Source: Dyella acidiphila (GTDB lineage Bacteria; Pseudomonadota; Gammaproteobacteria; Xanthomonadales; Rhodanobacteraceae). From it: DNA of 64,000 nt. The position numbers were made by a program, and so were the translations under genes. The notes under the pieces are model-generated. The model ran no database searches. It worked only from the letters and a program-made list of their open reading frames with translations, and had not been told where the DNA came from. The first letter of the stretch is position 1. Every line of letters begins with the position of its first letter. Location: positions 124,001-188,000 of the forward strand of contig NZ_JACZZA010000004.1 of the NCBI RefSeq assembly GCF_014863405.1. The letters run 5' to 3'. This document shows, piece by piece, positions 1 to 64,000 of the stretch.

Positions 1-1
1 C

Positions 2-946
2 ATCGGCATCGGCGGTACCGCCGAAAAAGCCATGCTGCTGGCCAAAGAAGCGCTGATGGAACCGATCGACATCCAGGACCTGATCGCCCGCGGCCCCAGC
101 AACCGCGCCGAAGAGCTGCGCCTGGAACTGTACGAAAAGGTCAACGCACTGGGCATCGGCGCGCAGGGCCTGGGCGGTCTCACCACCGTGCTCGACATCA
201 AGGTCAAGGATTACCCCACCCACGCCGCCAACCTGCCGGTGGCGATGATTCCCAACTGCGCCGCCACCCGCCACGCGCATTTCACCCTGGACGGCTCCGG
301 CCCGGTCGCGCTCGATCCGCCCTCGCTGGAAGACTGGCCCAAGCTCACCTACGACGCCTCCAAGGGTCGCCGCGTGAACCTGGATACGGTCACGCGCGAA
401 GAAGTGGCCAGCTGGAAACCCGGCGAAGTGCTGCTGCTCAACGGCAAGCTGCTCACCGGTCGCGATGCTGCGCACAAGCGCATGGTCGACATGCTCAACA
501 AGGGCGAAAAGCTGCCGGTGGATTTCCACGGCCGCTTCATCTACTACGTCGGCCCGGTCGATCCGGTACGCGACGAAGTGGTCGGCCCCGCCGGTCCCAC
601 CACCGCCACGCGCATGGATAAATTCACCGAACAGGTGCTGGCGCAAACCGGCCTGCTCGGCATGGTCGGCAAGGCCGAGCGCGGCCCGGCGGCGATCGAG
701 GCGATCAAGCAGCACCAGTCGGTGTACCTGATGGCGGTGGGCGGTGCGGCCTACCTGGTCTCCAAGGCGATCAAGGCTTCGCGTGTGGTCGGCTTTGCCG
801 ACCTGGGCATGGAAGCCATCTACGAATTCGAAGTGCAGGACATGCCGGTGACCGTGGCCGTGGATTCGGCCGGCACCTCGGTCCACAAGACCGGCCCGCG
901 CGAGTGGCAGGCGAAGATCGGCAAAATCCCAGTCTTGGTGGAATGA
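2..946 (+). CDS. Fumarate hydratase class I, 3' part only
   Basis: Class I (oxygen-sensitive, [4Fe-4S]) fumarase of the TCA cycle, interconverting fumarate and malate in the cytoplasm. The reading frame is open from base 2, so the gene begins upstream of the window and only about the last 314 residues are visible; family members are about 500 residues. The visible part covers the end of the catalytic N-terminal domain, including PNCAATRHAHF, whose Cys is probably an iron-sulfur ligand. It then runs into the Fumerase C-terminal domain, from about LDPPSLEDWPKL to the end (KIGKIPVLVE). The stop is followed within 6 bases by a family C palindrome that probably ends transcription. The call rests on recognised family sequence; the missing 5' part cannot be assessed. 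Confidence 0.93.
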   Translation: MGIGGTAEKAMLLAKEALMEPIDIQDLIARGPSNRAEELRLELYEKVNALGIGAQGLGGLTTVLDIKVKDYPTHAANLPVAMIPNCAATRHAHFTLDGSGPVALDPPSLEDWPKLTYDASKGRRVNLDTVTREEVASWKPGEVLLLNGKLLTGRDAAHKRMVDMLNKGEKLPVDFHGRFIYYVGPVDPVRDEVVGPAGPTTATRMDKFTEQVLAQTGLLGMVGKAERGPAAIEAIKQHQSVYLMAVGGAAYLVSKAIKASRVVGFADLGMEAIYEFEVQDMPVTVAVDSAGTSVHKTGPREWQAKIGKIPVLVE

Positions 947-950
947 GGGA

Positions 951-1037
951 CGTAGGTTGGGTTAGCGCAGCGTAACCCAACGGATTTCCATCGGAGTTGA
1001 GCATCGTTGGGTTACGCTGCGCTAACCCAACCTACCG
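951..1037. repeat. Family C palindromic repeat, copy 1
   Basis: The left arm GTAGGTTGGGTTA and the right arm TAACCCAACCTAC are inverted copies. Each half is itself a hairpin around a GCGCAGC-type loop, and about 22 unrelated bases lie in the middle. It sits directly after the fumarase stop codon and before lysAC. Near-identical elements lie at 21745-21840 and 38617-38705. It can fold as one long or two short hairpins and may act as a terminator. Confidence 0.9.
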
Positions 1038-1145
1038 AGGCTTGGCCGCATTTAGCCATCCATATGCCTCATCGCCGGTTGCATTCCGGCTGATGCAGCG
1101 CAACACTGGCAGGATTGTTTTCCCCGCAACCCTGACAGAGAAACC

Positions 1146-3758
1146 GTGACCTCCCATGCCTCCGCGCCGCTCAACACCGGCGCACCCTGGATCGTGATGA
1201 AGTTCGGCGGCACCAGTGTCGCCACCCTGCCGCGCTGGCAGAACATCCGTGAGCTCGTTGCCAGCCGCCGCGCCGAAGGCGCCCGCGTGCTGGTGGTCGT
1301 GTCCGCGCTCACCGGCATCACCGACGCACTCAAACAAATGTGCGCGCAGGACGACCAGGGCAAACGCATCGAGGCTGCCAAGGCGATCGCGCAACGTCAC
1401 TACGACCTGCTCGATCACATGCAGCTGGCGGTTCCGGACGCACTCGGCGCACGCCTGAGCGAACTGGCCAAACTGGCCGAGCAAGGGCCGGCGGTGCTGG
1501 GCGAGCTGGCGTGGTCGGCCCTGGTGCAGGCGCATGGCGAGCTGATGTCCAGCGCGCTCGGCGCGGCGTTCCTGAGCCACAGCGGCCTGCCCACGCAATG
1601 GCTGGACGCGCGCGACTGCCTGGCCGCCATCGCACTGCCCAACCAGAACGAGCGCACCAAGCTGCTGTCGGCCATGGTCGAGGCCAAGCCCGATCCGGCC
1701 TTGAACACGCGCCTGGCGCAGCTGGGCGAGGTGTTCATCACGCAGGGCTTTATCGCGCGCGAAGCGCAGGGCCGCACGGTGCTGCTCGGCCGCGGCGGTT
1801 CGGATACCTCGGCCTCGTATTTCGGTGCGCTGCTGAAAGCGCAGCGGGTGGAAATCTGGACCGACGTGGCCGGCATGTTCACCGCCAATCCGCGCCAGGT
1901 CTCCGGTGCGCGCCTGCTGCAGAAACTGGATTACGAAGAAGCGCAGGAAATCGCCTCCACCGGTGCCAAGGTGCTGCATCCGCGCTGTCTCTCGCCACTG
2001 CGCGAGCCGCGCGTGCCGATGCTGATCAAGGACACCAACCGGCCCGAACTCGAAGGCACGGTGATCGGCCCCGAAGTGCGCGAACACGCCCCCAGCGTCA
2101 AGGCGATCAGCGCGCGCAAAGGCCTGACCCTGGTGTCGATGGAATCGGTCGGCATGTGGCAGCAGGTCGGCTTTCTTGCCGACGTGTTCGCGCATTTCAA
2201 GCAGCACGGGTTATCGGTGGACCTGATCGGTTCGGCCGAAACCAATGTCACCGTATCGCTCGATCCCACCGAAAACCTGCTCGATTCCGATGCCGTGGCG
2301 GCGTTGGCCAGCGACCTGTCCAAGGTGTGCCGGGTGAAAGTGATCGCGCCCTGCGCGGCGATCACCCTGGTTGGCCGCGGCATGCGCTCGATGCTGCATA
2401 CCCTGTCCGGCGTGCTGGCCGAATTCGGGCAGTTGCGCGTGCACCTGATTTCGCAATCGTCGAACAACCTCAACCTCACCTTCGTGGTGGACGAGAGCGT
2501 GGTCGACGAACTGGTGCCGCGTCTGCACGAGATGCTGATTGCCGCCGGCGCCCTGCGCACCGACGACAGCGCATTGTTCGGCCCCAGCTGGCAGACCCTG
2601 TACGGTAGCGGCGAAACCGTCGCCGCCGACGATGCGTGGTGGCGTTCGGAGCGTCGCGCCCAACTGCTCACACTTGGCGCCGAAGCCACGCCGCGCTACG
2701 TCTACCATCTGCCGACGGTGCGCAAACAGGCGCGCGAGCTGAAAACGCTGAGTGCGGTGGATCGCCTGCATTACGCGGTCAAGGCGAATACGCATCCGGC
2801 GATCCTGCGCGCGCTGGCCGAAGAAGGTTTCGGCTTCGAATGCGTCTCGCCCGGCGAATTGAAAGCAGTGATGGCGGTAGTGCCCGAATCGGCACCGCTG
2901 CTGTTCACGCCCAACTTCGCGCCGCGCGAGGACTACGCCTGGGCGTTGGGTACGCGCGCCACCGTCTCGCTCGATTCGCTCTATCCGCTGGAGCATTGGG
3001 GCGACGTGTTCCGTGGTCGCGAGATCGTATTGCGCGTGGACCTGGGCCGCGGCCTGGGCCATCACGAAAAAGTGCGCACCGGCGGCAGCGGCAGCAAGTT
3101 CGGCCTGCCGGTGGATCAGCTCGATACCTTCCTGCGCCTGGCCGACGCCCACCATGTCACCGTGCGCGGCCTGCATGCGCACCTGGGCTCGGGCATCCTC
3201 GACGACAAACACTGGGGCGAGGTCTACAACCAGCTCGCCAGCCTGGCCGAGCGCATCGGCAGCGTGGCCTTCCTCGATATCGGCGGCGGCCTCGGGGTGC
3301 CTTCGCATCCGGGCGAAGCGCGGCTGGATATCGCCGCGCTGGAAGAAGTGCTGCGCAAGGTGAAATCCGCGTATCCGCATTACCAGCTGTGGATGGAGCC
3401 CGGCCGCTACCTGGTAGCGGATGCGGGCGTGCTGCTCACCCGCGTCACCCAGCAGAAGGGCAAGGGCTCCTGGCGCTACCTGGGCGTGGACACTGGCATG
3501 AACAGCCTGATCCGCCCCGCGCTGTACGACGCCTGGCACGAGATCGTGAACCTCTCGCGCCTGGACGAGCCGGCCACCGCGTTGTACCAGGTGGTGGGCC
3601 CGATCTGCGAAAGCGGCGACGTCATCGGCTCCGACCGCCGCCTGCCGGAGGCGCAGGAGGGTGATGTGATGCTGATCGCCCAGGCCGGCGCCTACGGCAA
3701 GGTGATGTCCTCGCCGTACAATCTGCGGGATGAGGCGCAAGAGATCATCATCGAGTGA
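1146..3758 (+). CDS. lysAC: Bifunctional aspartokinase / diaminopimelate decarboxylase
   Basis: Fusion of the first and last enzymes of the DAP-lysine pathway, 870 aa. The N-terminal half is an aspartokinase: KFGGTSVAT near residue 19, RGGSDTSA in the catalytic part, then tandem ACT-type regulatory segments to about residue 475. The C-terminal half is a fold-type III PLP decarboxylase. It has the PLP lysine in HYAVKAN (about residue 544), then GSGSKFGLP, HLGSGI, the phosphate-binding DIGGGLGVP, EPGRYLV and the active-site GPICESGD. The assumed start is GTG at 1146 with only a weak ribosome site; an in-frame ATG lies at 1197 immediately before KFGG. This fusion is known in Xanthomonadaceae. 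Having both activities in one chain means lysine feedback through the ACT segments could act on the entry step. No lysine riboswitch is visible upstream. Confidence 0.95.
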   Translation: MTSHASAPLNTGAPWIVMKFGGTSVATLPRWQNIRELVASRRAEGARVLVVVSALTGITDALKQMCAQDDQGKRIEAAKAIAQRHYDLLDHMQLAVPDALGARLSELAKLAEQGPAVLGELAWSALVQAHGELMSSALGAAFLSHSGLPTQWLDARDCLAAIALPNQNERTKLLSAMVEAKPDPALNTRLAQLGEVFITQGFIAREAQGRTVLLGRGGSDTSASYFGALLKAQRVEIWTDVAGMFTANPRQVSGARLLQKLDYEEAQEIASTGAKVLHPRCLSPLREPRVPMLIKDTNRPELEGTVIGPEVREHAPSVKAISARKGLTLVSMESVGMWQQVGFLADVFAHFKQHGLSVDLIGSAETNVTVSLDPTENLLDSDAVAALASDLSKVCRVKVIAPCAAITLVGRGMRSMLHTLSGVLAEFGQLRVHLISQSSNNLNLTFVVDESVVDELVPRLHEMLIAAGALRTDDSALFGPSWQTLYGSGETVAADDAWWRSERRAQLLTLGAEATPRYVYHLPTVRKQARELKTLSAVDRLHYAVKANTHPAILRALAEEGFGFECVSPGELKAVMAVVPESAPLLFTPNFAPREDYAWALGTRATVSLDSLYPLEHWGDVFRGREIVLRVDLGRGLGHHEKVRTGGSGSKFGLPVDQLDTFLRLADAHHVTVRGLHAHLGSGILDDKHWGEVYNQLASLAERIGSVAFLDIGGGLGVPSHPGEARLDIAALEEVLRKVKSAYPHYQLWMEPGRYLVADAGVLLTRVTQQKGKGSWRYLGVDTGMNSLIRPALYDAWHEIVNLSRLDEPATALYQVVGPICESGDVIGSDRRLPEAQEGDVMLIAQAGAYGKVMSSPYNLRDEAQEIIIE

Positions 3759-3772
3759 TCCCGCATGCTTTT

Positions 3773-3808
3773 CCCTCTCCCCTAGGGGGAGAGGGCAGGG
3801 TGAGGGGC
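3773..3808 (+). repeat. Family A palindrome (A1), forward
   Basis: CCCTCTCCCC-TA-GGGGGAGAGGG stem followed by the asymmetric tail CAGGGTGAGGGG and then CTCGCG. It lies 15 bases after the lysAC stop and may serve as its terminator. It is the first of four family A elements around the DUF559 gene. Confidence 0.9.
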
Positions 3809-3871
3809 AAGCTCGCGTTGAATGAAGATCGGGGCGGGCTTGGCTGGTGATTTTCGCAAGGTTGGCTGCTC

Positions 3872-3903
3872 GCCCCAACCCTTTCTCCGGAGGAGAGAGG
3901 GAG
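3872..3903 (-). repeat. Family A palindrome (A2), reverse
   Basis: Reverse-oriented, partly degenerate copy: GCCCCAACCC tail followed by a CTTTCTCCGG/AGGAGAGAGGG stem. It ends 33 bases before the probable DUF559 start codon. With A1 it forms a tail-to-tail pair about 63 bases apart. Confidence 0.85.
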
Positions 3904-3936
3904 CTGTCTACGGCAAGCATGGAAGGATGCGTCAGG

Positions 3937-4317
3937 ATGAAACGCATGCATGTGGATCGGGCGCGTGGATTGCGCCGGGCAATGACCGACACCGAGTTGC
4001 GGCTATGGCGTTATTTGCGCAATCGCCACCTGATGGGAAGCAAATTTCGCCGCCAGCACGAGATCGATCGCTACATCGTCGATTTTGTGTGTGTTGAAGC
4101 AGCTCTGATTGTGGAGCTGGACGGCGGCCAGCATGCCGAAATGATGGCGGAGGATGCCCGTCGCACGCGCAGGCTCGAAGCATTGGGTTACCGTGTGCTG
4201 CGTTTCTGGAACAATGATGCATTGACGAATACCGAGACGGTGCTTGCGGTGATTTTGGAGGCTGTGGCTAGAGCGGCCCCTCACCCCAGCCCTCTCCCCG
4301 GAGGGGAGAGGGAGTAG
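3937..4317 (+). CDS. DUF559 / Vsr-like endonuclease-fold protein
   Basis: Small cytoplasmic protein (126 aa from this start) of the DUF559 family, which has the PD-(D/E)XK/Vsr very-short-patch endonuclease fold. Visible family signatures are the N-terminal basic helix RARGLRRAMTDTELRLWRYL, then KFRRQHEI, D49-F50, and the E60-L-D62-G-G-Q-H66 motif, which matches the expected metal-binding acidic cluster. Near the end VLRFWNNDAL is also typical. The start ATG at 3937 is chosen because GGAAGG at 3921-3926 is well placed; ATGs at 3919 and 3946 are alternatives. The last 13 residues (APHPSPLPGGERE) are encoded by repeat A3, so the repeat supplies the C-terminus and stop codon. Pairs of family A repeats bracket the gene. 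The biological role of DUF559 proteins is not established. Confidence 0.85.
   Translation: MKRMHVDRARGLRRAMTDTELRLWRYLRNRHLMGSKFRRQHEIDRYIVDFVCVEAALIVELDGGQHAEMMAEDARRTRRLEALGYRVLRFWNNDALTNTETVLAVILEAVARAAPHPSPLPGGERE
4276..4316 (-). repeat. Family A palindrome (A3), reverse, forms the DUF559 3' end
   Basis: Reverse copy: CCCCTCACCCCAGCCCTC tail then a TCCCCGGAGGGGA stem. It is translated in the DUF559 frame and provides the last 13 codons and the TAG stop. Confidence 0.92.
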
Positions 4318-4341
4318 AGCCCGTGCGAGGGCGCCGCTCTT

Positions 4342-4381
4342 CCCCCTCTCCCCTCCGGGGAGAGGGCTGGGGTGAGGGGCC
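4342..4381 (+). repeat. Family A palindrome (A4), forward
   Basis: Complete forward copy with the CCCCTCTCCCC/GGGGAGAGGG stem, tail CTGGGGTGAGGGG, then CTCGCG. It lies about 40 bases upstream of the murL start codon. A3 and A4 diverge, whereas A1 and A2 converge. Confidence 0.92.
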
Positions 4382-4422
4382 ACCCTCGCGAAGTAACTGC
4401 AATAAAGCCGGAGTTTTTAAGC

Positions 4423-5790
4423 GTGACCAACCCGATCCAACCCCGCCTCACCCAGGTCTTCCGCTTCGTACGCTGCAGCTACGCCAACGGCGTGGCCGAG
4501 CTGGTGTATGCCTTCGACCAGGGCGAGGAATTGATCGAGCGGGTCAGTTTTCCCGCGCCGCCGCATTTGCCGCCCGAGCGCAAGCAGGCCTTCGACGCCG
4601 CGTTGAAACTGCTGCATCTGTTTGCCGGCGTCAGCTATTACAAAGCCGGCATTCCGCCGAAGATCGATATCGCCGATGGTCCGCTCGACGACGCCACGGC
4701 CGATCTGCTGGAGGCGCTGTACCTGCACGGCCTGGCGGAATTCGCCTATCGCAATGGCCTGGATCTGCGCGGCCGCATCGTGTTCCCGCGCACCAGCTCT
4801 TCTCCCTCTCCCCTGCGGGGTGAGGGGCACGCACTTGCCCAGGCACTCGCTTTGCCCAAGCGCACCTTGGTCCCCATCGGCGGTGGCAAAGACTCACTGG
4901 TCGCCGTGGAAGCCATCAAGCAAACCGGCGGCGACGCCACCGCGGTATGGGTCGGCAATTCGCCGCTGATCGCCGCCTGCGCGCAGCGCACCGGGCTGCC
5001 CACGCTCAATATCCAGCGCGAACTCGCCCCGGGCCTGTTCGAACTCAACCGCCTCGGTGCCTGGAACGGGCATATCCCGGTCACCGCGGTGAACTCCGCC
5101 ATTCTCGCGCTCGCTGCCATCCTCTACGGCTACGACAGCATCGCCTTCGCCAACGAACGCTCCGCCTCCGCCGCCACGCTGGAATACGAAGGCCAGCAAG
5201 TGAACCACCAGTGGAGCAAGGGCTACGCCTTCGAGCGGCTGCTGGGCGACTGGCTGCACACGCATGTGGCGGCCGATCTGGATTACTGCTCGCTGCTGCG
5301 CCCGTATTCGGAACTGGCGATCACGCGTGCCTTTGCGCGCCTCACGCCGTATTTCGATGTGTTCTCCAGCTGCAACCGCAATTTCAAGATTCTCGGCCCC
5401 AAGCCCGCCGATCGCTGGTGCGGCCAATGCCCGAAATGCCACTTCGTATTCCTCGCGCTGGCACCGTTCCTGCCTAAACCGCGCCTGCTCGCCATCTTCG
5501 GCCGCAACCTGCTCGATGACGACACCCAAGCCGCCGGCTTCGACGCGCTGCTGGAATACCACGACCACAAACCGTTCGAATGCGTGGGCGAAGGCGCGGA
5601 AGCGCGCGCCGCCATGTACGCGCTGAGCCAGCGGCCGGAATGGCAGGAAGACGCCCTCGTCGCACGCTTCCGCAGCGAGATCCTGCCGCAGCTCGATGCG
5701 ACCGAGCTGGCGCTGGAACCCTGGCTGCAGCCGGCCGGCGAGCATCGCGTACCGGCACGCTTGCAGCCGGCGCTGGCGGCGATCGGCTGA
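4423..5790 (+). CDS. murL: UDP-MurNAc-L-Ala-L-Glu epimerase MurL
   Basis: MurL converts UDP-MurNAc-L-Ala-L-Glu to the D-Glu form during cytoplasmic peptidoglycan precursor synthesis, replacing the glutamate racemase route. With MurD2 it was described in Xanthomonas. The protein is 455 aa and contains the PP-loop-like ATP motif PIGGGKDSLV (about residue 148), NERSASAATLEYEG, and a Cys-rich segment around SSCNRNFK and WCGQCPKCHF. GTG at 4423 is chosen because GGAG at 4410-4413 is correctly spaced. A truncated family A repeat (4801-4830) is inserted in frame, adding about residues 126-136 (SPSPLRGEG) between the N-terminal part and the ATP motif. The stop is one base before the murD2 start, so the two are an operon. 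The family call is strong; tolerance of the insertion is inferred from the intact frame. Confidence 0.92.
   Translation: MTNPIQPRLTQVFRFVRCSYANGVAELVYAFDQGEELIERVSFPAPPHLPPERKQAFDAALKLLHLFAGVSYYKAGIPPKIDIADGPLDDATADLLEALYLHGLAEFAYRNGLDLRGRIVFPRTSSSPSPLRGEGHALAQALALPKRTLVPIGGGKDSLVAVEAIKQTGGDATAVWVGNSPLIAACAQRTGLPTLNIQRELAPGLFELNRLGAWNGHIPVTAVNSAILALAAILYGYDSIAFANERSASAATLEYEGQQVNHQWSKGYAFERLLGDWLHTHVAADLDYCSLLRPYSELAITRAFARLTPYFDVFSSCNRNFKILGPKPADRWCGQCPKCHFVFLALAPFLPKPRLLAIFGRNLLDDDTQAAGFDALLEYHDHKPFECVGEGAEARAAMYALSQRPEWQEDALVARFRSEILPQLDATELALEPWLQPAGEHRVPARLQPALAAIG
4801..4830 (+). repeat. Family A palindrome fragment (A5) inside murL
   Basis: Forward copy missing part of the right stem: CCCTCTCCCCTGCGGGG runs straight into TGAGGGG. 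It is translated as SPSPLRGEG in MurL and keeps the frame. Confidence 0.88.
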
Positions 5791-5791
5791 T

Positions 5792-7150
5792 ATGCGCATT
5801 GCCGAGCTGGCCGGGCAACGCGTCGCGATCTGGGGTTTCGGGCGCGAAGGGCGCGCGGCGATCCAGGCTTTGCGCAAGCGCCTGCCGGAACTGTCGCTGG
5901 CGCTGTACTGCGGCGAAGCCGAAGCAGCCGAGGCACAGCAGTTCGATGCGGCGCTGCGCGTGTATCCGCACGAACCCGATGCCGTCGCGCTGAGCGCCTA
6001 CGACATCGTGATCAAGTCGCCGGGCATTTCCGCCTACAAGCCGGCCATTGTCACCGCCCAGGCGCAAGGCACCCGTTTCACCTCCGGCACCGCCTTGTGG
6101 TTCGGTGAGAACCCGCAAGCGCAAGTCATCGCGGTGACCGGCACCAAGGGCAAAAGCACCACCACGGCCTTGCTCGCACATCTTGCGCGTGCGCTTGGCG
6201 TGCGCACCGCGCTGGCCGGCAATATCGGCCTGCCACTGCTGGAATTGCTGGACCAACAGGCCGCGCTATGGGCGATCGAACTATCCAGTTTTCAGACCGG
6301 TGAAGCCGGTCCGCTGGAACTGGGCGTGATCACCAGCCTGTATGAAGAACATCTCGACTGGCACGGCACGCGCGAACGCTACGTGGCCGACAAACTCAAG
6401 CTCGCCGACGTAGCGCATCGCCTGTTGGTGAACGCGCAGCAAGAAGGCTTGCTGGAAAAAACCGCGCAGCACGCGCAGCGCCTGCTGTTCGGCCAGCCGG
6501 AGGGCTGGCATGTGGCCGATGGTTTTCTTCGTCGCGGCAGTCTCGAGGTCATCGCACTCGAGCGCCTAGCGTTGCCCGGCGCGCACAACGCACTCAACGC
6601 CTGCGCCGCACTCGCCGCACTCGATGCACTGGGCTACGACGCCATCGCCGCTGCGCCTGCATTGGCCACCTTCCGCCCGCTGCCGCATCGCCTGCAAACG
6701 CTGGGCGAGCGCGATGGCCTGCACTGGGTCAACGACTCCATCAGCACCACGCCGCAAGCTACCTTGGCGGCACTGGAAAGTCTGCACGGGCGCGAAGTAA
6801 CCGTCATCGTCGGTGGCCACGATCGCGGCCTGGATTGGAGCGGCTTCGTGGCGGCGGTGGCATCGCGCACGGCGCTGCGCATCATCACCCAGGGCGCCAA
6901 TGGCCCGCGTATCGCCGCGGCTTTGCGTGTGGCGAAATCCGAAGTGCCGCTGGGCGATGTCGACAAGCTCGCCGATGCCATCGAGATGGCACGCATCGTC
7001 ACGCCCGCAGGTGGCACCGTCTTGCTTTCGCCTGGCGCGCCCAGCTTCGATCAGTTCCACGATTACGCCGAACGCGGTCGCCGCTTTGCCGGCATGGCCG
7101 GTTTTGATGAAGCCGAGATTGCCGGTATCGCCGGCATGGGCATAGCGTAA
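5792..7150 (+). CDS. murD2: UDP-MurNAc-L-Ala:L-glutamate ligase MurD2
   Basis: Mur ligase that adds L-Glu, rather than D-Glu, to UDP-MurNAc-L-Ala; its product is the MurL substrate. Length 452 aa, normal for MurD-type ligases. The N-terminal Rossmann-like domain begins RVAIWGFGREGRAA. The central ATP domain has GTKGKSTTTALLAHL (residues about 114-128) and the conserved ELSSFQ. The C-terminal domain includes NDSISTTPQATLAAL and the GGHDRGLDW motif. The ATG lies one base after the murL stop (TGATATG), so translation is probably coupled. The L-Glu specificity is inferred from the MurL neighbour and the known Xanthomonas pair; from sequence alone it could be called MurD. Confidence 0.9.
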   Translation: MRIAELAGQRVAIWGFGREGRAAIQALRKRLPELSLALYCGEAEAAEAQQFDAALRVYPHEPDAVALSAYDIVIKSPGISAYKPAIVTAQAQGTRFTSGTALWFGENPQAQVIAVTGTKGKSTTTALLAHLARALGVRTALAGNIGLPLLELLDQQAALWAIELSSFQTGEAGPLELGVITSLYEEHLDWHGTRERYVADKLKLADVAHRLLVNAQQEGLLEKTAQHAQRLLFGQPEGWHVADGFLRRGSLEVIALERLALPGAHNALNACAALAALDALGYDAIAAAPALATFRPLPHRLQTLGERDGLHWVNDSISTTPQATLAALESLHGREVTVIVGGHDRGLDWSGFVAAVASRTALRIITQGANGPRIAAALRVAKSEVPLGDVDKLADAIEMARIVTPAGGTVLLSPGAPSFDQFHDYAERGRRFAGMAGFDEAEIAGIAGMGIA

Positions 7151-7187
7151 ACAAGCGCGCACATCTCAAGTATCGCTGCCACGTCGC

Positions 7188-7225
7188 AGGTCGGGTTATC
7201 CCGGATTTGATCCGGTAACTCAACC
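7188..7225. repeat. Degenerate family C-like hairpin
   Basis: GGTCGGGTTATCCCGGAT ... ATCCGGTAACTCAACC is an imperfect inverted repeat. Its CCCGGAT/GATCCGG inner loop matches the style of the right half of the family C copy at 21745-21840. It may terminate the murL-murD2 operon. Confidence 0.6.
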
Positions 7226-7345
7226 GTGCCGCATCACGTGGATGTTCATCTGCTGCACGGTGCTCAGATCAATTCAACCTACGCAGCCGAAGCACTTTCT
7301 GTCGACACCGCAGAACAGCGCTGAGCGACAGCGAGGCATTCGCCT

Positions 7346-7371
7346 ACATACGTGCGTATGTTAACTAGTTA
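7346..7371. promoter_or_regulatory. Operator-like paired palindromes
   Basis: ACATACG-TG-CGTATGT (7346-7361) has perfect 7-base arms and is followed immediately by the perfect palindrome TAACTAGTTA (7362-7371). It has the size and symmetry of a dimeric repressor site, in an AT-richer patch about 130 bases upstream of the 107-aa gene. The binding protein is unknown. Confidence 0.5.
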
Positions 7372-7380
7372 GATTCGACA

Positions 7381-7418
7381 GGCCGTCGATGCTCATTTGT
7401 GCAGCGACATCGACGGCC
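7381..7418. other. 11-bp stem hairpin in leader
   Basis: GGCCGTCGATG (7381-7391) pairs perfectly with CATCGACGGCC (7408-7418) around a 16-base loop. No T-run follows, so a leader RNA structure or a protein-binding site is likelier than an intrinsic terminator. Confidence 0.65.
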
Positions 7419-7440
7419 ATGGCAGCAATGCTGTGAGAAG

Positions 7441-7475
7441 CGCGGATCGTGAGAGGCAGAAACTCTCACGACCCG
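7441..7475. other. 13-bp stem hairpin just upstream of the ribosome site
   Basis: TCGTGAGAG (7446-7454) pairs with CTCTCACGA (7462-7470) around a GCAGAAA loop. After one A/C mismatch, GCGG (7441-7444) pairs with CCGC (7472-7475). The hairpin ends 15 bases before the Shine-Dalgarno sequence of the next gene, a position suited to control of mRNA stability or translation. Confidence 0.7.
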
Positions 7476-7503
7476 CTGACCAAACCAACTGAAGGAAGTT
7501 GAT

Positions 7504-7827
7504 ATGGCTACGCCAGATCATACGTTACTTGCGTCTTTGTCGGGTCTCCCCGCTTATTTGTTCGCCCATCTACGAGCTCCGCCGAAGCTGACGGACACGA
7601 ACGAGCAGGCGCATGCCAGTCACGTGATCGATTGCATCGAACAAGTGAAGCTGGCTACTACGTGCCTGCTCGGTGACAGCGATGCGTTTCGCGAGGTGTC
7701 GACGCAACGGCAGCCATTGCGGCCACAGCAGTGGCCGCTTTCGCCGATGGTGTATGCAAGCCTGCTGGTCGGTTTGCATCTGCTCGACCAGTACGCCGAG
7801 CGGCTCATGCTGTGCGAGGACGGATAA
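7504..7827 (+). CDS. Hypothetical protein, 107 aa
   Basis: I do not recognise this protein. It starts at ATG 7504 after a good ribosome site (GAAGGAAG, 7491-7498) and is soluble and mostly helical in appearance, with no signal peptide or membrane segment. It has two central or C-terminal cysteines (TTCLL and LMLCEDG) and hydrophobic helices (SPMVYASLLVGLHLLDQYAERL). Base composition is less GC-biased than its neighbours. The 350-base leader holds several strong inverted repeats, suggesting tight regulation. It is followed by another small gene in the same direction about 110 bases on. No function can be assigned. Confidence 0.7.
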   Translation: MATPDHTLLASLSGLPAYLFAHLRAPPKLTDTNEQAHASHVIDCIEQVKLATTCLLGDSDAFREVSTQRQPLRPQQWPLSPMVYASLLVGLHLLDQYAERLMLCEDG

Positions 7828-7936
7828 GTGGCCAGGTAGCGCATGATCGCCATCGCGGCACATCGCCTGGAGGTCGATGTGCCGCATCTGGAGCGATGCT
7901 GTTTAGAATCACGGCAGTTTCTCGGCGAGGTTGCTC

Positions 7937-8332
7937 ATGCCAGACCAGCACGATCCTTCGGCACACGACCTTGCCGCCTTGCAAGGTGCGTGGGAACAAA
8001 TAGCGCATGAAGCCGATGGCGTGATCGATCCGCCCGATGAATACGGCGCGCCCGGTGCCATCACCACCATTCGCGACCAGCATTTTGCGGTGCATACGGC
8101 GCAGGGTGAGCTGCTGCTGGAGGGCCGCTTCGTGCTCGATGCAACGCTAAGCCCCAAGGCCATCACCTGGATCGACGCCGTCGGCGCCGACGCGGGTCGG
8201 CCCTTGCCCGCCAGTTATGTACTCGATGGCGACCGCTTCGTGTTTATCGCCGCTGACATGGGCCGCCCGCGCCCCATCGAATTTCGCACGGTAGCGGGGC
8301 TGACGATGCGCACGTTTGTGCGCAAGCGCTGA
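7937..8332 (+). CDS. TIGR03067-like domain protein
   Basis: Protein of 131 aa resembling the TIGR03067 small beta-rich domain. The family opening LxGxW appears as LAALQGAWEQ. The closing pattern also fits: FVLDATLSPKAITWID, then SYVLDGDRFVFI, then RTFVRKR at the end. The family's function is unknown; it is common in planctomycetes and scattered in proteobacteria. The ATG at 7937 is preferred over TTG 7931 because GGCGAGG at 7924-7930 is properly spaced only for the ATG. No signal peptide is seen, so it is probably cytoplasmic. It lies between the orphan 107-aa gene and the GYF-domain pair in what looks like an accessory patch. Confidence 0.65.
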   Translation: MPDQHDPSAHDLAALQGAWEQIAHEADGVIDPPDEYGAPGAITTIRDQHFAVHTAQGELLLEGRFVLDATLSPKAITWIDAVGADAGRPLPASYVLDGDRFVFIAADMGRPRPIEFRTVAGLTMRTFVRKR

Positions 8333-8365
8333 GCGAAGCGCGCCTGTTTTGCTTGCAGGCCATCG

Positions 8366-8397
8366 CTCCCCCTTGCGAAGCAGGGGAGGGTGAGGGC
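8366..8397 (+). repeat. Family B palindrome (B1)
   Basis: CTCCCCCTTGCGAAGCAGGGGAGGG followed by TGAGGGC is a shortened family B element 33 bases after the TIGR03067-like stop. The rest of 8333-8598 holds no recognisable gene. Confidence 0.75.
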
Positions 8398-8598
8398 GAA
8401 TTGCTTCGCGCTCGCGGGAATCCGTACACGCGCGGACCAGCCCTCGCCGCCTCCCCACGGCCAAACAGGAGGTGCCAGGTCGATCATCTCGACGCTTGCC
8501 GAATGCTCCGCTAGCATCGAAACCGGAATCCGCTGGGGGGCAGGGTTCCCAGGGGATACGCAGCGGTTGTAGCCAGGCCTCCCAGCAGGGAGGGGGCA

Positions 8599-9441
8599 AT
8601 GCGGGAAGAATGGTATGTGGAGCTGGATGGCGCGGCGCACGGCCCGCACCAGCGTCAATCCGTGCTCGCCTTGCGCGGTGCCGGCCGGCTGAATACGGAT
8701 ACGCTGGTGTGGCGCGAAGGCCTGCCTGATTGGATCCGCTATGCGGAGGCTGGCCTTGAGCAGCCACCCTTGCCACCGGTATTGCCTAACCCGCCAGTTG
8801 TGCCGGAGCGTGGATACACCGCTTTGGATACGCTGGACGATGCCGCCGCGCATGCCCCCAAACTGGATGTCGAAGACGATGGCTGGCAGTGGACCGGTCC
8901 ATCGCCATGGCGCCGCTACCTGGCGCGTTCGCTGGATATGTTCCTGCTCGGCGGCATTACCTGGCTGGCGGTATTGCTCACCGCGGCGGTGGCGAACAAA
9001 GCCATGTTCGAAACGGTTTTCACGCACCGCGGCCTGATGGGCTTTCCCGTCTTCGCGTCGATGGCGGTGATGGCATCGTTGATTCCCGCGCAAGCCCTGC
9101 TGGTCGGCTTGTCGGGTACCACCATCGGCAAATGGATCTTCGGTATCCGCATCACCCGCCGCGATGGCAGCGCCATCGGCATGCGTGCGGCGCTGGTGCG
9201 CGAGCTGAGCGTGTACGGGCTAGGCACGGCTTGCGGCATACCGTTCCTGGCGTTTATCCCGCTCATCATTGCGTATCACGTGTTGATGCGTACCGGTACG
9301 ACGCAATGGGATCGCGGCCAGGACTGGGTCGTCACCCAGCGCGCGCCGGGCGAACGCCAGAACGCCATGTTCGTGCTTGGCCTGTTGCTGCTGATAACGC
9401 TGGTCAATCTGCTCCGGCATGTGGGAGCAGCGCTGCAATGA
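8599..9441 (+). CDS. GYF_2-RDD family membrane protein
   Basis: Inner-membrane protein of 280 aa. Residues 5-52 form a GYF_2 domain (WYVELDGAAHGPHQRQSVLA, then TLVWREGLPDW), a small adaptor fold in bacterial membrane proteins. A Pro-rich linker follows. An RDD domain starts near residue 108 (RRYLARSLDMFLL, with the Arg and Asp that name the family) and has about four membrane segments. A strong ribosome site (AGGGAGGGGG) precedes the ATG. RDD proteins are mostly of unknown function and some have been implicated in ion transport. The stop overlaps the next start as ATGA, so it is co-translated with a second GYF_2 protein, and the two probably act together at the membrane. Confidence 0.82.
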   Translation: MREEWYVELDGAAHGPHQRQSVLALRGAGRLNTDTLVWREGLPDWIRYAEAGLEQPPLPPVLPNPPVVPERGYTALDTLDDAAAHAPKLDVEDDGWQWTGPSPWRRYLARSLDMFLLGGITWLAVLLTAAVANKAMFETVFTHRGLMGFPVFASMAVMASLIPAQALLVGLSGTTIGKWIFGIRITRRDGSAIGMRAALVRELSVYGLGTACGIPFLAFIPLIIAYHVLMRTGTTQWDRGQDWVVTQRAPGERQNAMFVLGLLLLITLVNLLRHVGAALQ

Positions 9442-11090
9442 GCATGCTTTATTTGCGCAGTGCGGGCCGCGTGCAGGGGCCATTCGATCCGGCCGAAGTG
9501 CGCCGGCGCGTGGCGGCCGGCGAGCTGCCGCGCTGGACCATGTCGTGGCTGGCCGGCGAAAAGCAGTGGCAATCGCTCGCTCGCCGCTGGCCCGGCGGCG
9601 ATGTTTCGCATGCAGCCTTCGATGTCGGGGTGGCGCTGATCATCGTTCTGCTGCTGCTGGCGATCGCCAGCATCCCCGGGCGGCTCCTTTCGCATTTGCC
9701 GGATGCGTGGCAGACCCAGGGATTCATCTTGACCTCGGTGCTGTGCGGACTGACCGCCGCCATGGCCTTGAGCCTGCTGTTGGTGCGGCATAGCCGCCGG
9801 CGACGCGGCCGCGCCTCGCTGCCTGCAGCCCTGTGCATCATGTTGACCGTGTTTGGCGGAATGATCTCGCTTGCGTTGAGCGTGCAAGCCGTGGGCCTGA
9901 TCGGCGTGGAGGATCGTTTTGCCAACGCAGCTGTGCGCTATGACGAGGCCGCGCACGCTATCCGCATCAAAGGCCCGATCGGGCATCGCTTTCATCGCGA
10001 TGTTGCCGACGCACTGGCTGCACATCGCGATGCGCAATTGATCGTGATCAGCAGCGGCGGCGGCCTGCTCGACGAAGCGTTCGAGGTGGCTACGGCGATC
10101 AAGCAGGCCGGCTTGCCCCTGCGCGTGGATGGCGGTTGCGCCAGCGCTTGTGGATTGATGTGGGCAAGTGTGCCGCAGCGCCAGATGACCGAGTTTTCGC
10201 GGATCGGCCTGCATCCGAACCGAACGATCGGCGACACACCGGCCGAACTGACCGTGCAAGTCAGCAAGCAGGCCGAAGCCATGTCGACCGACAGCTTGAG
10301 TGCGGCCGGCTTTACACCGGAGATGCTGCGGCGTCGCGCCGAGACGCCGCCCAGCAGCGTGTATTGGCTGGATGCCGTGGATATCTTGATCGCCGGCATC
10401 GATGCCAAGGTGGTCGACGCCGACGGCAAACCGGTGGACGCCGCCACGGCCAAATGGGCGGTACTGGGCGCCGCCTTCGGGCGCGACAGTTTGAGCGCGC
10501 AGCTTTACCAGGCCATTGCCGTCCATGAGCCCAGCCTTCGCGATAGCTACGAAGACCGTCTGTACAACGCCCTGCACAGCCACAATGTTTCGCTGTTCCG
10601 CTACGAAGATGGCTTGATGGAAACGGCCGCCATGCGCCAGGCCTTTATGCAGGTATCCGATCCGGCCGTGCTGGTCTGGACGCAGAGCCGCCAGCACGAT
10701 CTGGTCGAAGCGCAGAGCCAGGGCAATACGCAGGCTTGCGACGTGCTTACCGGTCGCGCCACCGGCAAGATCATCGATCCGGCCAACCGCAAGTGGGTCA
10801 ATGAACACACCATTGCGCGCACGATCGTGTTGGTGAATGCGGTGCCTGTTTCGGCGCCATGGAGTGCGGCCAGCATGAACGCACACAAAGCCCTGGACGA
10901 TTCCAACAGCTACGTGCGCGAACTGCTTGCGCAGGTACACCAGCAGGGCTATCCAGCCGATCCCAAGGGTTGGAGCAGCATGCAGCATTGCGATTATGCC
11001 GATCGCTTTTTGCTGGGCGTGCAGCAGATGCCGTTGGCGAGCGGTGCCGAGATCGTGCGTTACAACGAAGCCGGTCGCTATCTGCCTTGA
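9438..11090 (+). CDS. GYF_2 membrane protein with ClpP-like periplasmic protease domain
   Basis: Protein of 550 aa. Residues 1-50 are a GYF_2 domain (YLRSAGRVQGPFDPAEV ... MSWLAGEKQW). Three membrane segments follow near 62-80, 95-116 and 130-155, so the C-terminal 390 residues should lie in the periplasm. Residues about 165-270 resemble the COG3904 / ClpP-crotonase serine-protease fold: a phosphate-loop-like ISSGGG at 205-210, a probable nucleophile Ser236 in CASACGLM and a candidate His259 in IGLHPN. The remaining C-terminus (LQ-rich, helical) is not recognised. Catalysis is inferred, not shown. The ATGA overlap with the RDD gene ties the two functionally. ATG 9444 is an alternative start. 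Confidence 0.75.
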   Translation: MSMLYLRSAGRVQGPFDPAEVRRRVAAGELPRWTMSWLAGEKQWQSLARRWPGGDVSHAAFDVGVALIIVLLLLAIASIPGRLLSHLPDAWQTQGFILTSVLCGLTAAMALSLLLVRHSRRRRGRASLPAALCIMLTVFGGMISLALSVQAVGLIGVEDRFANAAVRYDEAAHAIRIKGPIGHRFHRDVADALAAHRDAQLIVISSGGGLLDEAFEVATAIKQAGLPLRVDGGCASACGLMWASVPQRQMTEFSRIGLHPNRTIGDTPAELTVQVSKQAEAMSTDSLSAAGFTPEMLRRRAETPPSSVYWLDAVDILIAGIDAKVVDADGKPVDAATAKWAVLGAAFGRDSLSAQLYQAIAVHEPSLRDSYEDRLYNALHSHNVSLFRYEDGLMETAAMRQAFMQVSDPAVLVWTQSRQHDLVEAQSQGNTQACDVLTGRATGKIIDPANRKWVNEHTIARTIVLVNAVPVSAPWSAASMNAHKALDDSNSYVRELLAQVHQQGYPADPKGWSSMQHCDYADRFLLGVQQMPLASGAEIVRYNEAGRYLP

Positions 11091-11517
11091 TCGTTAGGCC
11101 GGGGCGATGTTTACGTTTCCATGTCCATAAAACGCGATGCCATGTGCAGCGCGCTAAAGCCCCAGCAACCCCACCCCAACCCTCCCCTGCCTTCGCAGGG
11201 GAGGGAGTCATATCTTCAGCCTTGCGTGATCTGCTCCCTCCCCTACGTGAAGTAGGGGAGGGCTGGGGTGGGGTGAAGCCCCCACACTCGCGGCAAACCA
11301 CAGAACAACGCCATCCCAACCCTCCGCTGCCTTCGCAAGGGAGGAAGTCATGTCGGCGAGTGCGGAACATCTTCAGCCCCGCGTAATCTGCCCCCTCCCC
11401 TACGTGAAGTAGGGGAGGGCTGGGGTGGGGTGAAGCCCCCACGCTCGCGGCAAACCACAGAACAACGCCAACCCAACCTCCCTTGCTATCGCAAGGGAAG
11501 AATCCAACCCATCGGAG
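11091..11517. other. 427-base intergenic region filled with family B repeats
   Basis: No gene seen. The region lies between convergent genes and consists almost entirely of a family B array (separate entry). The remainder, around 11100-11165, shows nothing recognisable. Confidence 0.85.
11170..11500. repeat. Tandem array of family B palindromes (B2-B6)
   Basis: Five elements in alternating orientation: reverse 11170-11207, forward 11235-11277, reverse 11312-11347, forward 11392-11435 and a degenerate reverse one near 11471-11500. The forward units share CCTACGTGAAGTAGGGGAGG and a GGGGTGGGGTGAAG tail. The joining sequence (GCGGCAAACCACAGAACAAC) is also repeated, at about 11291 and 11450, so a unit of about 158 bases has been duplicated in tandem. 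The array could terminate transcription from both sides. Confidence 0.88.
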
Positions 11518-13593
11518 TTACCAGATCTTCACCCGATCATCCGGCGCCAAATAAAGCTTCTCGCCCGGCTTCACATTGAACGCGTCATACCAGCCATCGA
11601 TATTGCGCACCGTCAGTGCGCGGAACATCGCCGGTGCATGCACATCGACTGCCAGCTCCTGGCGTAGCGCGGCATCGCGAATCTTGAAGCGCCACGCCTG
11701 CCCGAAGGCGAGGAAGAAACGCTGGTCGCCGGTAAGGCCATCGACCACCGCAGCCGGCTTGCCGCCCAGCGATTTGTGGTACGCGGCATAAGCCACGGTC
11801 AGGCCGGATACGTCGGCAATGTTTTCGCCCAGCGTCTGCTGCCCATTCACATGCAGGCCCGGCAAGGCTTCGTATTGGTCGAACTGCTTGACCAGCTTCT
11901 GCGTCGCCGCCTGGAAGTGCGCGGCATCCTGCGGCGTCCACCAGTTTTCCAGCTTGCCTTGCGCGTCGAAATCCGCGCCGGTGTTGTCGAAGCTGTGGCT
12001 GATTTCGTGACCGATCACCGCGCCGATCGCACCGTAGTTGGCCGCGTCATCCGCCTTCGGATCGAAGAACGGCGGCTGCAGAATCGCAGCAGGGAAGTTG
12101 AGCGCATTCTGCAGCGGCAGGTTCACCGCGTTCACCGTCTGCGGCGTCATCCACCACTCGCCGCGATCCACCGGCTGATGCAGCTTGGCCAGCTGGTGCT
12201 GGTATTCCAGCGCCACGGCACGTTCGTGATTGCCCAGCGCGTCATCCGGCTTCACGTCCAGCGACGCGTAGCTGCGCCAGGTATCGGCATAACCCACGCC
12301 TACGCGCAGCGTCTGCAGTTTTTCCTTGGCTTTGGCGCGCGTGGCAGGTGTCATCCATGCCAGCGTGTCCACACGGTCGGCGAAGGCGGCGATGATGTTC
12401 TTCACCATCTCCTGCATCTTGGCCTTGGACGAGGCGGGGAAATAGCGCTGTACATAGATCTGGCCCACGGCATCGCCAAGATCGGTGTTGGTGGCGCCGA
12501 CCGCACGCTTCCAGCGGTCGCGCTGCTTGGGCACGCCCTGCAAGGTGGTGCCGTAGAAGCCGAAGCTGAGATCCGCATACGCCTTGGGCAGCAGCGGGGA
12601 GGTCTCGTTCAAGGCGTGGAAGCGCAGCAGCTGTTTCCAGGTATCCAGCGACTCGCTCGCCACCAGCTTGGCGATGGCGGTGGTGGCGGAGGGCTGCCAC
12701 ACATCGATATGCGACTGGTCGGCGAGGCCGGCGGCCTTGAAATAGGCGCTCCAGTTCAGGCCCGGCGCCTTCTGCGCGAAGTCGGCCATGCTCCATACAT
12801 TGTTGGCCTTGTGCACGTCCTGGCTGTCGACCAGGCTCTCCTGCGCCTGCGCGATCTTGGTTTCCAGCGCCACGATCGCCTTGGCCTGCGCCTCGGCATC
12901 GGCCGTGCCGGCCAGCTTCAGCAGCGACGCCACATAGGTCTGGTACTTGGCACGGAAGCCTGCCATCTGCGCATCCTGCGACAGGTAGTAGTCGCGGCTG
13001 GGCAGGGCGATGCCGCCCTGCAGCAGATAGGCCATGGGGTGCGCGGGATCTTCCAGGCCCTGCGTTACGAACAGGCCGAACAGGTTCTGCGTGCTGAAGT
13101 TGGTGTCGTTGATCGGATCGACATCGGCGCGCTGCTCGCCGCCGAGCACGCCGGCCAGGTCGTCGCGCGTCTTGATCGCATCGATCTGCGCAAACTGGTC
13201 TTTCAGCGGCGCCAGGCCGTGTTTCTCGATACTGGCCTCGTCCATATAGGCCGCGTAATAGTCCGCGATCTTGCGTTCGTTGCTGCCGGCGGCGGCATGC
13301 CCGGCGGCAATGCTGCGGATCATTTCCGAGCTGCGCTTTTCGGCCAGCTCATACACCTGCAGAAAGGTGCCGGTGCTGGAGCGGTCGGCCGGAATCTGCG
13401 CGGTCTTCAGCCAGGTGCCGTTGGCATAGTCGAAGAAATTGTTGCCCGGCAGCACGCTGTGGTCGACGCCCTTGAGGTCGATCCCGATATCCGGGCCGCT
13501 GCTCTTGGCGGCCGGTGCCGCGGGCGGTGCCGCCATCAGGCTGCCGATGGCGCCAAGCACGGCTGCCGTAAAAATCCATCGAAGTCGCTGCAT
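11518..13593 (-). CDS. M13 family metallopeptidase (PepO/neprilysin-like)
   Basis: Secreted or periplasmic zinc endopeptidase of the neprilysin family, 691 aa from this start, normal for bacterial PepO. An N-terminal signal peptide (QRLRWIFTAAVLGAIGSLMA) is followed by a Pro/Ala-rich stretch. The M13 N-terminal domain follows, then the catalytic domain with VNAVNLPLQN, the zinc motif HEISH in VIGHEISHSFDNTGADFD, the third ligand in GENIADVSG, and the C-terminal substrate-binding motif NIDGWYDAF. The ATG at 13593 is preferred because GAGG lies 8 bases upstream of it; the in-frame GTG at 13602 overlaps that site. The gene is monocistronic, with the family B array just beyond its stop. Confidence 0.93.
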   Translation of the reverse strand: MQRLRWIFTAAVLGAIGSLMAAPPAAPAAKSSGPDIGIDLKGVDHSVLPGNNFFDYANGTWLKTAQIPADRSSTGTFLQVYELAEKRSSEMIRSIAAGHAAAGSNERKIADYYAAYMDEASIEKHGLAPLKDQFAQIDAIKTRDDLAGVLGGEQRADVDPINDTNFSTQNLFGLFVTQGLEDPAHPMAYLLQGGIALPSRDYYLSQDAQMAGFRAKYQTYVASLLKLAGTADAEAQAKAIVALETKIAQAQESLVDSQDVHKANNVWSMADFAQKAPGLNWSAYFKAAGLADQSHIDVWQPSATTAIAKLVASESLDTWKQLLRFHALNETSPLLPKAYADLSFGFYGTTLQGVPKQRDRWKRAVGATNTDLGDAVGQIYVQRYFPASSKAKMQEMVKNIIAAFADRVDTLAWMTPATRAKAKEKLQTLRVGVGYADTWRSYASLDVKPDDALGNHERAVALEYQHQLAKLHQPVDRGEWWMTPQTVNAVNLPLQNALNFPAAILQPPFFDPKADDAANYGAIGAVIGHEISHSFDNTGADFDAQGKLENWWTPQDAAHFQAATQKLVKQFDQYEALPGLHVNGQQTLGENIADVSGLTVAYAAYHKSLGGKPAAVVDGLTGDQRFFLAFGQAWRFKIRDAALRQELAVDVHAPAMFRALTVRNIDGWYDAFNVKPGEKLYLAPDDRVKIW

Positions 13594-13871
13594 GGCGAAC
13601 ACCTCAAAAGTGGGATGTGGTCCGCCACCTTAGTCCGCCGTATCGGGCTTGTGAGCATGACTTTTGGGCTATGGCCCTTCCCACCTAAAGCTCGGGCTTA
13701 ACCGTTGCCGTCGGTTGTGGCGAGAACCGATGGCCGCCCGCATATTCGCGATTTTTCCGGTATCTAGCCATCGATTCGGTACGTAGCATGGCCGAGCCAT
13801 TCGTAATTGTTCCAGGCGGTATTGGATACAAACGTCACGTCTAACAGCTATTTATCTTTGTTATTCATCCT

Positions 13872-14915
13872 ATGAATTCATTCGCCAAAACATCGCGCGT
13901 GATGCGGAGCGCTTTTGTAGCGCTGATATGGCTCATCGTGGCGCCGTGCTCTTTTGCGGCTTGCAGCGCCAAAACAGCTGCCATCACCCTGCCGCCGGTA
14001 ACTTATTCAGGTAGTGCCGATAGCCTTAAGCCCGGTACCCCGCTGAATGGCGCATGGAGTGCCCAGGCCGGCGCCAAGTATTTTTTTGACATCGCGGACT
14101 GCAAAGCGGCCAGCGTTGCGGCCACACCCGCAAAACCGGCGATTCCAGGACTCAGCTACAGCGACGGAACGAATGTGTATTCGGTGTACCCGAGCGGTGT
14201 CGATGGCATCGGCTATGTGGTCAGCGTGGCCGAGCAGGACTACAACGGCTGGTTTCCACTCACGTCGCCAAGAACCTTCATGTATCAAGGCACGTCTGAT
14301 TATTGGACGTGGATGGGAACCTACGCCAAGGTCATGTTGGTAGTTACAGGTCAATTGAAAACCGGCACCTACACCATACCTGGCCAGACGATTATCACGT
14401 CCAATGTCTACAACGTAGCCGGAACCGCCCTGGTGACGCCGCCGGGCAGCATCACGTTGAACAGCGCCAGCATTACCATCGCTGCATCGACCTGCAAAAT
14501 GACAACGCCGAACAATCAGTCGGTGAATCTGCCAACGGTGGGGCAGGCCGCCTTGGCTGCGGCAGCTTCGGGCGCAGGTGGCGGAGCCGGTTTTCATATC
14601 GGCATGAATTGCGATGCCGCCGTGAAGCTATACGTAACGATGACGGACGCATCCAATCCGTCGAGTGTCGCCGATACCTTGTCGCTGGCGCCCGGTTCCA
14701 CCGCGAAGGGAGTAGGTGTGCAGGTAAGCGGCTCGACCCCGGTCTCGTATGGTCCGGATTCGTCCATCAAGGGCAATACCAATCAGTGGCAGATCGGCGA
14801 GAGTGCCACTGCAATGACTTACGACATTCCATTTACCGCTGCTTATGTGCGCACCGGGGCGGTGACGCCGGGCAGTGTGCAGGCCAAGGCGACGTTCACC
14901 TTTTCCTATCAATAA
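13872..14915 (+). CDS. Orphan fimbrial (chaperone-usher type) adhesin/pilin-like protein
   Basis: Secreted protein of 347 aa with a signal peptide (VMRSAFVALIWLIVAPCSFA, cut before ACSAK). The C-terminal ~150 residues match a type 1 fimbrial domain: a Cys in AASTCKMTTPNNQSVNLPTV, GFHIGMNCDAAVKL, GVGVQV, and the terminal beta strand ending ATFTFSYQ, which is the donor-strand/chaperone-binding pattern. The N-terminal part would be a receptor-binding or additional domain. No chaperone, usher or major pilin gene lies within this window, so it must use machinery elsewhere or be a relic. Its sequence is less GC-rich than its neighbours. No clear ribosome site precedes the ATG, which keeps the start uncertain. 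Confidence 0.75.
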   Translation: MNSFAKTSRVMRSAFVALIWLIVAPCSFAACSAKTAAITLPPVTYSGSADSLKPGTPLNGAWSAQAGAKYFFDIADCKAASVAATPAKPAIPGLSYSDGTNVYSVYPSGVDGIGYVVSVAEQDYNGWFPLTSPRTFMYQGTSDYWTWMGTYAKVMLVVTGQLKTGTYTIPGQTIITSNVYNVAGTALVTPPGSITLNSASITIAASTCKMTTPNNQSVNLPTVGQAALAAAASGAGGGAGFHIGMNCDAAVKLYVTMTDASNPSSVADTLSLAPGSTAKGVGVQVSGSTPVSYGPDSSIKGNTNQWQIGESATAMTYDIPFTAAYVRTGAVTPGSVQAKATFTFSYQ

Positions 14916-14978
14916 GGCTGTCGGTGCGGCGTGGTGAGTGTGGGTGCATAGTGCAGCTTGCACGCTTGCGCAGATCTA

Positions 14979-15018
14979 CTCCCTCTCCCCTGCGGGGAGA
15001 GGGTTGGGGTGAGGGGGC
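14979..15018 (+). repeat. Family A palindrome (A6), forward
   Basis: Full copy: CCCTCTCCCC-TGC-GGGGAGAGGG stem with tail TTGGGGTGAGGGG and then CTCGCG. It lies 63 bases after the adhesin stop. Confidence 0.92.
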
Positions 15019-15101
15019 AGCCTCGCGATCATGCTGATACGTAGCGTGGAGCCTCTTTGGAAAAGCATCACGCACTGGCGTTGATGCTTGTGGCAAGCGC
15101 G

Positions 15102-15140
15102 GCCCCTCACCCCAGCCCTCTCCCCGCAGGGGAGAGGGAG
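15102..15140 (-). repeat. Family A palindrome (A7), reverse
   Basis: Full reverse copy: CCCCTCACCCCAGCCCTC tail, then a TCCCCGCAGGGGA stem. It is paired tail-to-tail with A6 between convergent genes and is a likely bidirectional stop for transcription. Confidence 0.92.
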
Positions 15141-15154
15141 CAGATCATGGTGCG

Positions 15155-18100
15155 TCAGTGGCCGAGCAGTTCGATTTCAGCCAGGGCCGTATTGGCGCTA
15201 CCGTCGAAACGCAGGCGGTAATAGGCATGGGCCTGCGGTTGGGCGATGGCGAATGCGCGGGTCTGTTTCGCCCACGGGAAGTGCTCGCCCTGGCGGGTAT
15301 CCACGGTGGTCCAGTGCTGTCCGTCGTCGGAAGCTTCAAGCTTCCAGTTCGCCGGTGCGGCGGCCTGCGCGGCGGAGGTCAGCGTGTACATCGCCACGTT
15401 GTGCGGCTGGGTGAAGTGCCAGCCCACCGTCGGATGCGAGCCGGGCAGTTGCGCTTCGGTCTCGCTGGTGTGATCGAACAGCGCATTCACGTCGGACATG
15501 GCCGGATCGCTGCTGGCCTGTCCTGCACTGGGGCCGGCCAGGTCGCGCAGTGGCGATGGCTTGCCGCTGGTGGTGAGCGAGGGCGGCAGGGCCTGCACGT
15601 CGCTGCCCCAATGCGAGGGCTTCGGGCCCATCACGAAATCCAGCGTGGCGCCTTGTGCCAGCAAGGCGTGCGGCAAGGTGAGCTTGGTCCACGGCTGGCC
15701 GTTTACCTGCACGCTTTGCACGTAGCGATTGGTATCGCTGACCTGCGGTGCATTGATCACGATGTGCTTGCCGTTTTCCAGCGCGATATCCATATGCGGG
15801 AAATACGGTGCGCCAATGACGTATTCAGGCGTGCCCATGCGCAGCGGATAGAAGCCGGCGGCGCTGAACAGCCACCAGCCCGACATTTCGCCGTTGTCTT
15901 CGTCGCCCACATAGCCCTGGCCGATGCTGCTGCCTACATACAGGCGTGAAAGCACGTCGCGCACTTTGTCTTGCGCCTTCCACGGCTCGCCGGCGTAGTC
16001 GTACATGTAGATGATGTGATGCGAAGGCTGGTTGCTGTGGCCGTATTGGCCCATGCGCACGGCCTGCGCTTCGCGCATTTCGTGGATCGGTTCGCCATAG
16101 TCGCCGACGTGATAGATGCCGGGCGTGTTGAAGAACTGATCGAGCTTGGCGGCGAGCGCTTCGCGTCCGCCATACAGCGCCGCCAGGCCGGCACCGTCCT
16201 GCGGGGCATGGAAGGCCATGTTCCAGGCGTCGGTCTCGGTGTAGTCGCCGCCCCAGCGCATGGGATCGAAATCCTGCTTATCGAAGCGCCATTTGCCGTC
16301 GGCAGCGCGGCCGACAAAGAAGCCTACGTTCGGCTCGAACAAGTTGACGTAGTTCAGCGCACGATTGTGAAAGTAGGCCGCGTCGGTGAGGTACTGGCCG
16401 TGATAGGGATCGTGTGCGTCCTGTTGTGCGGCAAGCGTATCGGCCAGGTTGCCGATGGCGAAGTCGGCGATATAGCCGTCCATCGACCATGACAGGCCTT
16501 CCGCGATGCCGTCGTCGGTGTAGCCGTTGAAGATCGAGCGCTGCAGCCCCTTGCGGCCGGTGCCCTTGAGCGGGCTGACCACAGTGGCGTCCTTCAATGC
16601 CGCCTGATAGAACGACTGCACGTCGAAGTTGTGCACGCCCTTGAGCCACGCATCGGCAAACGCGACATCGGCGCTGGTGCCCACCATCAGGTCGGCATAG
16701 CCGGGCGAGGACCAGCGGGCGATCCAGCCGCCGTCGCGGTATTCCTGCACAAAGCCGTCGATCATCTCGCCGGCCTGCTTCGGGGTCAGCAGCGCATACA
16801 GCGGCCACGCGGTGCGGTAGGTATCCCAGAAGCCGTTGTTGACGAATACCTTGCCGTCGAGCACGCGGGCGCCGGTCTTGGTCGGTGTGTCGGCGGCGAC
16901 TGGCGGCGAGAACGGACTGGCATAGCGATACACCGGCTGTGCGGCGCTGCCAGTGTTTTCGAAGGCCGAGTTGGGGTACATCAGCAGGCGGTACATATTG
17001 GAGTACAGCGTGACCAACTCGCCCTGGCTGGCGCCTTGCACCTGCACGGTATCGAGCTGCTTGTCCCAGGTCTGCTGCGCGCGCTCGCGCACGCTGTCGA
17101 AGCTGTCGTTCGGCGCGATTTCCAGTGCGAGGTTGTGCTTGGCCTGTTCCAGGCTGATCAGCGAGGTGGCGATGCGCACGTTCACCGTCTTGGTCTTTGC
17201 GGTGTCGAAGCCGAACCAGGCGCTGACATGGTCGCGGCCTTCGCCGCTGAGGCGTCCGCTTTCGCTGACCGGCTGGTCGACCACCGCATAGAAGAACAAC
17301 CGCGTGGCGCCGGTGGAGAGATGACTCTTTACATCGGAATAGCCGCTGAAACTGCGGTGCGAGGGATCGAGCGTGATCGCGCCTTGATCGGTGCGGTTAT
17401 CGAATACCAGCTGCCCGCGCTGGCCGGGGAAGGTGAAGCGCAGCACGGCGGCGTGATCGGTAGGCGTCATTTCGCCGACGATGCCGTTGTCGAAGCTGAC
17501 CTTGTAATAGTGCGGATGCGCGATTTCGTTGGCGTGGCTGAAGCTGAGTGCGCGCGCTTCGCGATTGGCGCTGGGCGCACCGTTGGCCACCGCGGCCGGC
17601 ATCATCTGGAAAGTCTGGCGATCGCCCATCCACGGACTGGGCTCGTGCGAGAGCGAGAAGGCTTCCAGGCGCGGGCGGTTCTGCGCGTCGTTGCGCGACT
17701 GGTATTGGTACATCCAGTCGGAGCCCGCGTCGGTAACCGGGGTCCAGAAGTTGAAGCCGTGCGGCAGGGTAACCGCCGGAATATTGTTGCCGCGCGAGAA
17801 GGTATAGCCAGCGTTGGTGCCGCGCAGGATGTTGACGTCGTCGCTGGCATGCGCGTTGGCGGTTTCGCCGAGCGCCGGGCCGATGCGCAGATCATCCAGG
17901 AAGCCCTGGAACGATGCAGCCGGACCGTCATGCATCAGCACGATATGGCGGATGCGCTTGCCGGCGGCGAGCTTGCCCAGATCGATCGCCAGCCGGTTCC
18001 ATTGGTTGACATACAGGGTGCGGCTGGCGCCCAGCGCCTGCGCATTGGCGGCGATGCGGTGCTGGTCGCGTGCATCCAGCGCAGAAAGGCGCGAGCCGTC

Positions 18101-18514
18101 GTCGAAGATCAGGTCCACGGAAACGTAGGTAGCCGGATCCGCCAGATCGTTGGCGACGATGCAGGGAAACAGCAGATACGAGAGCTGCGTGTCGGCCTGC
18201 ACCGGCAAGTCGACATCGAACAAGGCGGCCTGCTGTTTGCCGGCCGCGGTGCCCTGGTAATGCAGCGAATGCAGGCCGCTGAACCCGACCCCGGGCTTGG
18301 CGCTATAGGCGTCATCGGCGGAGGGGCCGCCGGCAATGTTCACCTGGAACGACGCATCGGCCTTGCTCGCTAGCAGTGCAGGCTCGCCGGGTTCGAAGGA
18401 GCGATAGAAGGTGTCGCCGGTGCCGGCACAGGCGAGGCCGGCAAACATCGCCAGGCTGATAAAAAGCAGCTTGCGCTGCAGACGTACTGCGCTGGAACCT
18501 GCTGCGATATGCAT
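15155..18514 (-). CDS. GH92 family alpha-1,2-mannosidase-like glycosidase
   Basis: Exported glycoside hydrolase of family 92 (calcium-dependent exo-alpha-mannosidases), 1119 aa. It has an N-terminal signal peptide (LLFISLAMFAGLACA), an N-terminal beta-sandwich, then the (alpha/alpha)6 catalytic part with FWDTYRTAWPLY, YRDGGWIARWSSPGY, MVGTSADVAFADAW and the conserved GDEDNGEMSGWW. The final ~130 residues look like an F5/8-type-C (discoidin) carbohydrate-binding module. The ATG at 18514 is chosen over an upstream one because AGGGGTGA precedes it and the signal peptide follows directly. No other mannan-processing gene or paired TonB receptor is adjacent, so it is not in an obvious polysaccharide locus. 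Confidence 0.9.
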   Translation of the reverse strand: MHIAAGSSAVRLQRKLLFISLAMFAGLACAGTGDTFYRSFEPGEPALLASKADASFQVNIAGGPSADDAYSAKPGVGFSGLHSLHYQGTAAGKQQAALFDVDLPVQADTQLSYLLFPCIVANDLADPATYVSVDLIFDDGSRLSALDARDQHRIAANAQALGASRTLYVNQWNRLAIDLGKLAAGKRIRHIVLMHDGPAASFQGFLDDLRIGPALGETANAHASDDVNILRGTNAGYTFSRGNNIPAVTLPHGFNFWTPVTDAGSDWMYQYQSRNDAQNRPRLEAFSLSHEPSPWMGDRQTFQMMPAAVANGAPSANREARALSFSHANEIAHPHYYKVSFDNGIVGEMTPTDHAAVLRFTFPGQRGQLVFDNRTDQGAITLDPSHRSFSGYSDVKSHLSTGATRLFFYAVVDQPVSESGRLSGEGRDHVSAWFGFDTAKTKTVNVRIATSLISLEQAKHNLALEIAPNDSFDSVRERAQQTWDKQLDTVQVQGASQGELVTLYSNMYRLLMYPNSAFENTGSAAQPVYRYASPFSPPVAADTPTKTGARVLDGKVFVNNGFWDTYRTAWPLYALLTPKQAGEMIDGFVQEYRDGGWIARWSSPGYADLMVGTSADVAFADAWLKGVHNFDVQSFYQAALKDATVVSPLKGTGRKGLQRSIFNGYTDDGIAEGLSWSMDGYIADFAIGNLADTLAAQQDAHDPYHGQYLTDAAYFHNRALNYVNLFEPNVGFFVGRAADGKWRFDKQDFDPMRWGGDYTETDAWNMAFHAPQDGAGLAALYGGREALAAKLDQFFNTPGIYHVGDYGEPIHEMREAQAVRMGQYGHSNQPSHHIIYMYDYAGEPWKAQDKVRDVLSRLYVGSSIGQGYVGDEDNGEMSGWWLFSAAGFYPLRMGTPEYVIGAPYFPHMDIALENGKHIVINAPQVSDTNRYVQSVQVNGQPWTKLTLPHALLAQGATLDFVMGPKPSHWGSDVQALPPSLTTSGKPSPLRDLAGPSAGQASSDPAMSDVNALFDHTSETEAQLPGSHPTVGWHFTQPHNVAMYTLTSAAQAAAPANWKLEASDDGQHWTTVDTRQGEHFPWAKQTRAFAIAQPQAHAYYRLRFDGSANTALAEIELLGH

Positions 18515-18881
18515 CGTGTCACCCCTGTGGGTCGTGCCGGGCATGGCCGGCATGCGCCGAAGGCTGGATTTGAATCGATCTAAATCAGCACTGTCAAACC
18601 GCAGTGCAGCACGCTTGCGGGCGCTGCGGGCCGGATGTTTGACTAGGCGGCTTGTATTGCGCGCAGACCGTGTTGTCGATTCGCGCGAGGCTCGTTCGAC
18701 GCATCCTGTAAGAACACCCGATTCACCGCCTCGTCGCCGTCCGTCATCCCAGCGAAAGCTGGGATCCAGTGCCTTCGATGCACACAGACACTGGATCCCC
18801 GCTTTCGCCGGGATGACGAGTAAAACAGAGCGGTGCGCGGTGCCAAGTAACGGAATCCCCTATTCACCTGACGGAGCAATC
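18515..18881. other. Divergent intergenic region, 367 bases
   Basis: Lies between the divergent GH92 and DHA2 transporter genes and must hold both promoters. Apart from the family D repeat at 18742-18818 and the ribosome site GGAG at 18873-18876, nothing specific is recognised. Confidence 0.6.
18742..18818. repeat. Family D ERIC-like palindrome, copy 1
   Basis: CGTCATCCCAGCGAAAGCTG ... CGCTTTCGCCGGGATGACG are inverted arms, with an inner GGATCCAGT/ACTGGATCC pair. This GTCATTCC/GGAATGAC type of intergenic repeat is widespread in proteobacteria. Related elements lie near 47712 and 53191. Confidence 0.85.
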
Positions 18882-20333
18882 ATGACCACTGCTGCACATG
18901 TTTCCATGCACCCCGATCGCCGCTGGCTGGCGCTGATCGTGCTGTGCATGGGCGTACTGATGATCGTGCTGGATACCACCATCGTTAACGTGGCGCTGCC
19001 CTCGATCAAGACCGACCTGCAATTTGGCGATACCGCGCTGGCCTGGGTGGTGAATGCGTACATGCTTACCTATGGCGGGTTCCTGTTACTGGGCGGCCGG
19101 CTGGGCGACTTGTACGGGCATCGCCGCCTGTTTCTGCTCGGCATCGGCGTGTTTACGCTGGCCTCGCTGGCCTGCGGCATGTCTACCTCGCAGGCGGCGC
19201 TGGTGGTGGCGCGCAGTGTGCAGGGCCTGGGCGGCGCGGTGGTGACCGCGGTGGCGTTGTCGCTGATCATGGATCTGTTTACCGATGCGGCCGATCGCGC
19301 CAAGGCGATGGGCGTGTATGGCTTCGTCTGCGCCGGTGGCGGCAGCCTGGGCGCGATGCTGGGCGGCGTGCTGACCAGCAGCCTGAGCTGGCATTGGGTG
19401 TTCCTGGTGAATCTGCCGATCGGCATTGCCGTGGTGCTGGCCTCGTTGCGCCTGCTGCCGGCGGCGCCGGGCACGGCCACCTCGCGCCATCTGGATGCAT
19501 GGGGCGCGATTACGGTGACGGCGGCCTTGATGCTGGCGGTCTACGCCGTGGTCAACGGCAACCAGGTCGGCTGGCTGACCACGCGCACCCTGGGCGAACT
19601 GGCCGCGGCGGTGCTGCTGCTGGCGATCTTCTTGTGGACCGAAGCGCGCGTGCAGGTGCCGCTGATGCCGCTGCGCCTGTTCAAGCTGCGCAATCTGGTG
19701 GTGTCCAATATCGTGGGTGTGCTGTGGGCGGCGGCGATGTTTGCCTGGTTCTTCCTGTCGGCGCTGTATATGCAGCTGGTGCTGGGCTATGCGCCGGTGG
19801 AAGTGGGGCTGGCGTTCCTGCCGGCGAACCTGATCATGGCGCTGTTCTCGCTGGGCATCTCGGCCAAGCTGGTGATGCGCTTCGGCATCCGCCGTCCGCT
19901 GGCGGTCGGCCTGGCATTCGCGGCCTGCGGCTTGCTGCTGTTCTCGCGTGCGCCGGAGCACGGCCATTTCCTCACCGACATCCTGCCCGGCATGTTGCTG
20001 CTCGGCGTGGGTGCGGGCGTGGCCTTCAATCCGGTGCTGCTGGCGGCGATGAGCGATGTGGGGCCGTCCGAATCGGGCCTGGCCTCCGGCGTGGTGAACA
20101 CGGCTTTCATGATGGGCGGCGCGCTGGGGCTGGCGGTGCTGGCCAGCCTTGCTTCCTGGCGCACGCAGGTGCTGAGTGCCGCCGGCAGCAGTCCGGCGCT
20201 GGCGCTCACCGGCGGGTATCAGTCGGCGTTTCTGGTCGGCGCCTGTTTTGCGGCACTGGGTGCGGTACTCGGTGGCTGGTTGTTGCGTACGCGTCAGGCA
20301 GCGGCTGCGCAGCAGCCGGCCGTGGCGCACTGA
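18882..20333 (+). CDS. DHA2 family MFS drug efflux transporter
   Basis: Proton-driven efflux pump of the EmrB/QacA (DHA2, 14-helix) type, 483 aa, in the inner membrane. Signatures are motif D1 LDTTIVNVALP in helix 1, the loop 2-3 motif GGRLGDLYGHRR, and a motif C-like GAMLGGVL in the fifth helix. The ATG at 18882 follows an ACGGAGCAATC ribosome site; upstream in-frame codons pass through the family D repeat and are not coding. It has no partner membrane-fusion protein or regulator beside it. A DUF899 gene follows 25 bases downstream on the same strand and is probably co-transcribed. The substrate cannot be told from sequence. Confidence 0.9.
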   Translation: MTTAAHVSMHPDRRWLALIVLCMGVLMIVLDTTIVNVALPSIKTDLQFGDTALAWVVNAYMLTYGGFLLLGGRLGDLYGHRRLFLLGIGVFTLASLACGMSTSQAALVVARSVQGLGGAVVTAVALSLIMDLFTDAADRAKAMGVYGFVCAGGGSLGAMLGGVLTSSLSWHWVFLVNLPIGIAVVLASLRLLPAAPGTATSRHLDAWGAITVTAALMLAVYAVVNGNQVGWLTTRTLGELAAAVLLLAIFLWTEARVQVPLMPLRLFKLRNLVVSNIVGVLWAAAMFAWFFLSALYMQLVLGYAPVEVGLAFLPANLIMALFSLGISAKLVMRFGIRRPLAVGLAFAACGLLLFSRAPEHGHFLTDILPGMLLLGVGAGVAFNPVLLAAMSDVGPSESGLASGVVNTAFMMGGALGLAVLASLASWRTQVLSAAGSSPALALTGGYQSAFLVGACFAALGAVLGGWLLRTRQAAAAQQPAVAH

Positions 20334-20358
20334 AATCTGTCTACAACGGGAGATCGTG

Positions 20359-21129
20359 ATGAAGCATGAAGTCGTGTCGCGCGAAGCATGGCTGGCTGCA
20401 CGCCGTGATCTGCTGGCCAGGGAGAAGGCGCATATGCGGCAAGGCGATCAGCTCAATGCCGAGTTGCGCGCCTTGCCCTGGGTAAAAGTCGAAAAGGACT
20501 ATGCATTCGACAGCCCGAACGGCAGCGTGAGCCTGTCGGATTTGTTCGCAGGCCGCAGCCAGCTGTTCGTCAAGCACCACATGCTCAGCCCCGGCCAGCA
20601 GCATTACTGCGTGGGCTGTGCGCTGGAGGTGGATCATCTGCGCGGCATCCTGGTGCATTTGCAGCACCACGATGTTTCCTATGTGGCGATTGCGCGTGCG
20701 CCGATCGACGAGATCGAACTATTACGTCGGCGCATGGGCTGGCAGTTTCCCTTCGTATCGTCGTATCGCAGCGACTTCAACTATGACTTCCATGTCTCGT
20801 TCCGGCCGGAAGACGTGCAGGCGGGCAGGGCGATGTACAACTTCCGTCCGACGTCGACGGAAATGGAAGATCTGTCCGGCGATAGCGTGTTCTACAAGGA
20901 TGAGCACGGCGATATTTTCCACACCTACTCGTCGTTTGGACGCGGCGGTGAGCGCTATCTCGGCATCTACGGTTTTCTTGATGTGATGCCGAAGGGGCGC
21001 GCCGAAGATGGCCCGTATCACGCACTCGGCGATTGGGCGCGCCTGCACGATAGCTATGGCAGCGGCGATACGGTGGAGCAGAGCGGCCGCCAGCGCAGCG
21101 GCGATTGCACCTGCACGCCCTCCGGTTGA
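20359..21129 (+). CDS. DUF899 thioredoxin-fold protein
   Basis: Cytoplasmic protein of 256 aa of the DUF899 family, with a thioredoxin-like fold of unknown biochemical role. The sequence shows the family features: an N-terminal helical part (SREAWLAARRDLLAREKAH), LPWVKVEKDYAFDSPNG, the central YCVGCALEVDHL in the position of a thioredoxin active loop, FPFVSSYRSDFNYDF, and the C-terminal DEHGDIFHTYSSFGRG plus WARLHD. The ATG at 20359 follows CGGGAGAT. The C-terminus is extended by a Cys-containing tail (GDCTCTPSG). It sits 25 bases downstream of the DHA2 pump, so the pair may form a small stress or export operon. Confidence 0.85.
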   Translation: MKHEVVSREAWLAARRDLLAREKAHMRQGDQLNAELRALPWVKVEKDYAFDSPNGSVSLSDLFAGRSQLFVKHHMLSPGQQHYCVGCALEVDHLRGILVHLQHHDVSYVAIARAPIDEIELLRRRMGWQFPFVSSYRSDFNYDFHVSFRPEDVQAGRAMYNFRPTSTEMEDLSGDSVFYKDEHGDIFHTYSSFGRGGERYLGIYGFLDVMPKGRAEDGPYHALGDWARLHDSYGSGDTVEQSGRQRSGDCTCTPSG

Positions 21130-21246
21130 GGCGGTAAAGGCGGCGGCGCGTTGCCCGACTTGGATTGTCTTGATATTCCCGGTGACCTTGGTCGGCGTGA
21201 TGACAATGGCGCCCCATGGCGATACGCCGGATACAAGGCCAATAGC

Positions 21247-21738
21247 ATGGGCAACCGCATTTGTGAGCGCACGCGAGTGACATTGCTCGATGATCATCCG
21301 CTCGTCCTGCATGCGCTGGCCGCCTTGCTGGAAGAGACGCAACGGGTGAGCGTGGTGCAGAGTTTCAGCAGTAGCCGGGATCTGCTGGAGGCATTGCCGA
21401 CGCTGCAGACCGATGTGCTGGTGATGGATTATTCGCTGGCGCCCGGCGATCTCTACGGCGTGAGCCTGCTGCGCACCCTGCGCCAGCGCTTTCCCGCGCT
21501 GGAGATCCTGGTGATATCCGGCCATGGCAGCGCATTGACCGCGACGCTGTCGATGCGCTCCGGCGCGCGCGGCTTTGTCTACAAGACACAGCCGGTGGAC
21601 GATTGGATCGAGGCTATTTTTGCTGTTGCCGCACACCAACGCTACGTCGGTACCGTACCTGCGCGGGAACTCGAGCAGACCGCCGGTGCCCTCGTGCGCG
21701 ATCGCTCCATCTCCCAATGCGCCGCATTCATGCCGTAG
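21247..21738 (+). pseudogene. Receiver-only response regulator, output domain lost
   Basis: Protein of 163 aa with a complete CheY-like receiver: acidic pair D15-D16 in LLDDHPLVL, phosphoacceptor D61 in LVMDYSLAP, and K113 in GFVYKTQP. It resembles NarL/RcsB-type regulators, including the gene at 57424. The C-terminal LuxR helix-turn-helix expected after residue ~150 is absent. The frame ends after RDRSISQCAAFMP, six bases before a family C repeat, and no remnant of the missing domain is seen before tamB. Probably a truncated gene, though a functional single-domain regulator is possible. The ATG at 21247 has AAGG eight bases upstream. Confidence 0.7.
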
Positions 21739-21744
21739 TGCATG

Positions 21745-21840
21745 CGTAGGTTGGGTTAGCGCAGCGTAACCCAACGATCTCTCTTCGTAGCGACATCGTT
21801 GGGTTACCCCCGATCAAGTCCGGGGGGTAACCCAACCTAC
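21745..21840. repeat. Family C palindromic repeat, copy 2
   Basis: The left half is like copies 1 and 3 (GTAGGTTGGGTTAGCGCAGC). The right half has a different loop, CCCCCGATCAAGTCCGGGGGG, between GGGTTA and TAACCC arms. The tamB stop codon (TAG on the minus strand, 21837-21839) lies inside the right arm, and the truncated response regulator ends just before the left arm. Confidence 0.9.
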
Positions 21841-24800
21841 TTCTCAACGCGATAGTTGAAGCTTGCGCGATTGAAGTCCGTCGCATTCTGCGCCTCGAAA
21901 TTCCAGCGCCGGCTCAAGTGATAACGCAAGGTAATCACATCGCCCGGATCAAACAGGCCCACGCCGTAGCTCAGGTACAAGCGCGGCGACAGATACTTGC
22001 CGACGGTGAAGGCGGAGTTGCCGTTGAGCGCATCGTTGCTGGAGACGCCGATATCGTCGATGCCCAGCTTGCTGCCGATGCCCTTGGCCAGCAGGTTGCC
22101 GGTGTATGAACCCAGCGCCTGCGCCGCGGCATTGACCTTGCTGCCGTCGGCACCCGAGGCCTGCGACAGCGGCTTGCCCGTCACCAGGTAGGAGAGTGCG
22201 TCGGACTGGTCCATGGTCGGATTGGAGAACACGCTGAGCACTGGACGCTGCGCGGTGCCGGTGATCTGCAAGCCCACCTGCTGACCTTGGTCGATGGTGG
22301 CGTTGGGCGTAAGGCTGCGCAGTGCGCGGATGCTCAGGCCGGGGTTATCGATCGGCGTGCTGGCGAACAACAGCTGGCCCTGCTGGATCTGCAGGTTCTG
22401 CCCATAAGCTTTGTAAGTGCCGTTGACGGTGATCTGGCCTTGTCCGGTGGTATCGCGGCCGGGACGTTCGTCGACGGTGACGATGCCGCTCAGGCGTCCA
22501 TCCAGGCCCATGCCGACCAGATGGGCTTTCGGTCCCAGATCCAGCTTGATCGATGCAGTGATCGGCATCGATCCGCTGCCCGCTGGTTGCTGTGGCTGAT
22601 CGACGATCACGATATCGGGCGAAGCCTTGTTGACGCCGTTGCCGGGCAGCTTGTCGAGATTGACGTCGGCGCTGTCCAGCCGCACCGAGCCGCTGGCATG
22701 GATGCCTTGGGCATCGCGCAGTACCAGCACATCGGGCGAGATGGCGACCTTGGCTGCGGGAATATCGACGGCGGTAAAGCCGCTGCCTTTGAGCGTGATG
22801 CGCGTAGGCGTCTGCGCATCGAGGCCGGCCACGCCATCGATCGCCAGCGCGCCTTTGCCCGATTGCACGCTGCCGTGCACGCTGAGCTGCTGCGTGGTGG
22901 CGGCGCTGAGCGAGAGCTTGCCGTCGGTGAGCTTGAGACCGGCATCGGGCACTTCCGCGGCGAAGCCATCGACGCCGGCCTGGCCGGTGACGGTGGGTTC
23001 GGTCAGCGTGCCGCCGAGCTTGAAGTCGCCGTTGAGGCGTCCTTTCACATTGGCCAGCGAGTCGGTGAACAGCGTGATGAAGGCGATATTGTCCAACTGC
23101 AGGCCGACGTCGCCGCTCAGCGTCTGTTGCGCGCCGGTGATGCTGGCTTGTCCGTTCAGACGTCCATGGCCGTTGAGTGCTGCGCGCAGGCTGATCTGCT
23201 GATTGCCCGGCGCCAGCTTGGCGTTCAAGGCCAGATCGGTGTAGCTCAACACCGGCTGGTCGGGATGCTCGTTATAGGTAAAGCGGCCTTGCGCGGAAGT
23301 GATCGAGGCATTGCCGGTAAGCACGCCCGCGGCATTGCGATGCAGCTTGCCGTTGCCTTCCAGCGTGCCCTGCGCACTGAACGGCACGCTGGCGTTGCCG
23401 GCGGCATCGGCAATCAGGGTCAGCGGCACGGCGTGCAGCTGATAGCTCGCATCGAGATTGCCGCCCTGGTCGTAGTCGGCGCTCAGGCATAGCAGCGGAT
23501 CGCCGGCGGTAAGGCAAAGTTGCGTCATGCTCGCACTGCCATGATTCCAGCCCAGGCGTGCCGCCTGCTGCAGATGCCAGCGCGGCATGCCGGACAGATC
23601 CAGCGACAGCATGCTCAGGCTGCCGTTCCAGTCCTGGCCTTTCAATGCGCCGTTCAAGGCCAGCGCGATCGACAAGGGCTGGCCTTGCGCATCGAGCGTG
23701 AGTTGATGCTGCGCCGACGTGCCCTGGCCATTGAGCTGGATCTGGCGGAAGGTGAGGCCGCCGAGTTGCGCACCGCTTGCTGCCACGGCGAGTTTTCCGC
23801 CCGGCTTGCTGATATCGGGAAGATCCGCCTGCAGGTGCAACTGCGCGATGTGCTGCTCCTGCCATGTCAGCGACTGGCCCTGCAGCGTGCCGCTGACAGC
23901 AAGCCCGGGCAGCTTGCCGCGCACGCGGAACTGGCCGTTCAACTGGCCGCCCGATTGCGGCAGCCAGTCGCCGAGCGAGGCGATGGCCAGCGTGAGATCG
24001 GCATCGTTGCTGCTGCCGGGACGCGCCAGCAGCTTGATGGTGCTGTTGCCCGAAGCGAGCTCCAGCGTGCCGTCGACGACTTGATCCGGTGCCAGGTGCA
24101 GGTGTCCGTTGCCACGCAGCGGCCGCTGGCGCAACTGGCCATCGAGCTTGCGCAGGTCCAGCGTGGCATCCGGATGATCCTGCACCAGCTTGCCTTGCGT
24201 GCCGAAGTCGGCATTCAGCAGCCCCGGCCAACCGGCAAACAGTTGGCCGGGATCGAGCTTGTCGGCCTTGGCCTGCAGTTGCCAGGCGAGTGCGGGCTGC
24301 AGGGTGAGTGTGCCCTCGGCTGTGAAGTTGCCTTGTGGCTGGCGCAGGCTGAGCGTGTGCAGCTGGATCTGCTGCGGGGTGCCATCGAGATTCAAGGCCA
24401 GCGCGGCGAGTTTGTCCGGCGGTCCGATGCTGACCTCGCCTTCGGCGTGGTACTGCTCGGCGCTGCCTTTTGCGTTGAGCTGGCCATGACTGCGCAATAC
24501 CTGGCCGGCCAGCGTGGCAGGCAGCTCTACATCCTTCCAGTCGAGCGCGAGCTGCGCGCTGAGCGGATGCGCATCCCATTGCACGGTGCCGGCCGCATGC
24601 AGCTGGCCTTTGACTTGCGGCGAGGCAAGTTGCAGCGTCTGCAGGGTAAGGGTCTTGAAGTCCTTGTCGAAGCCGGCCTGCAGAGGTTGCAGCAGCAGGC
24701 GGTAGTCGTTGAGATCCAGTTCGCCGTTCACGCTGCCGCGGTATTGATCGCCGCTGCCTTGCAGCGTGGCGCCGAGACGGGTGATCGAGCTGCTGCCGAG

Positions 24801-25625
24801 CAGCGGCTTGGGATCGAAGGCCGGCAGATCGAGTTTGGCCGTCCAGGCGTTGTTGTTGCGCTGATCCAGTTGCACCTGCAGCTGCGCCGGCATCGGCTCG
24901 ACGAGGGCGAGCTGCAATTGCGCGTTGCGGCCGTCGCCTTGCGCATCTAGGCTGCCGCTGTATTGCGTGTCGCCGACTTTCCACACGACTTGCGCGTGGC
25001 CTTTGCCGCGATAGCGCCGGCCCACGCCGAGCTGGCCATCCAGGTCGACCTGCCCATCCGGTGCGCGCAAGGCCAGCCGTGTCACGCTGATGCCGCGGTT
25101 GGTCCAGGCGCCGGCAAGATCGAGCTGATGGGAAGCGAACAGCGGCTTGCCGTCCTGGGCGATGGCCACGGGACCTACATGCACCTTGTCCAGCACCAGC
25201 GCCAGCGGCGGCTTCAGCGTGAAGCCGCCGGATGACGACGATGTCGGCTGCTGCGACTTGGGCAACGCTACATAGACGCGATCGACGTTCAGTTCGACCA
25301 CATGCAGGCGCTTGTACAGCAGTGGCGCCAGATGCCAATCCAACTGCACATGATCGAGCTCGACCCGAGTGCCCTGGCCATCGTCGTAGCGCAGTGCGGC
25401 GACGGACAGCGGCCCGATCACGCGGCCCTGCGCCTGCTCCACCTGCAGGGCGCCATGGGTGAGGTCTTGCGCCTGCGCAAGCGCGAAGCGCAACCCGCTT
25501 GCCGTACCCAGCAGCCAGGCCACGCCGCCACCGATCAGCACGAGCAGCGCCAGCAGGCTCAACGCCAGTGCGCGCAGCCAGCGGCGGCGGGGGCGAGGTG
25601 CAGGCGACGGCGCGGGTGCGTTCAC
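21837..25625 (-). CDS. tamB: Translocation and assembly module subunit TamB
   Basis: Large AsmA/TamB-type envelope protein, 1262 aa, anchored in the inner membrane and spanning the periplasm. It is thought to work with TamA in outer-membrane protein assembly and lipid transport. The N-terminal membrane anchor is ALALSLLALLVLIGGGVAWLL, followed by a long repetitive beta-rich region. The conserved C-terminal DUF490/TamB domain contains GQGQITVNGTYKAYGQNLQI, DNPGLSIRALR, VGLQITGTAQRP and the final FEAQNATDFNRASFNYRVEK. The GTG start at 25625 is supported by a TGAGG ribosome site that overlaps the tamA stop; only 8 bases separate the genes. The stop codon lies within a family C repeat. Confidence 0.93.
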   Translation of the reverse strand: MNAPAPSPAPRPRRRWLRALALSLLALLVLIGGGVAWLLGTASGLRFALAQAQDLTHGALQVEQAQGRVIGPLSVAALRYDDGQGTRVELDHVQLDWHLAPLLYKRLHVVELNVDRVYVALPKSQQPTSSSSGGFTLKPPLALVLDKVHVGPVAIAQDGKPLFASHQLDLAGAWTNRGISVTRLALRAPDGQVDLDGQLGVGRRYRGKGHAQVVWKVGDTQYSGSLDAQGDGRNAQLQLALVEPMPAQLQVQLDQRNNNAWTAKLDLPAFDPKPLLGSSSITRLGATLQGSGDQYRGSVNGELDLNDYRLLLQPLQAGFDKDFKTLTLQTLQLASPQVKGQLHAAGTVQWDAHPLSAQLALDWKDVELPATLAGQVLRSHGQLNAKGSAEQYHAEGEVSIGPPDKLAALALNLDGTPQQIQLHTLSLRQPQGNFTAEGTLTLQPALAWQLQAKADKLDPGQLFAGWPGLLNADFGTQGKLVQDHPDATLDLRKLDGQLRQRPLRGNGHLHLAPDQVVDGTLELASGNSTIKLLARPGSSNDADLTLAIASLGDWLPQSGGQLNGQFRVRGKLPGLAVSGTLQGQSLTWQEQHIAQLHLQADLPDISKPGGKLAVAASGAQLGGLTFRQIQLNGQGTSAQHQLTLDAQGQPLSIALALNGALKGQDWNGSLSMLSLDLSGMPRWHLQQAARLGWNHGSASMTQLCLTAGDPLLCLSADYDQGGNLDASYQLHAVPLTLIADAAGNASVPFSAQGTLEGNGKLHRNAAGVLTGNASITSAQGRFTYNEHPDQPVLSYTDLALNAKLAPGNQQISLRAALNGHGRLNGQASITGAQQTLSGDVGLQLDNIAFITLFTDSLANVKGRLNGDFKLGGTLTEPTVTGQAGVDGFAAEVPDAGLKLTDGKLSLSAATTQQLSVHGSVQSGKGALAIDGVAGLDAQTPTRITLKGSGFTAVDIPAAKVAISPDVLVLRDAQGIHASGSVRLDSADVNLDKLPGNGVNKASPDIVIVDQPQQPAGSGSMPITASIKLDLGPKAHLVGMGLDGRLSGIVTVDERPGRDTTGQGQITVNGTYKAYGQNLQIQQGQLLFASTPIDNPGLSIRALRSLTPNATIDQGQQVGLQITGTAQRPVLSVFSNPTMDQSDALSYLVTGKPLSQASGADGSKVNAAAQALGSYTGNLLAKGIGSKLGIDDIGVSSNDALNGNSAFTVGKYLSPRLYLSYGVGLFDPGDVITLRYHLSRRWNFEAQNATDFNRASFNYRVEK

Positions 25626-25633
25626 GATGTGCC

Positions 25634-27400
25634 TCACAGGTCCGGCCCGATTACCAGGTGCAGCTCGACACCGTGGCGTTGCAGCGTGCTGCGGATGGGC
25701 GTGCCAACGTCGACGCGGATCAGGCCGACCGGCGAACGCCAGCGTACGCCGATGCCGGTGCCGATATTCGGATGCACGTCGGTGCCGTTGAAGGCATTGC
25801 CGGCGTCGACAAAGGTGGCGATGCCCCAGCGCGGCGTGAAGTAGTGCTCCACGGTGGCGCTGGCGATCGCCAGGCTGTTGCCGCCGATCACGCGCCCGTA
25901 GCTGTTCTGCGGGCCCAGCGATTGGAACGAGAAGCCGCGAATGGACTGGTCGCCGCCGGCGAAGAAGCGCAGCTGCGGCGGCAATGCCTCGAAATCGTCG
26001 GTCCATACATGGCCGAGACTGCCGCGCAGGATCAGCCGGTTATTGCGCCAGAAGGCGCGGATCCAGCGCCCATCCAGGGTGAGTTCGCTCATGCGCGCGC
26101 TGGACAGCAGGTCGCCCGCGGTGCTGCGCGCATCGAGGCTGACCGACCAGCCGCGGCGCACGAAGTCGAAACTGTCTGCCTGTTTGCGCGTAAGCGACGC
26201 TTCCGCGTACACCAGGGTGCTGCTGCCGTGTTGCACGCCGGGCGTGCTTTCCGGTTCGTTCGGGGTCTTGCCCACGTCGAAGGTGCCGGTGAGCACATGC
26301 AGGCCTACGGTGCGCACCCAGTTGTGCCACAGCTCGCTTTCGTTGGCGACCAGTTCCAGCGTGCGCGATTGCGAGGTGACGGTGTTGGCATCGCGATAGC
26401 TGGCGCCGAAGTTGAGGCTGCGCTCGTTGTCGCCGGGCAAGGGAATGGTGTACTGGCTGGACAGCGTCTTCAGCCGCTGCGCCAGCACGATATCGTTCTT
26501 CCACTTGTGGCCAAGCCGATTGACCCAGCGCCGCTCCATCCCGCCGCGGATACCGGCGCCGGTGTCGGTGCCCACGAACAGGCCGCCGGTGTAAATGGTG
26601 CGCTTGGCGCGCGCCAGCTGCACGTCGATATCGACCACGCCGTTCTTGGCGGTGTCGAGCTGCGGCATCACGTCGACGGCGGCGAAGTAGTCGGCGCCGT
26701 TCAAGGTCTGCTGCAGTTTCAGCAGCTGGTTCTGGTCGAAGTAGTCGCCGCGCTTGAACGGTACATAGCGCTGCAGAAAGCCGGGACGGAATTGCGAGCC
26801 TTCGAAATGCACGTCGCCATAGCGATAACGGGTGCCGGTTTCCCAGGCCAACTGGATGGCGGCGCTATGCTCGGCGCGATTCACTTCCACCCGGCGCACG
26901 GTGTAGCGCGCATCGAGGTAGCCGTTGGCGAACAGCGCGGCATTGAGCGCGTCGCGGGCGGCATCGTAGGTGGCGTCGTCGAGGCGCTGGCCCTTCAGGC
27001 GTTCGATCGCGCGCTGGACTTTCTTCACCGGCGCGAGCGCGGCCGCGTTGTGGTCGAGCCGGATCGCCACCGAGGTGACCAGCACCGGTTGCCCCGGCGT
27101 GACATGCAGGGTGACGCGCCAGCCCTTGTCGGTCTTCTCCAATTTGCCGCTGGCGTGGGCGTCGTAGTAGCCATACGGCTGCAGGGCGGTGCCGGCCTGT
27201 GCATCGGCCCGGTCGTACAGCCGCCGCACCTGCGCCTCGCTCACATCGCGCGTGGCGTATTGCGACAGGCTTACGCCGGCGATCACCGCCGCCTTGAGCG
27301 GATCGTCCACGCCGTCCACTACCAGTTGCACCCCGGCATGGCTCAAGCCGGGGATCAGCAACAACAGCAGCAGACATAGGCAGTGGCGTATCCAACGCAT
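25634..27400 (-). CDS. tamA: Translocation and assembly module subunit TamA
   Basis: Outer-membrane Omp85-family beta-barrel, 588 aa, normal for TamA. It has a signal peptide (WIRHCLCLLLLLLIPGLSHA), about three POTRA domains to residue ~270, and a C-terminal barrel. Barrel features include GTDTGAGIRGGMERRWVN and the Omp85 signature region FFAGGDQSIRGFSFQSLGP (loop-6 RGF). It ends in a terminal strand (GVELHLVIGPDL). It is the first gene of a tamA-tamB operon with 8 bases between them. A pair of family A elements upstream (27486-27589) separates it from the NdvB-like gene, which suggests its own promoter. Confidence 0.93.
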   Translation of the reverse strand: MRWIRHCLCLLLLLLIPGLSHAGVQLVVDGVDDPLKAAVIAGVSLSQYATRDVSEAQVRRLYDRADAQAGTALQPYGYYDAHASGKLEKTDKGWRVTLHVTPGQPVLVTSVAIRLDHNAAALAPVKKVQRAIERLKGQRLDDATYDAARDALNAALFANGYLDARYTVRRVEVNRAEHSAAIQLAWETGTRYRYGDVHFEGSQFRPGFLQRYVPFKRGDYFDQNQLLKLQQTLNGADYFAAVDVMPQLDTAKNGVVDIDVQLARAKRTIYTGGLFVGTDTGAGIRGGMERRWVNRLGHKWKNDIVLAQRLKTLSSQYTIPLPGDNERSLNFGASYRDANTVTSQSRTLELVANESELWHNWVRTVGLHVLTGTFDVGKTPNEPESTPGVQHGSSTLVYAEASLTRKQADSFDFVRRGWSVSLDARSTAGDLLSSARMSELTLDGRWIRAFWRNNRLILRGSLGHVWTDDFEALPPQLRFFAGGDQSIRGFSFQSLGPQNSYGRVIGGNSLAIASATVEHYFTPRWGIATFVDAGNAFNGTDVHPNIGTGIGVRWRSPVGLIRVDVGTPIRSTLQRHGVELHLVIGPDL

Positions 27401-27485
27401 GCGTTAGGGTTCCATCCTCGACTCGGCATCGCAAGTCGCAGCTTAGCCTGCGCACCAATTCAAATAACGTGCTTTTCGCGTTCGC

Positions 27486-27523
27486 TTCCTCTCCCCGCTG
27501 GGGAGAGGATTGAGCTGAGGGGC
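27486..27523 (+). repeat. Family A palindrome (A8), diverged
   Basis: CCTCTCCCCGCTGGGGAGAGG stem with an altered tail (ATTGAGCTGAGGGG) and then CTCTCGCG. It lies about 85 bases upstream of the tamA start on the opposite reading sense. Confidence 0.8.
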
Positions 27524-27559
27524 CACTCTCGCGAGAAATCTCAGCAAAATCTGTTTTTT

Positions 27560-27589
27560 GCTCTCCCCGCTGAGGGGAGAGGGCCCAAG
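27560..27589. repeat. Family A palindrome (A9), partial
   Basis: GCTCTCCCCGCTGAGGGGAGAGGGC stem without a recognisable GGGTGAGGGG tail. It begins 8 bases downstream of the NdvB-like stop (on the minus strand), in the position of a terminator. Confidence 0.75.
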
Positions 27590-27596
27590 CGCGATA

Positions 27597-30254
27597 TCAG
27601 CCGGTCTTGTCGCCCGACTTGTGCGCAATCCATGCGCCGATCATCGCCGAAATATACGGAATCGCCTGCGCGGCCAGGATGAACATCCACAGCCGGCCTT
27701 CCGCGAAGCGCGCGAACACGCTCATGGACATGCCGACCACGCACAGCACCAGCGCGAGCAGCATCAGCATTTCTTCGCGTACCGGGGCGAAGGCGGCGAA
27801 GTTGCTGCCGCCCAGGCGGCGGCTCTTGGCGGTCACCACGAACGAGGTCTTTTCGCGCGTGAGGCCGTGCAGGATGCCGCGCGCGATGGCGTGGCTCAGG
27901 CTCATGCTGGCGATCGAGGCCATGATGGTGTCGTACCAGCTACACGGTACGCGCGCACGGTACAGCACGATGCCGAAGATCATCTTGGCGAAGAAGAAGC
28001 CGATCACCGGCACCAGGAACAGCTGCATCGGCAGGCTGAAGGTCTGCGGCATGGCGACCATGCCGGCGGTCCAGAAGATCGCCATCAGGGTGAAGATCAG
28101 GTGCAGCGCATCGGCGAACCAGCTGAACCAGCCGGTGAGGAAGTGGAAGCGCTGGCCGCTGGTGAGCGGGCCCTTCTTGGTCATCCAGTCCCAGCGGCCC
28201 TTGAGGATCTGCATGGCGCCGAAGGCCCAGCGGTAACGCTGGCTCTTGTAGGCCTTGAAGTCGGCCGGGGTGAGGCCCTTGCCCATCAGTTCGTCGACGT
28301 AGACCAGCTCGTAGCCGGAGTGCATCAGGCGCAGGCCGAGTTCGGCGTCTTCGCAGATGGTCCATTCCGACCAGCCGCCGGTGCCTTCCAGTGCGGAGCG
28401 GCGCACCATGGTCATGGTGCCGTGCTGGATGATCGCGTTGCGCTCGTTGCGGTGGTGCATGCCGATGCGGAAGAAGCCGTCGTATTCCCAGGCGGTCATG
28501 CGGCGGAAGCGGTTCTGCACGAACTCGCGGTGCGCCTGCGGGCATTGCACCACGGCCACCTTGGGGTCGTGGAAATAGCCGGTGAGGGTGGCCAGCCAGT
28601 CGGCGCGCACCTCGTAGTCGGCGTCGATCACCGCCACCACGTCGGCGCGCGGGTCGGTTTCCTTCAGGCCGAAGTTCAGCGCGCCGGCCTTGAAGCCGGG
28701 CCACGGTTCCAGGTGGAAGAAGCGGAAGCGCTCGCCGAGCTTTTCGCAGTATTCCTGCACCGGCTTCCACACCGCCGGATCCTTGGTGTTGTTGTCGATC
28801 ACCAGCACTTCGAAGTTCTGGTAGTCGAGCGCGGCCAGCGAATCGAGCGTGATGATCACCATCTCCGGCGGCTCGTTGTAGCAGGCCAGGTGGATGGAGA
28901 CGAACGGCTGCTTTTCCGGCGGATCGGGCGGCAGCATGCCGGCATGGCGCACCCACTGGCGCCGCCACAGCACTTCGGTGAACTCGAAGCCGTTGATCAG
29001 CAGGATCGCCAGGATCGCCACCTGGGCCGGGAACAGCAGCACCAGCATGCTCCAGTCGACCCAGTCCAGATAGAAATTGAAGGGCAGGGTGACCGACCAG
29101 ACGATCAGGCCGCAGGCCAGCTGGATCAGCACGTCGAAGAACAGCCGGCCCATGATCTTGAAGCGGCGGAAGCGGATGCCGAACCACAGCATCGGCACGA
29201 TCGCCAGCAGGCTGGCGGCCAGCGCCTTCCACGGCCACTGGGTGTCTTCGGTCACCGGGCCGGTGAACGGGAATTTAAGCTGCCGGTCGGCGTTGAAGAT
29301 GCCCCAGTAGGCGCCGGTGCGGCTTTCGCCGAGGTTTTCCTTCCACGGCTGGTCGAAGGCCTCGAACAGGTAGTAGTCGATGTCGTTCTGCTGGGCCCAG
29401 ATCAGCCATTCGCGGTCGAAGATGGCCTCGTTGGAGATCGACGGGTAGGCACGCTCGCGGCGGTCGCCGTTGGAGGGCCAGCCGGTTTCGCCGACCACCA
29501 CGTGCTTGTTGGGGAAGCGCCGGGTGATGTTGTGGTAGGCGCCGATCGTGGCTTCGAGGGCGTCCTTGCGGTCCACGCCGTTCCAGAACGGGAACAGGTG
29601 GATGGTGATGAAGTCGACGTGGTCGGCCAGCTCCGGATACTTCAGCCAGATGTAGTCCGGCTCGGCGATGGTCACCGGCTGGCGGATATGCGCCCGCGCC
29701 CGGTCCAGGTAGGCCATCATCTGGTCGACCGACAGCGCATTGGTGTACAGCACCTCGTTGCCGACCACCACGCTCTGGATGGTGTCCGGGTAGCGGTGGG
29801 CCAGGGCGATCAGCGCATCCAGCTCTTTTTCGTTGTGATCCAGCCGCTTGTCGATATCGGCGCCGGCCATCACCTTCAGCCCCTCTTTCTGGGCCAGGCG
29901 GTAGGTCTGCGGGTTCTCTTCGGTGGCGTAGGTGCGGATCCGGCCGGTATAGCGGCGCAGCAGCTTCAGGTCGCTGTCGATCTGCTCGTCGGTGGGGTAA
30001 TCCTGCTTGAACGGGTTCTGGTAGCGCTGGTACAGCGCCACCGACATTCCCTTGATCTGGCCGTGCCAGTCCTGCGGGCCGCGTGGGAGATTGCTCCACC
30101 ACCACAGGCCGATATTCAACGCGGCGACCACCAGGGCCAGCAGGATGGCGGTGAAAATCGACGGCCAGGTTTTGGATTGGATCGGTGTCGCGCTCAAGAA
30201 AATCCCCGTCCTGGTGCCTCTTTCGAGGCGCATAAGCCTGTGCAGCTTAACCAA
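27597..30254 (-). CDS. ndvB: NdvB-like GH17-GT2 beta-(1,3)-glucan synthase
   Basis: Inner-membrane fusion of a glycoside hydrolase family 17 domain and a processive family 2 glycosyltransferase, 885 aa. It has the layout of Pseudomonas NdvB, which makes cyclic beta-(1,3)-glucans. A membrane anchor lies near residues 33-55. The GH17 part carries both expected glutamates, E167 in VVGNEVLY and E256 in VVVGETGWPS. After several membrane segments the GT2 part has the D544-A-D546 motif, the base region CED (634-636) and the processive QRYRW box (672-676), then a C-terminal helix bundle. The start is uncertain: TTG 30254 opens the frame and the first ATG is at 30233; neither has a good ribosome site. 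The glucan linkage is inferred from the family. Confidence 0.87.
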   Translation of the reverse strand: MVKLHRLMRLERGTRTGIFLSATPIQSKTWPSIFTAILLALVVAALNIGLWWWSNLPRGPQDWHGQIKGMSVALYQRYQNPFKQDYPTDEQIDSDLKLLRRYTGRIRTYATEENPQTYRLAQKEGLKVMAGADIDKRLDHNEKELDALIALAHRYPDTIQSVVVGNEVLYTNALSVDQMMAYLDRARAHIRQPVTIAEPDYIWLKYPELADHVDFITIHLFPFWNGVDRKDALEATIGAYHNITRRFPNKHVVVGETGWPSNGDRRERAYPSISNEAIFDREWLIWAQQNDIDYYLFEAFDQPWKENLGESRTGAYWGIFNADRQLKFPFTGPVTEDTQWPWKALAASLLAIVPMLWFGIRFRRFKIMGRLFFDVLIQLACGLIVWSVTLPFNFYLDWVDWSMLVLLFPAQVAILAILLINGFEFTEVLWRRQWVRHAGMLPPDPPEKQPFVSIHLACYNEPPEMVIITLDSLAALDYQNFEVLVIDNNTKDPAVWKPVQEYCEKLGERFRFFHLEPWPGFKAGALNFGLKETDPRADVVAVIDADYEVRADWLATLTGYFHDPKVAVVQCPQAHREFVQNRFRRMTAWEYDGFFRIGMHHRNERNAIIQHGTMTMVRRSALEGTGGWSEWTICEDAELGLRLMHSGYELVYVDELMGKGLTPADFKAYKSQRYRWAFGAMQILKGRWDWMTKKGPLTSGQRFHFLTGWFSWFADALHLIFTLMAIFWTAGMVAMPQTFSLPMQLFLVPVIGFFFAKMIFGIVLYRARVPCSWYDTIMASIASMSLSHAIARGILHGLTREKTSFVVTAKSRRLGGSNFAAFAPVREEMLMLLALVLCVVGMSMSVFARFAEGRLWMFILAAQAIPYISAMIGAWIAHKSGDKTG

Positions 30255-30830
30255 TTAACGGTATGGGGCTCAATAAATTGCGCCCGCCGCGGTCAGCACG
30301 AGGTCAGGGCGGCGCCGGTGCCGCCCCCGGCCGCCGGCACAGGTAGGGCATCTTCGCCCGCGGCCGTCTAAGGAATGTGAGCGCCCTTGCTGCCGTCCCC
30401 AGCATGCAACGGCCGATTTCCCGTGCACCTGCTGCGAACCTTGCACGCGCCGTGTGCGGAACATCGTTCGTGTGTGTCTGCCGCAAGCGGCGCGTGTCGT
30501 TTTCGACGCGGCTCGTTCGTCGTATCAATGAGGCGCTGTCGTCGATGTCGATGCTTGCATTGTTGTGATTTTGATAAGTCGCAATCCATTGCGCTTTTGA
30601 TTCGCAAGAACTGTTGGTTTTTTTGCGGAAGGTTTTACCGGCGTTGGTGCGTAGCGAGTGGTTGCCAACAACCGCCGCATCTGTGCAGAGCGGCACTACT
30701 CGTTGCTGCGCGCTGTGTCTATCTTCGTAGTGGGGGAGGACATCGGATTCATGGCCGACTGGATTTTTGAATCCGGTGTATTGGCGTGGGCGGCGTAACG
30801 CTTGCGCGAAACTGACAATGGAGGCACGTC
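30255..30830. other. 576-base divergent intergenic region
   Basis: No convincing gene. The left third is very GC-rich with a GGCGGCGCC/GGTGCCGCC type inverted repeat near 30315. The part from about 30550 to 30640 is AT-richer with a T7 run and is the likely promoter zone for the TonB receptor. AATGGAGGCACGTC directly before 30831 is its ribosome site. Short open frames on both strands here lack supporting features. Confidence 0.6.
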
Positions 30831-33800
30831 ATGAAGTCGCAACAGCGGAAACTGTTGTACGTCTTGATCTGCAGCACGCTTGCAGGAACTCTCGGCGCCG
30901 GCGTACACGCTCAATCCACCGCATCGAACGCCACTACGCAATCGTCGGGAAACGCTGCGCCATCCACCGCCGCCGCGCAAAGCGCACAGGCGCCGAGCGC
31001 CAGCGACCAGACGCAAACCAAGACGCTGAAAACCGTCACCGTTACCGGCTCGCTGATCCGCAGTGTCGACGTGGAACTGGCGCAGCCGGTGGTGACCATT
31101 TCGCAGCAGGATATCCAGCGCCAGGGCTTTGCCACCGTGGGCCAGTTCCTGCAGAACCTCAGCTCGGCTTCCGCGCCGGATATCAGCAAATCCGATCCTG
31201 ACGAAGCGGGTCCGGATGTGGGCGGCACCTTTGTCGACCTGCGCAATCTCGGCGCGCAACGCACGCTGGTATTGCTGGACGGCAAGCGCCTGGGTACGTC
31301 GTTCGACGGCTTTACCAACCTGGACACCATTCCGGCCTCGATCATCGATCACATCGATGTACTGGCTGACGGTGCGTCGGCGATCTACGGTTCGGACGCG
31401 ATCGCCGGGGTGGTGAACATCGTCACCAAGAAGGATTTCAACGGCGGCGAACTGGACACCTATAACGGCCGCTACATGCCCGGCGGCGACGGCGACCAGG
31501 GCCAGTATGCGGTGACCTTCGGCAAGACCTATACGCGCGGCTCGATCTTGTTTACCGCGCAATACCAGAAGCAGGATGCGATCGATGCGGGCGACCGGCC
31601 GTACAGCGCGTATCCGCTGACCGCCAACTTCCCCTACAACGGCTGGGCATCCCTGGGCACGCAAGGCCAGTTCAATCTGAACAACCAGTGGTATGTGCTC
31701 AACCAGGGCGGAAATACGCAGAACATCAACGATTTTCACCCGGTGCAGGGGCCGACCTCGTTGAACAACGGCGTGGTGACCAATCCCGGCGATTACTACA
31801 ACCCCAATCCTGAGAACACCTTGCTCAGCGCCACGAACATGAAGAACCTGTTCGTGCAGGGGCACTACGACATTCTCAAGAACCTCACCGCGGATTTCAC
31901 CGCCAGTTACAACGAGCAGGGCAATACGGATGAGCTGGCGGGCTTTCCGCTGTCTTCCGCGGCGCTGTTCTCGCAGCAGTATCCGCAGTACACCGGCATG
32001 GAGCTGTCGCAATACAGCTACTACAACCCGACCAATGCGCCGGGCCAGACGCCTACCGATCTGCAGTTCCAGCGCATCGTGGCGGAGGTGCCGCGCCTGT
32101 CGATGAACAAGGTGGAGAACTTCCGCATCAGCCTGGGCGTGGAAGGCAACTTCAGCATCGGCGAACACCTGTTCAACTGGGATGCGTATTACTACGACAC
32201 CCGCTACGAAGGCACGATCCTGGAAACCGGCAACTTCTCCCTGCCGAACCTGTTCAACGCATTGGGGCCTTCCTTCCAGGCCGCCAACGGCAGCGTGGAG
32301 TGCGGTACGCCGGGCAATGTCATCGCCGGCTGCGTGCCGTTGAATGTGCTGGCGGGGCGCTACAGCCCGGCCATGCTCAACTACATCCTGGTCAACGGCT
32401 ATGAGCACTACGGCAGTTCGGAAAAAGGACCGCAGGTGGATTTCAGCGGCGACATTCTCGAATTGCCCGCCGGCGACCTGACCTTTGCGATCGGCGCTTC
32501 GCACCGCTCGGTGTCCGGCTACGACACGCCCGATGTGCCGTCATCGGAGGGCCTGACCACCAACCTTGCCGGTGCGCCCACGGCCGGCGGCTTCGGCGTC
32601 AACGAGACCTGGCTCGAACTGAATGTGCCGCTGCTCAAGGATCTGCCGCTGGTGCAATCTCTGAGCCTGGATGTTGCCGATCGTTTCTCGCATTACAGCA
32701 ATTTCGGCGGCACCAACAACCGGCAGTTCAAGATCACCTGGAAGCCGATCGACGACCTGATGGTGCGCGGCAGCTACGGCACCGGCTTCCGCGCGCCGAC
32801 GGTCGGCGATCTGTATGGCGGCATCTCCACCACCTATCCGTTCTATAACGATCCGTGCGACGTGGTGTACGGCCTGGCACGCTACAACACGGCCGTCGCC
32901 AAGAACTGCGCCAGTGGCGTCGGCGGCCAGCCGGCGCTGAATCAGGCGGCGCTCAACGCAGCGGTGGGCGGCAGCGGACAGAGCCTGGGCACGGAATTCC
33001 CCGCCGGCTTCATGCAGGAGCAATCGCCCGGCACGCCGGTGGTGTCGCCGGGCGGCACGCCGCAATACGCGCCGTTTACCAGCGGCGGCAATCCCAATCT
33101 GCGGCCGGAGACGTCCAAGAGCTCGCAGATCGGCATTGTCTACAGTCCGAGCTACCTGTCCGGCTTCAACATCACGCTGGATCATTTTCACTACATCGTG
33201 CGCAACGTGATCTCCACGGTCAGCCCGAACGAAGTGCTCAATAATTGCTACGAGCTGGGCATCACCGCCGATTGCAGCCGGTTCCAGCGCACCGCGGCGG
33301 ACGATTACCAGGTCAGCAGCATGTTCTTCGGCGAGGAGAACCAGGGTTGGATGGATGTGGCCGGCTATGACCTGGGCTTGTCGTACACGCTGCCGAAATT
33401 CTCGTTCGGCCAGTTCAAGATCGACTCCAACAGCACCTACTACACGCACAACAACAGCGAGCAGTATGCCGGCGTGCCGGTCAGCTACAACAACGGCTTC
33501 GGCGGCTACTGGCGCATGCGTTCCAACGTGACATTGGGCTGGCAGTACCAGAACTGGGGTGCGCAGTGGACGCTGCGCTATTTCTCGCCGCTCAAGGATC
33601 CCTGCTACAACGAGCAGTTCTCGGCCTTCCCCTGCACCCTGCCGAACTACTATCTGCCGGGCTCCGGAGTGACGCCGATGACGCAGATTCCGTCGGTCAC
33701 GATGAACGACCTGCAGGTGTACTGGAATGCGCCGTGGCACGGCACGATCGCGCTGGGCGTCAACAATATCTTCAACCGCACCGGGCCGTATTTCTACGGC

Positions 33801-33905
33801 GGCTTTACCTCCAGCGGCCCGATCACCGTCGATTCGCAATACGCCTACAACGCGTCCTACGACTTCGGGCGGTTTGTCTATCTGCGCTATACGCAGAAGT
33901 TCTGA
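30831..33905 (+). CDS. TonB-dependent outer-membrane receptor
   Basis: Outer-membrane active transporter of 1024 aa energised by TonB-ExbBD. It has a signal peptide (residues 1-28, ending GVHAQ), a low-complexity Ser/Thr/Ala/Gln-rich stretch, a TonB box LKTVTVTG near residues 66-73, a plug domain (VVTISQQDIQRQGFATVGQF, GTFVDLRNLGAQRTLVLLDG, SAIYGSDAIAGVVNIVTK) and a long 22-strand barrel ending in RYTQKF with the C-terminal Phe expected for BAM recognition. The ribosome site GGAGG precedes the ATG at ideal spacing. This large plug type is common in Xanthomonadales for sugars, peptides or plant compounds. The substrate is unknown, and no neighbouring enzyme or regulator indicates it. Confidence 0.93.
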   Translation: MKSQQRKLLYVLICSTLAGTLGAGVHAQSTASNATTQSSGNAAPSTAAAQSAQAPSASDQTQTKTLKTVTVTGSLIRSVDVELAQPVVTISQQDIQRQGFATVGQFLQNLSSASAPDISKSDPDEAGPDVGGTFVDLRNLGAQRTLVLLDGKRLGTSFDGFTNLDTIPASIIDHIDVLADGASAIYGSDAIAGVVNIVTKKDFNGGELDTYNGRYMPGGDGDQGQYAVTFGKTYTRGSILFTAQYQKQDAIDAGDRPYSAYPLTANFPYNGWASLGTQGQFNLNNQWYVLNQGGNTQNINDFHPVQGPTSLNNGVVTNPGDYYNPNPENTLLSATNMKNLFVQGHYDILKNLTADFTASYNEQGNTDELAGFPLSSAALFSQQYPQYTGMELSQYSYYNPTNAPGQTPTDLQFQRIVAEVPRLSMNKVENFRISLGVEGNFSIGEHLFNWDAYYYDTRYEGTILETGNFSLPNLFNALGPSFQAANGSVECGTPGNVIAGCVPLNVLAGRYSPAMLNYILVNGYEHYGSSEKGPQVDFSGDILELPAGDLTFAIGASHRSVSGYDTPDVPSSEGLTTNLAGAPTAGGFGVNETWLELNVPLLKDLPLVQSLSLDVADRFSHYSNFGGTNNRQFKITWKPIDDLMVRGSYGTGFRAPTVGDLYGGISTTYPFYNDPCDVVYGLARYNTAVAKNCASGVGGQPALNQAALNAAVGGSGQSLGTEFPAGFMQEQSPGTPVVSPGGTPQYAPFTSGGNPNLRPETSKSSQIGIVYSPSYLSGFNITLDHFHYIVRNVISTVSPNEVLNNCYELGITADCSRFQRTAADDYQVSSMFFGEENQGWMDVAGYDLGLSYTLPKFSFGQFKIDSNSTYYTHNNSEQYAGVPVSYNNGFGGYWRMRSNVTLGWQYQNWGAQWTLRYFSPLKDPCYNEQFSAFPCTLPNYYLPGSGVTPMTQIPSVTMNDLQVYWNAPWHGTIALGVNNIFNRTGPYFYGGFTSSGPITVDSQYAYNASYDFGRFVYLRYTQKF

Positions 33906-33916
33906 GGCTGGCTGCG

Positions 33917-33942
33917 CGCCCCTCCCCGTTGGAGGAGGGGCG
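33917..33942. terminator. Bidirectional terminator-like hairpin
   Basis: CGCCCCTCC pairs with GGAGGGGCG around an 8-base loop, between the convergent TonB receptor and dps genes. No strong T-run follows, so the role is inferred from position. Confidence 0.55.
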
Positions 33943-33954
33943 TCGCACGGGCGC

Positions 33955-34422
33955 TTACTTGAGCAGCGAGCGCAGCATCCACGCGGTCTTTTCGTGATCC
34001 TTCAGGCGGCCGGTGACCATGTCGGCGCTGCCTTCGTCGCCGGCAGCGTCGGCCACCTTGATCGCGGCGCGCGAGGTGGCGGCGGCGATTTCATGGCCGG
34101 CCACCAACTGCTCGATCATGTCTTTCCAATCCGGCACGCCGGGTTCTTCCTTGATGGTGGTGAGCTTGCCAAACTGGCTGTAGGAGCCGGGTGCGAATAC
34201 GTCGAGCACGCGGATGCGCTCGGCGATCTCGTCGGCGGCCAGCCACAGCGCGTTGTACTGCGTCTGGAACATGCTGTGCAGGCTGTTGAAATGCGGGCCG
34301 GTGACGTTCCAGTGGAAGCTGTGCGTCTTCAGATAGAGCGAGTAGGTATCTGCCAGCAGCTTGGACAGCTGTTTGGCGATGGCTTCGCGATCCTTCTTGG
34401 CGATGCCGATGCTGGTGGCCAT
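33955..34422 (-). CDS. dps: Dps-family ferritin-like DNA-protection protein
   Basis: Mini-ferritin of 155 aa that forms dodecamers, oxidises and stores iron with peroxide, and in some members binds DNA. The ferroxidase-site pattern is visible: H in [14 protein letters not shown], then [16 protein letters not shown], giving the His and Asp/Glu ligands shared between subunits. The start ATG at 34422 is fixed by a strong ribosome site (GGAAGGAG) on the minus strand. The N-terminus is short ([18 protein letters not shown]) with three Lys, as in DNA-binding members. Monocistronic and convergent with the TonB receptor. OxyR or starvation control is usual for the family; no site was identified here. 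Confidence 0.93.
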
Positions 34423-34520
34423 GCGGGTACTCCTTCCTAGGGTTCGGCTTGCGAGCTTACCGAGCCGCGCAGGACAGGGGAAATGGGCATTGCACATGCC
34501 GGTGATAGCCACCAGCTATC

Positions 34521-37500
34521 ATGTACAGCTGCATGAACGATACGAAGCCCAACACCTCCTCTCCTTCCGTCGCGCCGGAGCCCGGCCTGCGCGCGCTGCG
34601 CACCGCGCTGGACGGCGTTTGCAGCCGCGATTTCGGCCGTCTGCTCGGCCGCTGGCGCCATCTGTCGCGACGTCCGGATGCGAAAAAACTGCAGGCGCTG
34701 GCCAGCGATATCGCCGCTTCGGCCGAGCGCCGGCAGCGGCGTGTCCAGAGCAAGCCGCCGATCCGGCTGGACGAATCGCTGCCGATCACCGCGCGCGCGG
34801 AAGAGATCGTCAAGCTGATCGGCGAACATCAGGTGGTGGTGATCGCCGGCGAGACCGGTTCGGGCAAGACCACCCAGCTACCCAAGCTGTGCCTGGCTGC
34901 CGGCCGCGGCGAAGCCGGCCTGATCGGCTGCACCCAGCCGCGCCGCCTGGCGGCGCGTTCGGTGGCGCGCCGCGTGGCCGAAGAACTCGATACGCAGTTG
35001 GGCGACAAGGTCGGTTTCCAGGTGCGCTTCAACGACCAGGTTTCCGAGCACAGCCTGATCAAGTTCATGACCGACGGCATCCTGCTGGCCGAAACCCAGG
35101 GCGATCCGTGGCTGTCTGCCTACGACACGCTGATCATCGACGAGGCGCACGAGCGCAGCCTCAATATCGATTTCCTGCTCGGTTATCTGAAGCGCCTGGC
35201 GGTCAAGCGGCCGGAGCTGAAGATCATCGTGACCTCGGCCACCATCGATACCGCGCGCTTTGCCGAGCATTTCAACGGTGCGCCGGTGATCTCGGTGGAA
35301 GGGCGCGCCTATCCGGTGGACGTGCGCTGGCGTTCGGTCGACGAAGTGCAGGCGCGGCGCAACCAGCGCAGCGGCGAATTGCAGCAGGGCAGCGCCGAGC
35401 ATGTGGCCGCGGTGCTGGACGAAATCAGTCACGACGATCCACGCGGCGACGTGCTGGTATTCATGCCAGGCGAGCGTGAGATCCGCGACGCGCATCTGCT
35501 GCTGTCGCGCCGGCAGTACCGCGAAACGGAAATCCTGCCGCTGTACGCGCGCCTGTCGGCGACCGATCAGGATCGGGTGTTCAAGCCCGGCACCAAGCGC
35601 CGCGTGGTGCTGGCCACCAACGTGGCCGAAACCTCGCTGACGGTGCCGCGCATCCGCTACGTGATCGATACCGGCACGGCGCGCGTGAAGCGCTACAGCC
35701 AGCGCAGCCAGCTCGAACGCCTGCATGTGGAGCCGGTATCGCAGGCCGCGGCGAACCAGCGCAAGGGCCGCTGCGGCCGCGTCGGACCCGGCATCTGCTA
35801 TCGCCTCTACGACGAGGCCGATTTCGCCGCGCGTGCCGCCTACACCGATCCGGAACTGCTGCGTTCCTCGCTGGCCAATGTGATTCTGCGCATGCTGTCG
35901 CTGCAGCTGGGTGAGGTGGATGAGTTTCCGTTCCTGGAAGCGCCCGATCCGCGCGTGGTCGCCGATGGCTATCGCCGCCTGAGCGAAATCGGCGCGATCG
36001 ACGAACGGCGCCAGCTCACCGCCACCGGCCGCACGCTGGCGCGCCTGCCGATCGACGTGCAACTGGCGCGCATGCTGGTGGAAGCGCAACAGCTCGGCAG
36101 CCTGCGCGAACTGCTGGTGATCGTGGCCTTTCTCAGCATCCAGGATCCGCGCGAGCGGCCGGCCGATGCGCGGCAGCAGGCGGACCAGGCGCATGCGGCG
36201 TTTGCCGATCCCAAGTCCGATCTGGTTGGCGTATTGAACCTGTGGCGTGAATACGACACGGCGCATGAGGACCTGACACAGTCGAAATTGCGCGACTGGT
36301 GCTCGCGACATTTTTTGAGTTTCCTGCGCATGCGCGAATGGCGCGAACTGCACCGGCAGTTGTTGCTGGTGGTGCAGGAGCTTGGGTGGAAGCTCGATGC
36401 TGCGGCGCCTGCCCCTTCTCCCTCTCCCCTCCGGGGAGAGGGCCGGGGTGAGGGGACAGCCTCGCGCAGATCTGCAAACGCGCGGGAAACAAACCCCAAA
36501 AAAAGCCGCACAGAACCACCTTCCCGCAAGCCCCAGCCCCTCACTCCAGCCATCTCCCCTGAGGGGCAACGGAGTGAATCCGAGGCGGAACGAACCTACG
36601 AATCGGTGCATCGCAGCCTGCTTGCCGGCCTGCCCACGCAAGTCGGCCACAAGGACGAAAAAGGCATCTACCGCGGTACCCGCGAGCGCCGCTTCCAGAT
36701 ATTCCCCGGCTCGGCATTGGCCAAGACGCCGCCGAACTGGGTGTTCGCCGCGCAGATCCTGGATATCGGCGGCCGCGTGTGGGGCATGATGTGTGCGCGC
36801 ATCGAACCGCTGTGGATCGAGCAGCAGGCGGCGCATCTGTTGCGCAGCAGCTGCCGCGATGCGCACTGGTCGCGCAAGCGCGGCACGGTAGTGGCGTACG
36901 AGCAGGTAACCCTGTTCGGGCTGGTGCTGGTGGAGCGCCGGCCGGTGACCTTCCAGCAACAGGACCCGGCACAGGCGCACGAGATCTTCCTGCGCGAGGC
37001 GCTGGTACGCTGCGATCTCGAGGCGCGCGCCGATTTCGTGCGCGCCAATCAGCGCGTGCTGGAAGATGCACAGGGTATCGAGGCACGCCAGCGGCGCGAA
37101 GGATTGATCCGCCATGAAGATGAGCTGGTCGATTTTTTCCGCGGCAAGCTGCCCCAGGAGATCGCCGGTAGCCGCGCGCTGGATGCGTGGTATCGCAACG
37201 CGCGACCGGCCGAGCAGGCGGCGTTGCGCTGGTCGATCGATGACGTGATGGTAGGTGGCGCGGGACTGGATCCGCGGGCCTTTCCTGCTTCGCTGGAGCT
37301 GCCGCCGCAACGCTACCGGCTCGAATACCGCTTTGTGCCGGGCGACGATGCCGATGGCGTGACCCTGCATCTGCCGTTGGCGATGCTCAACGCACTGTCG
37401 GCCGCACGCTGCGAATGGCTGGTGCCTGGTCTGCTGGGCGAAAAAGTCGCCGAGCTGATCCGCGGCCTGCCCAAGGCGCTGCGCCGCAACTTCGTGCCTG

Positions 37501-38615
37501 CGCCGGATTTCGCGCGCGCCTTCGTCGAGGCGGAAGCGCCGCGCGACGAGCCGCTGACCAAGGCCCTTGCGGCATTCCTGCGCCGCACCACCGGCGTGGC
37601 GGTCGACGCCGCCGATTTCATGCCGGTCGAGCTCGCGCCGCATTTCGCGATGCGCTATCGCTTGCACGATGAAAAAGGCCGCACCCTGGCCACTGGCCGC
37701 GATCTTTCCGTGCTGCGCGGACAGTGGGAAGGGCAGGCACGCGAAGCGTTCTCGCGCAAAACCGATATCGAGCTGACGCGCGAAGATGTCACCAGTTGGG
37801 ACTTCGAGGAAATTCCCGAGCAGGTGCGTTCCGAAGGCGGCTTGCTGGCGTTTCCTGCGCTGGTCGATCTGGGCGACGCCGTTGCCTTGCGCGTGTTCGA
37901 GCGCCGCGACGAAGCCAGGGCGGCGCATCTCAAAGGTGTGGAACGGCTGCTGCGCCATGCACTGGCCAGCGATATGAAACAGGCGCGCCGGCGCCTGCCG
38001 ATCGCCAGCGCGCTGTCGCTGAAATACGCGCCGATCGGCAGCGTCGATGGTCTGCGCGAGGATCTGGTCGAGGGCGGCTTCATCGATATGCTGGCCAGCC
38101 AGGATCTGAACGTGCGCAGCGCCGGCACGTTCGAAGCGCTGCGTACGCATGCCGCGCGCGAACTGTTCGCCGCCGCGGTGGAACGCCTGAAGCTGGCTGA
38201 GCCGATCATCGAGGCGCAGGCCGAGCTGAAGCCGTGGCTGCAGCCGCCCTTGCTCGGTTTCGCGCGCGCCAGCTACGACGATCTGCGCGAGCAGCTCGAT
38301 GCCATGCTCGAGCCCGGCTTCTTGCGTGAACTGGCCACCGCGCGGCTGGCGCACTTTCCGCGCTATCTGAAAGCGATGCGCCTGCGCGCCGAACGCCTGC
38401 GCCAGGATCCGACCAAGGACCAGCAGCGCATGCTGCAGGTACTGCCGTATTGGCGGGAATACCTCAATCATCGCGCGGCCGCCGCCGCGGAATTGGATGA
38501 GCTGCGCTGGCTGATCGAGGAGTGGCGCGTGTCGCTGTTCGCGCAGGAGCTGAAGACGCCCGAGCCGGTGTCGGCCAAGCGCCTGGCGAAGGCGCTCCAG
38601 ACCGTCAAGCCATAA
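34521..38615 (+). CDS. hrpA: ATP-dependent RNA helicase HrpA
   Basis: DEAH-box RNA helicase, 1364 aa, close to the length of Escherichia coli HrpA plus an insert. Walker A GETGSGKTTQLPK begins near residue 109, D-E-A-H is at 207-210, and SAT (TSATIDTARF) and the helicase C motif QRKGRCGRVGPG follow. HA2, OB-fold and the long HrpA-specific C-terminal region (DUF3418) come after. Between residues ~632 and 685 two family A repeats are read in frame (SPSPLRGEGRGEG ... PQPLTPAISPEG), adding about 55 residues between conserved blocks. The frame is preserved, so the protein is probably functional with a disordered loop there. The start is ATG 34521 or 34533; neither has a clear ribosome site. Confidence 0.93.
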   Translation: MYSCMNDTKPNTSSPSVAPEPGLRALRTALDGVCSRDFGRLLGRWRHLSRRPDAKKLQALASDIAASAERRQRRVQSKPPIRLDESLPITARAEEIVKLIGEHQVVVIAGETGSGKTTQLPKLCLAAGRGEAGLIGCTQPRRLAARSVARRVAEELDTQLGDKVGFQVRFNDQVSEHSLIKFMTDGILLAETQGDPWLSAYDTLIIDEAHERSLNIDFLLGYLKRLAVKRPELKIIVTSATIDTARFAEHFNGAPVISVEGRAYPVDVRWRSVDEVQARRNQRSGELQQGSAEHVAAVLDEISHDDPRGDVLVFMPGEREIRDAHLLLSRRQYRETEILPLYARLSATDQDRVFKPGTKRRVVLATNVAETSLTVPRIRYVIDTGTARVKRYSQRSQLERLHVEPVSQAAANQRKGRCGRVGPGICYRLYDEADFAARAAYTDPELLRSSLANVILRMLSLQLGEVDEFPFLEAPDPRVVADGYRRLSEIGAIDERRQLTATGRTLARLPIDVQLARMLVEAQQLGSLRELLVIVAFLSIQDPRERPADARQQADQAHAAFADPKSDLVGVLNLWREYDTAHEDLTQSKLRDWCSRHFLSFLRMREWRELHRQLLLVVQELGWKLDAAAPAPSPSPLRGEGRGEGTASRRSANARETNPKKSRTEPPSRKPQPLTPAISPEGQRSESEAERTYESVHRSLLAGLPTQVGHKDEKGIYRGTRERRFQIFPGSALAKTPPNWVFAAQILDIGGRVWGMMCARIEPLWIEQQAAHLLRSSCRDAHWSRKRGTVVAYEQVTLFGLVLVERRPVTFQQQDPAQAHEIFLREALVRCDLEARADFVRANQRVLEDAQGIEARQRREGLIRHEDELVDFFRGKLPQEIAGSRALDAWYRNARPAEQAALRWSIDDVMVGGAGLDPRAFPASLELPPQRYRLEYRFVPGDDADGVTLHLPLAMLNALSAARCEWLVPGLLGEKVAELIRGLPKALRRNFVPAPDFARAFVEAEAPRDEPLTKALAAFLRRTTGVAVDAADFMPVELAPHFAMRYRLHDEKGRTLATGRDLSVLRGQWEGQAREAFSRKTDIELTREDVTSWDFEEIPEQVRSEGGLLAFPALVDLGDAVALRVFERRDEARAAHLKGVERLLRHALASDMKQARRRLPIASALSLKYAPIGSVDGLREDLVEGGFIDMLASQDLNVRSAGTFEALRTHAARELFAAAVERLKLAEPIIEAQAELKPWLQPPLLGFARASYDDLREQLDAMLEPGFLRELATARLAHFPRYLKAMRLRAERLRQDPTKDQQRMLQVLPYWREYLNHRAAAAAELDELRWLIEEWRVSLFAQELKTPEPVSAKRLAKALQTVKP
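36414..36455 (+). repeat. Family A palindrome (A10) inside hrpA
   Basis: Full forward copy with CCCTCTCCCC/GGGGAGAGGG stem, tail CCGGGGTGAGGGG and then CTCGCG, read as SPSPLRGEGRGEGTAS in HrpA. Confidence 0.92.
36537..36575 (-). repeat. Family A palindrome (A11) inside hrpA
   Basis: Diverged reverse copy: CCCCTCACTCCAGCCATCTC then CCCTGAGGGG. With A10 it forms a tail-to-tail pair whose ~80-base spacer is also translated. The arrangement is the same as A1-A2 and A6-A7. Confidence 0.85.
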
Positions 38616-38616
38616 C

Positions 38617-38705
38617 CGTAGGTTGGGTTAGCGCAGCGTAACCCAACAAATCTGCATCGGAGCAGGCAAGCATCGTTGGGTTACGCTGCGCTGACCCAAC
38701 CTGCC
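38617..38705. repeat. Family C palindromic repeat, copy 3
   Basis: CGTAGGTTGGGTTAGCGCAG ... CTGACCCAACCTG arms with the same inner GCATCGTTGGGTTA as copy 1. It lies between the hrpA stop and relA and probably separates their transcription. Confidence 0.9.
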
Positions 38706-38747
38706 GCGTTATGCTGCGTCCCTGGTTCACAGGGAAATCGCCACGCC

Positions 38748-40874
38748 ATGGTCCATGCCACCACCACTGCTGCGGGACACCTGGCGGCGTGGCAGGCACG
38801 TGCCGGTGCGCTGCCGCCGGTGCTGGCCGAAGCGCTGGAAGTGTGTGCGCAAAACGGCGTGAACGAGCGCGAATGCGGCGATGTGCTCGACCTGCTGGCC
38901 ATGCTCGGCTGCGATGCGCAGACCCAGGCCGCCGCACTCTGGTTTGAAGTCGCGCGCATCCATCCGCTGGTGTGGGAGCAGCGCGCTGCCTCGTTGCCGG
39001 AAGAACTGCAGCGGCTGGTCGCCGGCCAGGTGGCGGCGGAACGGGTGTGGCACTTGCACGCGCAACGGCCGCCGGAGGGCGGTTCGGAAGGTCTGCGCCG
39101 CTTGCTGCTGGCGATCATCCGCGATCTGCGCGTGGTGTTCGTACTGCTGGCGCGCCAGCTGGCGCGCATGCGCGCGGCCAGCACCTTGCCGGAAAGCGAG
39201 CGGCAGGAACTGGCGCGGCTTACCCGCGACATCCACTCCCCGCTGGCCAACCGCCTCGGTATCTGGCAGCTGAAATGGGAGCTGGAAGATCTCGCCTTCC
39301 GCTACTTGCAGCCCGACACCTACAAGCGCATCGCCAAGCTGCTGGACGAACGCCGCGGCGACCGCGAGAACTTCATCCGCGAAGCGCTGGCGGATCTGGG
39401 CCGTGCGCTGCAGGCGGGCGAGATTCGCGCCGATCTGGCCGGACGCCCCAAGCACATCTATTCGATCTGGAAAAAAATGCAGCGCAAGGCGCTGGAGTTT
39501 TCCGATCTCTACGACATCCGCGCGGTGCGCATCCTGGTTGGCAGCGTGGCCGACTGCTATGGCGCGCTCGGCGTGGTGCATGCGCTGTGGCCGCATCTGC
39601 CAGGCGAATTCGACGACTATGTGGCGCGCCCCAAGAGCAACGGCTACCGCTCGCTGCATACGGCGGTGATCGGGCCGCACGGCAAGACCCTGGAAGTGCA
39701 GATCCGCACGCACGAGATGCATCGCGCCAACGAGCTGGGCGTGGCGGCGCACTGGCGCTACAAGGAAGGCGGCAGCGGCGATGCGGATTTCGAGGCGAAG
39801 ATCGCCTGGATGCGCAAGCTGCTGGAGCCGCGCAACGACGATGGCGAACTGGCCGCCGATCTGCAGACCGAACTGCTGGAAGACCGCGTCTACGTGCTGA
39901 CGCCGCGCGGCGAAGTGGTGGACCTGCCGCATGGCGCCACCGTGCTGGATTTCGCCTATCACGTGCATACCGAAGTAGGTCATCGCTGCCGCGGCGCCAA
40001 GGTCAATGGACGCATCGTGCCGCTGACCTATCAGCCGCACAGCGGCGACCGGGTGGAGATCCTCACCGCCAAGGCGGCCGAGCCCAGCCGCGACTGGCTG
40101 TCCGTGCATCACGGCTATCTCAATACCAGCCGTGCGCGCGACAAGGTGCGCGCCTGGTTCCGGCGCAGTGCGCACGAGGCGAATCTGGCCGCCGGCCGCG
40201 CGCTGTTCGAGCGCGAGCTGAAGCGCCTGGCGATTCCCGACATGGATCTGGCCAGGCTGCCGGCGCTGTTCAATCTGCAAACGCATGACGAAGTGCTGAT
40301 CGCCCTGGCGCTGGGCGAGATCAGCCCGGGCCAGGTGGCGCGCGTGCTGCAGGAATCGCAGCAGCCGCCGGAACCGCCCGGCGAGCCGCTGCCCACGGCA
40401 CGGCCTACGGTCTTCGACCACAGTGCGATCAGCATCGAAGGCGTCGGCAATCTGCTCACCGTGCTGGCGCGCTGCTGCCAGCCACTGCCGGGCGATCCGG
40501 TGCGCGGCTTTATCACGCGCACCCGCGGCGTGTCCGTGCACCGCGCCAACTGCGCCAGCCTGGCGCGGCTGGCGCGGCGCGATCCGGACCGGGTGATCGA
40601 GGTGAGCTGGGGGCAGGCGGCCGCGCAGGCCTATGAAGTGACCATCCAGCTCAACGGCTACGACCGCAAAGGGCTGCAGAAAGATGTGGTCGGCGTGATC
40701 AGCAATGCCAACGTCGGCATCATCGCCTCCTCCAGCCGGCTGTTTGCGCGCACCGGCGAGGTGGAGATGCGCTACACCTTGCGCGTACGCGATTTCGAGC
40801 AGCTCTCCAGCCTGCTCGACCGTCTCACCGCCCTGCCGAATGTGGTGGAAACCCGGCGGGTGGGCGCCGGCTAG
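38748..40874 (+). CDS. relA: GTP pyrophosphokinase RelA
   Basis: Ribosome-associated (p)ppGpp synthetase of the stringent response, 708 aa. The N-terminal region lacks the HD residues of SpoT-type hydrolases, which fits RelA. The synthetase domain shows YSIWKKMQRKALEFSDLYDI, the substrate motif RPKSNGYRSLHTAV, and EVQIRTHEMHRANELGVAAH. A TGS domain (VYVLTPRGEVVDLPHGATVLD), the helical region, a Cys-containing zinc-finger-like segment (ARCCQPLPGDPVRGFITRTRG) and a C-terminal ACT domain (VTIQLNGYDRKGLQKDVVGV) follow in the usual order. The ATG at 38748 is chosen by homology; a possible AGGG lies 13 bases upstream. Upstream in-frame codons lie in the family C repeat. Confidence 0.94.
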   Translation: MVHATTTAAGHLAAWQARAGALPPVLAEALEVCAQNGVNERECGDVLDLLAMLGCDAQTQAAALWFEVARIHPLVWEQRAASLPEELQRLVAGQVAAERVWHLHAQRPPEGGSEGLRRLLLAIIRDLRVVFVLLARQLARMRAASTLPESERQELARLTRDIHSPLANRLGIWQLKWELEDLAFRYLQPDTYKRIAKLLDERRGDRENFIREALADLGRALQAGEIRADLAGRPKHIYSIWKKMQRKALEFSDLYDIRAVRILVGSVADCYGALGVVHALWPHLPGEFDDYVARPKSNGYRSLHTAVIGPHGKTLEVQIRTHEMHRANELGVAAHWRYKEGGSGDADFEAKIAWMRKLLEPRNDDGELAADLQTELLEDRVYVLTPRGEVVDLPHGATVLDFAYHVHTEVGHRCRGAKVNGRIVPLTYQPHSGDRVEILTAKAAEPSRDWLSVHHGYLNTSRARDKVRAWFRRSAHEANLAAGRALFERELKRLAIPDMDLARLPALFNLQTHDEVLIALALGEISPGQVARVLQESQQPPEPPGEPLPTARPTVFDHSAISIEGVGNLLTVLARCCQPLPGDPVRGFITRTRGVSVHRANCASLARLARRDPDRVIEVSWGQAAAQAYEVTIQLNGYDRKGLQKDVVGVISNANVGIIASSSRLFARTGEVEMRYTLRVRDFEQLSSLLDRLTALPNVVETRRVGAG

Positions 40875-40981
40875 CCGCCCGGCGCCAAGCCCTGGCCGCC
40901 AGTTGAACGCAACATCCTGCCCCCGGCGCGCCCCAGGGGCGCAATGTTAAGCTGCGCCCCTTGACTGCCACGTCTTGAGCC

Positions 40982-42706
40982 ATGAGCGGAACCAACGACC
41001 CGCGCGAGCCTTCCAACGGCCGTACCGAACCCAAGCTGGGTGACCTGGACCACCTGGACAAGCCGCGTCCGGCGCCCGCGCCGAACGACGGCTTGCCGCC
41101 GATGAATGTCGAGCCGGGCTATCGGCGCAATTCGCCGTCGGGCCGCAGCAAGCGCAAGCCCCGGCGCGGCTGGCTGATGCCGGTGTTGATCGTGGCGCTG
41201 CTGGCGGTGATCGCGGGGCTGTGGTTCAACCAGAACAGCCTGCGCGGACTGGTGCCGCGCACCGACTTCGACGATGTGCTGCATCGCGCGCAGGCAGCCT
41301 TGCAGCAAGGACATCTGGACGGCACCGACGGCACCAGCGCACGTGAGCTGTTCGAAGCGGCACGTGCCCTGGAGCCGGACAACGATGCGGCGCGCCAGGG
41401 CCTCAACGATGTCGGCCGCGCAGAAATTTCGCGCGCGGATACCGCCCTGCAGACCGGCAAGATCGACGAGGCACAGCAGGCGCTGACCAATGCACGCGAA
41501 TTGCTTGGCGGCGGCAGCGACGTGGATCGCCTGACTCAGGCGATCGCCAAGGCGCAGGTATCCAGCGGCCAGACCGGCAACTTGATCAACCAGGCGCAGC
41601 AGGCGCTGAGCAGCGGCAAGCTGGATGGCCCGGATGGTGCGGCTGCTTTGTATCAGCGCGTGCTGGCGGCCGATCCGGACAACGCGGTGGCACGCCACGG
41701 CATGGACCAGGTCGGCGAAGCGATGGCGGCGCAGATCCAGAAATCGCTCGATGCCAAGGATGCGGTGAACGCGTCGGTGGGCGTCGATCACCTGGCCGCG
41801 CTATTGCCCAATTACGCGCAATTGCCGACCTTGCGTGCCTCCTTGTCGGCCTTGCAGACGCAGAACAGCACCACGCTCACCGATGCGATCAGCCAGGGCA
41901 ACGACGCGTTGCGTGCGGGCCGTATTGCCGGCGATGGCACCGATACCGCACTGGCGCATTTCAAGACCGCGCTGACCATCGACCCTGACAATGCCCAAGC
42001 CAAGGCCGGCCTGGGGCAGGTGGCCGAAGCCTTGATCGTGCAGGCCAATGCGGCACTGGACGGTGGCGACACGGAACGTGCGCGACAGTTGCTCGATCAA
42101 GCCGGCGGCCTTACACCGGGTTCGGCCGACCTGATCGCGGCGCGTGCGCGCCTGAGCACCACCCAGCCGGCGCCGAACAAGGCACCGGCCGCCGCCGCTG
42201 CTCCTGCAGGCGCGGCAGCCAGCCAGGACGACAACACCCCGCCGCCGCAAGTCACGCTGAGTCCGCAGCAGCAATTGCAGGTCGCCACCATGGTGCAGCG
42301 CGCGCGTGCCGCCGCGCAGCGCGGCGACATCATGTCGCCGCCGGGCGATTGCGCTTATGACTTGTATCGCGGTGCGCTCGCCATCGACGGCAACGATCAG
42401 GCGGCCTTGTCGGGCCTGCAGGATCTGCCGGGCCTGGTGCGGCAGGAATTCAACCGTTCGCTCAGCGGCGGCAACCTGGTCAAGGCGGCCAATTTGCTCG
42501 ATGCGCTGTCGGGCCTGTCGCCCGGCGACGCCAGCTTGCTGCCGATGCGCCAGCGCCTGGTCGACGGCTGGACCGATCAGGCCGAACAGCAGCTCGACAG
42601 CGGCGACCGCAACAACGCGGCGCAATCGCTGGAGCAGGCGCGCAAGCTGTCGCCCAGCGATCAACGCGTGCAGCAGCTCACTGTGCGCATGCAGGGCGGT
42701 GGATGA
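40982..42706 (+). CDS. TPR-type single-pass membrane protein
   Basis: Protein of 574 aa. Residues 1-60 are hydrophilic and Pro/Arg-rich (cytoplasmic). A single membrane helix follows near 62-80 (GWLMPVLIVALLAVIAGLWF). The rest is a long periplasmic region of tetratricopeptide-like helical repeats with recurring LEPDNDAARQGL, ADPDNAVARHGM, IDPDNAQAKAGL units. A Pro/Ala/Gln linker lies near residue 395-425, before more repeats. TPR regions act as protein-binding scaffolds; no specific partner is known. The gene ends in an ATGA overlap with the following epimerase gene, so the two are co-translated. The start ATG has no obvious ribosome site. No precise function is assigned. Confidence 0.75.
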   Translation: MSGTNDPREPSNGRTEPKLGDLDHLDKPRPAPAPNDGLPPMNVEPGYRRNSPSGRSKRKPRRGWLMPVLIVALLAVIAGLWFNQNSLRGLVPRTDFDDVLHRAQAALQQGHLDGTDGTSARELFEAARALEPDNDAARQGLNDVGRAEISRADTALQTGKIDEAQQALTNARELLGGGSDVDRLTQAIAKAQVSSGQTGNLINQAQQALSSGKLDGPDGAAALYQRVLAADPDNAVARHGMDQVGEAMAAQIQKSLDAKDAVNASVGVDHLAALLPNYAQLPTLRASLSALQTQNSTTLTDAISQGNDALRAGRIAGDGTDTALAHFKTALTIDPDNAQAKAGLGQVAEALIVQANAALDGGDTERARQLLDQAGGLTPGSADLIAARARLSTTQPAPNKAPAAAAAPAGAAASQDDNTPPPQVTLSPQQQLQVATMVQRARAAAQRGDIMSPPGDCAYDLYRGALAIDGNDQAALSGLQDLPGLVRQEFNRSLSGGNLVKAANLLDALSGLSPGDASLLPMRQRLVDGWTDQAEQQLDSGDRNNAAQSLEQARKLSPSDQRVQQLTVRMQGGG

Positions 42707-43530
42707 CCGTACTCGTCTTTGGGGGCAGCGGCCAGATCGGGCATTACCTGTTACCGATGCTGGCGGCCCGCGATGAACCGGTGGTTGCGCTCAGCCGCGC
42801 GCCGCGTGCGCCGATCGCCGGCGTGGAATGGCTCTCCGGGCAACTGCCCTGGGTGCCGGCGATCGATGGCATCTCCGCCATTTTCAGTTTCGGTCCGCTG
42901 CAGCCGTTTGCCGACTGGCTGGCCGGTGCGCATTTGCCGCATGCGCCGCGGGTGATCGCCACCAGTTCGATGAGTGCCGACAGCAAGCGCGATTCGGAGG
43001 TCCCGGCCGAGCGCGAGCTTGCGCAAATGCTGCGCGATGGCGAGCAGACCCTGGTGGCGGCCTGCGCACGCCATGGCAGCGACTGGACGGTGCTGCGGCC
43101 CACATTGATCTATGGGGCCGGGCTGGATAAAAGCCTCACGCCGATTGCCCGCCGCGCGATGCGCCTGCGCGTGTTCCCGCTGCCGGCCGGCGGTGGCCTG
43201 CGCCAGCCCGTGCATGCCCAGGATCTGGCGCTGGCAGCGCTGGCGGCGCTGGATACGGCTGCCGCCGCGATGAAGATCCTGCCGATCGGCGGCGGTGAAT
43301 GCCTGCCGCTGGGCGAAATGTTTGCGCGCGTGCGCCGCAGTCTGCCGGTCGACACACTGCCGTTGCCCATTCCAGCCTGGTCGCTGCGGCTGGCGCGGCG
43401 TGGCGTAGCGCGCCTGCGCGGCCCGTTGGGGCGGATGGAGACGGACCTGGTCGCCGACAATGCGCAAATGACCGACCTGCTGGGTGTGCATCCGCGGCCC
43501 TTCCGGCCGGATGCCGATTGCTGGACCTGA
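42703..43530 (+). CDS. NAD(P)-dependent epimerase/dehydratase-like protein
   Basis: Cytoplasmic extended/atypical SDR protein of 275 aa. The N-terminal dinucleotide-binding motif is GGSGQIGHYLLP (residues 7-18). A strand ending ATSSMSADSKRD takes the place of the usual catalytic region, and TVLRPTLIYGAGLD is the typical downstream block. A classical YxxxK pair is not evident, so it may be a non-catalytic or NmrA-like member. The ATG overlaps the stop of the TPR gene (ATGA), indicating coupling. A 161-base gap precedes the PBP1B gene. The substrate is unknown. Confidence 0.75.
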   Translation: MTVLVFGGSGQIGHYLLPMLAARDEPVVALSRAPRAPIAGVEWLSGQLPWVPAIDGISAIFSFGPLQPFADWLAGAHLPHAPRVIATSSMSADSKRDSEVPAERELAQMLRDGEQTLVAACARHGSDWTVLRPTLIYGAGLDKSLTPIARRAMRLRVFPLPAGGGLRQPVHAQDLALAALAALDTAAAAMKILPIGGGECLPLGEMFARVRRSLPVDTLPLPIPAWSLRLARRGVARLRGPLGRMETDLVADNAQMTDLLGVHPRPFRPDADCWT

Positions 43531-43691
43531 TCTTCCATTCACATGCTGCGGCGGAGGGAGTGGATCGCATCGCCACAAACGCCGCCGCCGCGCGCCCGCC
43601 CCGCGCCACTTTTCCCCCAGCCGCGTTCATCCGGGCGCCGGGTAGGGCGCCCTATGATCCCTGAACCCCGCCTCTACCGGACGTTCCCACG

Positions 43692-46019
43692 TTGGACTTT
43701 CTGAGCCGAATTCGATCGATCGCCGGTGCCTGCTGGCCATGGCTACGCATTCCTTTCTGGATTTGTACCGGCCTGCTGTTTGGTTTCGTCCTGCCGTATT
43801 CGCTGATCATGAACAAGCGTGTGCAGGACCGCTTCAACGAACTGGTGTTCGCCGTGCCTACGCGCGTGTATTCGCAGCCGCTGCGGCTGGCGCCCGGTGT
43901 GCCGATGACGCCGGGCACGCTGGAAGTGGAGCTGACCTTCGCCGGCTATGTCACCGATGGCCACGGCGATGTGCCGGGCAGCTGGGCCAAGCGCGGCAGC
44001 ACGTACTACGTTTCTTCGCGCGGCTACGCCGGTCCCGACGGCGGCGAATTACCCAAGCACATCCGCGTGGTGCTGGGTGCGGGCATGGTGCAGTCGGTGA
44101 CCGACCTGGCCAGCGAAAAGCCATTGCAGGAAGCGCATCTGGATCCGGCGCGCATCGCCACGGTGTACGGCGCCAAGCAGGAAGACCGCAGCATCGTGCA
44201 GCTCAGCGACGTGCCGCCGCTGCTGGTCAGTGGTTTGCAGGCGGTGGAAGACCGCGACTTCAAACATCATATCGGCGTGGATTTCACCGCCATCCTGCGT
44301 GCCGCCTTTGCCGACCTGCGCGCCGGACACACCGTGCAGGGCGCTTCCACGCTGACCCAGCAGCTGGTGCGCAATCTGTTTCTCAGCCGCGACCAGACCA
44401 TGGGGCGCAAGTTGAACGAAGCGCTGATGTCGATCCTGCTGGAAATGCATTACGACAAGTCGCGCATTCTCGACGCCTACATCAACGAGGTCTTTCTGGG
44501 TCAGCAGGGCAATCAGGCGGTGCGCGGTTTCGCGGCGGCGTCGGAGTTTTATTTCGGGCGCCGCCTGGAATATCTGCGCCCGCAGGAGATCGCCATGCTG
44601 GTCGGCCTGGTGAAGGGGCCGAGTCAGTTCGATCCGCGCCGTTTTCCTGATCGCGCGCTGGCCCGGCGCAACCTGGTGCTCGATCAATTCGCCAGTACCG
44701 GCCTGCTGACACAGGAGCAGGTGCGCGCCGCACAGGGCACGCCGCTGGGCGTGATCACCGACGGCCAGCTGCCGCATGACCGCTTCCCGGCCTTCATGCA
44801 GCTGGTGCGCGCACAGATCACCAACGACTTCGACGAAGACACCTTGCGCCAGGGCAACCTGTCGATCTTCACCACGCTCGATCCCGCTACGCAGCTGTAT
44901 ACCGAGCAGGCTATCGACACCACCATCAAGGGCCTGGGCAAGCGCGGCGACGATACCCAGGCGGCTGCGGTGATCACCGATTCGAAAACCGGCAGCGTGC
45001 TGGCGGTAGTCGGCAGCAAGGTCGCCGGCGACCAGGGCTTCAACCGCGCGCTGGATGCGCAACGGCCGATCGGTTCCACCATCAAGCCGTTCGTGTATCT
45101 GGTGGCGCTGACCCAGCCGGGCCGCTGGAACCTGGCCACCCAGCTGGACGATTCGCCGATCAGCATGCGCCAGCCCGACGGTACGCCGTGGACGCCGCAT
45201 AACGACGACAACCAGAGCCACGGCATGGTGCCGATGGTCGATGCGCTGGCCTATTCCTGGAACCTGGCCACCATCCACATGGGCCTGGAAGTGGGCGTGC
45301 CGCGAATCAAGGCGTTCCTGGATTCGTTCGGGCTGACCTCGATCCAGCCGGGCCCGTCGCTGCTGATCGGCGCGATCGACCTGGCGCCGGTGCAGGTGGC
45401 GCAGCTTTATCAATATCTGGCTTCCGATGGCCATGCGCTGCCCTTGCTGGCGGTCAGCGGCGTCATGGACGGCAGCGGCCATACCATCAAGCGCTATGAA
45501 GTGCAGAGCGGGCAGGGCGAATACCAGCCGGCGGTGCGACTGGTGACCTGGGCCATGCAGCAAGTGGCGATTTACGGCACTGCGCACACGCTGGCCGAGT
45601 CCAGCCTGGCCGCGCTGCATGTGGCCGGCAAGACCGGCACCAGCAACGAGCTGCGCGACAGCTGGTTCGCCGGCTTCACCGGCGACCGCCTGGGCGTGTT
45701 CTGGATGGGCCGCGACGACAACAAGCCCAGCCACCTGTTCGGCGCCACCGGTGCGCTGCGCGCCTGGCAGGAGCTGTTCCGCAAGCTGCCCACCACGCCG
45801 CTCTCGGCTGCGCCGGGCGAGGGGCTGGAAATGGCCTGGATCAACCCGTCCGACGGCCGCCGCAGCGACCCCGGCTGCGAGGGCGCCAAGCAGGTGCCGG
45901 TGATCGCCGGCTCGCTGTCCAGCGATTCGGAGGGGTGTTTCTGGCAAAAGGTAGGTAATCTGTTCGGCTCCGGGTCCAGCGCTTCGACGCCCGCCGGTGC
46001 CACGCCCGCTAACAACTGA
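43692..46019 (+). CDS. mrcB: Penicillin-binding protein 1B
   Basis: Bifunctional class A PBP, 775 aa, that polymerises glycan strands and cross-links peptidoglycan in the periplasm. A short cytoplasmic N-terminus and one membrane helix (IPFWICTGLLFGFVLPYSLI) are followed by a UB2H-like region and the GT51 transglycosylase (QAVEDRDFKHHIGVD, GASTLTQQLVRNLFLS). The transpeptidase has the active serine in RPIGSTIKPF, SWN-type YSWNLATIHM and the KTGTSN box. The start is TTG at 43692: the frame is closed at 43662 and no ATG or GTG lies between, while the first internal Met falls after the membrane helix. Monocistronic or leading a short operon with the TPR lipoprotein gene 9 bases downstream, which suggests a functional link. 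Confidence 0.92.
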   Translation: MDFLSRIRSIAGACWPWLRIPFWICTGLLFGFVLPYSLIMNKRVQDRFNELVFAVPTRVYSQPLRLAPGVPMTPGTLEVELTFAGYVTDGHGDVPGSWAKRGSTYYVSSRGYAGPDGGELPKHIRVVLGAGMVQSVTDLASEKPLQEAHLDPARIATVYGAKQEDRSIVQLSDVPPLLVSGLQAVEDRDFKHHIGVDFTAILRAAFADLRAGHTVQGASTLTQQLVRNLFLSRDQTMGRKLNEALMSILLEMHYDKSRILDAYINEVFLGQQGNQAVRGFAAASEFYFGRRLEYLRPQEIAMLVGLVKGPSQFDPRRFPDRALARRNLVLDQFASTGLLTQEQVRAAQGTPLGVITDGQLPHDRFPAFMQLVRAQITNDFDEDTLRQGNLSIFTTLDPATQLYTEQAIDTTIKGLGKRGDDTQAAAVITDSKTGSVLAVVGSKVAGDQGFNRALDAQRPIGSTIKPFVYLVALTQPGRWNLATQLDDSPISMRQPDGTPWTPHNDDNQSHGMVPMVDALAYSWNLATIHMGLEVGVPRIKAFLDSFGLTSIQPGPSLLIGAIDLAPVQVAQLYQYLASDGHALPLLAVSGVMDGSGHTIKRYEVQSGQGEYQPAVRLVTWAMQQVAIYGTAHTLAESSLAALHVAGKTGTSNELRDSWFAGFTGDRLGVFWMGRDDNKPSHLFGATGALRAWQELFRKLPTTPLSAAPGEGLEMAWINPSDGRRSDPGCEGAKQVPVIAGSLSSDSEGCFWQKVGNLFGSGSSASTPAGATPANN

Positions 46020-46027
46020 GAACGCCC

Positions 46028-46558
46028 ATGCTGTCCCGTCCGCTTCGTGTCCTTCCGCTTGTGCCTGCCGTTGTCGCGGGCGTATTGCTTGCCGCATGCA
46101 GCCAGCCGGCGCCCGAAGCGCCCCGGCCTACGGGCAAATCCAATGCCGCGATGGTGGCCGAGATCCAGGCTGCCGGGCAGCGCGACAAATCGGTGATCAA
46201 CGTGCACCCGCTGGTCGATCCGGGTGTCACGTCGCTGCAGGAAGGTGCACGCAATGACGAGCGCAACGGTCAGTTCGATGCTGCTGCGGCGAAGCTGGAG
46301 ATGGCGCTCAAGCGCGTGCCCGATTCGCCGGACGTGCTGCAGGATCGCGCCGAACTGGCGGTCTATATGAGCAATTACGACCTGGCTGCGAAACTGGCGC
46401 AGCAATCCTGGTCGCTCGGTTCCAAACAGGGCCCGCTGTGCGCGCGCAACTGGCAGACCATGGTCGAGTTGCGCCAGCGCGTGAACGACACTGCCGGCGT
46501 CGCGGCGGCCAGCAAGAGTGTCGAAGATTGCCGCGAAGCCGGCATCCAGCGCTTCTGA
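46028..46558 (+). CDS. TPR-containing lipoprotein, hypothetical
   Basis: Protein of 176 aa with a lipoprotein signal peptide: a hydrophobic stretch (VLPLVPAVVAGVLLAAC) ending in a lipobox with Cys24, followed by SQPAPEAP. Residues ~70-150 look like two TPR-like helix pairs (LQEGARNDERNGQFDAAAAK, then LAVYMSNYDLAAKLAQQSW). The absence of Asp at +2 suggests outer-membrane sorting. It starts 9 bases after the PBP1B gene and ends 3 bases before tyrA. Its place beside PBP1B recalls the LpoB activator, but it is not recognisably LpoB; a PBP1B-associated role is only an inference from position. Confidence 0.75.
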   Translation: MLSRPLRVLPLVPAVVAGVLLAACSQPAPEAPRPTGKSNAAMVAEIQAAGQRDKSVINVHPLVDPGVTSLQEGARNDERNGQFDAAAAKLEMALKRVPDSPDVLQDRAELAVYMSNYDLAAKLAQQSWSLGSKQGPLCARNWQTMVELRQRVNDTAGVAAASKSVEDCREAGIQRF

Positions 46559-46561
46559 TCT

Positions 46562-47686
46562 ATGCCTGTCTCGCCACGGATCGGGCTGGTCGGCAGCCAG
46601 GGCGCGTACGGGCGCTGGCTACGTCGTTTTTTCGAGCAGCGCATGGGGCTGCAGGTATGGGGCCGCGATCCGGTCGGTGACACCGCGCTTTCCGAGCGTG
46701 CACTGCTGGAAGAAGTCGATGTGCTGGTGTTCTGCGCACCGATCCGCCAGACCCCCGAGGTAATCCGTCATTACGCCGACATCGCGGCCGGCATCGAGCG
46801 TGGCCAGCTGTGGCTGGATATCACCTCGATCAAGGCTGCGCCGGTGGCGGCGATGCTCAGTTCGCAGGCTGAAGTGGTGGGTCTGCATCCGATGAGCGCC
46901 GCGCCGAAGTCGGCCACCTTGCGCGGGCGCGCGATGGTGGTGTGCGAGGCGCGACTGGATGCCTGGCGTCCGTGGCTGGAAGCATTCCTTGCTGCCAGCG
47001 AAGCCGATTGCGTGCGTGCCGAAGCCGAACAGCACGATCGTGTGATGGCGCTGGTGCAGGGCATGGTGCATGCCTCGCATATGGTGCAGGGTGCGGTACT
47101 GCGCGAGCTGGCGCCGGATGTCGGCGGACTGGATGCGATCCGTCCGTTCGCGTCGGTCGGCTATGAGCTGGATATGGCGGTGATGCGGCGCATGCTGGCG
47201 AGCAACCCGGCGATTTATCAGGACATCCAGTTCGACAATCCGCATGTGGCGCCGATGCTGGAACGCATGTCGGCGCAGCTGGACAAACTGTGTGACCTGG
47301 TCTGGCGCGGCGACAACGTGGCGCGCGACCAGCTGCGCGAGCAGTTGCTGGAACGCAGCCGCGACTATGCCGGCAAGCAATCGGTGGCCGAAGGCAGCTA
47401 TGCCTTCGAACGCCTCGGCTATCTGCTGGCGGATTTGCGCGAGCCGCGTTTCATCAGCGTGTTCCTGCCGCTGGATCGGCCCGGTTCGCTACGCGCCTTG
47501 TTGTCGGTGTTCGAACAGCGCGGCATCAATCTCGATTCGATCCATTCCTCGCGCAGTGCGGACGGCGAATTGCTGTTCCGCATCGGCGTGAGTCGCGATG
47601 GCGATGCCACGGCATTGCAGGATGCGGTGCGCGCGATCGAGGCGGAAGGTATTGGCCGTGTACTGGAAGCGTCTGGCATCGCTTGA
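46562..47686 (+). CDS. tyrA: Prephenate dehydrogenase with C-terminal ACT domain
   Basis: NAD-dependent oxidative decarboxylation of prephenate to 4-hydroxyphenylpyruvate in tyrosine synthesis; cytoplasmic, 374 aa. The Rossmann motif is IGLVGSQGAYGRW. Catalytic-domain signatures include DITSIKAAPV, GLHPMSAAP (with the conserved His) and QGMVHASHMVQGAVL. There is no chorismate mutase domain, unlike the enterobacterial T-protein. Residues from about 300 (FISVFLPLDRPGSLRALLSV) form an ACT domain that probably senses tyrosine. It starts 3 bases after the lipoprotein gene, without a clear ribosome site, so translation may depend on coupling. Confidence 0.9.
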   Translation: MPVSPRIGLVGSQGAYGRWLRRFFEQRMGLQVWGRDPVGDTALSERALLEEVDVLVFCAPIRQTPEVIRHYADIAAGIERGQLWLDITSIKAAPVAAMLSSQAEVVGLHPMSAAPKSATLRGRAMVVCEARLDAWRPWLEAFLAASEADCVRAEAEQHDRVMALVQGMVHASHMVQGAVLRELAPDVGGLDAIRPFASVGYELDMAVMRRMLASNPAIYQDIQFDNPHVAPMLERMSAQLDKLCDLVWRGDNVARDQLREQLLERSRDYAGKQSVAEGSYAFERLGYLLADLREPRFISVFLPLDRPGSLRALLSVFEQRGINLDSIHSSRSADGELLFRIGVSRDGDATALQDAVRAIEAEGIGRVLEASGIA

Positions 47687-47711
47687 TGAAGTGGCTTCAT
47701 CATCCCTTGCC

Positions 47712-47790
47712 GTGATTTCGGCGCAGGCCCGAATCCATCGCGGCCTTTGCGCAAGGGTGAACATGGATTCCGGGCTGCGCCGGAATAAGG
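47712..47790. repeat. Family D ERIC-like palindrome, copy 2
   Basis: Imperfect inverted arms, GTGATTTCGGCGCAGGCCCG ... CCGGGCTGCGCCGGAATAAG, with an inner GAATCCAT/ATGGATTC pair. It lies between tyrA and the helicase gene and ends 54 bases before the helicase start. Confidence 0.75.
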
Positions 47791-47844
47791 GTGTGGGACG
47801 GTGCGCCTGTTTCCCGGAATCCGCCCCTGCGCGATACTCGCCCG

Positions 47845-49824
47845 ATGACCGACCCCGATGACATCGACGCCCTGCTCGGCGCCGAAGGCCCGTTCGCCCG
47901 CGAATTGCCCAACTTCGCTCCGCGCCCCGCTCAGCAGGCGATGGCCAGGGCGGTGCAGCACGCCATTGCCGAAGGCGAAACGCTGATTGCCGAAGCGGGT
48001 ACCGGTACCGGCAAAACCTACGCTTATCTGGTGCCGGCTTTGTTGTCGGGCGAGCGCGTGATCGTATCCACCGGTACCAAGGCGCTGCAGGACCAGCTGT
48101 TTTTCCGCGATCTGCCCAAGGTGCGTTCGGTGCTTGGTGCGCGCCTGAAAACCGCGCTGCTGAAAGGGCGCGCCAACTATCTGTGCCTTTATCGCCTCGA
48201 CCAGACAGTGCGCGAAGGCGCGAGTTTCGATCGGCGACAGGCGACGCAGCTGGCGGCGATTCGCGCGTGGTCGGCGCGCACACGGCGCGGCGATCGCATG
48301 GAGCTGGCCGAAGTGCCGGAAGATTCGCCGCTGTGGCTGCGCGTGACCTCCACGCCGGAAAATTGCCTCGGCGTGGAATGTCCGTTCTACGACGATTGCC
48401 ATGTGGTGGCGGCGCGCCGCGATGCGCAGGAAGCGGATCTGGTGGTGGTCAATCATCATTTGTTGTTCGCCGATCTGGCCTTGAAGCAGGAAGGCTTCGG
48501 CGAAATTCTGCCGGGTGCGAATGCCTTCATCCTCGATGAAGCGCATCAGATTCCGGAGCTGGCGGGACAATTTTTTTCGCAAAGCCTCAGCGCGCGCCAG
48601 CTTACCGAACTGGCCCAGGACGCACTGGCCGAATGCAATGGCATTACCGGTGCGATCGGCCTGCTGCTCGAACCCGTCGAAGCATTGCAGGAAGCGGTGC
48701 GCAAACTGCGCCTGGCGCTGGAGCCGCTGCCGATACGCGGACCCTTCCACGAACTGCTCAAGCGCGAGGGTGTGCCGGCATCGCTGCATGACCTGGTCGA
48801 ATTGCTGGCCGTGCTCACCGATCTACTGGCTTCGCAGGCGGAGCGCTCGCGCGGTTTCATGAATGTGCATGAGCGTGCGGCGAGCCTCACCGAGCGCCTC
48901 GACCGCATTCTCGAACAACATTCCGAGCATGACGTGCGCTGGTACGAACTGTTTCCGCGCGGCTTCGCCCTGCACGCCACGCCACTCGATCTGGCGGCGC
49001 CGCTGCGCGCGATGCGCGAGCGCACCCATGCCGCGTGGATCCATACGTCGGCGACCTTGTCGGTGGCCGGCCATTTCGATCACTTTGCACGCCAGCTCGG
49101 CCTGGACGATCCGCAGACCATCAGCCTGGAAAGTCCGTTCGACTATCCGCGCCAGGCGTTGTGCTACCTGCCCGACGGGTTGCCCGATCCGGCCGCGCGC
49201 GATTACACCGAGCGCGTGATCGATGCAGTGATGCCGGTGCTGGAGGCATCGAACGGCCGTGCCTTCTTGCTGTTTACCTCGCATCGCGCCCTGCGCCGCG
49301 CCGCGGAATTGCTGGTCGATCGGGTGCCGTGGCCCTTGTTCGTGCAGGGCAGCGCGCCGCGGCATCAGTTGCTCGAGGAGTTCCGCGCCAGCGGCCATGG
49401 TGTGTTGCTCGGCGCCGCCAGTTTCTGGGAAGGGGTGGATGTTGCCGGCGAGGCTTTGTCGGTGGTGGTGATCGACAAGCTGCCGTTTGCCGCGCCGGAC
49501 GATCCGGTGCTGCAGGCGCGGCTGGAAGCATTGGAGCAAGCGGGCGTCAATCCGTTCATGGGCTGGCAGGTGCCCAGCGCGGTGATCGCGCTGAAGCAGG
49601 GCGCGGGCCGGCTCATCCGCGACGTGCACGATCGCGGTGTGCTGGTGTTGTGCGATCCGCGCCTTAGCAGCAAGGGCTATGGCAAGTTGTTTCTGGCCAG
49701 CCTGCCGCCGATGCCGCGTACGCGGGAACTGGCGCAGGTGCGTGCCTTCTTTGCGCAGGCCCCGGAGGTGAGGGACACCTCCGGCGCCGAGCCGCGTGAT
49801 AGTTTCCCGGCAGCGGGGCCGTAG
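47845..49824 (+). CDS. yoaA: ATP-dependent DNA helicase, YoaA/DinG family
   Basis: Superfamily 2 (XPD-like) iron-sulfur helicase of 659 aa that unwinds DNA in repair. Walker A AEAGTGTGKTYAY is near residues 48-60. Four Cys are spaced as in the [4Fe-4S] domain: NYLCLY, then NCLGVECPFYDDC. FILDEAHQIPE is the DEAH box near residue 230, and the C-terminal motor has GAASFWEGVDVAG and KQGAGRLIR. The ATG at 47845 is the first Met after the family D repeat and is chosen by homology. No nuclease domain is present. The length and motifs fit YoaA better than DinG. Confidence 0.9.
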   Translation: MTDPDDIDALLGAEGPFARELPNFAPRPAQQAMARAVQHAIAEGETLIAEAGTGTGKTYAYLVPALLSGERVIVSTGTKALQDQLFFRDLPKVRSVLGARLKTALLKGRANYLCLYRLDQTVREGASFDRRQATQLAAIRAWSARTRRGDRMELAEVPEDSPLWLRVTSTPENCLGVECPFYDDCHVVAARRDAQEADLVVVNHHLLFADLALKQEGFGEILPGANAFILDEAHQIPELAGQFFSQSLSARQLTELAQDALAECNGITGAIGLLLEPVEALQEAVRKLRLALEPLPIRGPFHELLKREGVPASLHDLVELLAVLTDLLASQAERSRGFMNVHERAASLTERLDRILEQHSEHDVRWYELFPRGFALHATPLDLAAPLRAMRERTHAAWIHTSATLSVAGHFDHFARQLGLDDPQTISLESPFDYPRQALCYLPDGLPDPAARDYTERVIDAVMPVLEASNGRAFLLFTSHRALRRAAELLVDRVPWPLFVQGSAPRHQLLEEFRASGHGVLLGAASFWEGVDVAGEALSVVVIDKLPFAAPDDPVLQARLEALEQAGVNPFMGWQVPSAVIALKQGAGRLIRDVHDRGVLVLCDPRLSSKGYGKLFLASLPPMPRTRELAQVRAFFAQAPEVRDTSGAEPRDSFPAAGP

Positions 49825-49914
49825 GCCGTGCATACGTATTCAGGCGGACAGGTTTAGGGCGCGCACGCAGAATCGCCTCTCACTTCACATCATCATGCGG
49901 GGAGCATGATCGCT

Positions 49915-51351
49915 ATGAATCTCAATACACCTACATCGGCGGGCGCTGCGCAGGGGGATGGCGAGCGCGCCACGGCACGCGTGGTGCTGATAGCCGCGGC
50001 CGCCGCCATCGGCGGTTTCCTGTTCGGCTTCGATACGGCGGTGATCAACGGCGCCGTGGATGCGGTGCGCATGAGCTTCGGGCTCGGCGTGGCGCAGATC
50101 GGCCTGGCAGTGTCCTGCGCCTTGCTCGGTTCGGCGCTGGGCGCATGGTACGCCGGCCAGCTGGCCGATCGCCTGGGGCGCGTGCGCACCATGCAGGTAG
50201 CCGCCTTGTTCCTGGTGCTGAGCGCGCAGGGGGCGGGGCTGGCGCACAACGTCTGGCATCTGGTGGTGTGGCGGGTGGTCGGCGGCATCGGCGTGGGCGT
50301 GGCCTCGGTGATTGCGCCCGCGTATATCGCGGAAGTATCGCCCGCCAATGTGCGCGGGCGGCTGGGCTCGATGCAGCAGCTGGCGATCGTGCTGGGCATC
50401 TTCGTGGCGCTGCTTAGCGATGCATGGCTGGCGAGCACGGCCGGCGGCGAGTCCCATCTGCTTTGGCTGGGCCTGGAGGCGTGGCGCTGGATGTTCCTGG
50501 TCGCCACCGTACCGGCACTGATCTACGGCGTAATGGTGCTGGGCGTGCCGGAATCGCCGCGTTATCTGGTGGCGCGCGGACGTCCTGCTGAAGCGAAGAC
50601 CGTGCTGGCCAAGGTGCTGGGCATGCACAGCGACGCCGCCCTGGACGCCAAGATCAACGACATCACGCACAGCTTGCGGGTGGAGTACCGGCCGACGCTG
50701 CGCGACCTGCGCAGTCCGAGCGGGGGCCTGCTGCCGATCGTGTGGACGGGCATTTTGCTGTCGGTGTTCCAGCAGTTCGTCGGCATCAATGTGATTTTTT
50801 ATTACTCCAAAACGCTGTGGCATTCGGTCGGCTTCAGCGATGCGGATTCGTTCACCATCTCCGTCGCCACGTCCATTCTCAACGTGCTGGTGACGCTGGT
50901 GGCGATCGCGCTGGTCGACCGGATCGGTCGCAAGCCGCTGCTGCTGATCGGTTCGGCCGGCATGACGATAACCCTGGGCCTGATGGCGCTGTGTTTTTCG
51001 CAAGCGGCGGGCAGCGGCGCCAACCTGAGCCTGCCGGCGCCGTGGGGCATGATTGCGCTGGTCGCGGCCAATGCCTACGTAGTGTGCTTCGGCCTGAGCT
51101 GGGGCCCGATGGTGTGGGTGCTATTGGGCGAAATGTTCCCCAACAGCATTCGCGCGATTGCACTGGCGGTGGCAGCTGCGGCGCAGTGGATTGCCAACTT
51201 CGCCATTACCAGCACCTTCCCGTGGCTGGCGGAAGTCGGGCTGGCCTTCGCCTACGGCCTGTATGCCTTGTTCGCCCTGATCTCGCTGTTGTTCGTGATG
51301 CGTGCGGTGCGCGAGACACGTGGCATCGAGCTGGAAGATATGCACGCCTGA
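49915..51351 (+). CDS. MFS sugar porter (XylE-like)
   Basis: Twelve-helix sugar:proton symporter of 478 aa in the inner membrane. Sugar-porter signatures are visible: GGFLFGFDTAVINGA in helix 1, ADRLGR in loop 2-3, RVVGGIGVGVASVIAPAYIAE, the PESPRYL motif after helix 6, QQFVGINVIFYYS in helix 7, VDRIGRKPLL in loop 8-9 and LGEMFPNSIR near the end. The ATG at 49915 is preferred because GGGGAG sits about 10 bases upstream; the ATG at 49906 is too close to that site. There is a strong terminator hairpin after the stop. The sugar (xylose, glucose, arabinose) cannot be told from sequence, and no catabolic gene is adjacent. Confidence 0.9.
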   Translation: MNLNTPTSAGAAQGDGERATARVVLIAAAAAIGGFLFGFDTAVINGAVDAVRMSFGLGVAQIGLAVSCALLGSALGAWYAGQLADRLGRVRTMQVAALFLVLSAQGAGLAHNVWHLVVWRVVGGIGVGVASVIAPAYIAEVSPANVRGRLGSMQQLAIVLGIFVALLSDAWLASTAGGESHLLWLGLEAWRWMFLVATVPALIYGVMVLGVPESPRYLVARGRPAEAKTVLAKVLGMHSDAALDAKINDITHSLRVEYRPTLRDLRSPSGGLLPIVWTGILLSVFQQFVGINVIFYYSKTLWHSVGFSDADSFTISVATSILNVLVTLVAIALVDRIGRKPLLLIGSAGMTITLGLMALCFSQAAGSGANLSLPAPWGMIALVAANAYVVCFGLSWGPMVWVLLGEMFPNSIRAIALAVAAAAQWIANFAITSTFPWLAEVGLAFAYGLYALFALISLLFVMRAVRETRGIELEDMHA

Positions 51352-51364
51352 CGCATCGCTGCAT

Positions 51365-51392
51365 GAAACGGGCACGCTTCAGTGCCCGTTTC
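51365..51392 (+). terminator. Strong terminator hairpin after sugar porter
   Basis: GAAACGGGCAC pairs perfectly with GTGCCCGTTTC (11 bp) around a GCTTCA loop, 13 bases after the sugar-porter stop. The A/T-rich base of the stem gives a short T stretch. Confidence 0.8.
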
Positions 51393-51543
51393 AAACGTGC
51401 AGCATTAACGCGCTCGCCGGCAAGCATTAACACCTGATGCAAGCAGATCACGCGGACATCACCCGCGTGAGCGCACATGTGCGCGCTGCATCCGCAACTG
51501 GCGGATGCGCGGGGGAATGCCTCACATATCTGCGGAGGGCGGT

Positions 51544-53151
51544 ATGCGACACATGGCAGTCTGGTTCACCCTTTTTGCGTCGATGCTGGCACTGGCCGTG
51601 CCGGCGGCAGCGCAAACGCTTCCGGGTACATCCACCTCGATTCCCACGCCTGACGGCTATCAGCTGCAGGCCTATGTGGCGGTGCCATCGGGCAGCGGTC
51701 CGTTTCCGCTGGTGGTGATGCCTTCCAGCTGGGGCGAGAACTACACCGAATACGTGGGCGAGGCGAATGCGCTGGCCGGCGATGGCTATGTGGTGATCAG
51801 CTACAGCTCGCGCGGCTTCGGCACGCTATGCGGACTGAATCCGCACTGCGGCTACATCGATATCGACGGCCCGCTGACCATCGGCGATGTAAGCACGGTG
51901 ATCGACTGGGCGCTGAGCAATACGCCCTCCAATCCGCAGGCGATCGGTGTCTCCGGCATTTCCTATGGCGCCGGTACCAGCCTGCTGGCGGCGGAGCACG
52001 ATACACGCATCAAGGCGGTGGCCTCGATGAGTACCTGGGCGGATCTGGTTGCATCGCTCGATGCCAACCAGACACCGAGCCAGCAGGGCATCGGCTTGCT
52101 TTCGTTCGCCAGCTATCTGGGCAAGCCGGGCGCATTGATGGCGCAGGTCAATACCGACGTACTGGCCGATAACTTTGCCGGCGCGGTACAGGCAGTGCAG
52201 AACGATCCGAATACGCCAGGGCGCTCACCTATCAACGCGGTGGCGCAACTCAATGCGAACGGTACGGCGGTGTTCGTGGCCAATGCCTACGAGGACAGCT
52301 TGTTCGTGCCCAGCCAGCTGATCAACTTCTACAACCAGCTGACGGTGCCGAAGAGGATGATGTTTTCGCACGGCGATCACACCACTGCCGAGCTGGCGGG
52401 TGCGTTCGGTTTTCCCAACGAGATCTATAGCGCGGTGAATGCCTGGTTCGATCATTACCTCAAGGGTGTCGACAATGGCATCGACACGCAGCCACCGGTG
52501 CAGCTGAAATCGCAGACCGGCACGTGGAGCACGTTCGCCGATTGGAATGCGGTGCAGCAGGGCGCGGTGACTTACCAGCTGACCAAGCCGGTGTCCTGCG
52601 GTCTGCTTTATCAATGCACCGGAAGTCTCAGCACAGGCACCGGCGGCGGCTGGCAATACGGCATTACCGGCGGCTATCTCACTGCGGCGACCACCGGCGT
52701 GGCTTTTGTCAGCGGCGCCTTGACCGGTTACCTGGATCTGCCGCCTTCGGTGGCACTGTCGCTGGTCAATCGCTGGAATGCCGGCGTGTGGGTGAGTCCG
52801 GCGGCGACGCAGGCGCAGAGCCTGATGGGCATGCCGGCCTTGCAGCTCACCGTTACGCCGACCAGCAATCGGCTGACTCTGATTGCCTATCTCTACGATA
52901 TCAATGCTTCGGGCATCGGCCAGTTGATCACCTGGAAGCCGTATACGCTCAACAATGCAGCCGTGGGCGTGTCGCAGACGATCGGCATCCAGCTCGAAGC
53001 CACCGACTGGCAGATGAAGCAGGGCGATCAGCTGGCGCTGGTGATCGGCACCAATGATCTGCGCTATGCGGGGGTGACGCCGTTGAACAGCGATGTGACT
53101 TTCAGCGCATCGACCGCCGTGCCTTCGACCTTGACGGTTTCGTTCCACTGA
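51544..53151 (+). CDS. Secreted S15/CocE-type alpha/beta-hydrolase
   Basis: Exported hydrolase of 535 aa, of the X-Pro dipeptidyl-peptidase / cocaine-esterase family. The signal peptide is VWFTLFASMLALAVPAAAQ. The alpha/beta-hydrolase core has FPLVVMPSSWGENYTEY, SRGFGT, the nucleophile elbow G-V-S-G-I-S-Y-G (GISYG, serine near residue 140), a candidate Asp in YEDSLFVPS and His in SHGDHTT. The C-terminal ~200 residues fit the jelly-roll PepX_C domain typical of the family. The ATG at 51544 follows GGAGGGCGGT. Whether it cleaves peptides or esters is open. The gene ends at a symmetrical hairpin (53191-53224) facing hemE. Confidence 0.82.
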   Translation: MRHMAVWFTLFASMLALAVPAAAQTLPGTSTSIPTPDGYQLQAYVAVPSGSGPFPLVVMPSSWGENYTEYVGEANALAGDGYVVISYSSRGFGTLCGLNPHCGYIDIDGPLTIGDVSTVIDWALSNTPSNPQAIGVSGISYGAGTSLLAAEHDTRIKAVASMSTWADLVASLDANQTPSQQGIGLLSFASYLGKPGALMAQVNTDVLADNFAGAVQAVQNDPNTPGRSPINAVAQLNANGTAVFVANAYEDSLFVPSQLINFYNQLTVPKRMMFSHGDHTTAELAGAFGFPNEIYSAVNAWFDHYLKGVDNGIDTQPPVQLKSQTGTWSTFADWNAVQQGAVTYQLTKPVSCGLLYQCTGSLSTGTGGGWQYGITGGYLTAATTGVAFVSGALTGYLDLPPSVALSLVNRWNAGVWVSPAATQAQSLMGMPALQLTVTPTSNRLTLIAYLYDINASGIGQLITWKPYTLNNAAVGVSQTIGIQLEATDWQMKQGDQLALVIGTNDLRYAGVTPLNSDVTFSASTAVPSTLTVSFH

Positions 53152-53190
53152 ACCTGACGCGTTGCGCTTGCGTGACGCTGTTCGCTGCCT

Positions 53191-53224
53191 CACCGTCATT
53201 CCGGCCTGCGCCGGAATGACGGTG
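53191..53224. terminator. Family D hairpin as bidirectional terminator
   Basis: CACCGTCATTCCGG pairs with CCGGAATGACGGTG around CCTGCG, a nearly perfect 14-bp stem between the convergent S15-like gene and hemE. It is a single-hairpin form of family D. Confidence 0.75.
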
Positions 53225-53252
53225 AGGCGATATGGCAGGCGGAAAGCCGACG

Positions 53253-54323
53253 TCAGCTGCCGCGCAAGATCCGGCTGTACGCGTGCACCTCGTCCACCAG
53301 CACCTTCACATGCTCCGGATCCACTTCGGGCGTTATACCGTGCCCGAGGTTGAACACATGGCCCGGATGCTTGCCGTAGCTGTCGAGCACCCGCCGTACT
53401 TCGCGTCGAATGATGTCCGGCTGCGCACGCAGTACCGCCGGATCCAGGTTGCCCTGCAGCGCGACCTTGCCGTCCACTGCCCGGCGCGCATCGGCCAGAT
53501 CGATGGTCCAGTCCACGCCGAGCGCCGCGCAGCCGGTATCGGCCATGGCTGCGAGATGCGCATGGGCGCCCTTGGAAAACAGGATGATCGGCAGCTCGCG
53601 CGCGTGCGGATCGGCCTTCAGCGCATCGACTGCCTGCGCCATATAACGCAGCGAGAATTCACGGTACGCAGCCGGACCGAGCATGCCGCCCCAGGTATCG
53701 AACACCATCAGCACCTGTGCGCCTGCGGCGGCCTGGGCGCTCAGATAAGCCGCCACCGAGCGCGCCAGCGTATCGAGCAGCTGGTGCGCGGTGGCCGGTT
53801 CGTTCCAGCACATCGCTTTGGCGGTGGCGAAATCGCGCGAGCCTTCGCCTTCCACCATGTAGCAGGCCAGCGTCCACGGGCTGCCGGAAAAACCGATCAG
53901 CGGCACGCTGCCGTCGAGTTCGCGGCGAATCACGCGCACGGCGTCCATCACGTAGCGCAGTTCGGTTTCCATATCCGGCACGCCGAGCCGCGCGACATCG
54001 GCGCGGCTGCGCACGGGACGCGCAAATTGCGGGCCTTCGCCTTGTGCGAACGACAGGCCCAGGCCCATCGCATCCGGAATGGTGAGGATGTCGGAGAACA
54101 GAATCGCCGCATCCAGCTCGAAGCGGCGCAACGGCTGCAGCGTTACCTCGCAGGCCAGTTCCGGGTTCTGCGCCAGCGCCATGAAGCTGCCGGCCTTGGC
54201 GCGGGTGGCGCGGTATTCGGGCAGGTAGCGGCCGGCCTGGCGCATCACCCAGACGGGTGTGGTGTCGACGGGCTCGCGGCGCAGCGCGCGCAGCAAGCGG
54301 TCATTCTTCAACGGGGTTGGCAT
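53253..54323 (-). CDS. hemE: Uroporphyrinogen decarboxylase
   Basis: Decarboxylates uroporphyrinogen III to coproporphyrinogen III in heme synthesis; cytoplasmic, 356 aa, normal length. The N-terminal signature [16 protein letters not shown] carries the substrate-binding Arg residues. [26 protein letters not shown] and the C-terminal [13 protein letters not shown] are all family motifs. The ATG at 54323 lies 3 bases after the stop of a small WGR-domain gene, so they are transcribed together. Farther upstream on the same strand are aroB and aroK. Confidence 0.96.
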
Positions 54324-54326
54324 GGT

Positions 54327-54590
54327 TTATCGGCGTCCGTACGGGCCATCCAGCCCTTGGGCAAACATCACGCGAAAGCCGCGCTTGAGCTGGGTGTCGC
54401 GCAATTTTTCGAAGGCGGCGATGGCCTCGTCGCGTTCCAGATACTGGTCGCGCTTGAGCGTGGCGCGGCCGCCCTGGATGCCGGACTCGCGATACAGCGT
54501 CCAGCCGCCCAGCAGATCCTGCTCCAGCACGATCTGGACATAGCGCGGCGGCTCGGCCGAGGCAGGCATGGTTTGCAGATAGAGGCGCAT
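54327..54590 (-). CDS. Small WGR-domain protein
   Basis: Cytoplasmic protein of 87 aa made almost entirely of a WGR domain, a fold that binds nucleic acid in other proteins (for example PARPs). Signatures are RYVQIVLEQDLLGGWTLYRE, GRATLKRDQYLERDEAIAAF and LRDTQLKRGFRVMF. The family-naming Trp-Gly-Arg is represented by W in GGWTL and by GGRAT. The ATG at 54590 follows ACAGGACGCC; a longer upstream frame runs into the family B repeats and is not credible. It ends 3 bases before hemE. Standalone WGR proteins are poorly understood and its link to hemE is only positional. Confidence 0.78.
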   Translation of the reverse strand: MRLYLQTMPASAEPPRYVQIVLEQDLLGGWTLYRESGIQGGRATLKRDQYLERDEAIAAFEKLRDTQLKRGFRVMFAQGLDGPYGRR

Positions 54591-54675
54591 GGCGTCCTGT
54601 AAGGCGATGCGGCCATGCCGCAGGCTGGTCATTCTAGAGGCGGGACGACTTGCTAGCGAGGGTGCGGTGATTTTC

Positions 54676-54715
54676 TCCCTCCCCTGCGTAGGCAGGGGAG
54701 GGCCGGGGTGGGGTT
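54676..54715 (+). repeat. Family B palindrome (B7), forward
   Basis: CCCTCCCCTGCGTAGGCAGG core, then GGAGGGCC and tail GGGGTGGGGTT. It lies between aroB and the WGR gene. Confidence 0.88.
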
Positions 54716-54741
54716 GCACGAGCTTGCGGCAAGTGTGTGGG

Positions 54742-54787
54742 CTTCACCCCACCCCAACCCTCCCCTACTTCACGTAGGGGAGGGAGC
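54742..54787 (-). repeat. Family B palindrome (B8), reverse
   Basis: CTTCACCCCACCCCAACCCT tail, then a CCCCTACTTCACGTAGGGGA core. Tail-to-tail with B7; the pair splits the aroKB and WGR-hemE parts of the cluster. Confidence 0.9.
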
Positions 54788-54823
54788 AGATTGAGCTTGG
54801 ATTGAAGATTACGGATGCACGAT

Positions 54824-55921
54824 TCAATTGGTTGCCTCGCGCAGCACCGCAAGCACGTCTGCTTCGTTCACGCCGGTCACGATTTCCGCCTGCCCGATCC
54901 CGCGCCACAGGATCAGCCGCAGGGTGCCGGCGGTGTTCTTCTTGTCCAGCCGCATCAATCCCAGCAACTGCTCCGGATCGAAGCCGGCCGGCACCGCGGT
55001 GGGCAGGCCGGCCGCCTGCAGTAGCTGCGTCAGGCGTGCGCTGTCTTCAGCCCCGCTCATGCCCAGGCGCTCGGACAGGCGTGCGGCCAGCAGCATGCCT
55101 ACCGCCACGCCTTCGCCGTGCAGCAGGGTGGTGTAGCGTCCCGCCGTTTCCAGAGCGTGGCCGAAGGTATGGCCGAGATTGAGCAGGGCGCGTTCGCCTT
55201 GTTCGGTTTCGTCGCGGGCGACCACGCCGGCCTTGTAGCGCACCTTGGTGGCGATGGCCTGCACCAGCGCGGTTTCGTCGCGACGCTGCAAGGCATCGGC
55301 ATGCGCTTCCAGCCAGGCGAAGAACGCGGTATCGCCGATTGCGGCACCCTTGATCACCTCGGCCAGGCCGGCGCGATATTCGCGCTCGGGCAGGCTGTCG
55401 AGCGTGCCGATGTCGGCGATCACTGCGCGTGGCTGGTGGAAGGCGCCGACCAGGTTCTTGCCGGCCGGAAGATTCACGCCGGTCTTGCCGCCGACCGAGG
55501 AATCGACCATCGACAGCAAGGTGGTGGGCATCTGGATAAAGTCGATGCCGCGCATCCAGCAGGCCGCGGTGAAGCCGGCCAGATCGCCGACCACACCGCC
55601 GCCCAGCGCAATCACGCAGGCATCGCGGGTGGCGCCGAGCGTAGCCAGCGCCTGTAGGGCGTGGCCGACGTTGGCGAAACTCTTGTGCGCTTCGCCATCG
55701 TCGAGCAGGAAGGACGACCACTGCAGCCCGTCGAGCCCGCGCGCTACGCGTTCCAGATACAACGGCGCAACGGTGTGGTTGCTGATCACCAGTACATGCC
55801 GCCCGCGCAGTGCGGCGCGCCAGCGGGCGTGGTCGTCGAGCAGGCCGCGGCCGATCCATACCGGATAGCTGCGTGCGCCGAGGGTGACGTCGATGGTTTC
55901 AGGTGCAACGGTGCGCGTCAT
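54824..55921 (-). CDS. aroB: 3-dehydroquinate synthase
   Basis: Second enzyme of the shikimate pathway, NAD- and metal-dependent, cytoplasmic, 365 aa. The signatures are all present: [33 protein letters not shown], the catalytic block [13 protein letters not shown] and the metal-binding [12 protein letters not shown]. The ATG at 55921 overlaps the aroK stop (ATGA), so the two are translationally coupled. Downstream, a pair of family B repeats separates it from the WGR-hemE genes. Confidence 0.96.
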
Positions 55922-56460
55922 GCTGCTTGCCGGTTCCAGTGGTGATCGATCAGCGCCATGCAGCGCTCGATGGTGATGGTGAGGTTTTCCTGCTCGCCGC
56001 CGTGCGGGATCGCCAGGTCGGCGATCTCTTCGTACAGCGCGGTGCGGGTCGCGGCCATGGCTTCCAGCCTGGGCTCGCGATCGGTGTCGGCGAGCAGGGG
56101 GCGGGTGGTGTCGTGTGCAAGGCGCTGCAACTGCAGCGGCACGCTGGCCTGCAGCCAGACCACATAGCCGCGCTCGGCCAGGTGGCGGCGATTGAGCGGA
56201 TCGAGCACGGCACCGGCGCCGCTGGCCAGCAGCACGCCCGGATGCCGGCTGCAGGTATCGAGCACAGCCTGTTCGCGCAGGCGGAAGCCGGCCTCGCCTT
56301 CGATCTCGAAAATGGTGCTCACCGGCACCCCCATCACGCGCTCGATTTCCTGGTCCAGATCGAGAAACGGCAGGCCGTAGCGCGCTGCCAGCTGGCGGCC
56401 GATCGAGGTCTTGCCGGCGCCTGTCGGGCCGATCAGGAACAGGTTGCGCGAAGGATTCAT
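55918..56460 (-). CDS. aroK: Shikimate kinase
   Basis: Phosphorylates shikimate at the 3-OH with ATP; cytoplasmic, 180 aa. P-loop [12 protein letters not shown] at residues 11-22, then DLDQEIER with the substrate-binding Asp, [22 protein letters not shown] in place of the usual GGG, and a lid region [13 protein letters not shown]. It is the first gene of an aroK-aroB operon with a 4-base overlap. Its start codon is about 100 bases from the divergently transcribed epimerase gene, so both promoters are in that gap. Confidence 0.95.
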
Positions 56461-56562
56461 GCGCCGATTTTAGTATGCCGCGGCGGGTTTCAGGCAGTTG
56501 CCGTCTGCGTGTTGCGGGCTTGCGCGGATAAAATGCGCAGATATTGGCCCGGAGCTGGATGG

Positions 56563-57393
56563 ATGGCTGAACGACTATTGCTGGCCGGATGCGGCGACCT
56601 GGGCCTGCGCGTGGCGCCGTTGCTGGTGGCTGCCGGGCATGAAGTGTTTGCCCTGCGCCGCAGCCCGCCGGCAGCGCAGCGCGATGGCATCCGCTGGCTG
56701 CAAGGGGATCTGACCCGGCCGGAATCCCTTGCGCAGTTGCCGGGCGGCGTGACTCAGTTGGTTTATCTGCCCACGCCGGCCGGGCGCGAAGAACAGGCGT
56801 ACCGCGCGATTTTCCTCGATGGCCTGCGCCACGTGCTGCAGGCGTTGCAGGCATCGCTGCTGCAGCGCGTGCTGTTCGTATCGTCCAGCGCGGTGTATGG
56901 CGAGCACGGCGATGCCTGGGTGGACGAGGACACGCCGCCCGCGCCGCCTGGATTCAATGGCCGGGTATTGCTGGAGGCGGAGCATTGGCTGGCCGCCCAG
57001 CCGGTGCGCAGCGTGGTGCTGCGTCTGGCTGGGTTGTATGGCCCCGACCGCATGCAGCTGGTCGAGCGGATCAGGGCGGGAAACGCGTGCGCACCACGGC
57101 AGCCGCTGCATTGGGCCAATCGCATGCATGTGGACGATGCGGCGGCCGCGATCGTGCATCTGCTTGCGCTGGCGGATCCGCGCGATGCGTATATCGGTGC
57201 GGACGATACGCCGCTGCCGCTGCACGAGCTCTACCGCAGCGTGGCCGCGCTGATCGGTGCGCCGGTGCCGCCGGAGGGTCCTGCACCTGCTGCCGTCGGC
57301 AGCAAGCGGCTGAGCAATGCGCGTCTGCGTGACAGCGGTTTCAGCCTGCGCTGGCCGGATTCGCGCGCCGGCTACGCCGCGCTGTTGCGCTGA
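56563..57393 (+). CDS. NAD-dependent epimerase/dehydratase (YeeZ-like SDR)
   Basis: Cytoplasmic extended SDR-type protein of 276 aa. The nucleotide-binding motif is [15 protein letters not shown] at the N-terminus. [12 protein letters not shown] carries the catalytic Ser and Tyr region, and [11 protein letters not shown] and [16 protein letters not shown] are typical extended-SDR blocks. The expected Lys after YxxxK is not obvious, so activity is uncertain. The ATG at 56563 is set by GGAG at 56551-56554; an overlapping ATG at 56559 is out of frame. It is transcribed away from aroK. The family name in Escherichia coli is YeeZ; the substrate is unknown. Confidence 0.82.
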
Positions 57394-57423
57394 AGCGGAC
57401 GCGGCACGTTTCGCGCAACACCG

Positions 57424-58176
57424 TTACGAAGATTTATCTTCTGGCGACGGTGTCGCGTCGCCGGTATTGCGCATGTCCTTCAGCACCAGCTGCGAATCCA
57501 TGCCGTATTTGATCAGGTCGGCATCCCGGCGGATGCCGAGTCGCCGCATCGCACTCATTTTTTGCGTGCTGATGGTCTGCTTGCTGCGGTGCAGGCGGTC
57601 GGCGATTTCGCTTACCGTCAGACCCGATACATACAGGCGGATCACTTCCAGTTCGCGGTTGGTCAGGTTTTTGGTGAGTGGTTCGGAAGGATCGTCGTCA
57701 TTGTTGTGCATCCGCATGATCGCTTCGATCGTAGGCGAATAGAAACGCTTGCCGGACAGGGCGGCGTAGAGGGCGCCGGCTACATAGGCGAGCGAGTCGG
57801 ACTTGCTGAGGATGCAGCCGACACCTTGTGCCGCCAGGCAGCGGATCACGCCGGGGTTGCTCATCATGGTGACGGCGATGACATGCGTCTTGGGATAGCG
57901 CCGCCGCAGGTAGCCGAACAGCGAAATGCCGTCGCCATGCACGCCGCCGGGCATGGCGTAGTCGGAAACGACCACGTCGACGGGCTGGCGCAGCAGCATT
58001 TCCACCAGTTCGGTGGAGTTTTGCGCGGCGCCGACAATGGTGACGCCGGGCTGCTTTTCCAGCTCGTAGGTGAGGCCGGAGAGCAGCAGGGGATGATCGT
58101 CGGCGATCGCGATCCGCAATGGACGGCCGTAAATATGCCGTGGGTCCACAACCGTTTTATCTGGGGGCAATTTCAT
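57424..58176 (-). CDS. LuxR/RcsB-type response regulator
   Basis: DNA-binding response regulator of 250 aa. The receiver domain has the acidic pair in IAIADDHPLLL, phosphoacceptor Asp in VVVSDYAMPGG and Lys in ILSKSDS. The C-terminal LuxR helix-turn-helix is LTNRELEVIRLYVSGLTVSEIADRL followed by HRSKQTISTQKMSAM, closest in style to RcsB. A ~20-residue tail follows. The ATG at 58176 (KLPPDKTV) is chosen because the longer upstream frame has no domain similarity. No histidine kinase is adjacent. The receiver-only gene at 21247 appears to be a truncated relative. Confidence 0.88.
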   Translation of the reverse strand: MKLPPDKTVVDPRHIYGRPLRIAIADDHPLLLSGLTYELEKQPGVTIVGAAQNSTELVEMLLRQPVDVVVSDYAMPGGVHGDGISLFGYLRRRYPKTHVIAVTMMSNPGVIRCLAAQGVGCILSKSDSLAYVAGALYAALSGKRFYSPTIEAIMRMHNNDDDPSEPLTKNLTNRELEVIRLYVSGLTVSEIADRLHRSKQTISTQKMSAMRRLGIRRDADLIKYGMDSQLVLKDMRNTGDATPSPEDKSS

Positions 58177-58582
58177 GGGTACGACGTTCCGCTGCAATGG
58201 GGATGTCCTCCATGACACGCGACCAAGGCGATTGGACCGCTGCGCCGCATCGGGAGGCGGCTGGCAGTCGGCGTAGTCCTTCGATGACGCTTCGTTTCCG
58301 CGCTTGGATCTGTTCCGCCGCGCGCATTGCGAAACATATGTCAGGAATGAACCAATGTCCGAGTTGATAGAGGAAATTTGAATATGGATCGGTAGTGCGT
58401 GATCACGGTTTCGAATGTGATCGAAGGGATTATCGGAATGCCTGCCGGGACGGCCAATCGTTCTATTCTTAATTTGCGCGGCTTTGGCGAGGCAGCAGGG
58501 CATCGCCAGAGCGATCCGGCGACGGTATGAAACGGCTCGTCGGCAAGGGCTGCGCGCGAACTGGCGGCAGCGGCAGGTGGAC
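58177..58582. other. 406-base intergenic region
   Basis: Lies between the 5' end of the response regulator and the 3' end of the kinase gene, both on the minus strand. The part from about 58330 to 58480 is clearly AT-richer and contains several GATC-centred short repeats (TGATCAC, TGTGATCGA); it probably holds the regulator's promoter. No gene is supported. Confidence 0.5.
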
Positions 58583-59413
58583 CTAGCTATGGTTGAGGCC
58601 GGTTACCTGATGGTGGGTGTCGTATTCGACACAGGTATCGGCCAGCACCGGCAGGGTGGCCAGCGCATGGCGGCTGAGCCGTTCGAAATGGGCGAGAAAA
58701 CGCTTCATTGCCGCGGCGTCCATGGCCAGCGGCGCACCTCGGGCCAGCAATTCCTTTTCGGTTTCGCTGCGCCAGCTGCGCACCACTTCCCAGTTCGGCG
58801 CCTGCAGCACGATCAGTGCATCGAGCTTGCGCCACAAGGGCTGATAGGCGCGCAATTGCTTGTTGACCCAATGCCGCCAGCGTCCGTCCGGATCTTCCGT
58901 GCGTTCCAGTTCGTTGACCGGTTCGTCCAGCGCGCTTTCGAGCTGGGGGCGCAGGCCCAGCGCCCAGCCTTCGACGATCACCAGCCGGGGCGGCCGGATC
59001 ACCCGCGGCCAGCGTGAAGGCGGGGTGCGCGTGTCGCGGCCCTTGTCGAAGCGCGGCCAGGTGACCGGCAGCTTGTCGGAGGCGTGGGGCAGCGCCGCCA
59101 GCACCGATAGCAGCAGCTCGATCTCGTGCGTGCCCGGGACGCCGCGCGTGCGCAGCAGCGGATGCACTTGGTGGGCCAGCAGCTCGCGTTCGCTGCGCGA
59201 GTAGTAGAAGTCGTCCAGCGCCAGCACTTCGGTCGGCCAGCCGCGCTGCTCGGCCTGGGCCTTGATGACCCGGGCCAGAGTGCTCTTGCCGCTGCCCTGC
59301 AGGCCGGAGAGACCGAGCACGTACGGCCGGTGGGTCCGCGCGATGCGGCCGGCGTAATGATCGAGCAGGTGCCCGGCGAGGGCCTGATTCTGCGTGCTAG
59401 CATCCTCCTTCAT
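58583..59413 (-). CDS. Glycerate-kinase-like P-loop kinase
   Basis: Cytoplasmic P-loop kinase of 276 aa from ATG 59413, resembling the plant-type D-glycerate 3-kinase / uridine kinase-like group. Walker A is GLQGSGKSTLARV. ALDDFYYSRSERELLA follows, with the substrate-side Asp pair, then RGVPGTHEIELL, RFDKGRDTR and VIVEGWALGLRP as a Walker-B-like strand. WRSETEKELLARG near the C-terminus is also family-typical. The start is uncertain because GTG 59440 is also in frame; neither has a strong ribosome site. It diverges from pdxH with only 13 to 40 bases between start codons, so the promoters overlap or it belongs to a longer transcript. Confidence 0.8.
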   Translation of the reverse strand: MKEDASTQNQALAGHLLDHYAGRIARTHRPYVLGLSGLQGSGKSTLARVIKAQAEQRGWPTEVLALDDFYYSRSERELLAHQVHPLLRTRGVPGTHEIELLLSVLAALPHASDKLPVTWPRFDKGRDTRTPPSRWPRVIRPPRLVIVEGWALGLRPQLESALDEPVNELERTEDPDGRWRHWVNKQLRAYQPLWRKLDALIVLQAPNWEVVRSWRSETEKELLARGAPLAMDAAAMKRFLAHFERLSRHALATLPVLADTCVEYDTHHQVTGLNHS

Positions 59414-59453
59414 CGCTTCATGATGACCTGCATGCGCCACGATTCAAGCCCTT

Positions 59454-60041
59454 ATGCTGAAACCTGAGATTCTTGACACTTTCAATACATTGCTCGATCA
59501 GGCCGTTGCCAGCGGCGATCCTGAGCCGACCGCCATGAACCTGTCCAGTGTCGACGCGGCCGGACGGGTCAGCGCGCGCATTGTGCTGCTCAAAGGCGCG
59601 GACCAGCGCGGCTTCCGCTTCTTCACCAATTACCAGAGCGACAAGGGCGTGCAGCTGGAGGCGCATCCGCAGGTGGCACTGTGCTTCCATTGGAAGCGTC
59701 TGCGCGAAGGGGTGCAGGTACGGGTCGAAGGCCTGGCGCGCAAGTTGCCGGAAGCGGAATCCAATAGCTACTTCGTCAGTCGTCCGCGCGGTAGCCAGAT
59801 CGGCGCCTGGGCCTCGCTGCAATCGCAGACCCTGCCGGCGCGCGAAACCTTCGAGCAGCGCGTGGCGCACTACGAGCAGCAATTCGCCGGCCAGGATGTG
59901 CCGCGTCCGCCGCATTGGGGCGGCTACGTGGTGGAGCCGGACATGATCGAGTTCTGGTACGGCGCCAATTTCCGGCTGCACGAGCGCGTGCGCTGGGACC
60001 GTCACGGCCAGACCTGGACCAGCAGACTCTTGTATCCCTGA
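59454..60041 (+). CDS. pdxH: Pyridoxamine 5'-phosphate oxidase
   Basis: FMN enzyme that oxidises pyridoxine/pyridoxamine 5'-phosphate to PLP; cytoplasmic homodimer, 195 aa. Conserved blocks are AMNLSSVDAAGRVSARIVLL, FRFFTNYQSDKG, VALCFHWKRLREGVQVRVEG, SRPRGSQIGAWAS and the C-terminal signature WGGYVVEPDMIEFWYG ... RLLYP. The N-terminus is short compared with Escherichia coli PdxH. It is followed 10 bases later by a YjbQ-family gene, probably the same operon. Confidence 0.95.
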   Translation: MLKPEILDTFNTLLDQAVASGDPEPTAMNLSSVDAAGRVSARIVLLKGADQRGFRFFTNYQSDKGVQLEAHPQVALCFHWKRLREGVQVRVEGLARKLPEAESNSYFVSRPRGSQIGAWASLQSQTLPARETFEQRVAHYEQQFAGQDVPRPPHWGGYVVEPDMIEFWYGANFRLHERVRWDRHGQTWTSRLLYP

Positions 60042-60051
60042 GGAGTATGCG

Positions 60052-60492
60052 ATGAGCCGCGCCACGCCTGCCGAACATGTCGCACAGCATGGCTTTACGG
60101 TGCATACCCGCGGCCGCGGCTTCAGCGAGATTACCGACAAGGTGGCCGAACTGGTCGCCAGCAGCGGCGTGCACACCGGCATCGCCCATGTCTTCACCGC
60201 ACATACCAGCTGCTCGCTGCTGATCAGCGAAAATGCCGATCCGGCGGTGCGCGCCGACCTGGAGCGCTGGTTTGCCCGCGCCGTGCCGGATGGCGACCGG
60301 ATCTTCCAGCACGATGCGGAAGGTCCCGACGACATGCCTTCCCATGTGCGCGCCATTCTCACCGGCGTGAGCCTGACCATTCCCGTGCATGGCGGCAAGC
60401 CGCAGCTGGGTGCCTGGCAGGGCATCTATCTGTGGGAACACCGGGTGGATCCGCACCAGCGCAAGGTCACCGTGACGGTGTTCGGGCATTGA
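60052..60492 (+). CDS. YjbQ / UPF0047 family protein
   Basis: Small cytoplasmic beta-rich trimeric protein family, 146 aa. Signatures are TRGRGFSEITDKVAELV, HVFTAHTSCSLLISENADP, HDAEGPDDMPSHVRAIL and the ending GIYLWEHRVDPHQRKVTVTV with conserved His residues. Some members show weak thiamine-phosphate synthase activity, but the physiological role is unclear. It lies 10 bases after pdxH with an AGGAG ribosome site (TGAGGAGTATGCG) in the gap, so the two are co-transcribed. Confidence 0.9.
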   Translation: MSRATPAEHVAQHGFTVHTRGRGFSEITDKVAELVASSGVHTGIAHVFTAHTSCSLLISENADPAVRADLERWFARAVPDGDRIFQHDAEGPDDMPSHVRAILTGVSLTIPVHGGKPQLGAWQGIYLWEHRVDPHQRKVTVTVFGH

Positions 60493-60521
60493 ACTGCGCC
60501 TAACTTCTTTAGCACTTCAGC

Positions 60522-61331
60522 ATGAAAGCCAACGATTCCTTTCCCCAGCGCATTGTCTGCCTTACCGAAGAACCGACCGAAGTGCTGTATGCCCTGGGCG
60601 AGCAGGATCGCATCGTGGGCATTTCCGGTTTCACCGTGCGGCCGCCGCGGGCGCGCAAGGAAAAGCCCAAGGTCTCGGCCTTCACCAGCGCCAAGCTGGA
60701 TGAAATTCTGGCCCTGCAGCCGGACCTGGTGATCGGCTTTTCCGATATCCAGGCCGATATCGCGCGCGAACTGATCCGCGCCGGCATCGAGGTGTGGATC
60801 AGCAATCACCGCAGCGTGGCCGGCATCCTCGCGTATGTGCGGCGGCTCGGTGCGATGGTCGGCGCCTATGAGCAGGCCGAGCAGTACGCGCAGCGCGCCG
60901 AAGCGCATCTGGAACAGGTGCGTGCTGCAGCGGCACAGTGGCCGCGGCGGCCCAAGGTGTATTTCGAAGAGTGGGACGAGCCGATCATCACCGGCATCCG
61001 TTGGGTTGCGGAGCTGATCGGCATTGCCGGCGGCGAGGATGTATTCCCCGAGCACTCGCGCGAGTCGCTCGCCAAGCATCGCATTCTTGCCGACGGTGGC
61101 GAGGTAGTGCGGCGGGCGCCGGACATCATCCTCGGCTCATGGTGCGGCAAGCGCTTCCGACCGGAAAAAGTGGCAGCGCGCCCCGGTTGGGAGCAGATCC
61201 CGGCAGTGCGCAACGGTGATCTGCATGAGATCAAGTCGCCGATCATCCTGCAGCCCGGACCGGCCGCGCTGTTCGACGGGCTGGATGCGATCCATGCGGT
61301 GCTCGCGGCGTGGGCGGCCCGTCAGCACTGA
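60522..61331 (+). CDS. BtuF-like periplasmic-binding-fold protein, no signal peptide
   Basis: Protein of 269 aa with the class III substrate-binding fold used for cobalamin and siderophore uptake (BtuF/FecB type): RIVCLTEEPTEVLYALGEQD, GISGFTVRPPRAR, LQPDLVIGFSDIQADIARE, and the PKVYFEEWDEPIITGIRWVAEL region. It ends in AALFDGLDAIHAVLAAW. The N-terminus (KANDSFPQRIV) has no signal peptide or lipobox, and no permease or ATPase genes are adjacent. It may therefore act in the cytoplasm or be misplaced from an ABC locus. It follows the YjbQ gene by 29 bases. The function is open; cobalamin-binding-like is the safest call. Confidence 0.78.
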   Translation: MKANDSFPQRIVCLTEEPTEVLYALGEQDRIVGISGFTVRPPRARKEKPKVSAFTSAKLDEILALQPDLVIGFSDIQADIARELIRAGIEVWISNHRSVAGILAYVRRLGAMVGAYEQAEQYAQRAEAHLEQVRAAAAQWPRRPKVYFEEWDEPIITGIRWVAELIGIAGGEDVFPEHSRESLAKHRILADGGEVVRRAPDIILGSWCGKRFRPEKVAARPGWEQIPAVRNGDLHEIKSPIILQPGPAALFDGLDAIHAVLAAWAARQH

Positions 61332-61346
61332 GCCGATCGGCAGCCT

Positions 61347-61895
61347 CTAACCGTGCCGCGGCAGGCACGGTTGCGCCACGTGTTGCAACGCGTGGCTTTG
61401 CTGCGCATCTGGCGTGAACGTTGCCACCAGCGGCGGCGTCTGCAGATCGTTGCCGAGCTGAATCCAGCGCAGCGTCGCATGCGGCTGGCCCAGCGCGGCG
61501 GCCACGTCGGTAGCGGTATCGCGCTTGCCCACGGCCGTGGCGACACCGAACACGAACGCGCCTTCCTTGTCGCCACTGAACCAGCCGGCCACCTGGGTGG
61601 GTGCAAAGCGCTGCGCACCGACCTCGAACTGCGCGCTGGGCAGGGTCGCGGCTGGCGCGCGCGGCCCTTCGTAGGCATCGAATGGAAAGTCCGGTGCGGT
61701 ATCCGCGCCGAGCATCAGCTGCAGCGAAAGCGCACCACCGGTTCCTTGCGTGCAGATCAAGGTGAACCAGGCCGGATGTTCGCCGCTGCCGGTAACGACC
61801 GTGCCGCGCAGCATCACCTGCGGCGGTTGCTGTGCCGCGGCCGGCATGGCGACGGTTGCCGCCAGCAGGCCGAGCAGCAGCGCAGGCTTGAACAT
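61347..61895 (-). CDS. Secreted hypothetical protein
   Basis: Protein of 182 aa with a clear signal peptide (FKPALLLGLLAATVAMPAAAQ) and a probable beta-rich mature domain (VMLRGTVVTGSGEHPAWFTL, VAGWFSGDKEGAFVFGVATA). Two Cys (LICTQG and QPCLPRHG) could form a disulphide. I do not recognise a family. Its ATG overlaps the yggT stop by one base (TGATG), so it is the last gene of a proC-yggT unit and translationally coupled. Confidence 0.7.
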   Translation of the reverse strand: MFKPALLLGLLAATVAMPAAAQQPPQVMLRGTVVTGSGEHPAWFTLICTQGTGGALSLQLMLGADTAPDFPFDAYEGPRAPAATLPSAQFEVGAQRFAPTQVAGWFSGDKEGAFVFGVATAVGKRDTATDVAAALGQPHATLRWIQLGNDLQTPPLVATFTPDAQQSHALQHVAQPCLPRHG

Positions 61896-62470
61896 CAGCC
61901 GCCGCGCACGAGTTCGGTGCCGAAATCGAGCAGCGGTGCGGCGATCAGCATGCGCGCCAGCAGCAACACGATCACCACCACGGTGGGCGAGAAATCGATG
62001 CTGCCCACCATCATCCTGCCGCGTACCGGCCGCAGCAGCGGCTCGGCCATGGCGCCGGCAAGCCGTACCACCGGCTGATAGGGATCGGCCGACAGCATGG
62101 TCAGCAACGACCAGCCGAAGATCACCACGATATAGAACAGCAGCACGAAGTCGAGCAGATCCGCCAGCGACAGCACCAGCAAGCCGGGCGCCCCGGGCAG
62201 GAAACCGGCGAGCAGGAAAATCACCAGCCGTTCCAGCAACAGACTCAGCCACACCACCAGCAGGGCGGCCAGATTGATGCGTCGCCAGTTCGGCAGCGCG
62301 CGGCGCACCGGCGCGAGCACCGGATTGGTGTAGCGGTAGATGAACTGGCTGAGCGGATTGTGGAAATCGGCCCGCGTGGCTTCGGCGGCCAGGCGGCACA
62401 TGAACAGGGTGGCGATGGCGCCGAACGCCACCTGGATCAACATCGACAAGGCATTGAGCAAATAAGGCAT
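61895..62470 (-). CDS. yggT: YggT family membrane protein
   Basis: Inner-membrane protein of 191 aa with two YGGT domains, each a pair of hydrophobic helices. The first has LMFxxR-like LFMCRLAAEATRADFHNPLSQFI and the Y-TNPVLAPVRRALP motif; the second has SLADLLDFVLLFYIVVIFG and the matching PLLRPVRGRMM. The family has been linked to osmotic stress and to cell-division membrane organisation, but its biochemistry is unknown. It lies 15 bases downstream of proC, the usual neighbour. Confidence 0.9.
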   Translation of the reverse strand: MPYLLNALSMLIQVAFGAIATLFMCRLAAEATRADFHNPLSQFIYRYTNPVLAPVRRALPNWRRINLAALLVVWLSLLLERLVIFLLAGFLPGAPGLLVLSLADLLDFVLLFYIVVIFGWSLLTMLSADPYQPVVRLAGAMAEPLLRPVRGRMMVGSIDFSPTVVVIVLLLARMLIAAPLLDFGTELVRGG

Positions 62471-62485
62471 GGGATTTCCTGAGAG

Positions 62486-63307
62486 TTATTCCTTGTCCAG
62501 CGCGGCGGCCAGTTCTTCGCCGCGCCGGGTTGCGGCAGCCACGGCACGCGCGACCACGCGCGGCAGCTGGTCGGCGCTGAAGCTCTCCAGCGCGGCCTGG
62601 GTGGTGCCGTTCGGCGAGGTCACGCGCTGGCGCAGGGTGGCGGGCGCCTCGTTGCTTTCCACCAGCATGCGTCCGGCGCCCAGGCAGGTCTGCGTGGCCA
62701 GGATGCGCGCGGTTTCGCGCGGCATGCCCTGCAGCACGGCGGCCTCTTCCAGCGCCTCGACAATGGCGAAGAAATAGGCCGGCCCGGAGCCGGAAACGGC
62801 GGTGACGGTATCCATCAGCTTTTCGTCGTCGATCCAGCGGGTGATGCCCACTGCATCCAGAATGTGTTGCGCCTGTTCGCGCTGCTGCGGCGTCACGCGC
62901 AGGTTGGCGCACAGGCCGGTGGCGCCGGCGCCGATCAGGGCCGGCGTGTTGGGCATGCAGCGCACGATCGGCAACAGATTGCCGAACCAGCGTTCCAACT
63001 GGTCGATGCGCACGCCGGCGGCGATCGAGATCAGCAGCGGACGGTTGCGCTGCAAGGTATCGCGCAGCTCGGCATGGATGGCCGGCATCACCTGCGGTTT
63101 CACTGCCAGCAGCAGCACGTCGGCGTCGGCCGCGGCCTGACGGTTGTCGGCGAAGGTAGGTACGCCGAAATCGCGGCCCAGGGATTCGCGCGCCTGCGCC
63201 ATCGGCTCGGCCACGCGCAGGTTGGCGGCGGCTGCGCCGGTCTTGAGCAAGCCACCGATCAGGCTGCGTGCCATGTTGCCGCCGCCGATGAATGCAATAC
63301 GGGTCAT
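62486..63307 (-). CDS. proC: Pyrroline-5-carboxylate reductase
   Basis: Last step of proline synthesis, NAD(P)H-dependent, cytoplasmic, 273 aa from ATG 63307. It has the N-terminal Rossmann motif RIAFIGGGNMARSLIGGLL, VLLLAVKPQVM, SIAAGVRIDQLERWF, RCMPNTPALIGAGATG and the C-terminal signature TAVSGSGPAYFFAIVEALEEAA. An ATG at 63337 would add ten residues, but family members begin near MTRIAF. First gene of a proC-yggT-hypothetical unit. The PLP-homeostasis gene yggS, often found between pilT and proC, is absent here. Confidence 0.95.
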   Translation of the reverse strand: MTRIAFIGGGNMARSLIGGLLKTGAAAANLRVAEPMAQARESLGRDFGVPTFADNRQAAADADVLLLAVKPQVMPAIHAELRDTLQRNRPLLISIAAGVRIDQLERWFGNLLPIVRCMPNTPALIGAGATGLCANLRVTPQQREQAQHILDAVGITRWIDDEKLMDTVTAVSGSGPAYFFAIVEALEEAAVLQGMPRETARILATQTCLGAGRMLVESNEAPATLRQRVTSPNGTTQAALESFSADQLPRVVARAVAAATRRGEELAAALDKE

Positions 63308-63678
63308 GTTGCGGTTGTCCGGGTCTTCAGAAGGCATACCTTACTGAAGGCGGCGTAGCGGGAACAGGGAACGGGGCATGGCGGTTCGCCCGCGAGACAG
63401 CCTGCTGCGGCCTGCAGCGGGTCTGTTACAAGCAAGCCAAGCCGAGGGCTGCCTCGCCCCGCATGTTCCCGGCTTTTAATGTGCTCACGCCCGCATTTAG
63501 GCGATTGAAAGGCTGGCTGTTTTACCGCTGCCCCGAGTAGTATCAGGCCGGCTGCACGGGATAGGGGGAGTGGCGGGGCAGATCGGCCCGCCTCCGCGCG
63601 TCCGTCCAAGATGACCTACCGTCGTCCTGTTTGTGGCTGAGCTTCCATCATTGACGATCGGTTGAGGGGATACATCCG
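63308..63678. other. Divergent intergenic region between proC and pilT
   Basis: About 370 bases with no supported gene; it must hold both divergent promoters. The T-run near 63519 sits in a TGGCTGTTTTACCGCTG segment with GG and GC ten bases apart, a weak sigma-54-like spacing only. GAGGGGATA near 63664-63672 is the pilT ribosome site. Confidence 0.5.
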
Positions 63679-64000
63679 ATGGACATCGCCGAACTGCTTG
63701 CCTTCTCGGTGAAGAACAAGGCATCCGACTTGCACCTTTCGGCGGGCTTGCCGCCGATGATTCGCGTGGACGGCGACGTGCGCCGTATCAACATTCCGGC
63801 GCTCGAGCACAAGCAGGTGCATTCGCTGATCTACGACATCATGTCGGACAAGCAGCGCCGCGACTACGAAGAATTCTACGAGACCGACTTCTCCTTCGAG
63901 ATTCCCGGCCTTGCCCGTTTCCGCGTCAACGCGTTCAACCAGAACCGCGGCTCGGGTGCGGTATTCCGTACCATTCCGTCCGAGGTGCTGACCCTGGACG
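63679..64000 (+). CDS. pilT: Type IV pilus retraction ATPase PilT, 5' part only
   Basis: First 107 residues of the hexameric retraction ATPase that drives twitching motility from the cytoplasmic side of the inner membrane. The N-terminal PAS-like domain is recognisable from MDIAELLAFSVKNKASDLHL, SAGLPPMIRVDGD, YEEFYETDFSFEI and RFRVNAFNQNRGSGAVFR. The frame is open to the window edge, so the Walker motifs and catalytic Glu lie outside. The ATG at 63679 follows GAGGGG at a good distance. It is transcribed away from proC. Confidence 0.92.
   Translation, partial: MDIAELLAFSVKNKASDLHLSAGLPPMIRVDGDVRRINIPALEHKQVHSLIYDIMSDKQRRDYEEFYETDFSFEIPGLARFRVNAFNQNRGSGAVFRTIPSEVLTLD

Follow-up and report, generated by a model that had tools for sequence, protein, structure and literature searches.

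A DUF559 nuclease flanked by BoxC-like palindromes in Dyella acidiphila is a candidate enzyme partner of a widespread bacterial repeat

In the 64,000-nucleotide stretch of the Dyella acidiphila genome analysed here (the window), a gene for a DUF559 (PF04480) nuclease makes up a compact genetic unit together with the palindromes around it, mostly inward-facing copies of a polypyrimidine/polypurine hairpin. The association between DUF559 genes and such hairpins extends far beyond the window, across phyla as judged by record titles, and repeat-rich genomes usually have the gene. DUF559 is therefore a good candidate for the enzyme behind the spread or upkeep of repeats that have been known for long without an explanation. 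Our best explanation, which we hold to be probable, is that the nuclease is a trans-acting partner of the BoxC-like repeat family, with a function resembling that of RAYT proteins but performed by an unrelated nuclease. No published link between DUF559 and repeats was found in the literature searched, which was available partly as excerpts and had most subscription papers and preprints outside it, so that prior publication is possible.

The nuclease gene and its repeats in the window

The unit lies downstream of a gene for a fused aspartokinase/diaminopimelate decarboxylase (identified by its Pfam domains; the name and the label lysA used below are ours) and upstream of a gene without a Pfam match at E <= 1e-5. 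The features are as follows.

3773..3808, + strand: repeat A1; pyrimidine-arm hairpin 3773-3795, then the third purine arm GGGTGAGGGG on the gene side
3867..3901, - strand: repeat A2, imperfect; pyrimidine head from about 3867, hairpin at about 3879-3901
3919..4317, + strand: gene for the DUF559 (PF04480) PD-(D/E)XK nuclease, 140.5 bits to PF04480
4276..4312, - strand: repeat A3; pyrimidine head CCCCTCACCCC (4276-4289) toward the gene, then hairpin 4290-4312
4344..4380, + strand: repeat A4; hairpin 4344-4366, purine arm up to 4380
4804..4828, + strand: fifth, truncated family A copy (family D1), within the protein-coding part of the next gene

The first-pass annotation had described two family A elements on each side of the gene, A1 and A4 in one orientation and A2 and A3 in the other, and had read the last codons of the nuclease as part of A3. 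All four elements were found in those places, reading of the window gave the same orientations, and the protein does end in the A3-encoded AAPHPSPLPGGERE*. The start of the gene is uncertain (ATG at 3919, 3937 or 3946), and its ORF ends at 4317. A2, opposite in orientation to A1, fails a strict hairpin definition, and its 59-nt surroundings share 73% similarity with those of A3. The right flank of A4, CCTCGCGAAGT, equals the flank beside a solo repeat of the relative G012. The truncated copy at 4804-4828 is in frame in the downstream gene, where it encodes PSPLRGEG. In the whole D. acidiphila genome (5.07 Mb) DUF559 has a single match at E <= 0.001.

In a full repeat copy a pyrimidine arm is followed by a short loop, a purine arm, a spacer of 2-3 nt and the third purine arm GGGTGAGGGG. 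Read directly and set beside Table 1 of PMC4666352 (available in part), A1, A3 and A4 have the layout of the BoxC or intrastrand triplex motif, and A2 has it imperfectly. As single-stranded DNA the window copies are predicted to form a 10-bp hairpin by a folding tool that predicts only the hairpin (for A1 a 10-bp stem with a centroid energy of -11.5 kcal/mol). The window holds 25 matches to CCCTCTCCCC with at most one mismatch, against 3.8 expected and a maximum of 10 in 100 shuffles, and the 5.07-Mb genome holds 174 palindromes CCCTCTCCCCnnnGGGGAGAGGG with at most two mismatches, against 0 for the pattern read backward; these counts exclude chance as the source of the repeat abundance. According to the accessible parts of PMC4666352, the BoxC/PIT/TMECO motif occurs in >260 genomes, its E. 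coli form makes a triplex in vitro and does not detectably do so in cells, triplex repeats go with genome instability, and the 23 E. coli copies have no mobility genes beside them, no partner gene being named in those parts. The same palindrome is present in 100 copies in Enterobacter sp. 638 (PMC2869309, excerpts).

The window also contains another palindrome family, CCCTCCCCT..AGGGGAGGG with the third arm GGGGTGGGG, at 11180-11205, 11236-11262, 11393-11419, 54677-54702 and 54758-54784. Its type flanks a Rhodanobacter DUF559 gene (L232), the window genome is without a second DUF559 gene, and the family is possibly an orphan whose nuclease was lost. A search of positions 3700-4500 against Rfam returned 53 matches, nearly all to microRNA models on the A3-A4 hairpin and none at the gathering score, which were taken as chance.

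The nuclease protein

A score of 140.5 bits against PF04480, whose cut-off is 20.6, clearly places the window protein in DUF559. Its Pfam scan returned this family plus PF18741 below its cut-off, with no transposase domain and no HUH Y1 domain (PF01797). An AlphaFold2 model (mean pLDDT 85.6) has its best PDB folds in 3hrl (E 5e-9) and 3r3p, the endonuclease I-Bth0305I (E 4.3e-5), with Vsr (1vsr) at rank 7 (7e-3); profile searches likewise matched 3hrl (9.5e-39) and 3r3p (2.1e-5), and 13 further matches at E 0.42 and up were taken as chance. Among 72 aligned rows, E15 and E55 are invariant and D44, D57 and H61 are present in >=90%; we take these five residues to be the active site. The PD-(D/E)XK/Vsr fold that the first-pass annotation had given for DUF559 is thus borne out for the window protein, a Vsr/homing-type fold with conserved acidic residues. 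The E. coli relative YcjD had already been assigned to the PD-(D/E)XK superfamily, near Vsr (PMC1189080, excerpts), and VsrA, a Caulobacter DUF559 protein, has been linked to a cytosine methyltransferase and DNA damage (PMC12907096, excerpts). On a defence role, PADLOC gave only weak partial matches (E 0.003-0.004).

Pyrimidine-arm hairpins around DUF559 genes

DUF559 matches at E <= 0.001 are present in 35 of 61 genomes (the window genome and 60 relatives). The sample of relatives comprises 52 loci with up to 9 kb per side, five short or weak partial matches being excluded and pieces of one gene merged; since the loci share genomic contexts (23 in all, one common to 15 and another to 10), they are not 52 independent events. 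Within 500 bp of the gene, a CCCTCTCC-type palindrome (<=2 mismatches) is found upstream in 41/52, downstream in 42/52 and on both sides in 36/52, with a density of 2.33 per kb near the gene against 0.118 per kb beyond 2 kb, a ratio inflated, like the other near/far ratios given below, by far flanks that are mostly coding.

A wider sample was drawn evenly from the phylum Pseudomonadota (398 genomes), where DUF559 is found at E <= 1e-15 in 108 genomes of 67 genera. Among the matches listed, one locus was taken from each of 54 further genera, together with 6 extra copies from two genomes. Control ORFs often have hairpins of some type nearby (153 and 134 of 523 for the relatives, 138 and 147 of 574 for the 54 genera), and therefore either pyrimidine arms, meaning a hairpin within 400 bp of the gene with 8 or more paired pyrimidines in an arm, or matching pairs were demanded. 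Such a pyrimidine-arm hairpin is present on either side in 50/54 genera and on both sides in 28/54, whereas 574 control ORFs lying over 2 kb from the gene in the same loci have one upstream in 24 cases, downstream in 26 and on both sides in 3. Among the relatives the figures are 48/52 for either side and 33/52 for both, against 4/523 control ORFs with both. In the 54 genera, the 250 bp adjoining the gene contain 115 hairpins and the farther 250-bp bins 0-10. Hairpins that share an 8-mer, whatever their arm letters, bracket 27/54 genes against 3/574 control ORFs, and 30/52 genes against 5/523 in the relatives. Four of the 54 genera loci and four of the 52 relative loci have a pyrimidine-arm hairpin on neither side; L119, one of the loci without a qualifying hairpin, has C-rich hairpins with an end A, which the rule excludes.

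A third set comprises the best 80 of at least 585 stretches (at least 572 confirmed) found with 16 DUF559 query sequences, one genome per species; these named loci are ranked by similarity rather than random, a few probably overlap the phylum sample, and two come from one genome. Hairpins occur on either side in 65/80 and on both in 41/80, at 2.49 per kb near against 0.076 far. By record title, with several records being metagenome bins, hairpin-bearing loci belong to Planctomycetota, Dehalococcoidia, Candidatus Kapabacteria, Candidatus Marinimicrobia, Candidatus Binatia, Cyanobacteria and Desulfuromonadales. Between samples, L232 and L045, and L242 and L131, are probably the same loci.

Because the repeats sit in intergenic DNA, gaps were also compared with gaps. 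A pyrimidine-arm hairpin is present in 58/81 gaps beside DUF559 in the relatives, 67/89 in the 54 genera and 91/131 in the named loci (72%, 75% and 69%), against 22/298, 24/361 and 18/269 of the other gaps in the same loci (7.4%, 6.6% and 6.7%). This comparison removes the coding-flank bias, and a contrast of about 70% to 7% persists, in agreement with the enrichment of repeats around DUF559 genes that the first-pass annotation had looked to.

The hairpins also have a preferred direction. The third purine arm of the nearest upstream hairpin lies toward the gene in 97/134 cases (reverse 21, ties 16), as does the pyrimidine arm of the nearest downstream hairpin in 105/143 (reverse 22, ties 16), so that the unit usually has inward-facing inverted ends.

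The association includes E. coli, whose ycjD (1351407-1351760; 167 bits to PF04480) has its 3' end inside the BoxC-like sequence CACCCTCTCCCTGA; TMECO no. 9 (1351204-1351239; Table 1 of PMC4666352, excerpts) lies 167 bp downstream of ycjD. A place covering >=80% of the ycjD region is found in 3364 of 5426 complete genomes. The four strains without a ycjD match that were opened carry an efflux operon beside sapF or fabI, efflux genes in such positions being described in PMC12817139 (excerpts), and the site was rejected as a clean present/absent pair. Across the ycjD start of strain MG1655 (L085, 2259-2301) there is a perfect inverted repeat, CACCTCATTCTGACAA / TTGTCAGAATGAGGTG, which differs from BoxC and is possibly an operator.

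Repeat copy number and arm type follow the nuclease

Copies of the exact pattern CCCTCTCC-N1-12-GGAGAGGG were counted in the 398 phylum genomes. At least five are present in 68/108 genomes with DUF559 and in 16/290 without it (median 12 versus 0; Fisher p 9e-33, indicative only, as the genomes are not independent). Copy number unrelated to the gene, the outcome against which the first-pass annotation had set its proposal, did not occur. The contrast persists within several families; in family f17, for example, seven genomes with the gene have 12-339 copies, and those without it have 0, 0, 0, 0, 0, 0, 2, 2 and 64.

Exceptions exist in both directions. Fewer than five copies of the CCCTCTCC form are found in 40 of the 108 DUF559 genomes, for some of which other arm types account. 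When the 16 repeat-rich genomes without DUF559 at E <= 1e-15 were searched again with the DUF559 alignment, 8/16 had a match at E <= 0.001, nearly the whole domain within a 1129-aa frame in G279 and partial or weak matches in the seven others; this search found no free-standing full-length DUF559 gene in any of the 16. In G355 (152 copies), a DUF559 gene end lies beside BoxC-like sequence (L311, ~2830-4171) and adjoins a 384-aa frame that looks like an IS transposase, and the DNA before it resembles the DNA before the intact gene of G334. This gene end explains one of the 16 exceptions but none of the other 15, which count against a partnership.

The arm sequence differs by lineage. Arm types were counted in 64 chosen genomes, 47 with DUF559 and 17 without (E <= 1e-15). 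The ATCTCCCC type occurs in 6/64 (G114 197 copies, G227 153, G447 94, G308 21, G320 17, G253 3), and in G114, G227 and G447, all of family f61, it is also the type that flanks the nuclease. The CCCCTCTTT type occurs in 3/64 (G071 15, G167 12, G446 5) and flanks the nuclease in G071 and G446, both of family f15. The CCTTCCCC type is more widespread (22/64; highest in G339 with 65, G432 with 21, G437 with 14 and G419 with 11) and lies beside the genomes' own DUF559 gene in G339, G432 and G419; within family f16 it numbers 4, 6 and 8 in the three genomes with the gene, against 0 in seven and 1 in one of the eight without. The arm beside the gene in G437 and G308 is the related type CCTTCTCC. Against a partnership, G320 and G167, with 17 copies of the ATCTCCCC type and 12 of the CCCCTCTTT type, have no DUF559 match at E <= 1e-15. 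In G084, which has eight DUF559 matches, CCCTCTCCC types lie at L168 and L170 but CCCCTCCCT at L169 and L171, and the L169 and L171 proteins share a deletion.

A nuclease tree was built from 178 of 192 rows, those with an internal stop or fewer than 95 residues being dropped, and 17 of the rows kept have no arm label. On its 161 labelled rows arm type needs 58 changes, against a mean of 83.5 in shuffled labels (0/200 as low). Most large arm classes cluster on the tree, few of whose branches are well supported; clustering is absent for the CCTTCTCC class and slight for the CCTCTCC class. Joint inheritance of gene and repeats would by itself produce part of the flanking and of the arm-type match, which argues against a partnership.

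Sites and repeat pairs without the gene

The downstream gene of the window unit is present in all 22 family f1 genomes that lack the unit there. After exclusion of G013 (contig end), 21 loci were compared, and a lysA-type gene adjoins the downstream gene in 11 of them, which gives 11 comparable sites. A repeat, altered repeat or remnant is present at 8 of these 11, so that empty sites which keep repeats without the gene, as sought in the first-pass annotation, do exist. A single full copy with its third arm is present in G002 and in G012, a single altered palindrome in G006 and in G008, and a degenerate one in G014 and in G017; G033 has a CCTTCTCCC-type hairpin and G029 a long insertion, and no repeat was seen at the sites of G026 and G031. 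The sole clear deletion remnant is in G005, where a pair of palindromes in a 161-bp interval, the first of them altered, encloses roughly the last 20-25 nuclease codons. The left flank of the G012 solo repeat matches that of A1 and the right flank that of A4, as would be left by recombination between A1 and A4 or by insertion at a repeat. No clear target-site duplication was seen at the gene-less sites. A DUF559 gene is present at another place in the genomes of G002, G006, G012, G014 and G017, which counts against a partnership.

At distances above 1 kb from the gene, 28/56 repeat pairs face inward and 11 outward, a count that includes part of the window twice (as the window and as L043). The idea that such pairs are internal deletions of the unit was rejected, 0/13 pairs being supported at p <= 0.01. 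The inward orientation of only half the pairs and this result weigh against a partnership, as does the lack of a clear target duplication. The window pair 14981-15138 has 15 aligned bases beside the head (0/500 shuffles), which we read as a shared repeat end and not a gene remnant.

Y1 transposase loci and mobile replicons

A pyrimidine-arm hairpin was found near 0/32 loci of Y1 transposases (RAYT/IS200), some hairpin being near 17/32. These Y1_Tnp loci were 2 from the window genome and the best 30 of a longer list in 61 relatives, IS200-type and RAYT together, with the domain taken at fixed positions that are some tens of bases off where a contig end is near. For the order as sampled, the idea that RAYT moves family A was therefore rejected. 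Relatives of the window protein (E <= 1e-5) were found in 43 of 72,556 plasmid records, several of them chromosome-sized, and in 2 of 50,697 phage records, in searches with this one query protein that may miss distant members. The unit is therefore mostly chromosomal, and it is often inherited in place. RAYT genes are likewise mainly chromosomal and often inherited in place.

Discussion

Bracketing, copy number, arm type, the Y1 control, the gene-less sites and the inverted orientation together make DUF559 the likely enzyme partner of the BoxC/triplex repeats. We infer a course of events in which the nuclease would recognise the repeat extruded as a hairpin or triplex and would nick or cut there; host recombination or gap repair might then place further copies of the repeats, and in rare cases of the whole unit, elsewhere, the same repair would keep the copies alike, and gene-less sites would have changed in the direction of gene loss, leaving a solo repeat or remnant. 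Many units are inherited in place. We know of no strand-transfer chemistry in PD-(D/E)XK enzymes, so that spread of the repeat would need host repair. Cutting combined with host repair would account jointly for the bracketing, the copy number, the arm-type match and the solo sites.

The strongest rival, which we nevertheless regard as unlikely, lets the repeats spread otherwise, by replication slippage or template switching, and has DUF559 resolve hairpin or triplex blocks and so follow the repeat load. It agrees with the tracking of copy number by the gene, with the genome instability reported to accompany triplex repeats (PMC4666352, excerpts) and with a fold that is that of repair and homing nucleases, but leaves the gene's own bracketing by mostly inward-facing repeats unaccounted for, and is opposed by those genomes that retain repeats but lack a full-length gene.

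We give still less credence to a DUF559 protein with an unrelated job, such as mismatch repair or defence, that is carried between repeats spread by another enzyme. The ties of Caulobacter VsrA to a cytosine methyltransferase and DNA damage (PMC12907096, excerpts) would fit such a job, but one gene family is bracketed in most of the sampled genera where control ORFs are not, copy number and arm type follow DUF559, the obvious alternative movers, RAYT/IS200, are without such hairpins at 32/32 loci, and the PADLOC matches are weak and partial. The first-pass annotation had offered a RAYT-like partner that moves or maintains the repeats and a passenger as alternatives; the partner is preferred because, in the genomes compared, dispersed copies match the arm type beside the resident nuclease and because of the 0/32 Y1 loci, with moving and maintaining kept as what the enzyme may do. 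Least probable of all is a minimal insertion sequence with DUF559 as its sole transposase and gene-less pairs as its MITEs, which inward-facing ends at most loci, present and absent sites and pairs without the gene might suggest, but which is opposed by the Pfam scan without a transposase domain, the many units in shared places (52 loci in 23 contexts, two of them with 15 and 10 genomes), the rarity of relatives of the one query protein on plasmids and phages, the lack of a clear target duplication, and pairs that are generally not deletion products (0/13).

Beyond the partnership itself, we lean slightly towards a wider proposal, that DUF559 and its hairpins are a second, independently evolved enzyme-repeat partnership present in many phyla, in which a homing-type nuclease would copy triplex-forming palindromes via host repair, and of which E. 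coli BoxC and the triplex motifs of >260 genomes would be products or fossils. A partnership would make the origin, spread and genome-instability role of BoxC/triplex repeats directly testable in laboratory strains, through a specific, widespread nuclease with a solved structure. If it is real, DUF559, still of 'unknown function' in Pfam, gains a substrate to test, and partnerships like RAYT-REP arose more than once, from unrelated enzymes.

Comparison with known systems

By sequence and fold the window protein belongs to the DUF559/YcjD family with 3hrl (N. gonorrhoeae NGO0050), a family in whose literature, available mostly as titles and the beginnings of abstracts, no link to repeats is apparent. 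The Vsr-like homing endonuclease I-Bth0305I (3r3p) is significantly related in both profile (E 2.1e-5) and fold (E 4.3e-5); its 3r3p chain is called a mobile intron protein in the PDB, whereas the window nuclease is free-standing and tied to dispersed repeats. The terminal inverted repeats of insertion sequences and MITEs have their match in the inward-facing proximal repeats (97/134 and 105/143), but a transposase domain is absent from the Pfam scan of the window protein. The BoxC/PIT/TMECO motif has the same form as the window repeat, CCCTCTCCC-loop-GGGAGAGGG-spacer-GGGTGAGGGG, and occurs both as inverted pairs and singly (PMC4666352, excerpts); a partner gene is absent from those excerpts, and the present comparison of many genomes, E. 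coli with its ycjD among them, leads us to propose a nuclease in that role.

The closest functional parallel that we propose is RAYT-REP. A RAYT (TnpA-REP) gene is bracketed by REP/BIME/REPIN palindromes, which occur as inverted pairs and as solo copies, and the window system shares with it an enzyme gene flanked by a dispersed repeat of the same genome. Repeat copy number depends on the enzyme gene in RAYT-REP; here it correlates with the gene (68/108 versus 16/290 genomes) and may depend on it. REP repeats bear a GTAG or CGTC tag (PMC3733652, excerpts) at one end, a tag that is absent from the window copies on reading, where polypyrimidine/polypurine hairpins with a third arm are found instead. 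The enzyme is of the HUH Y1 type in RAYT and of the PD-(D/E)XK type here, and the transposase chemistry of the former would have its counterpart in the homing-endonuclease-like cutting that we propose for DUF559.
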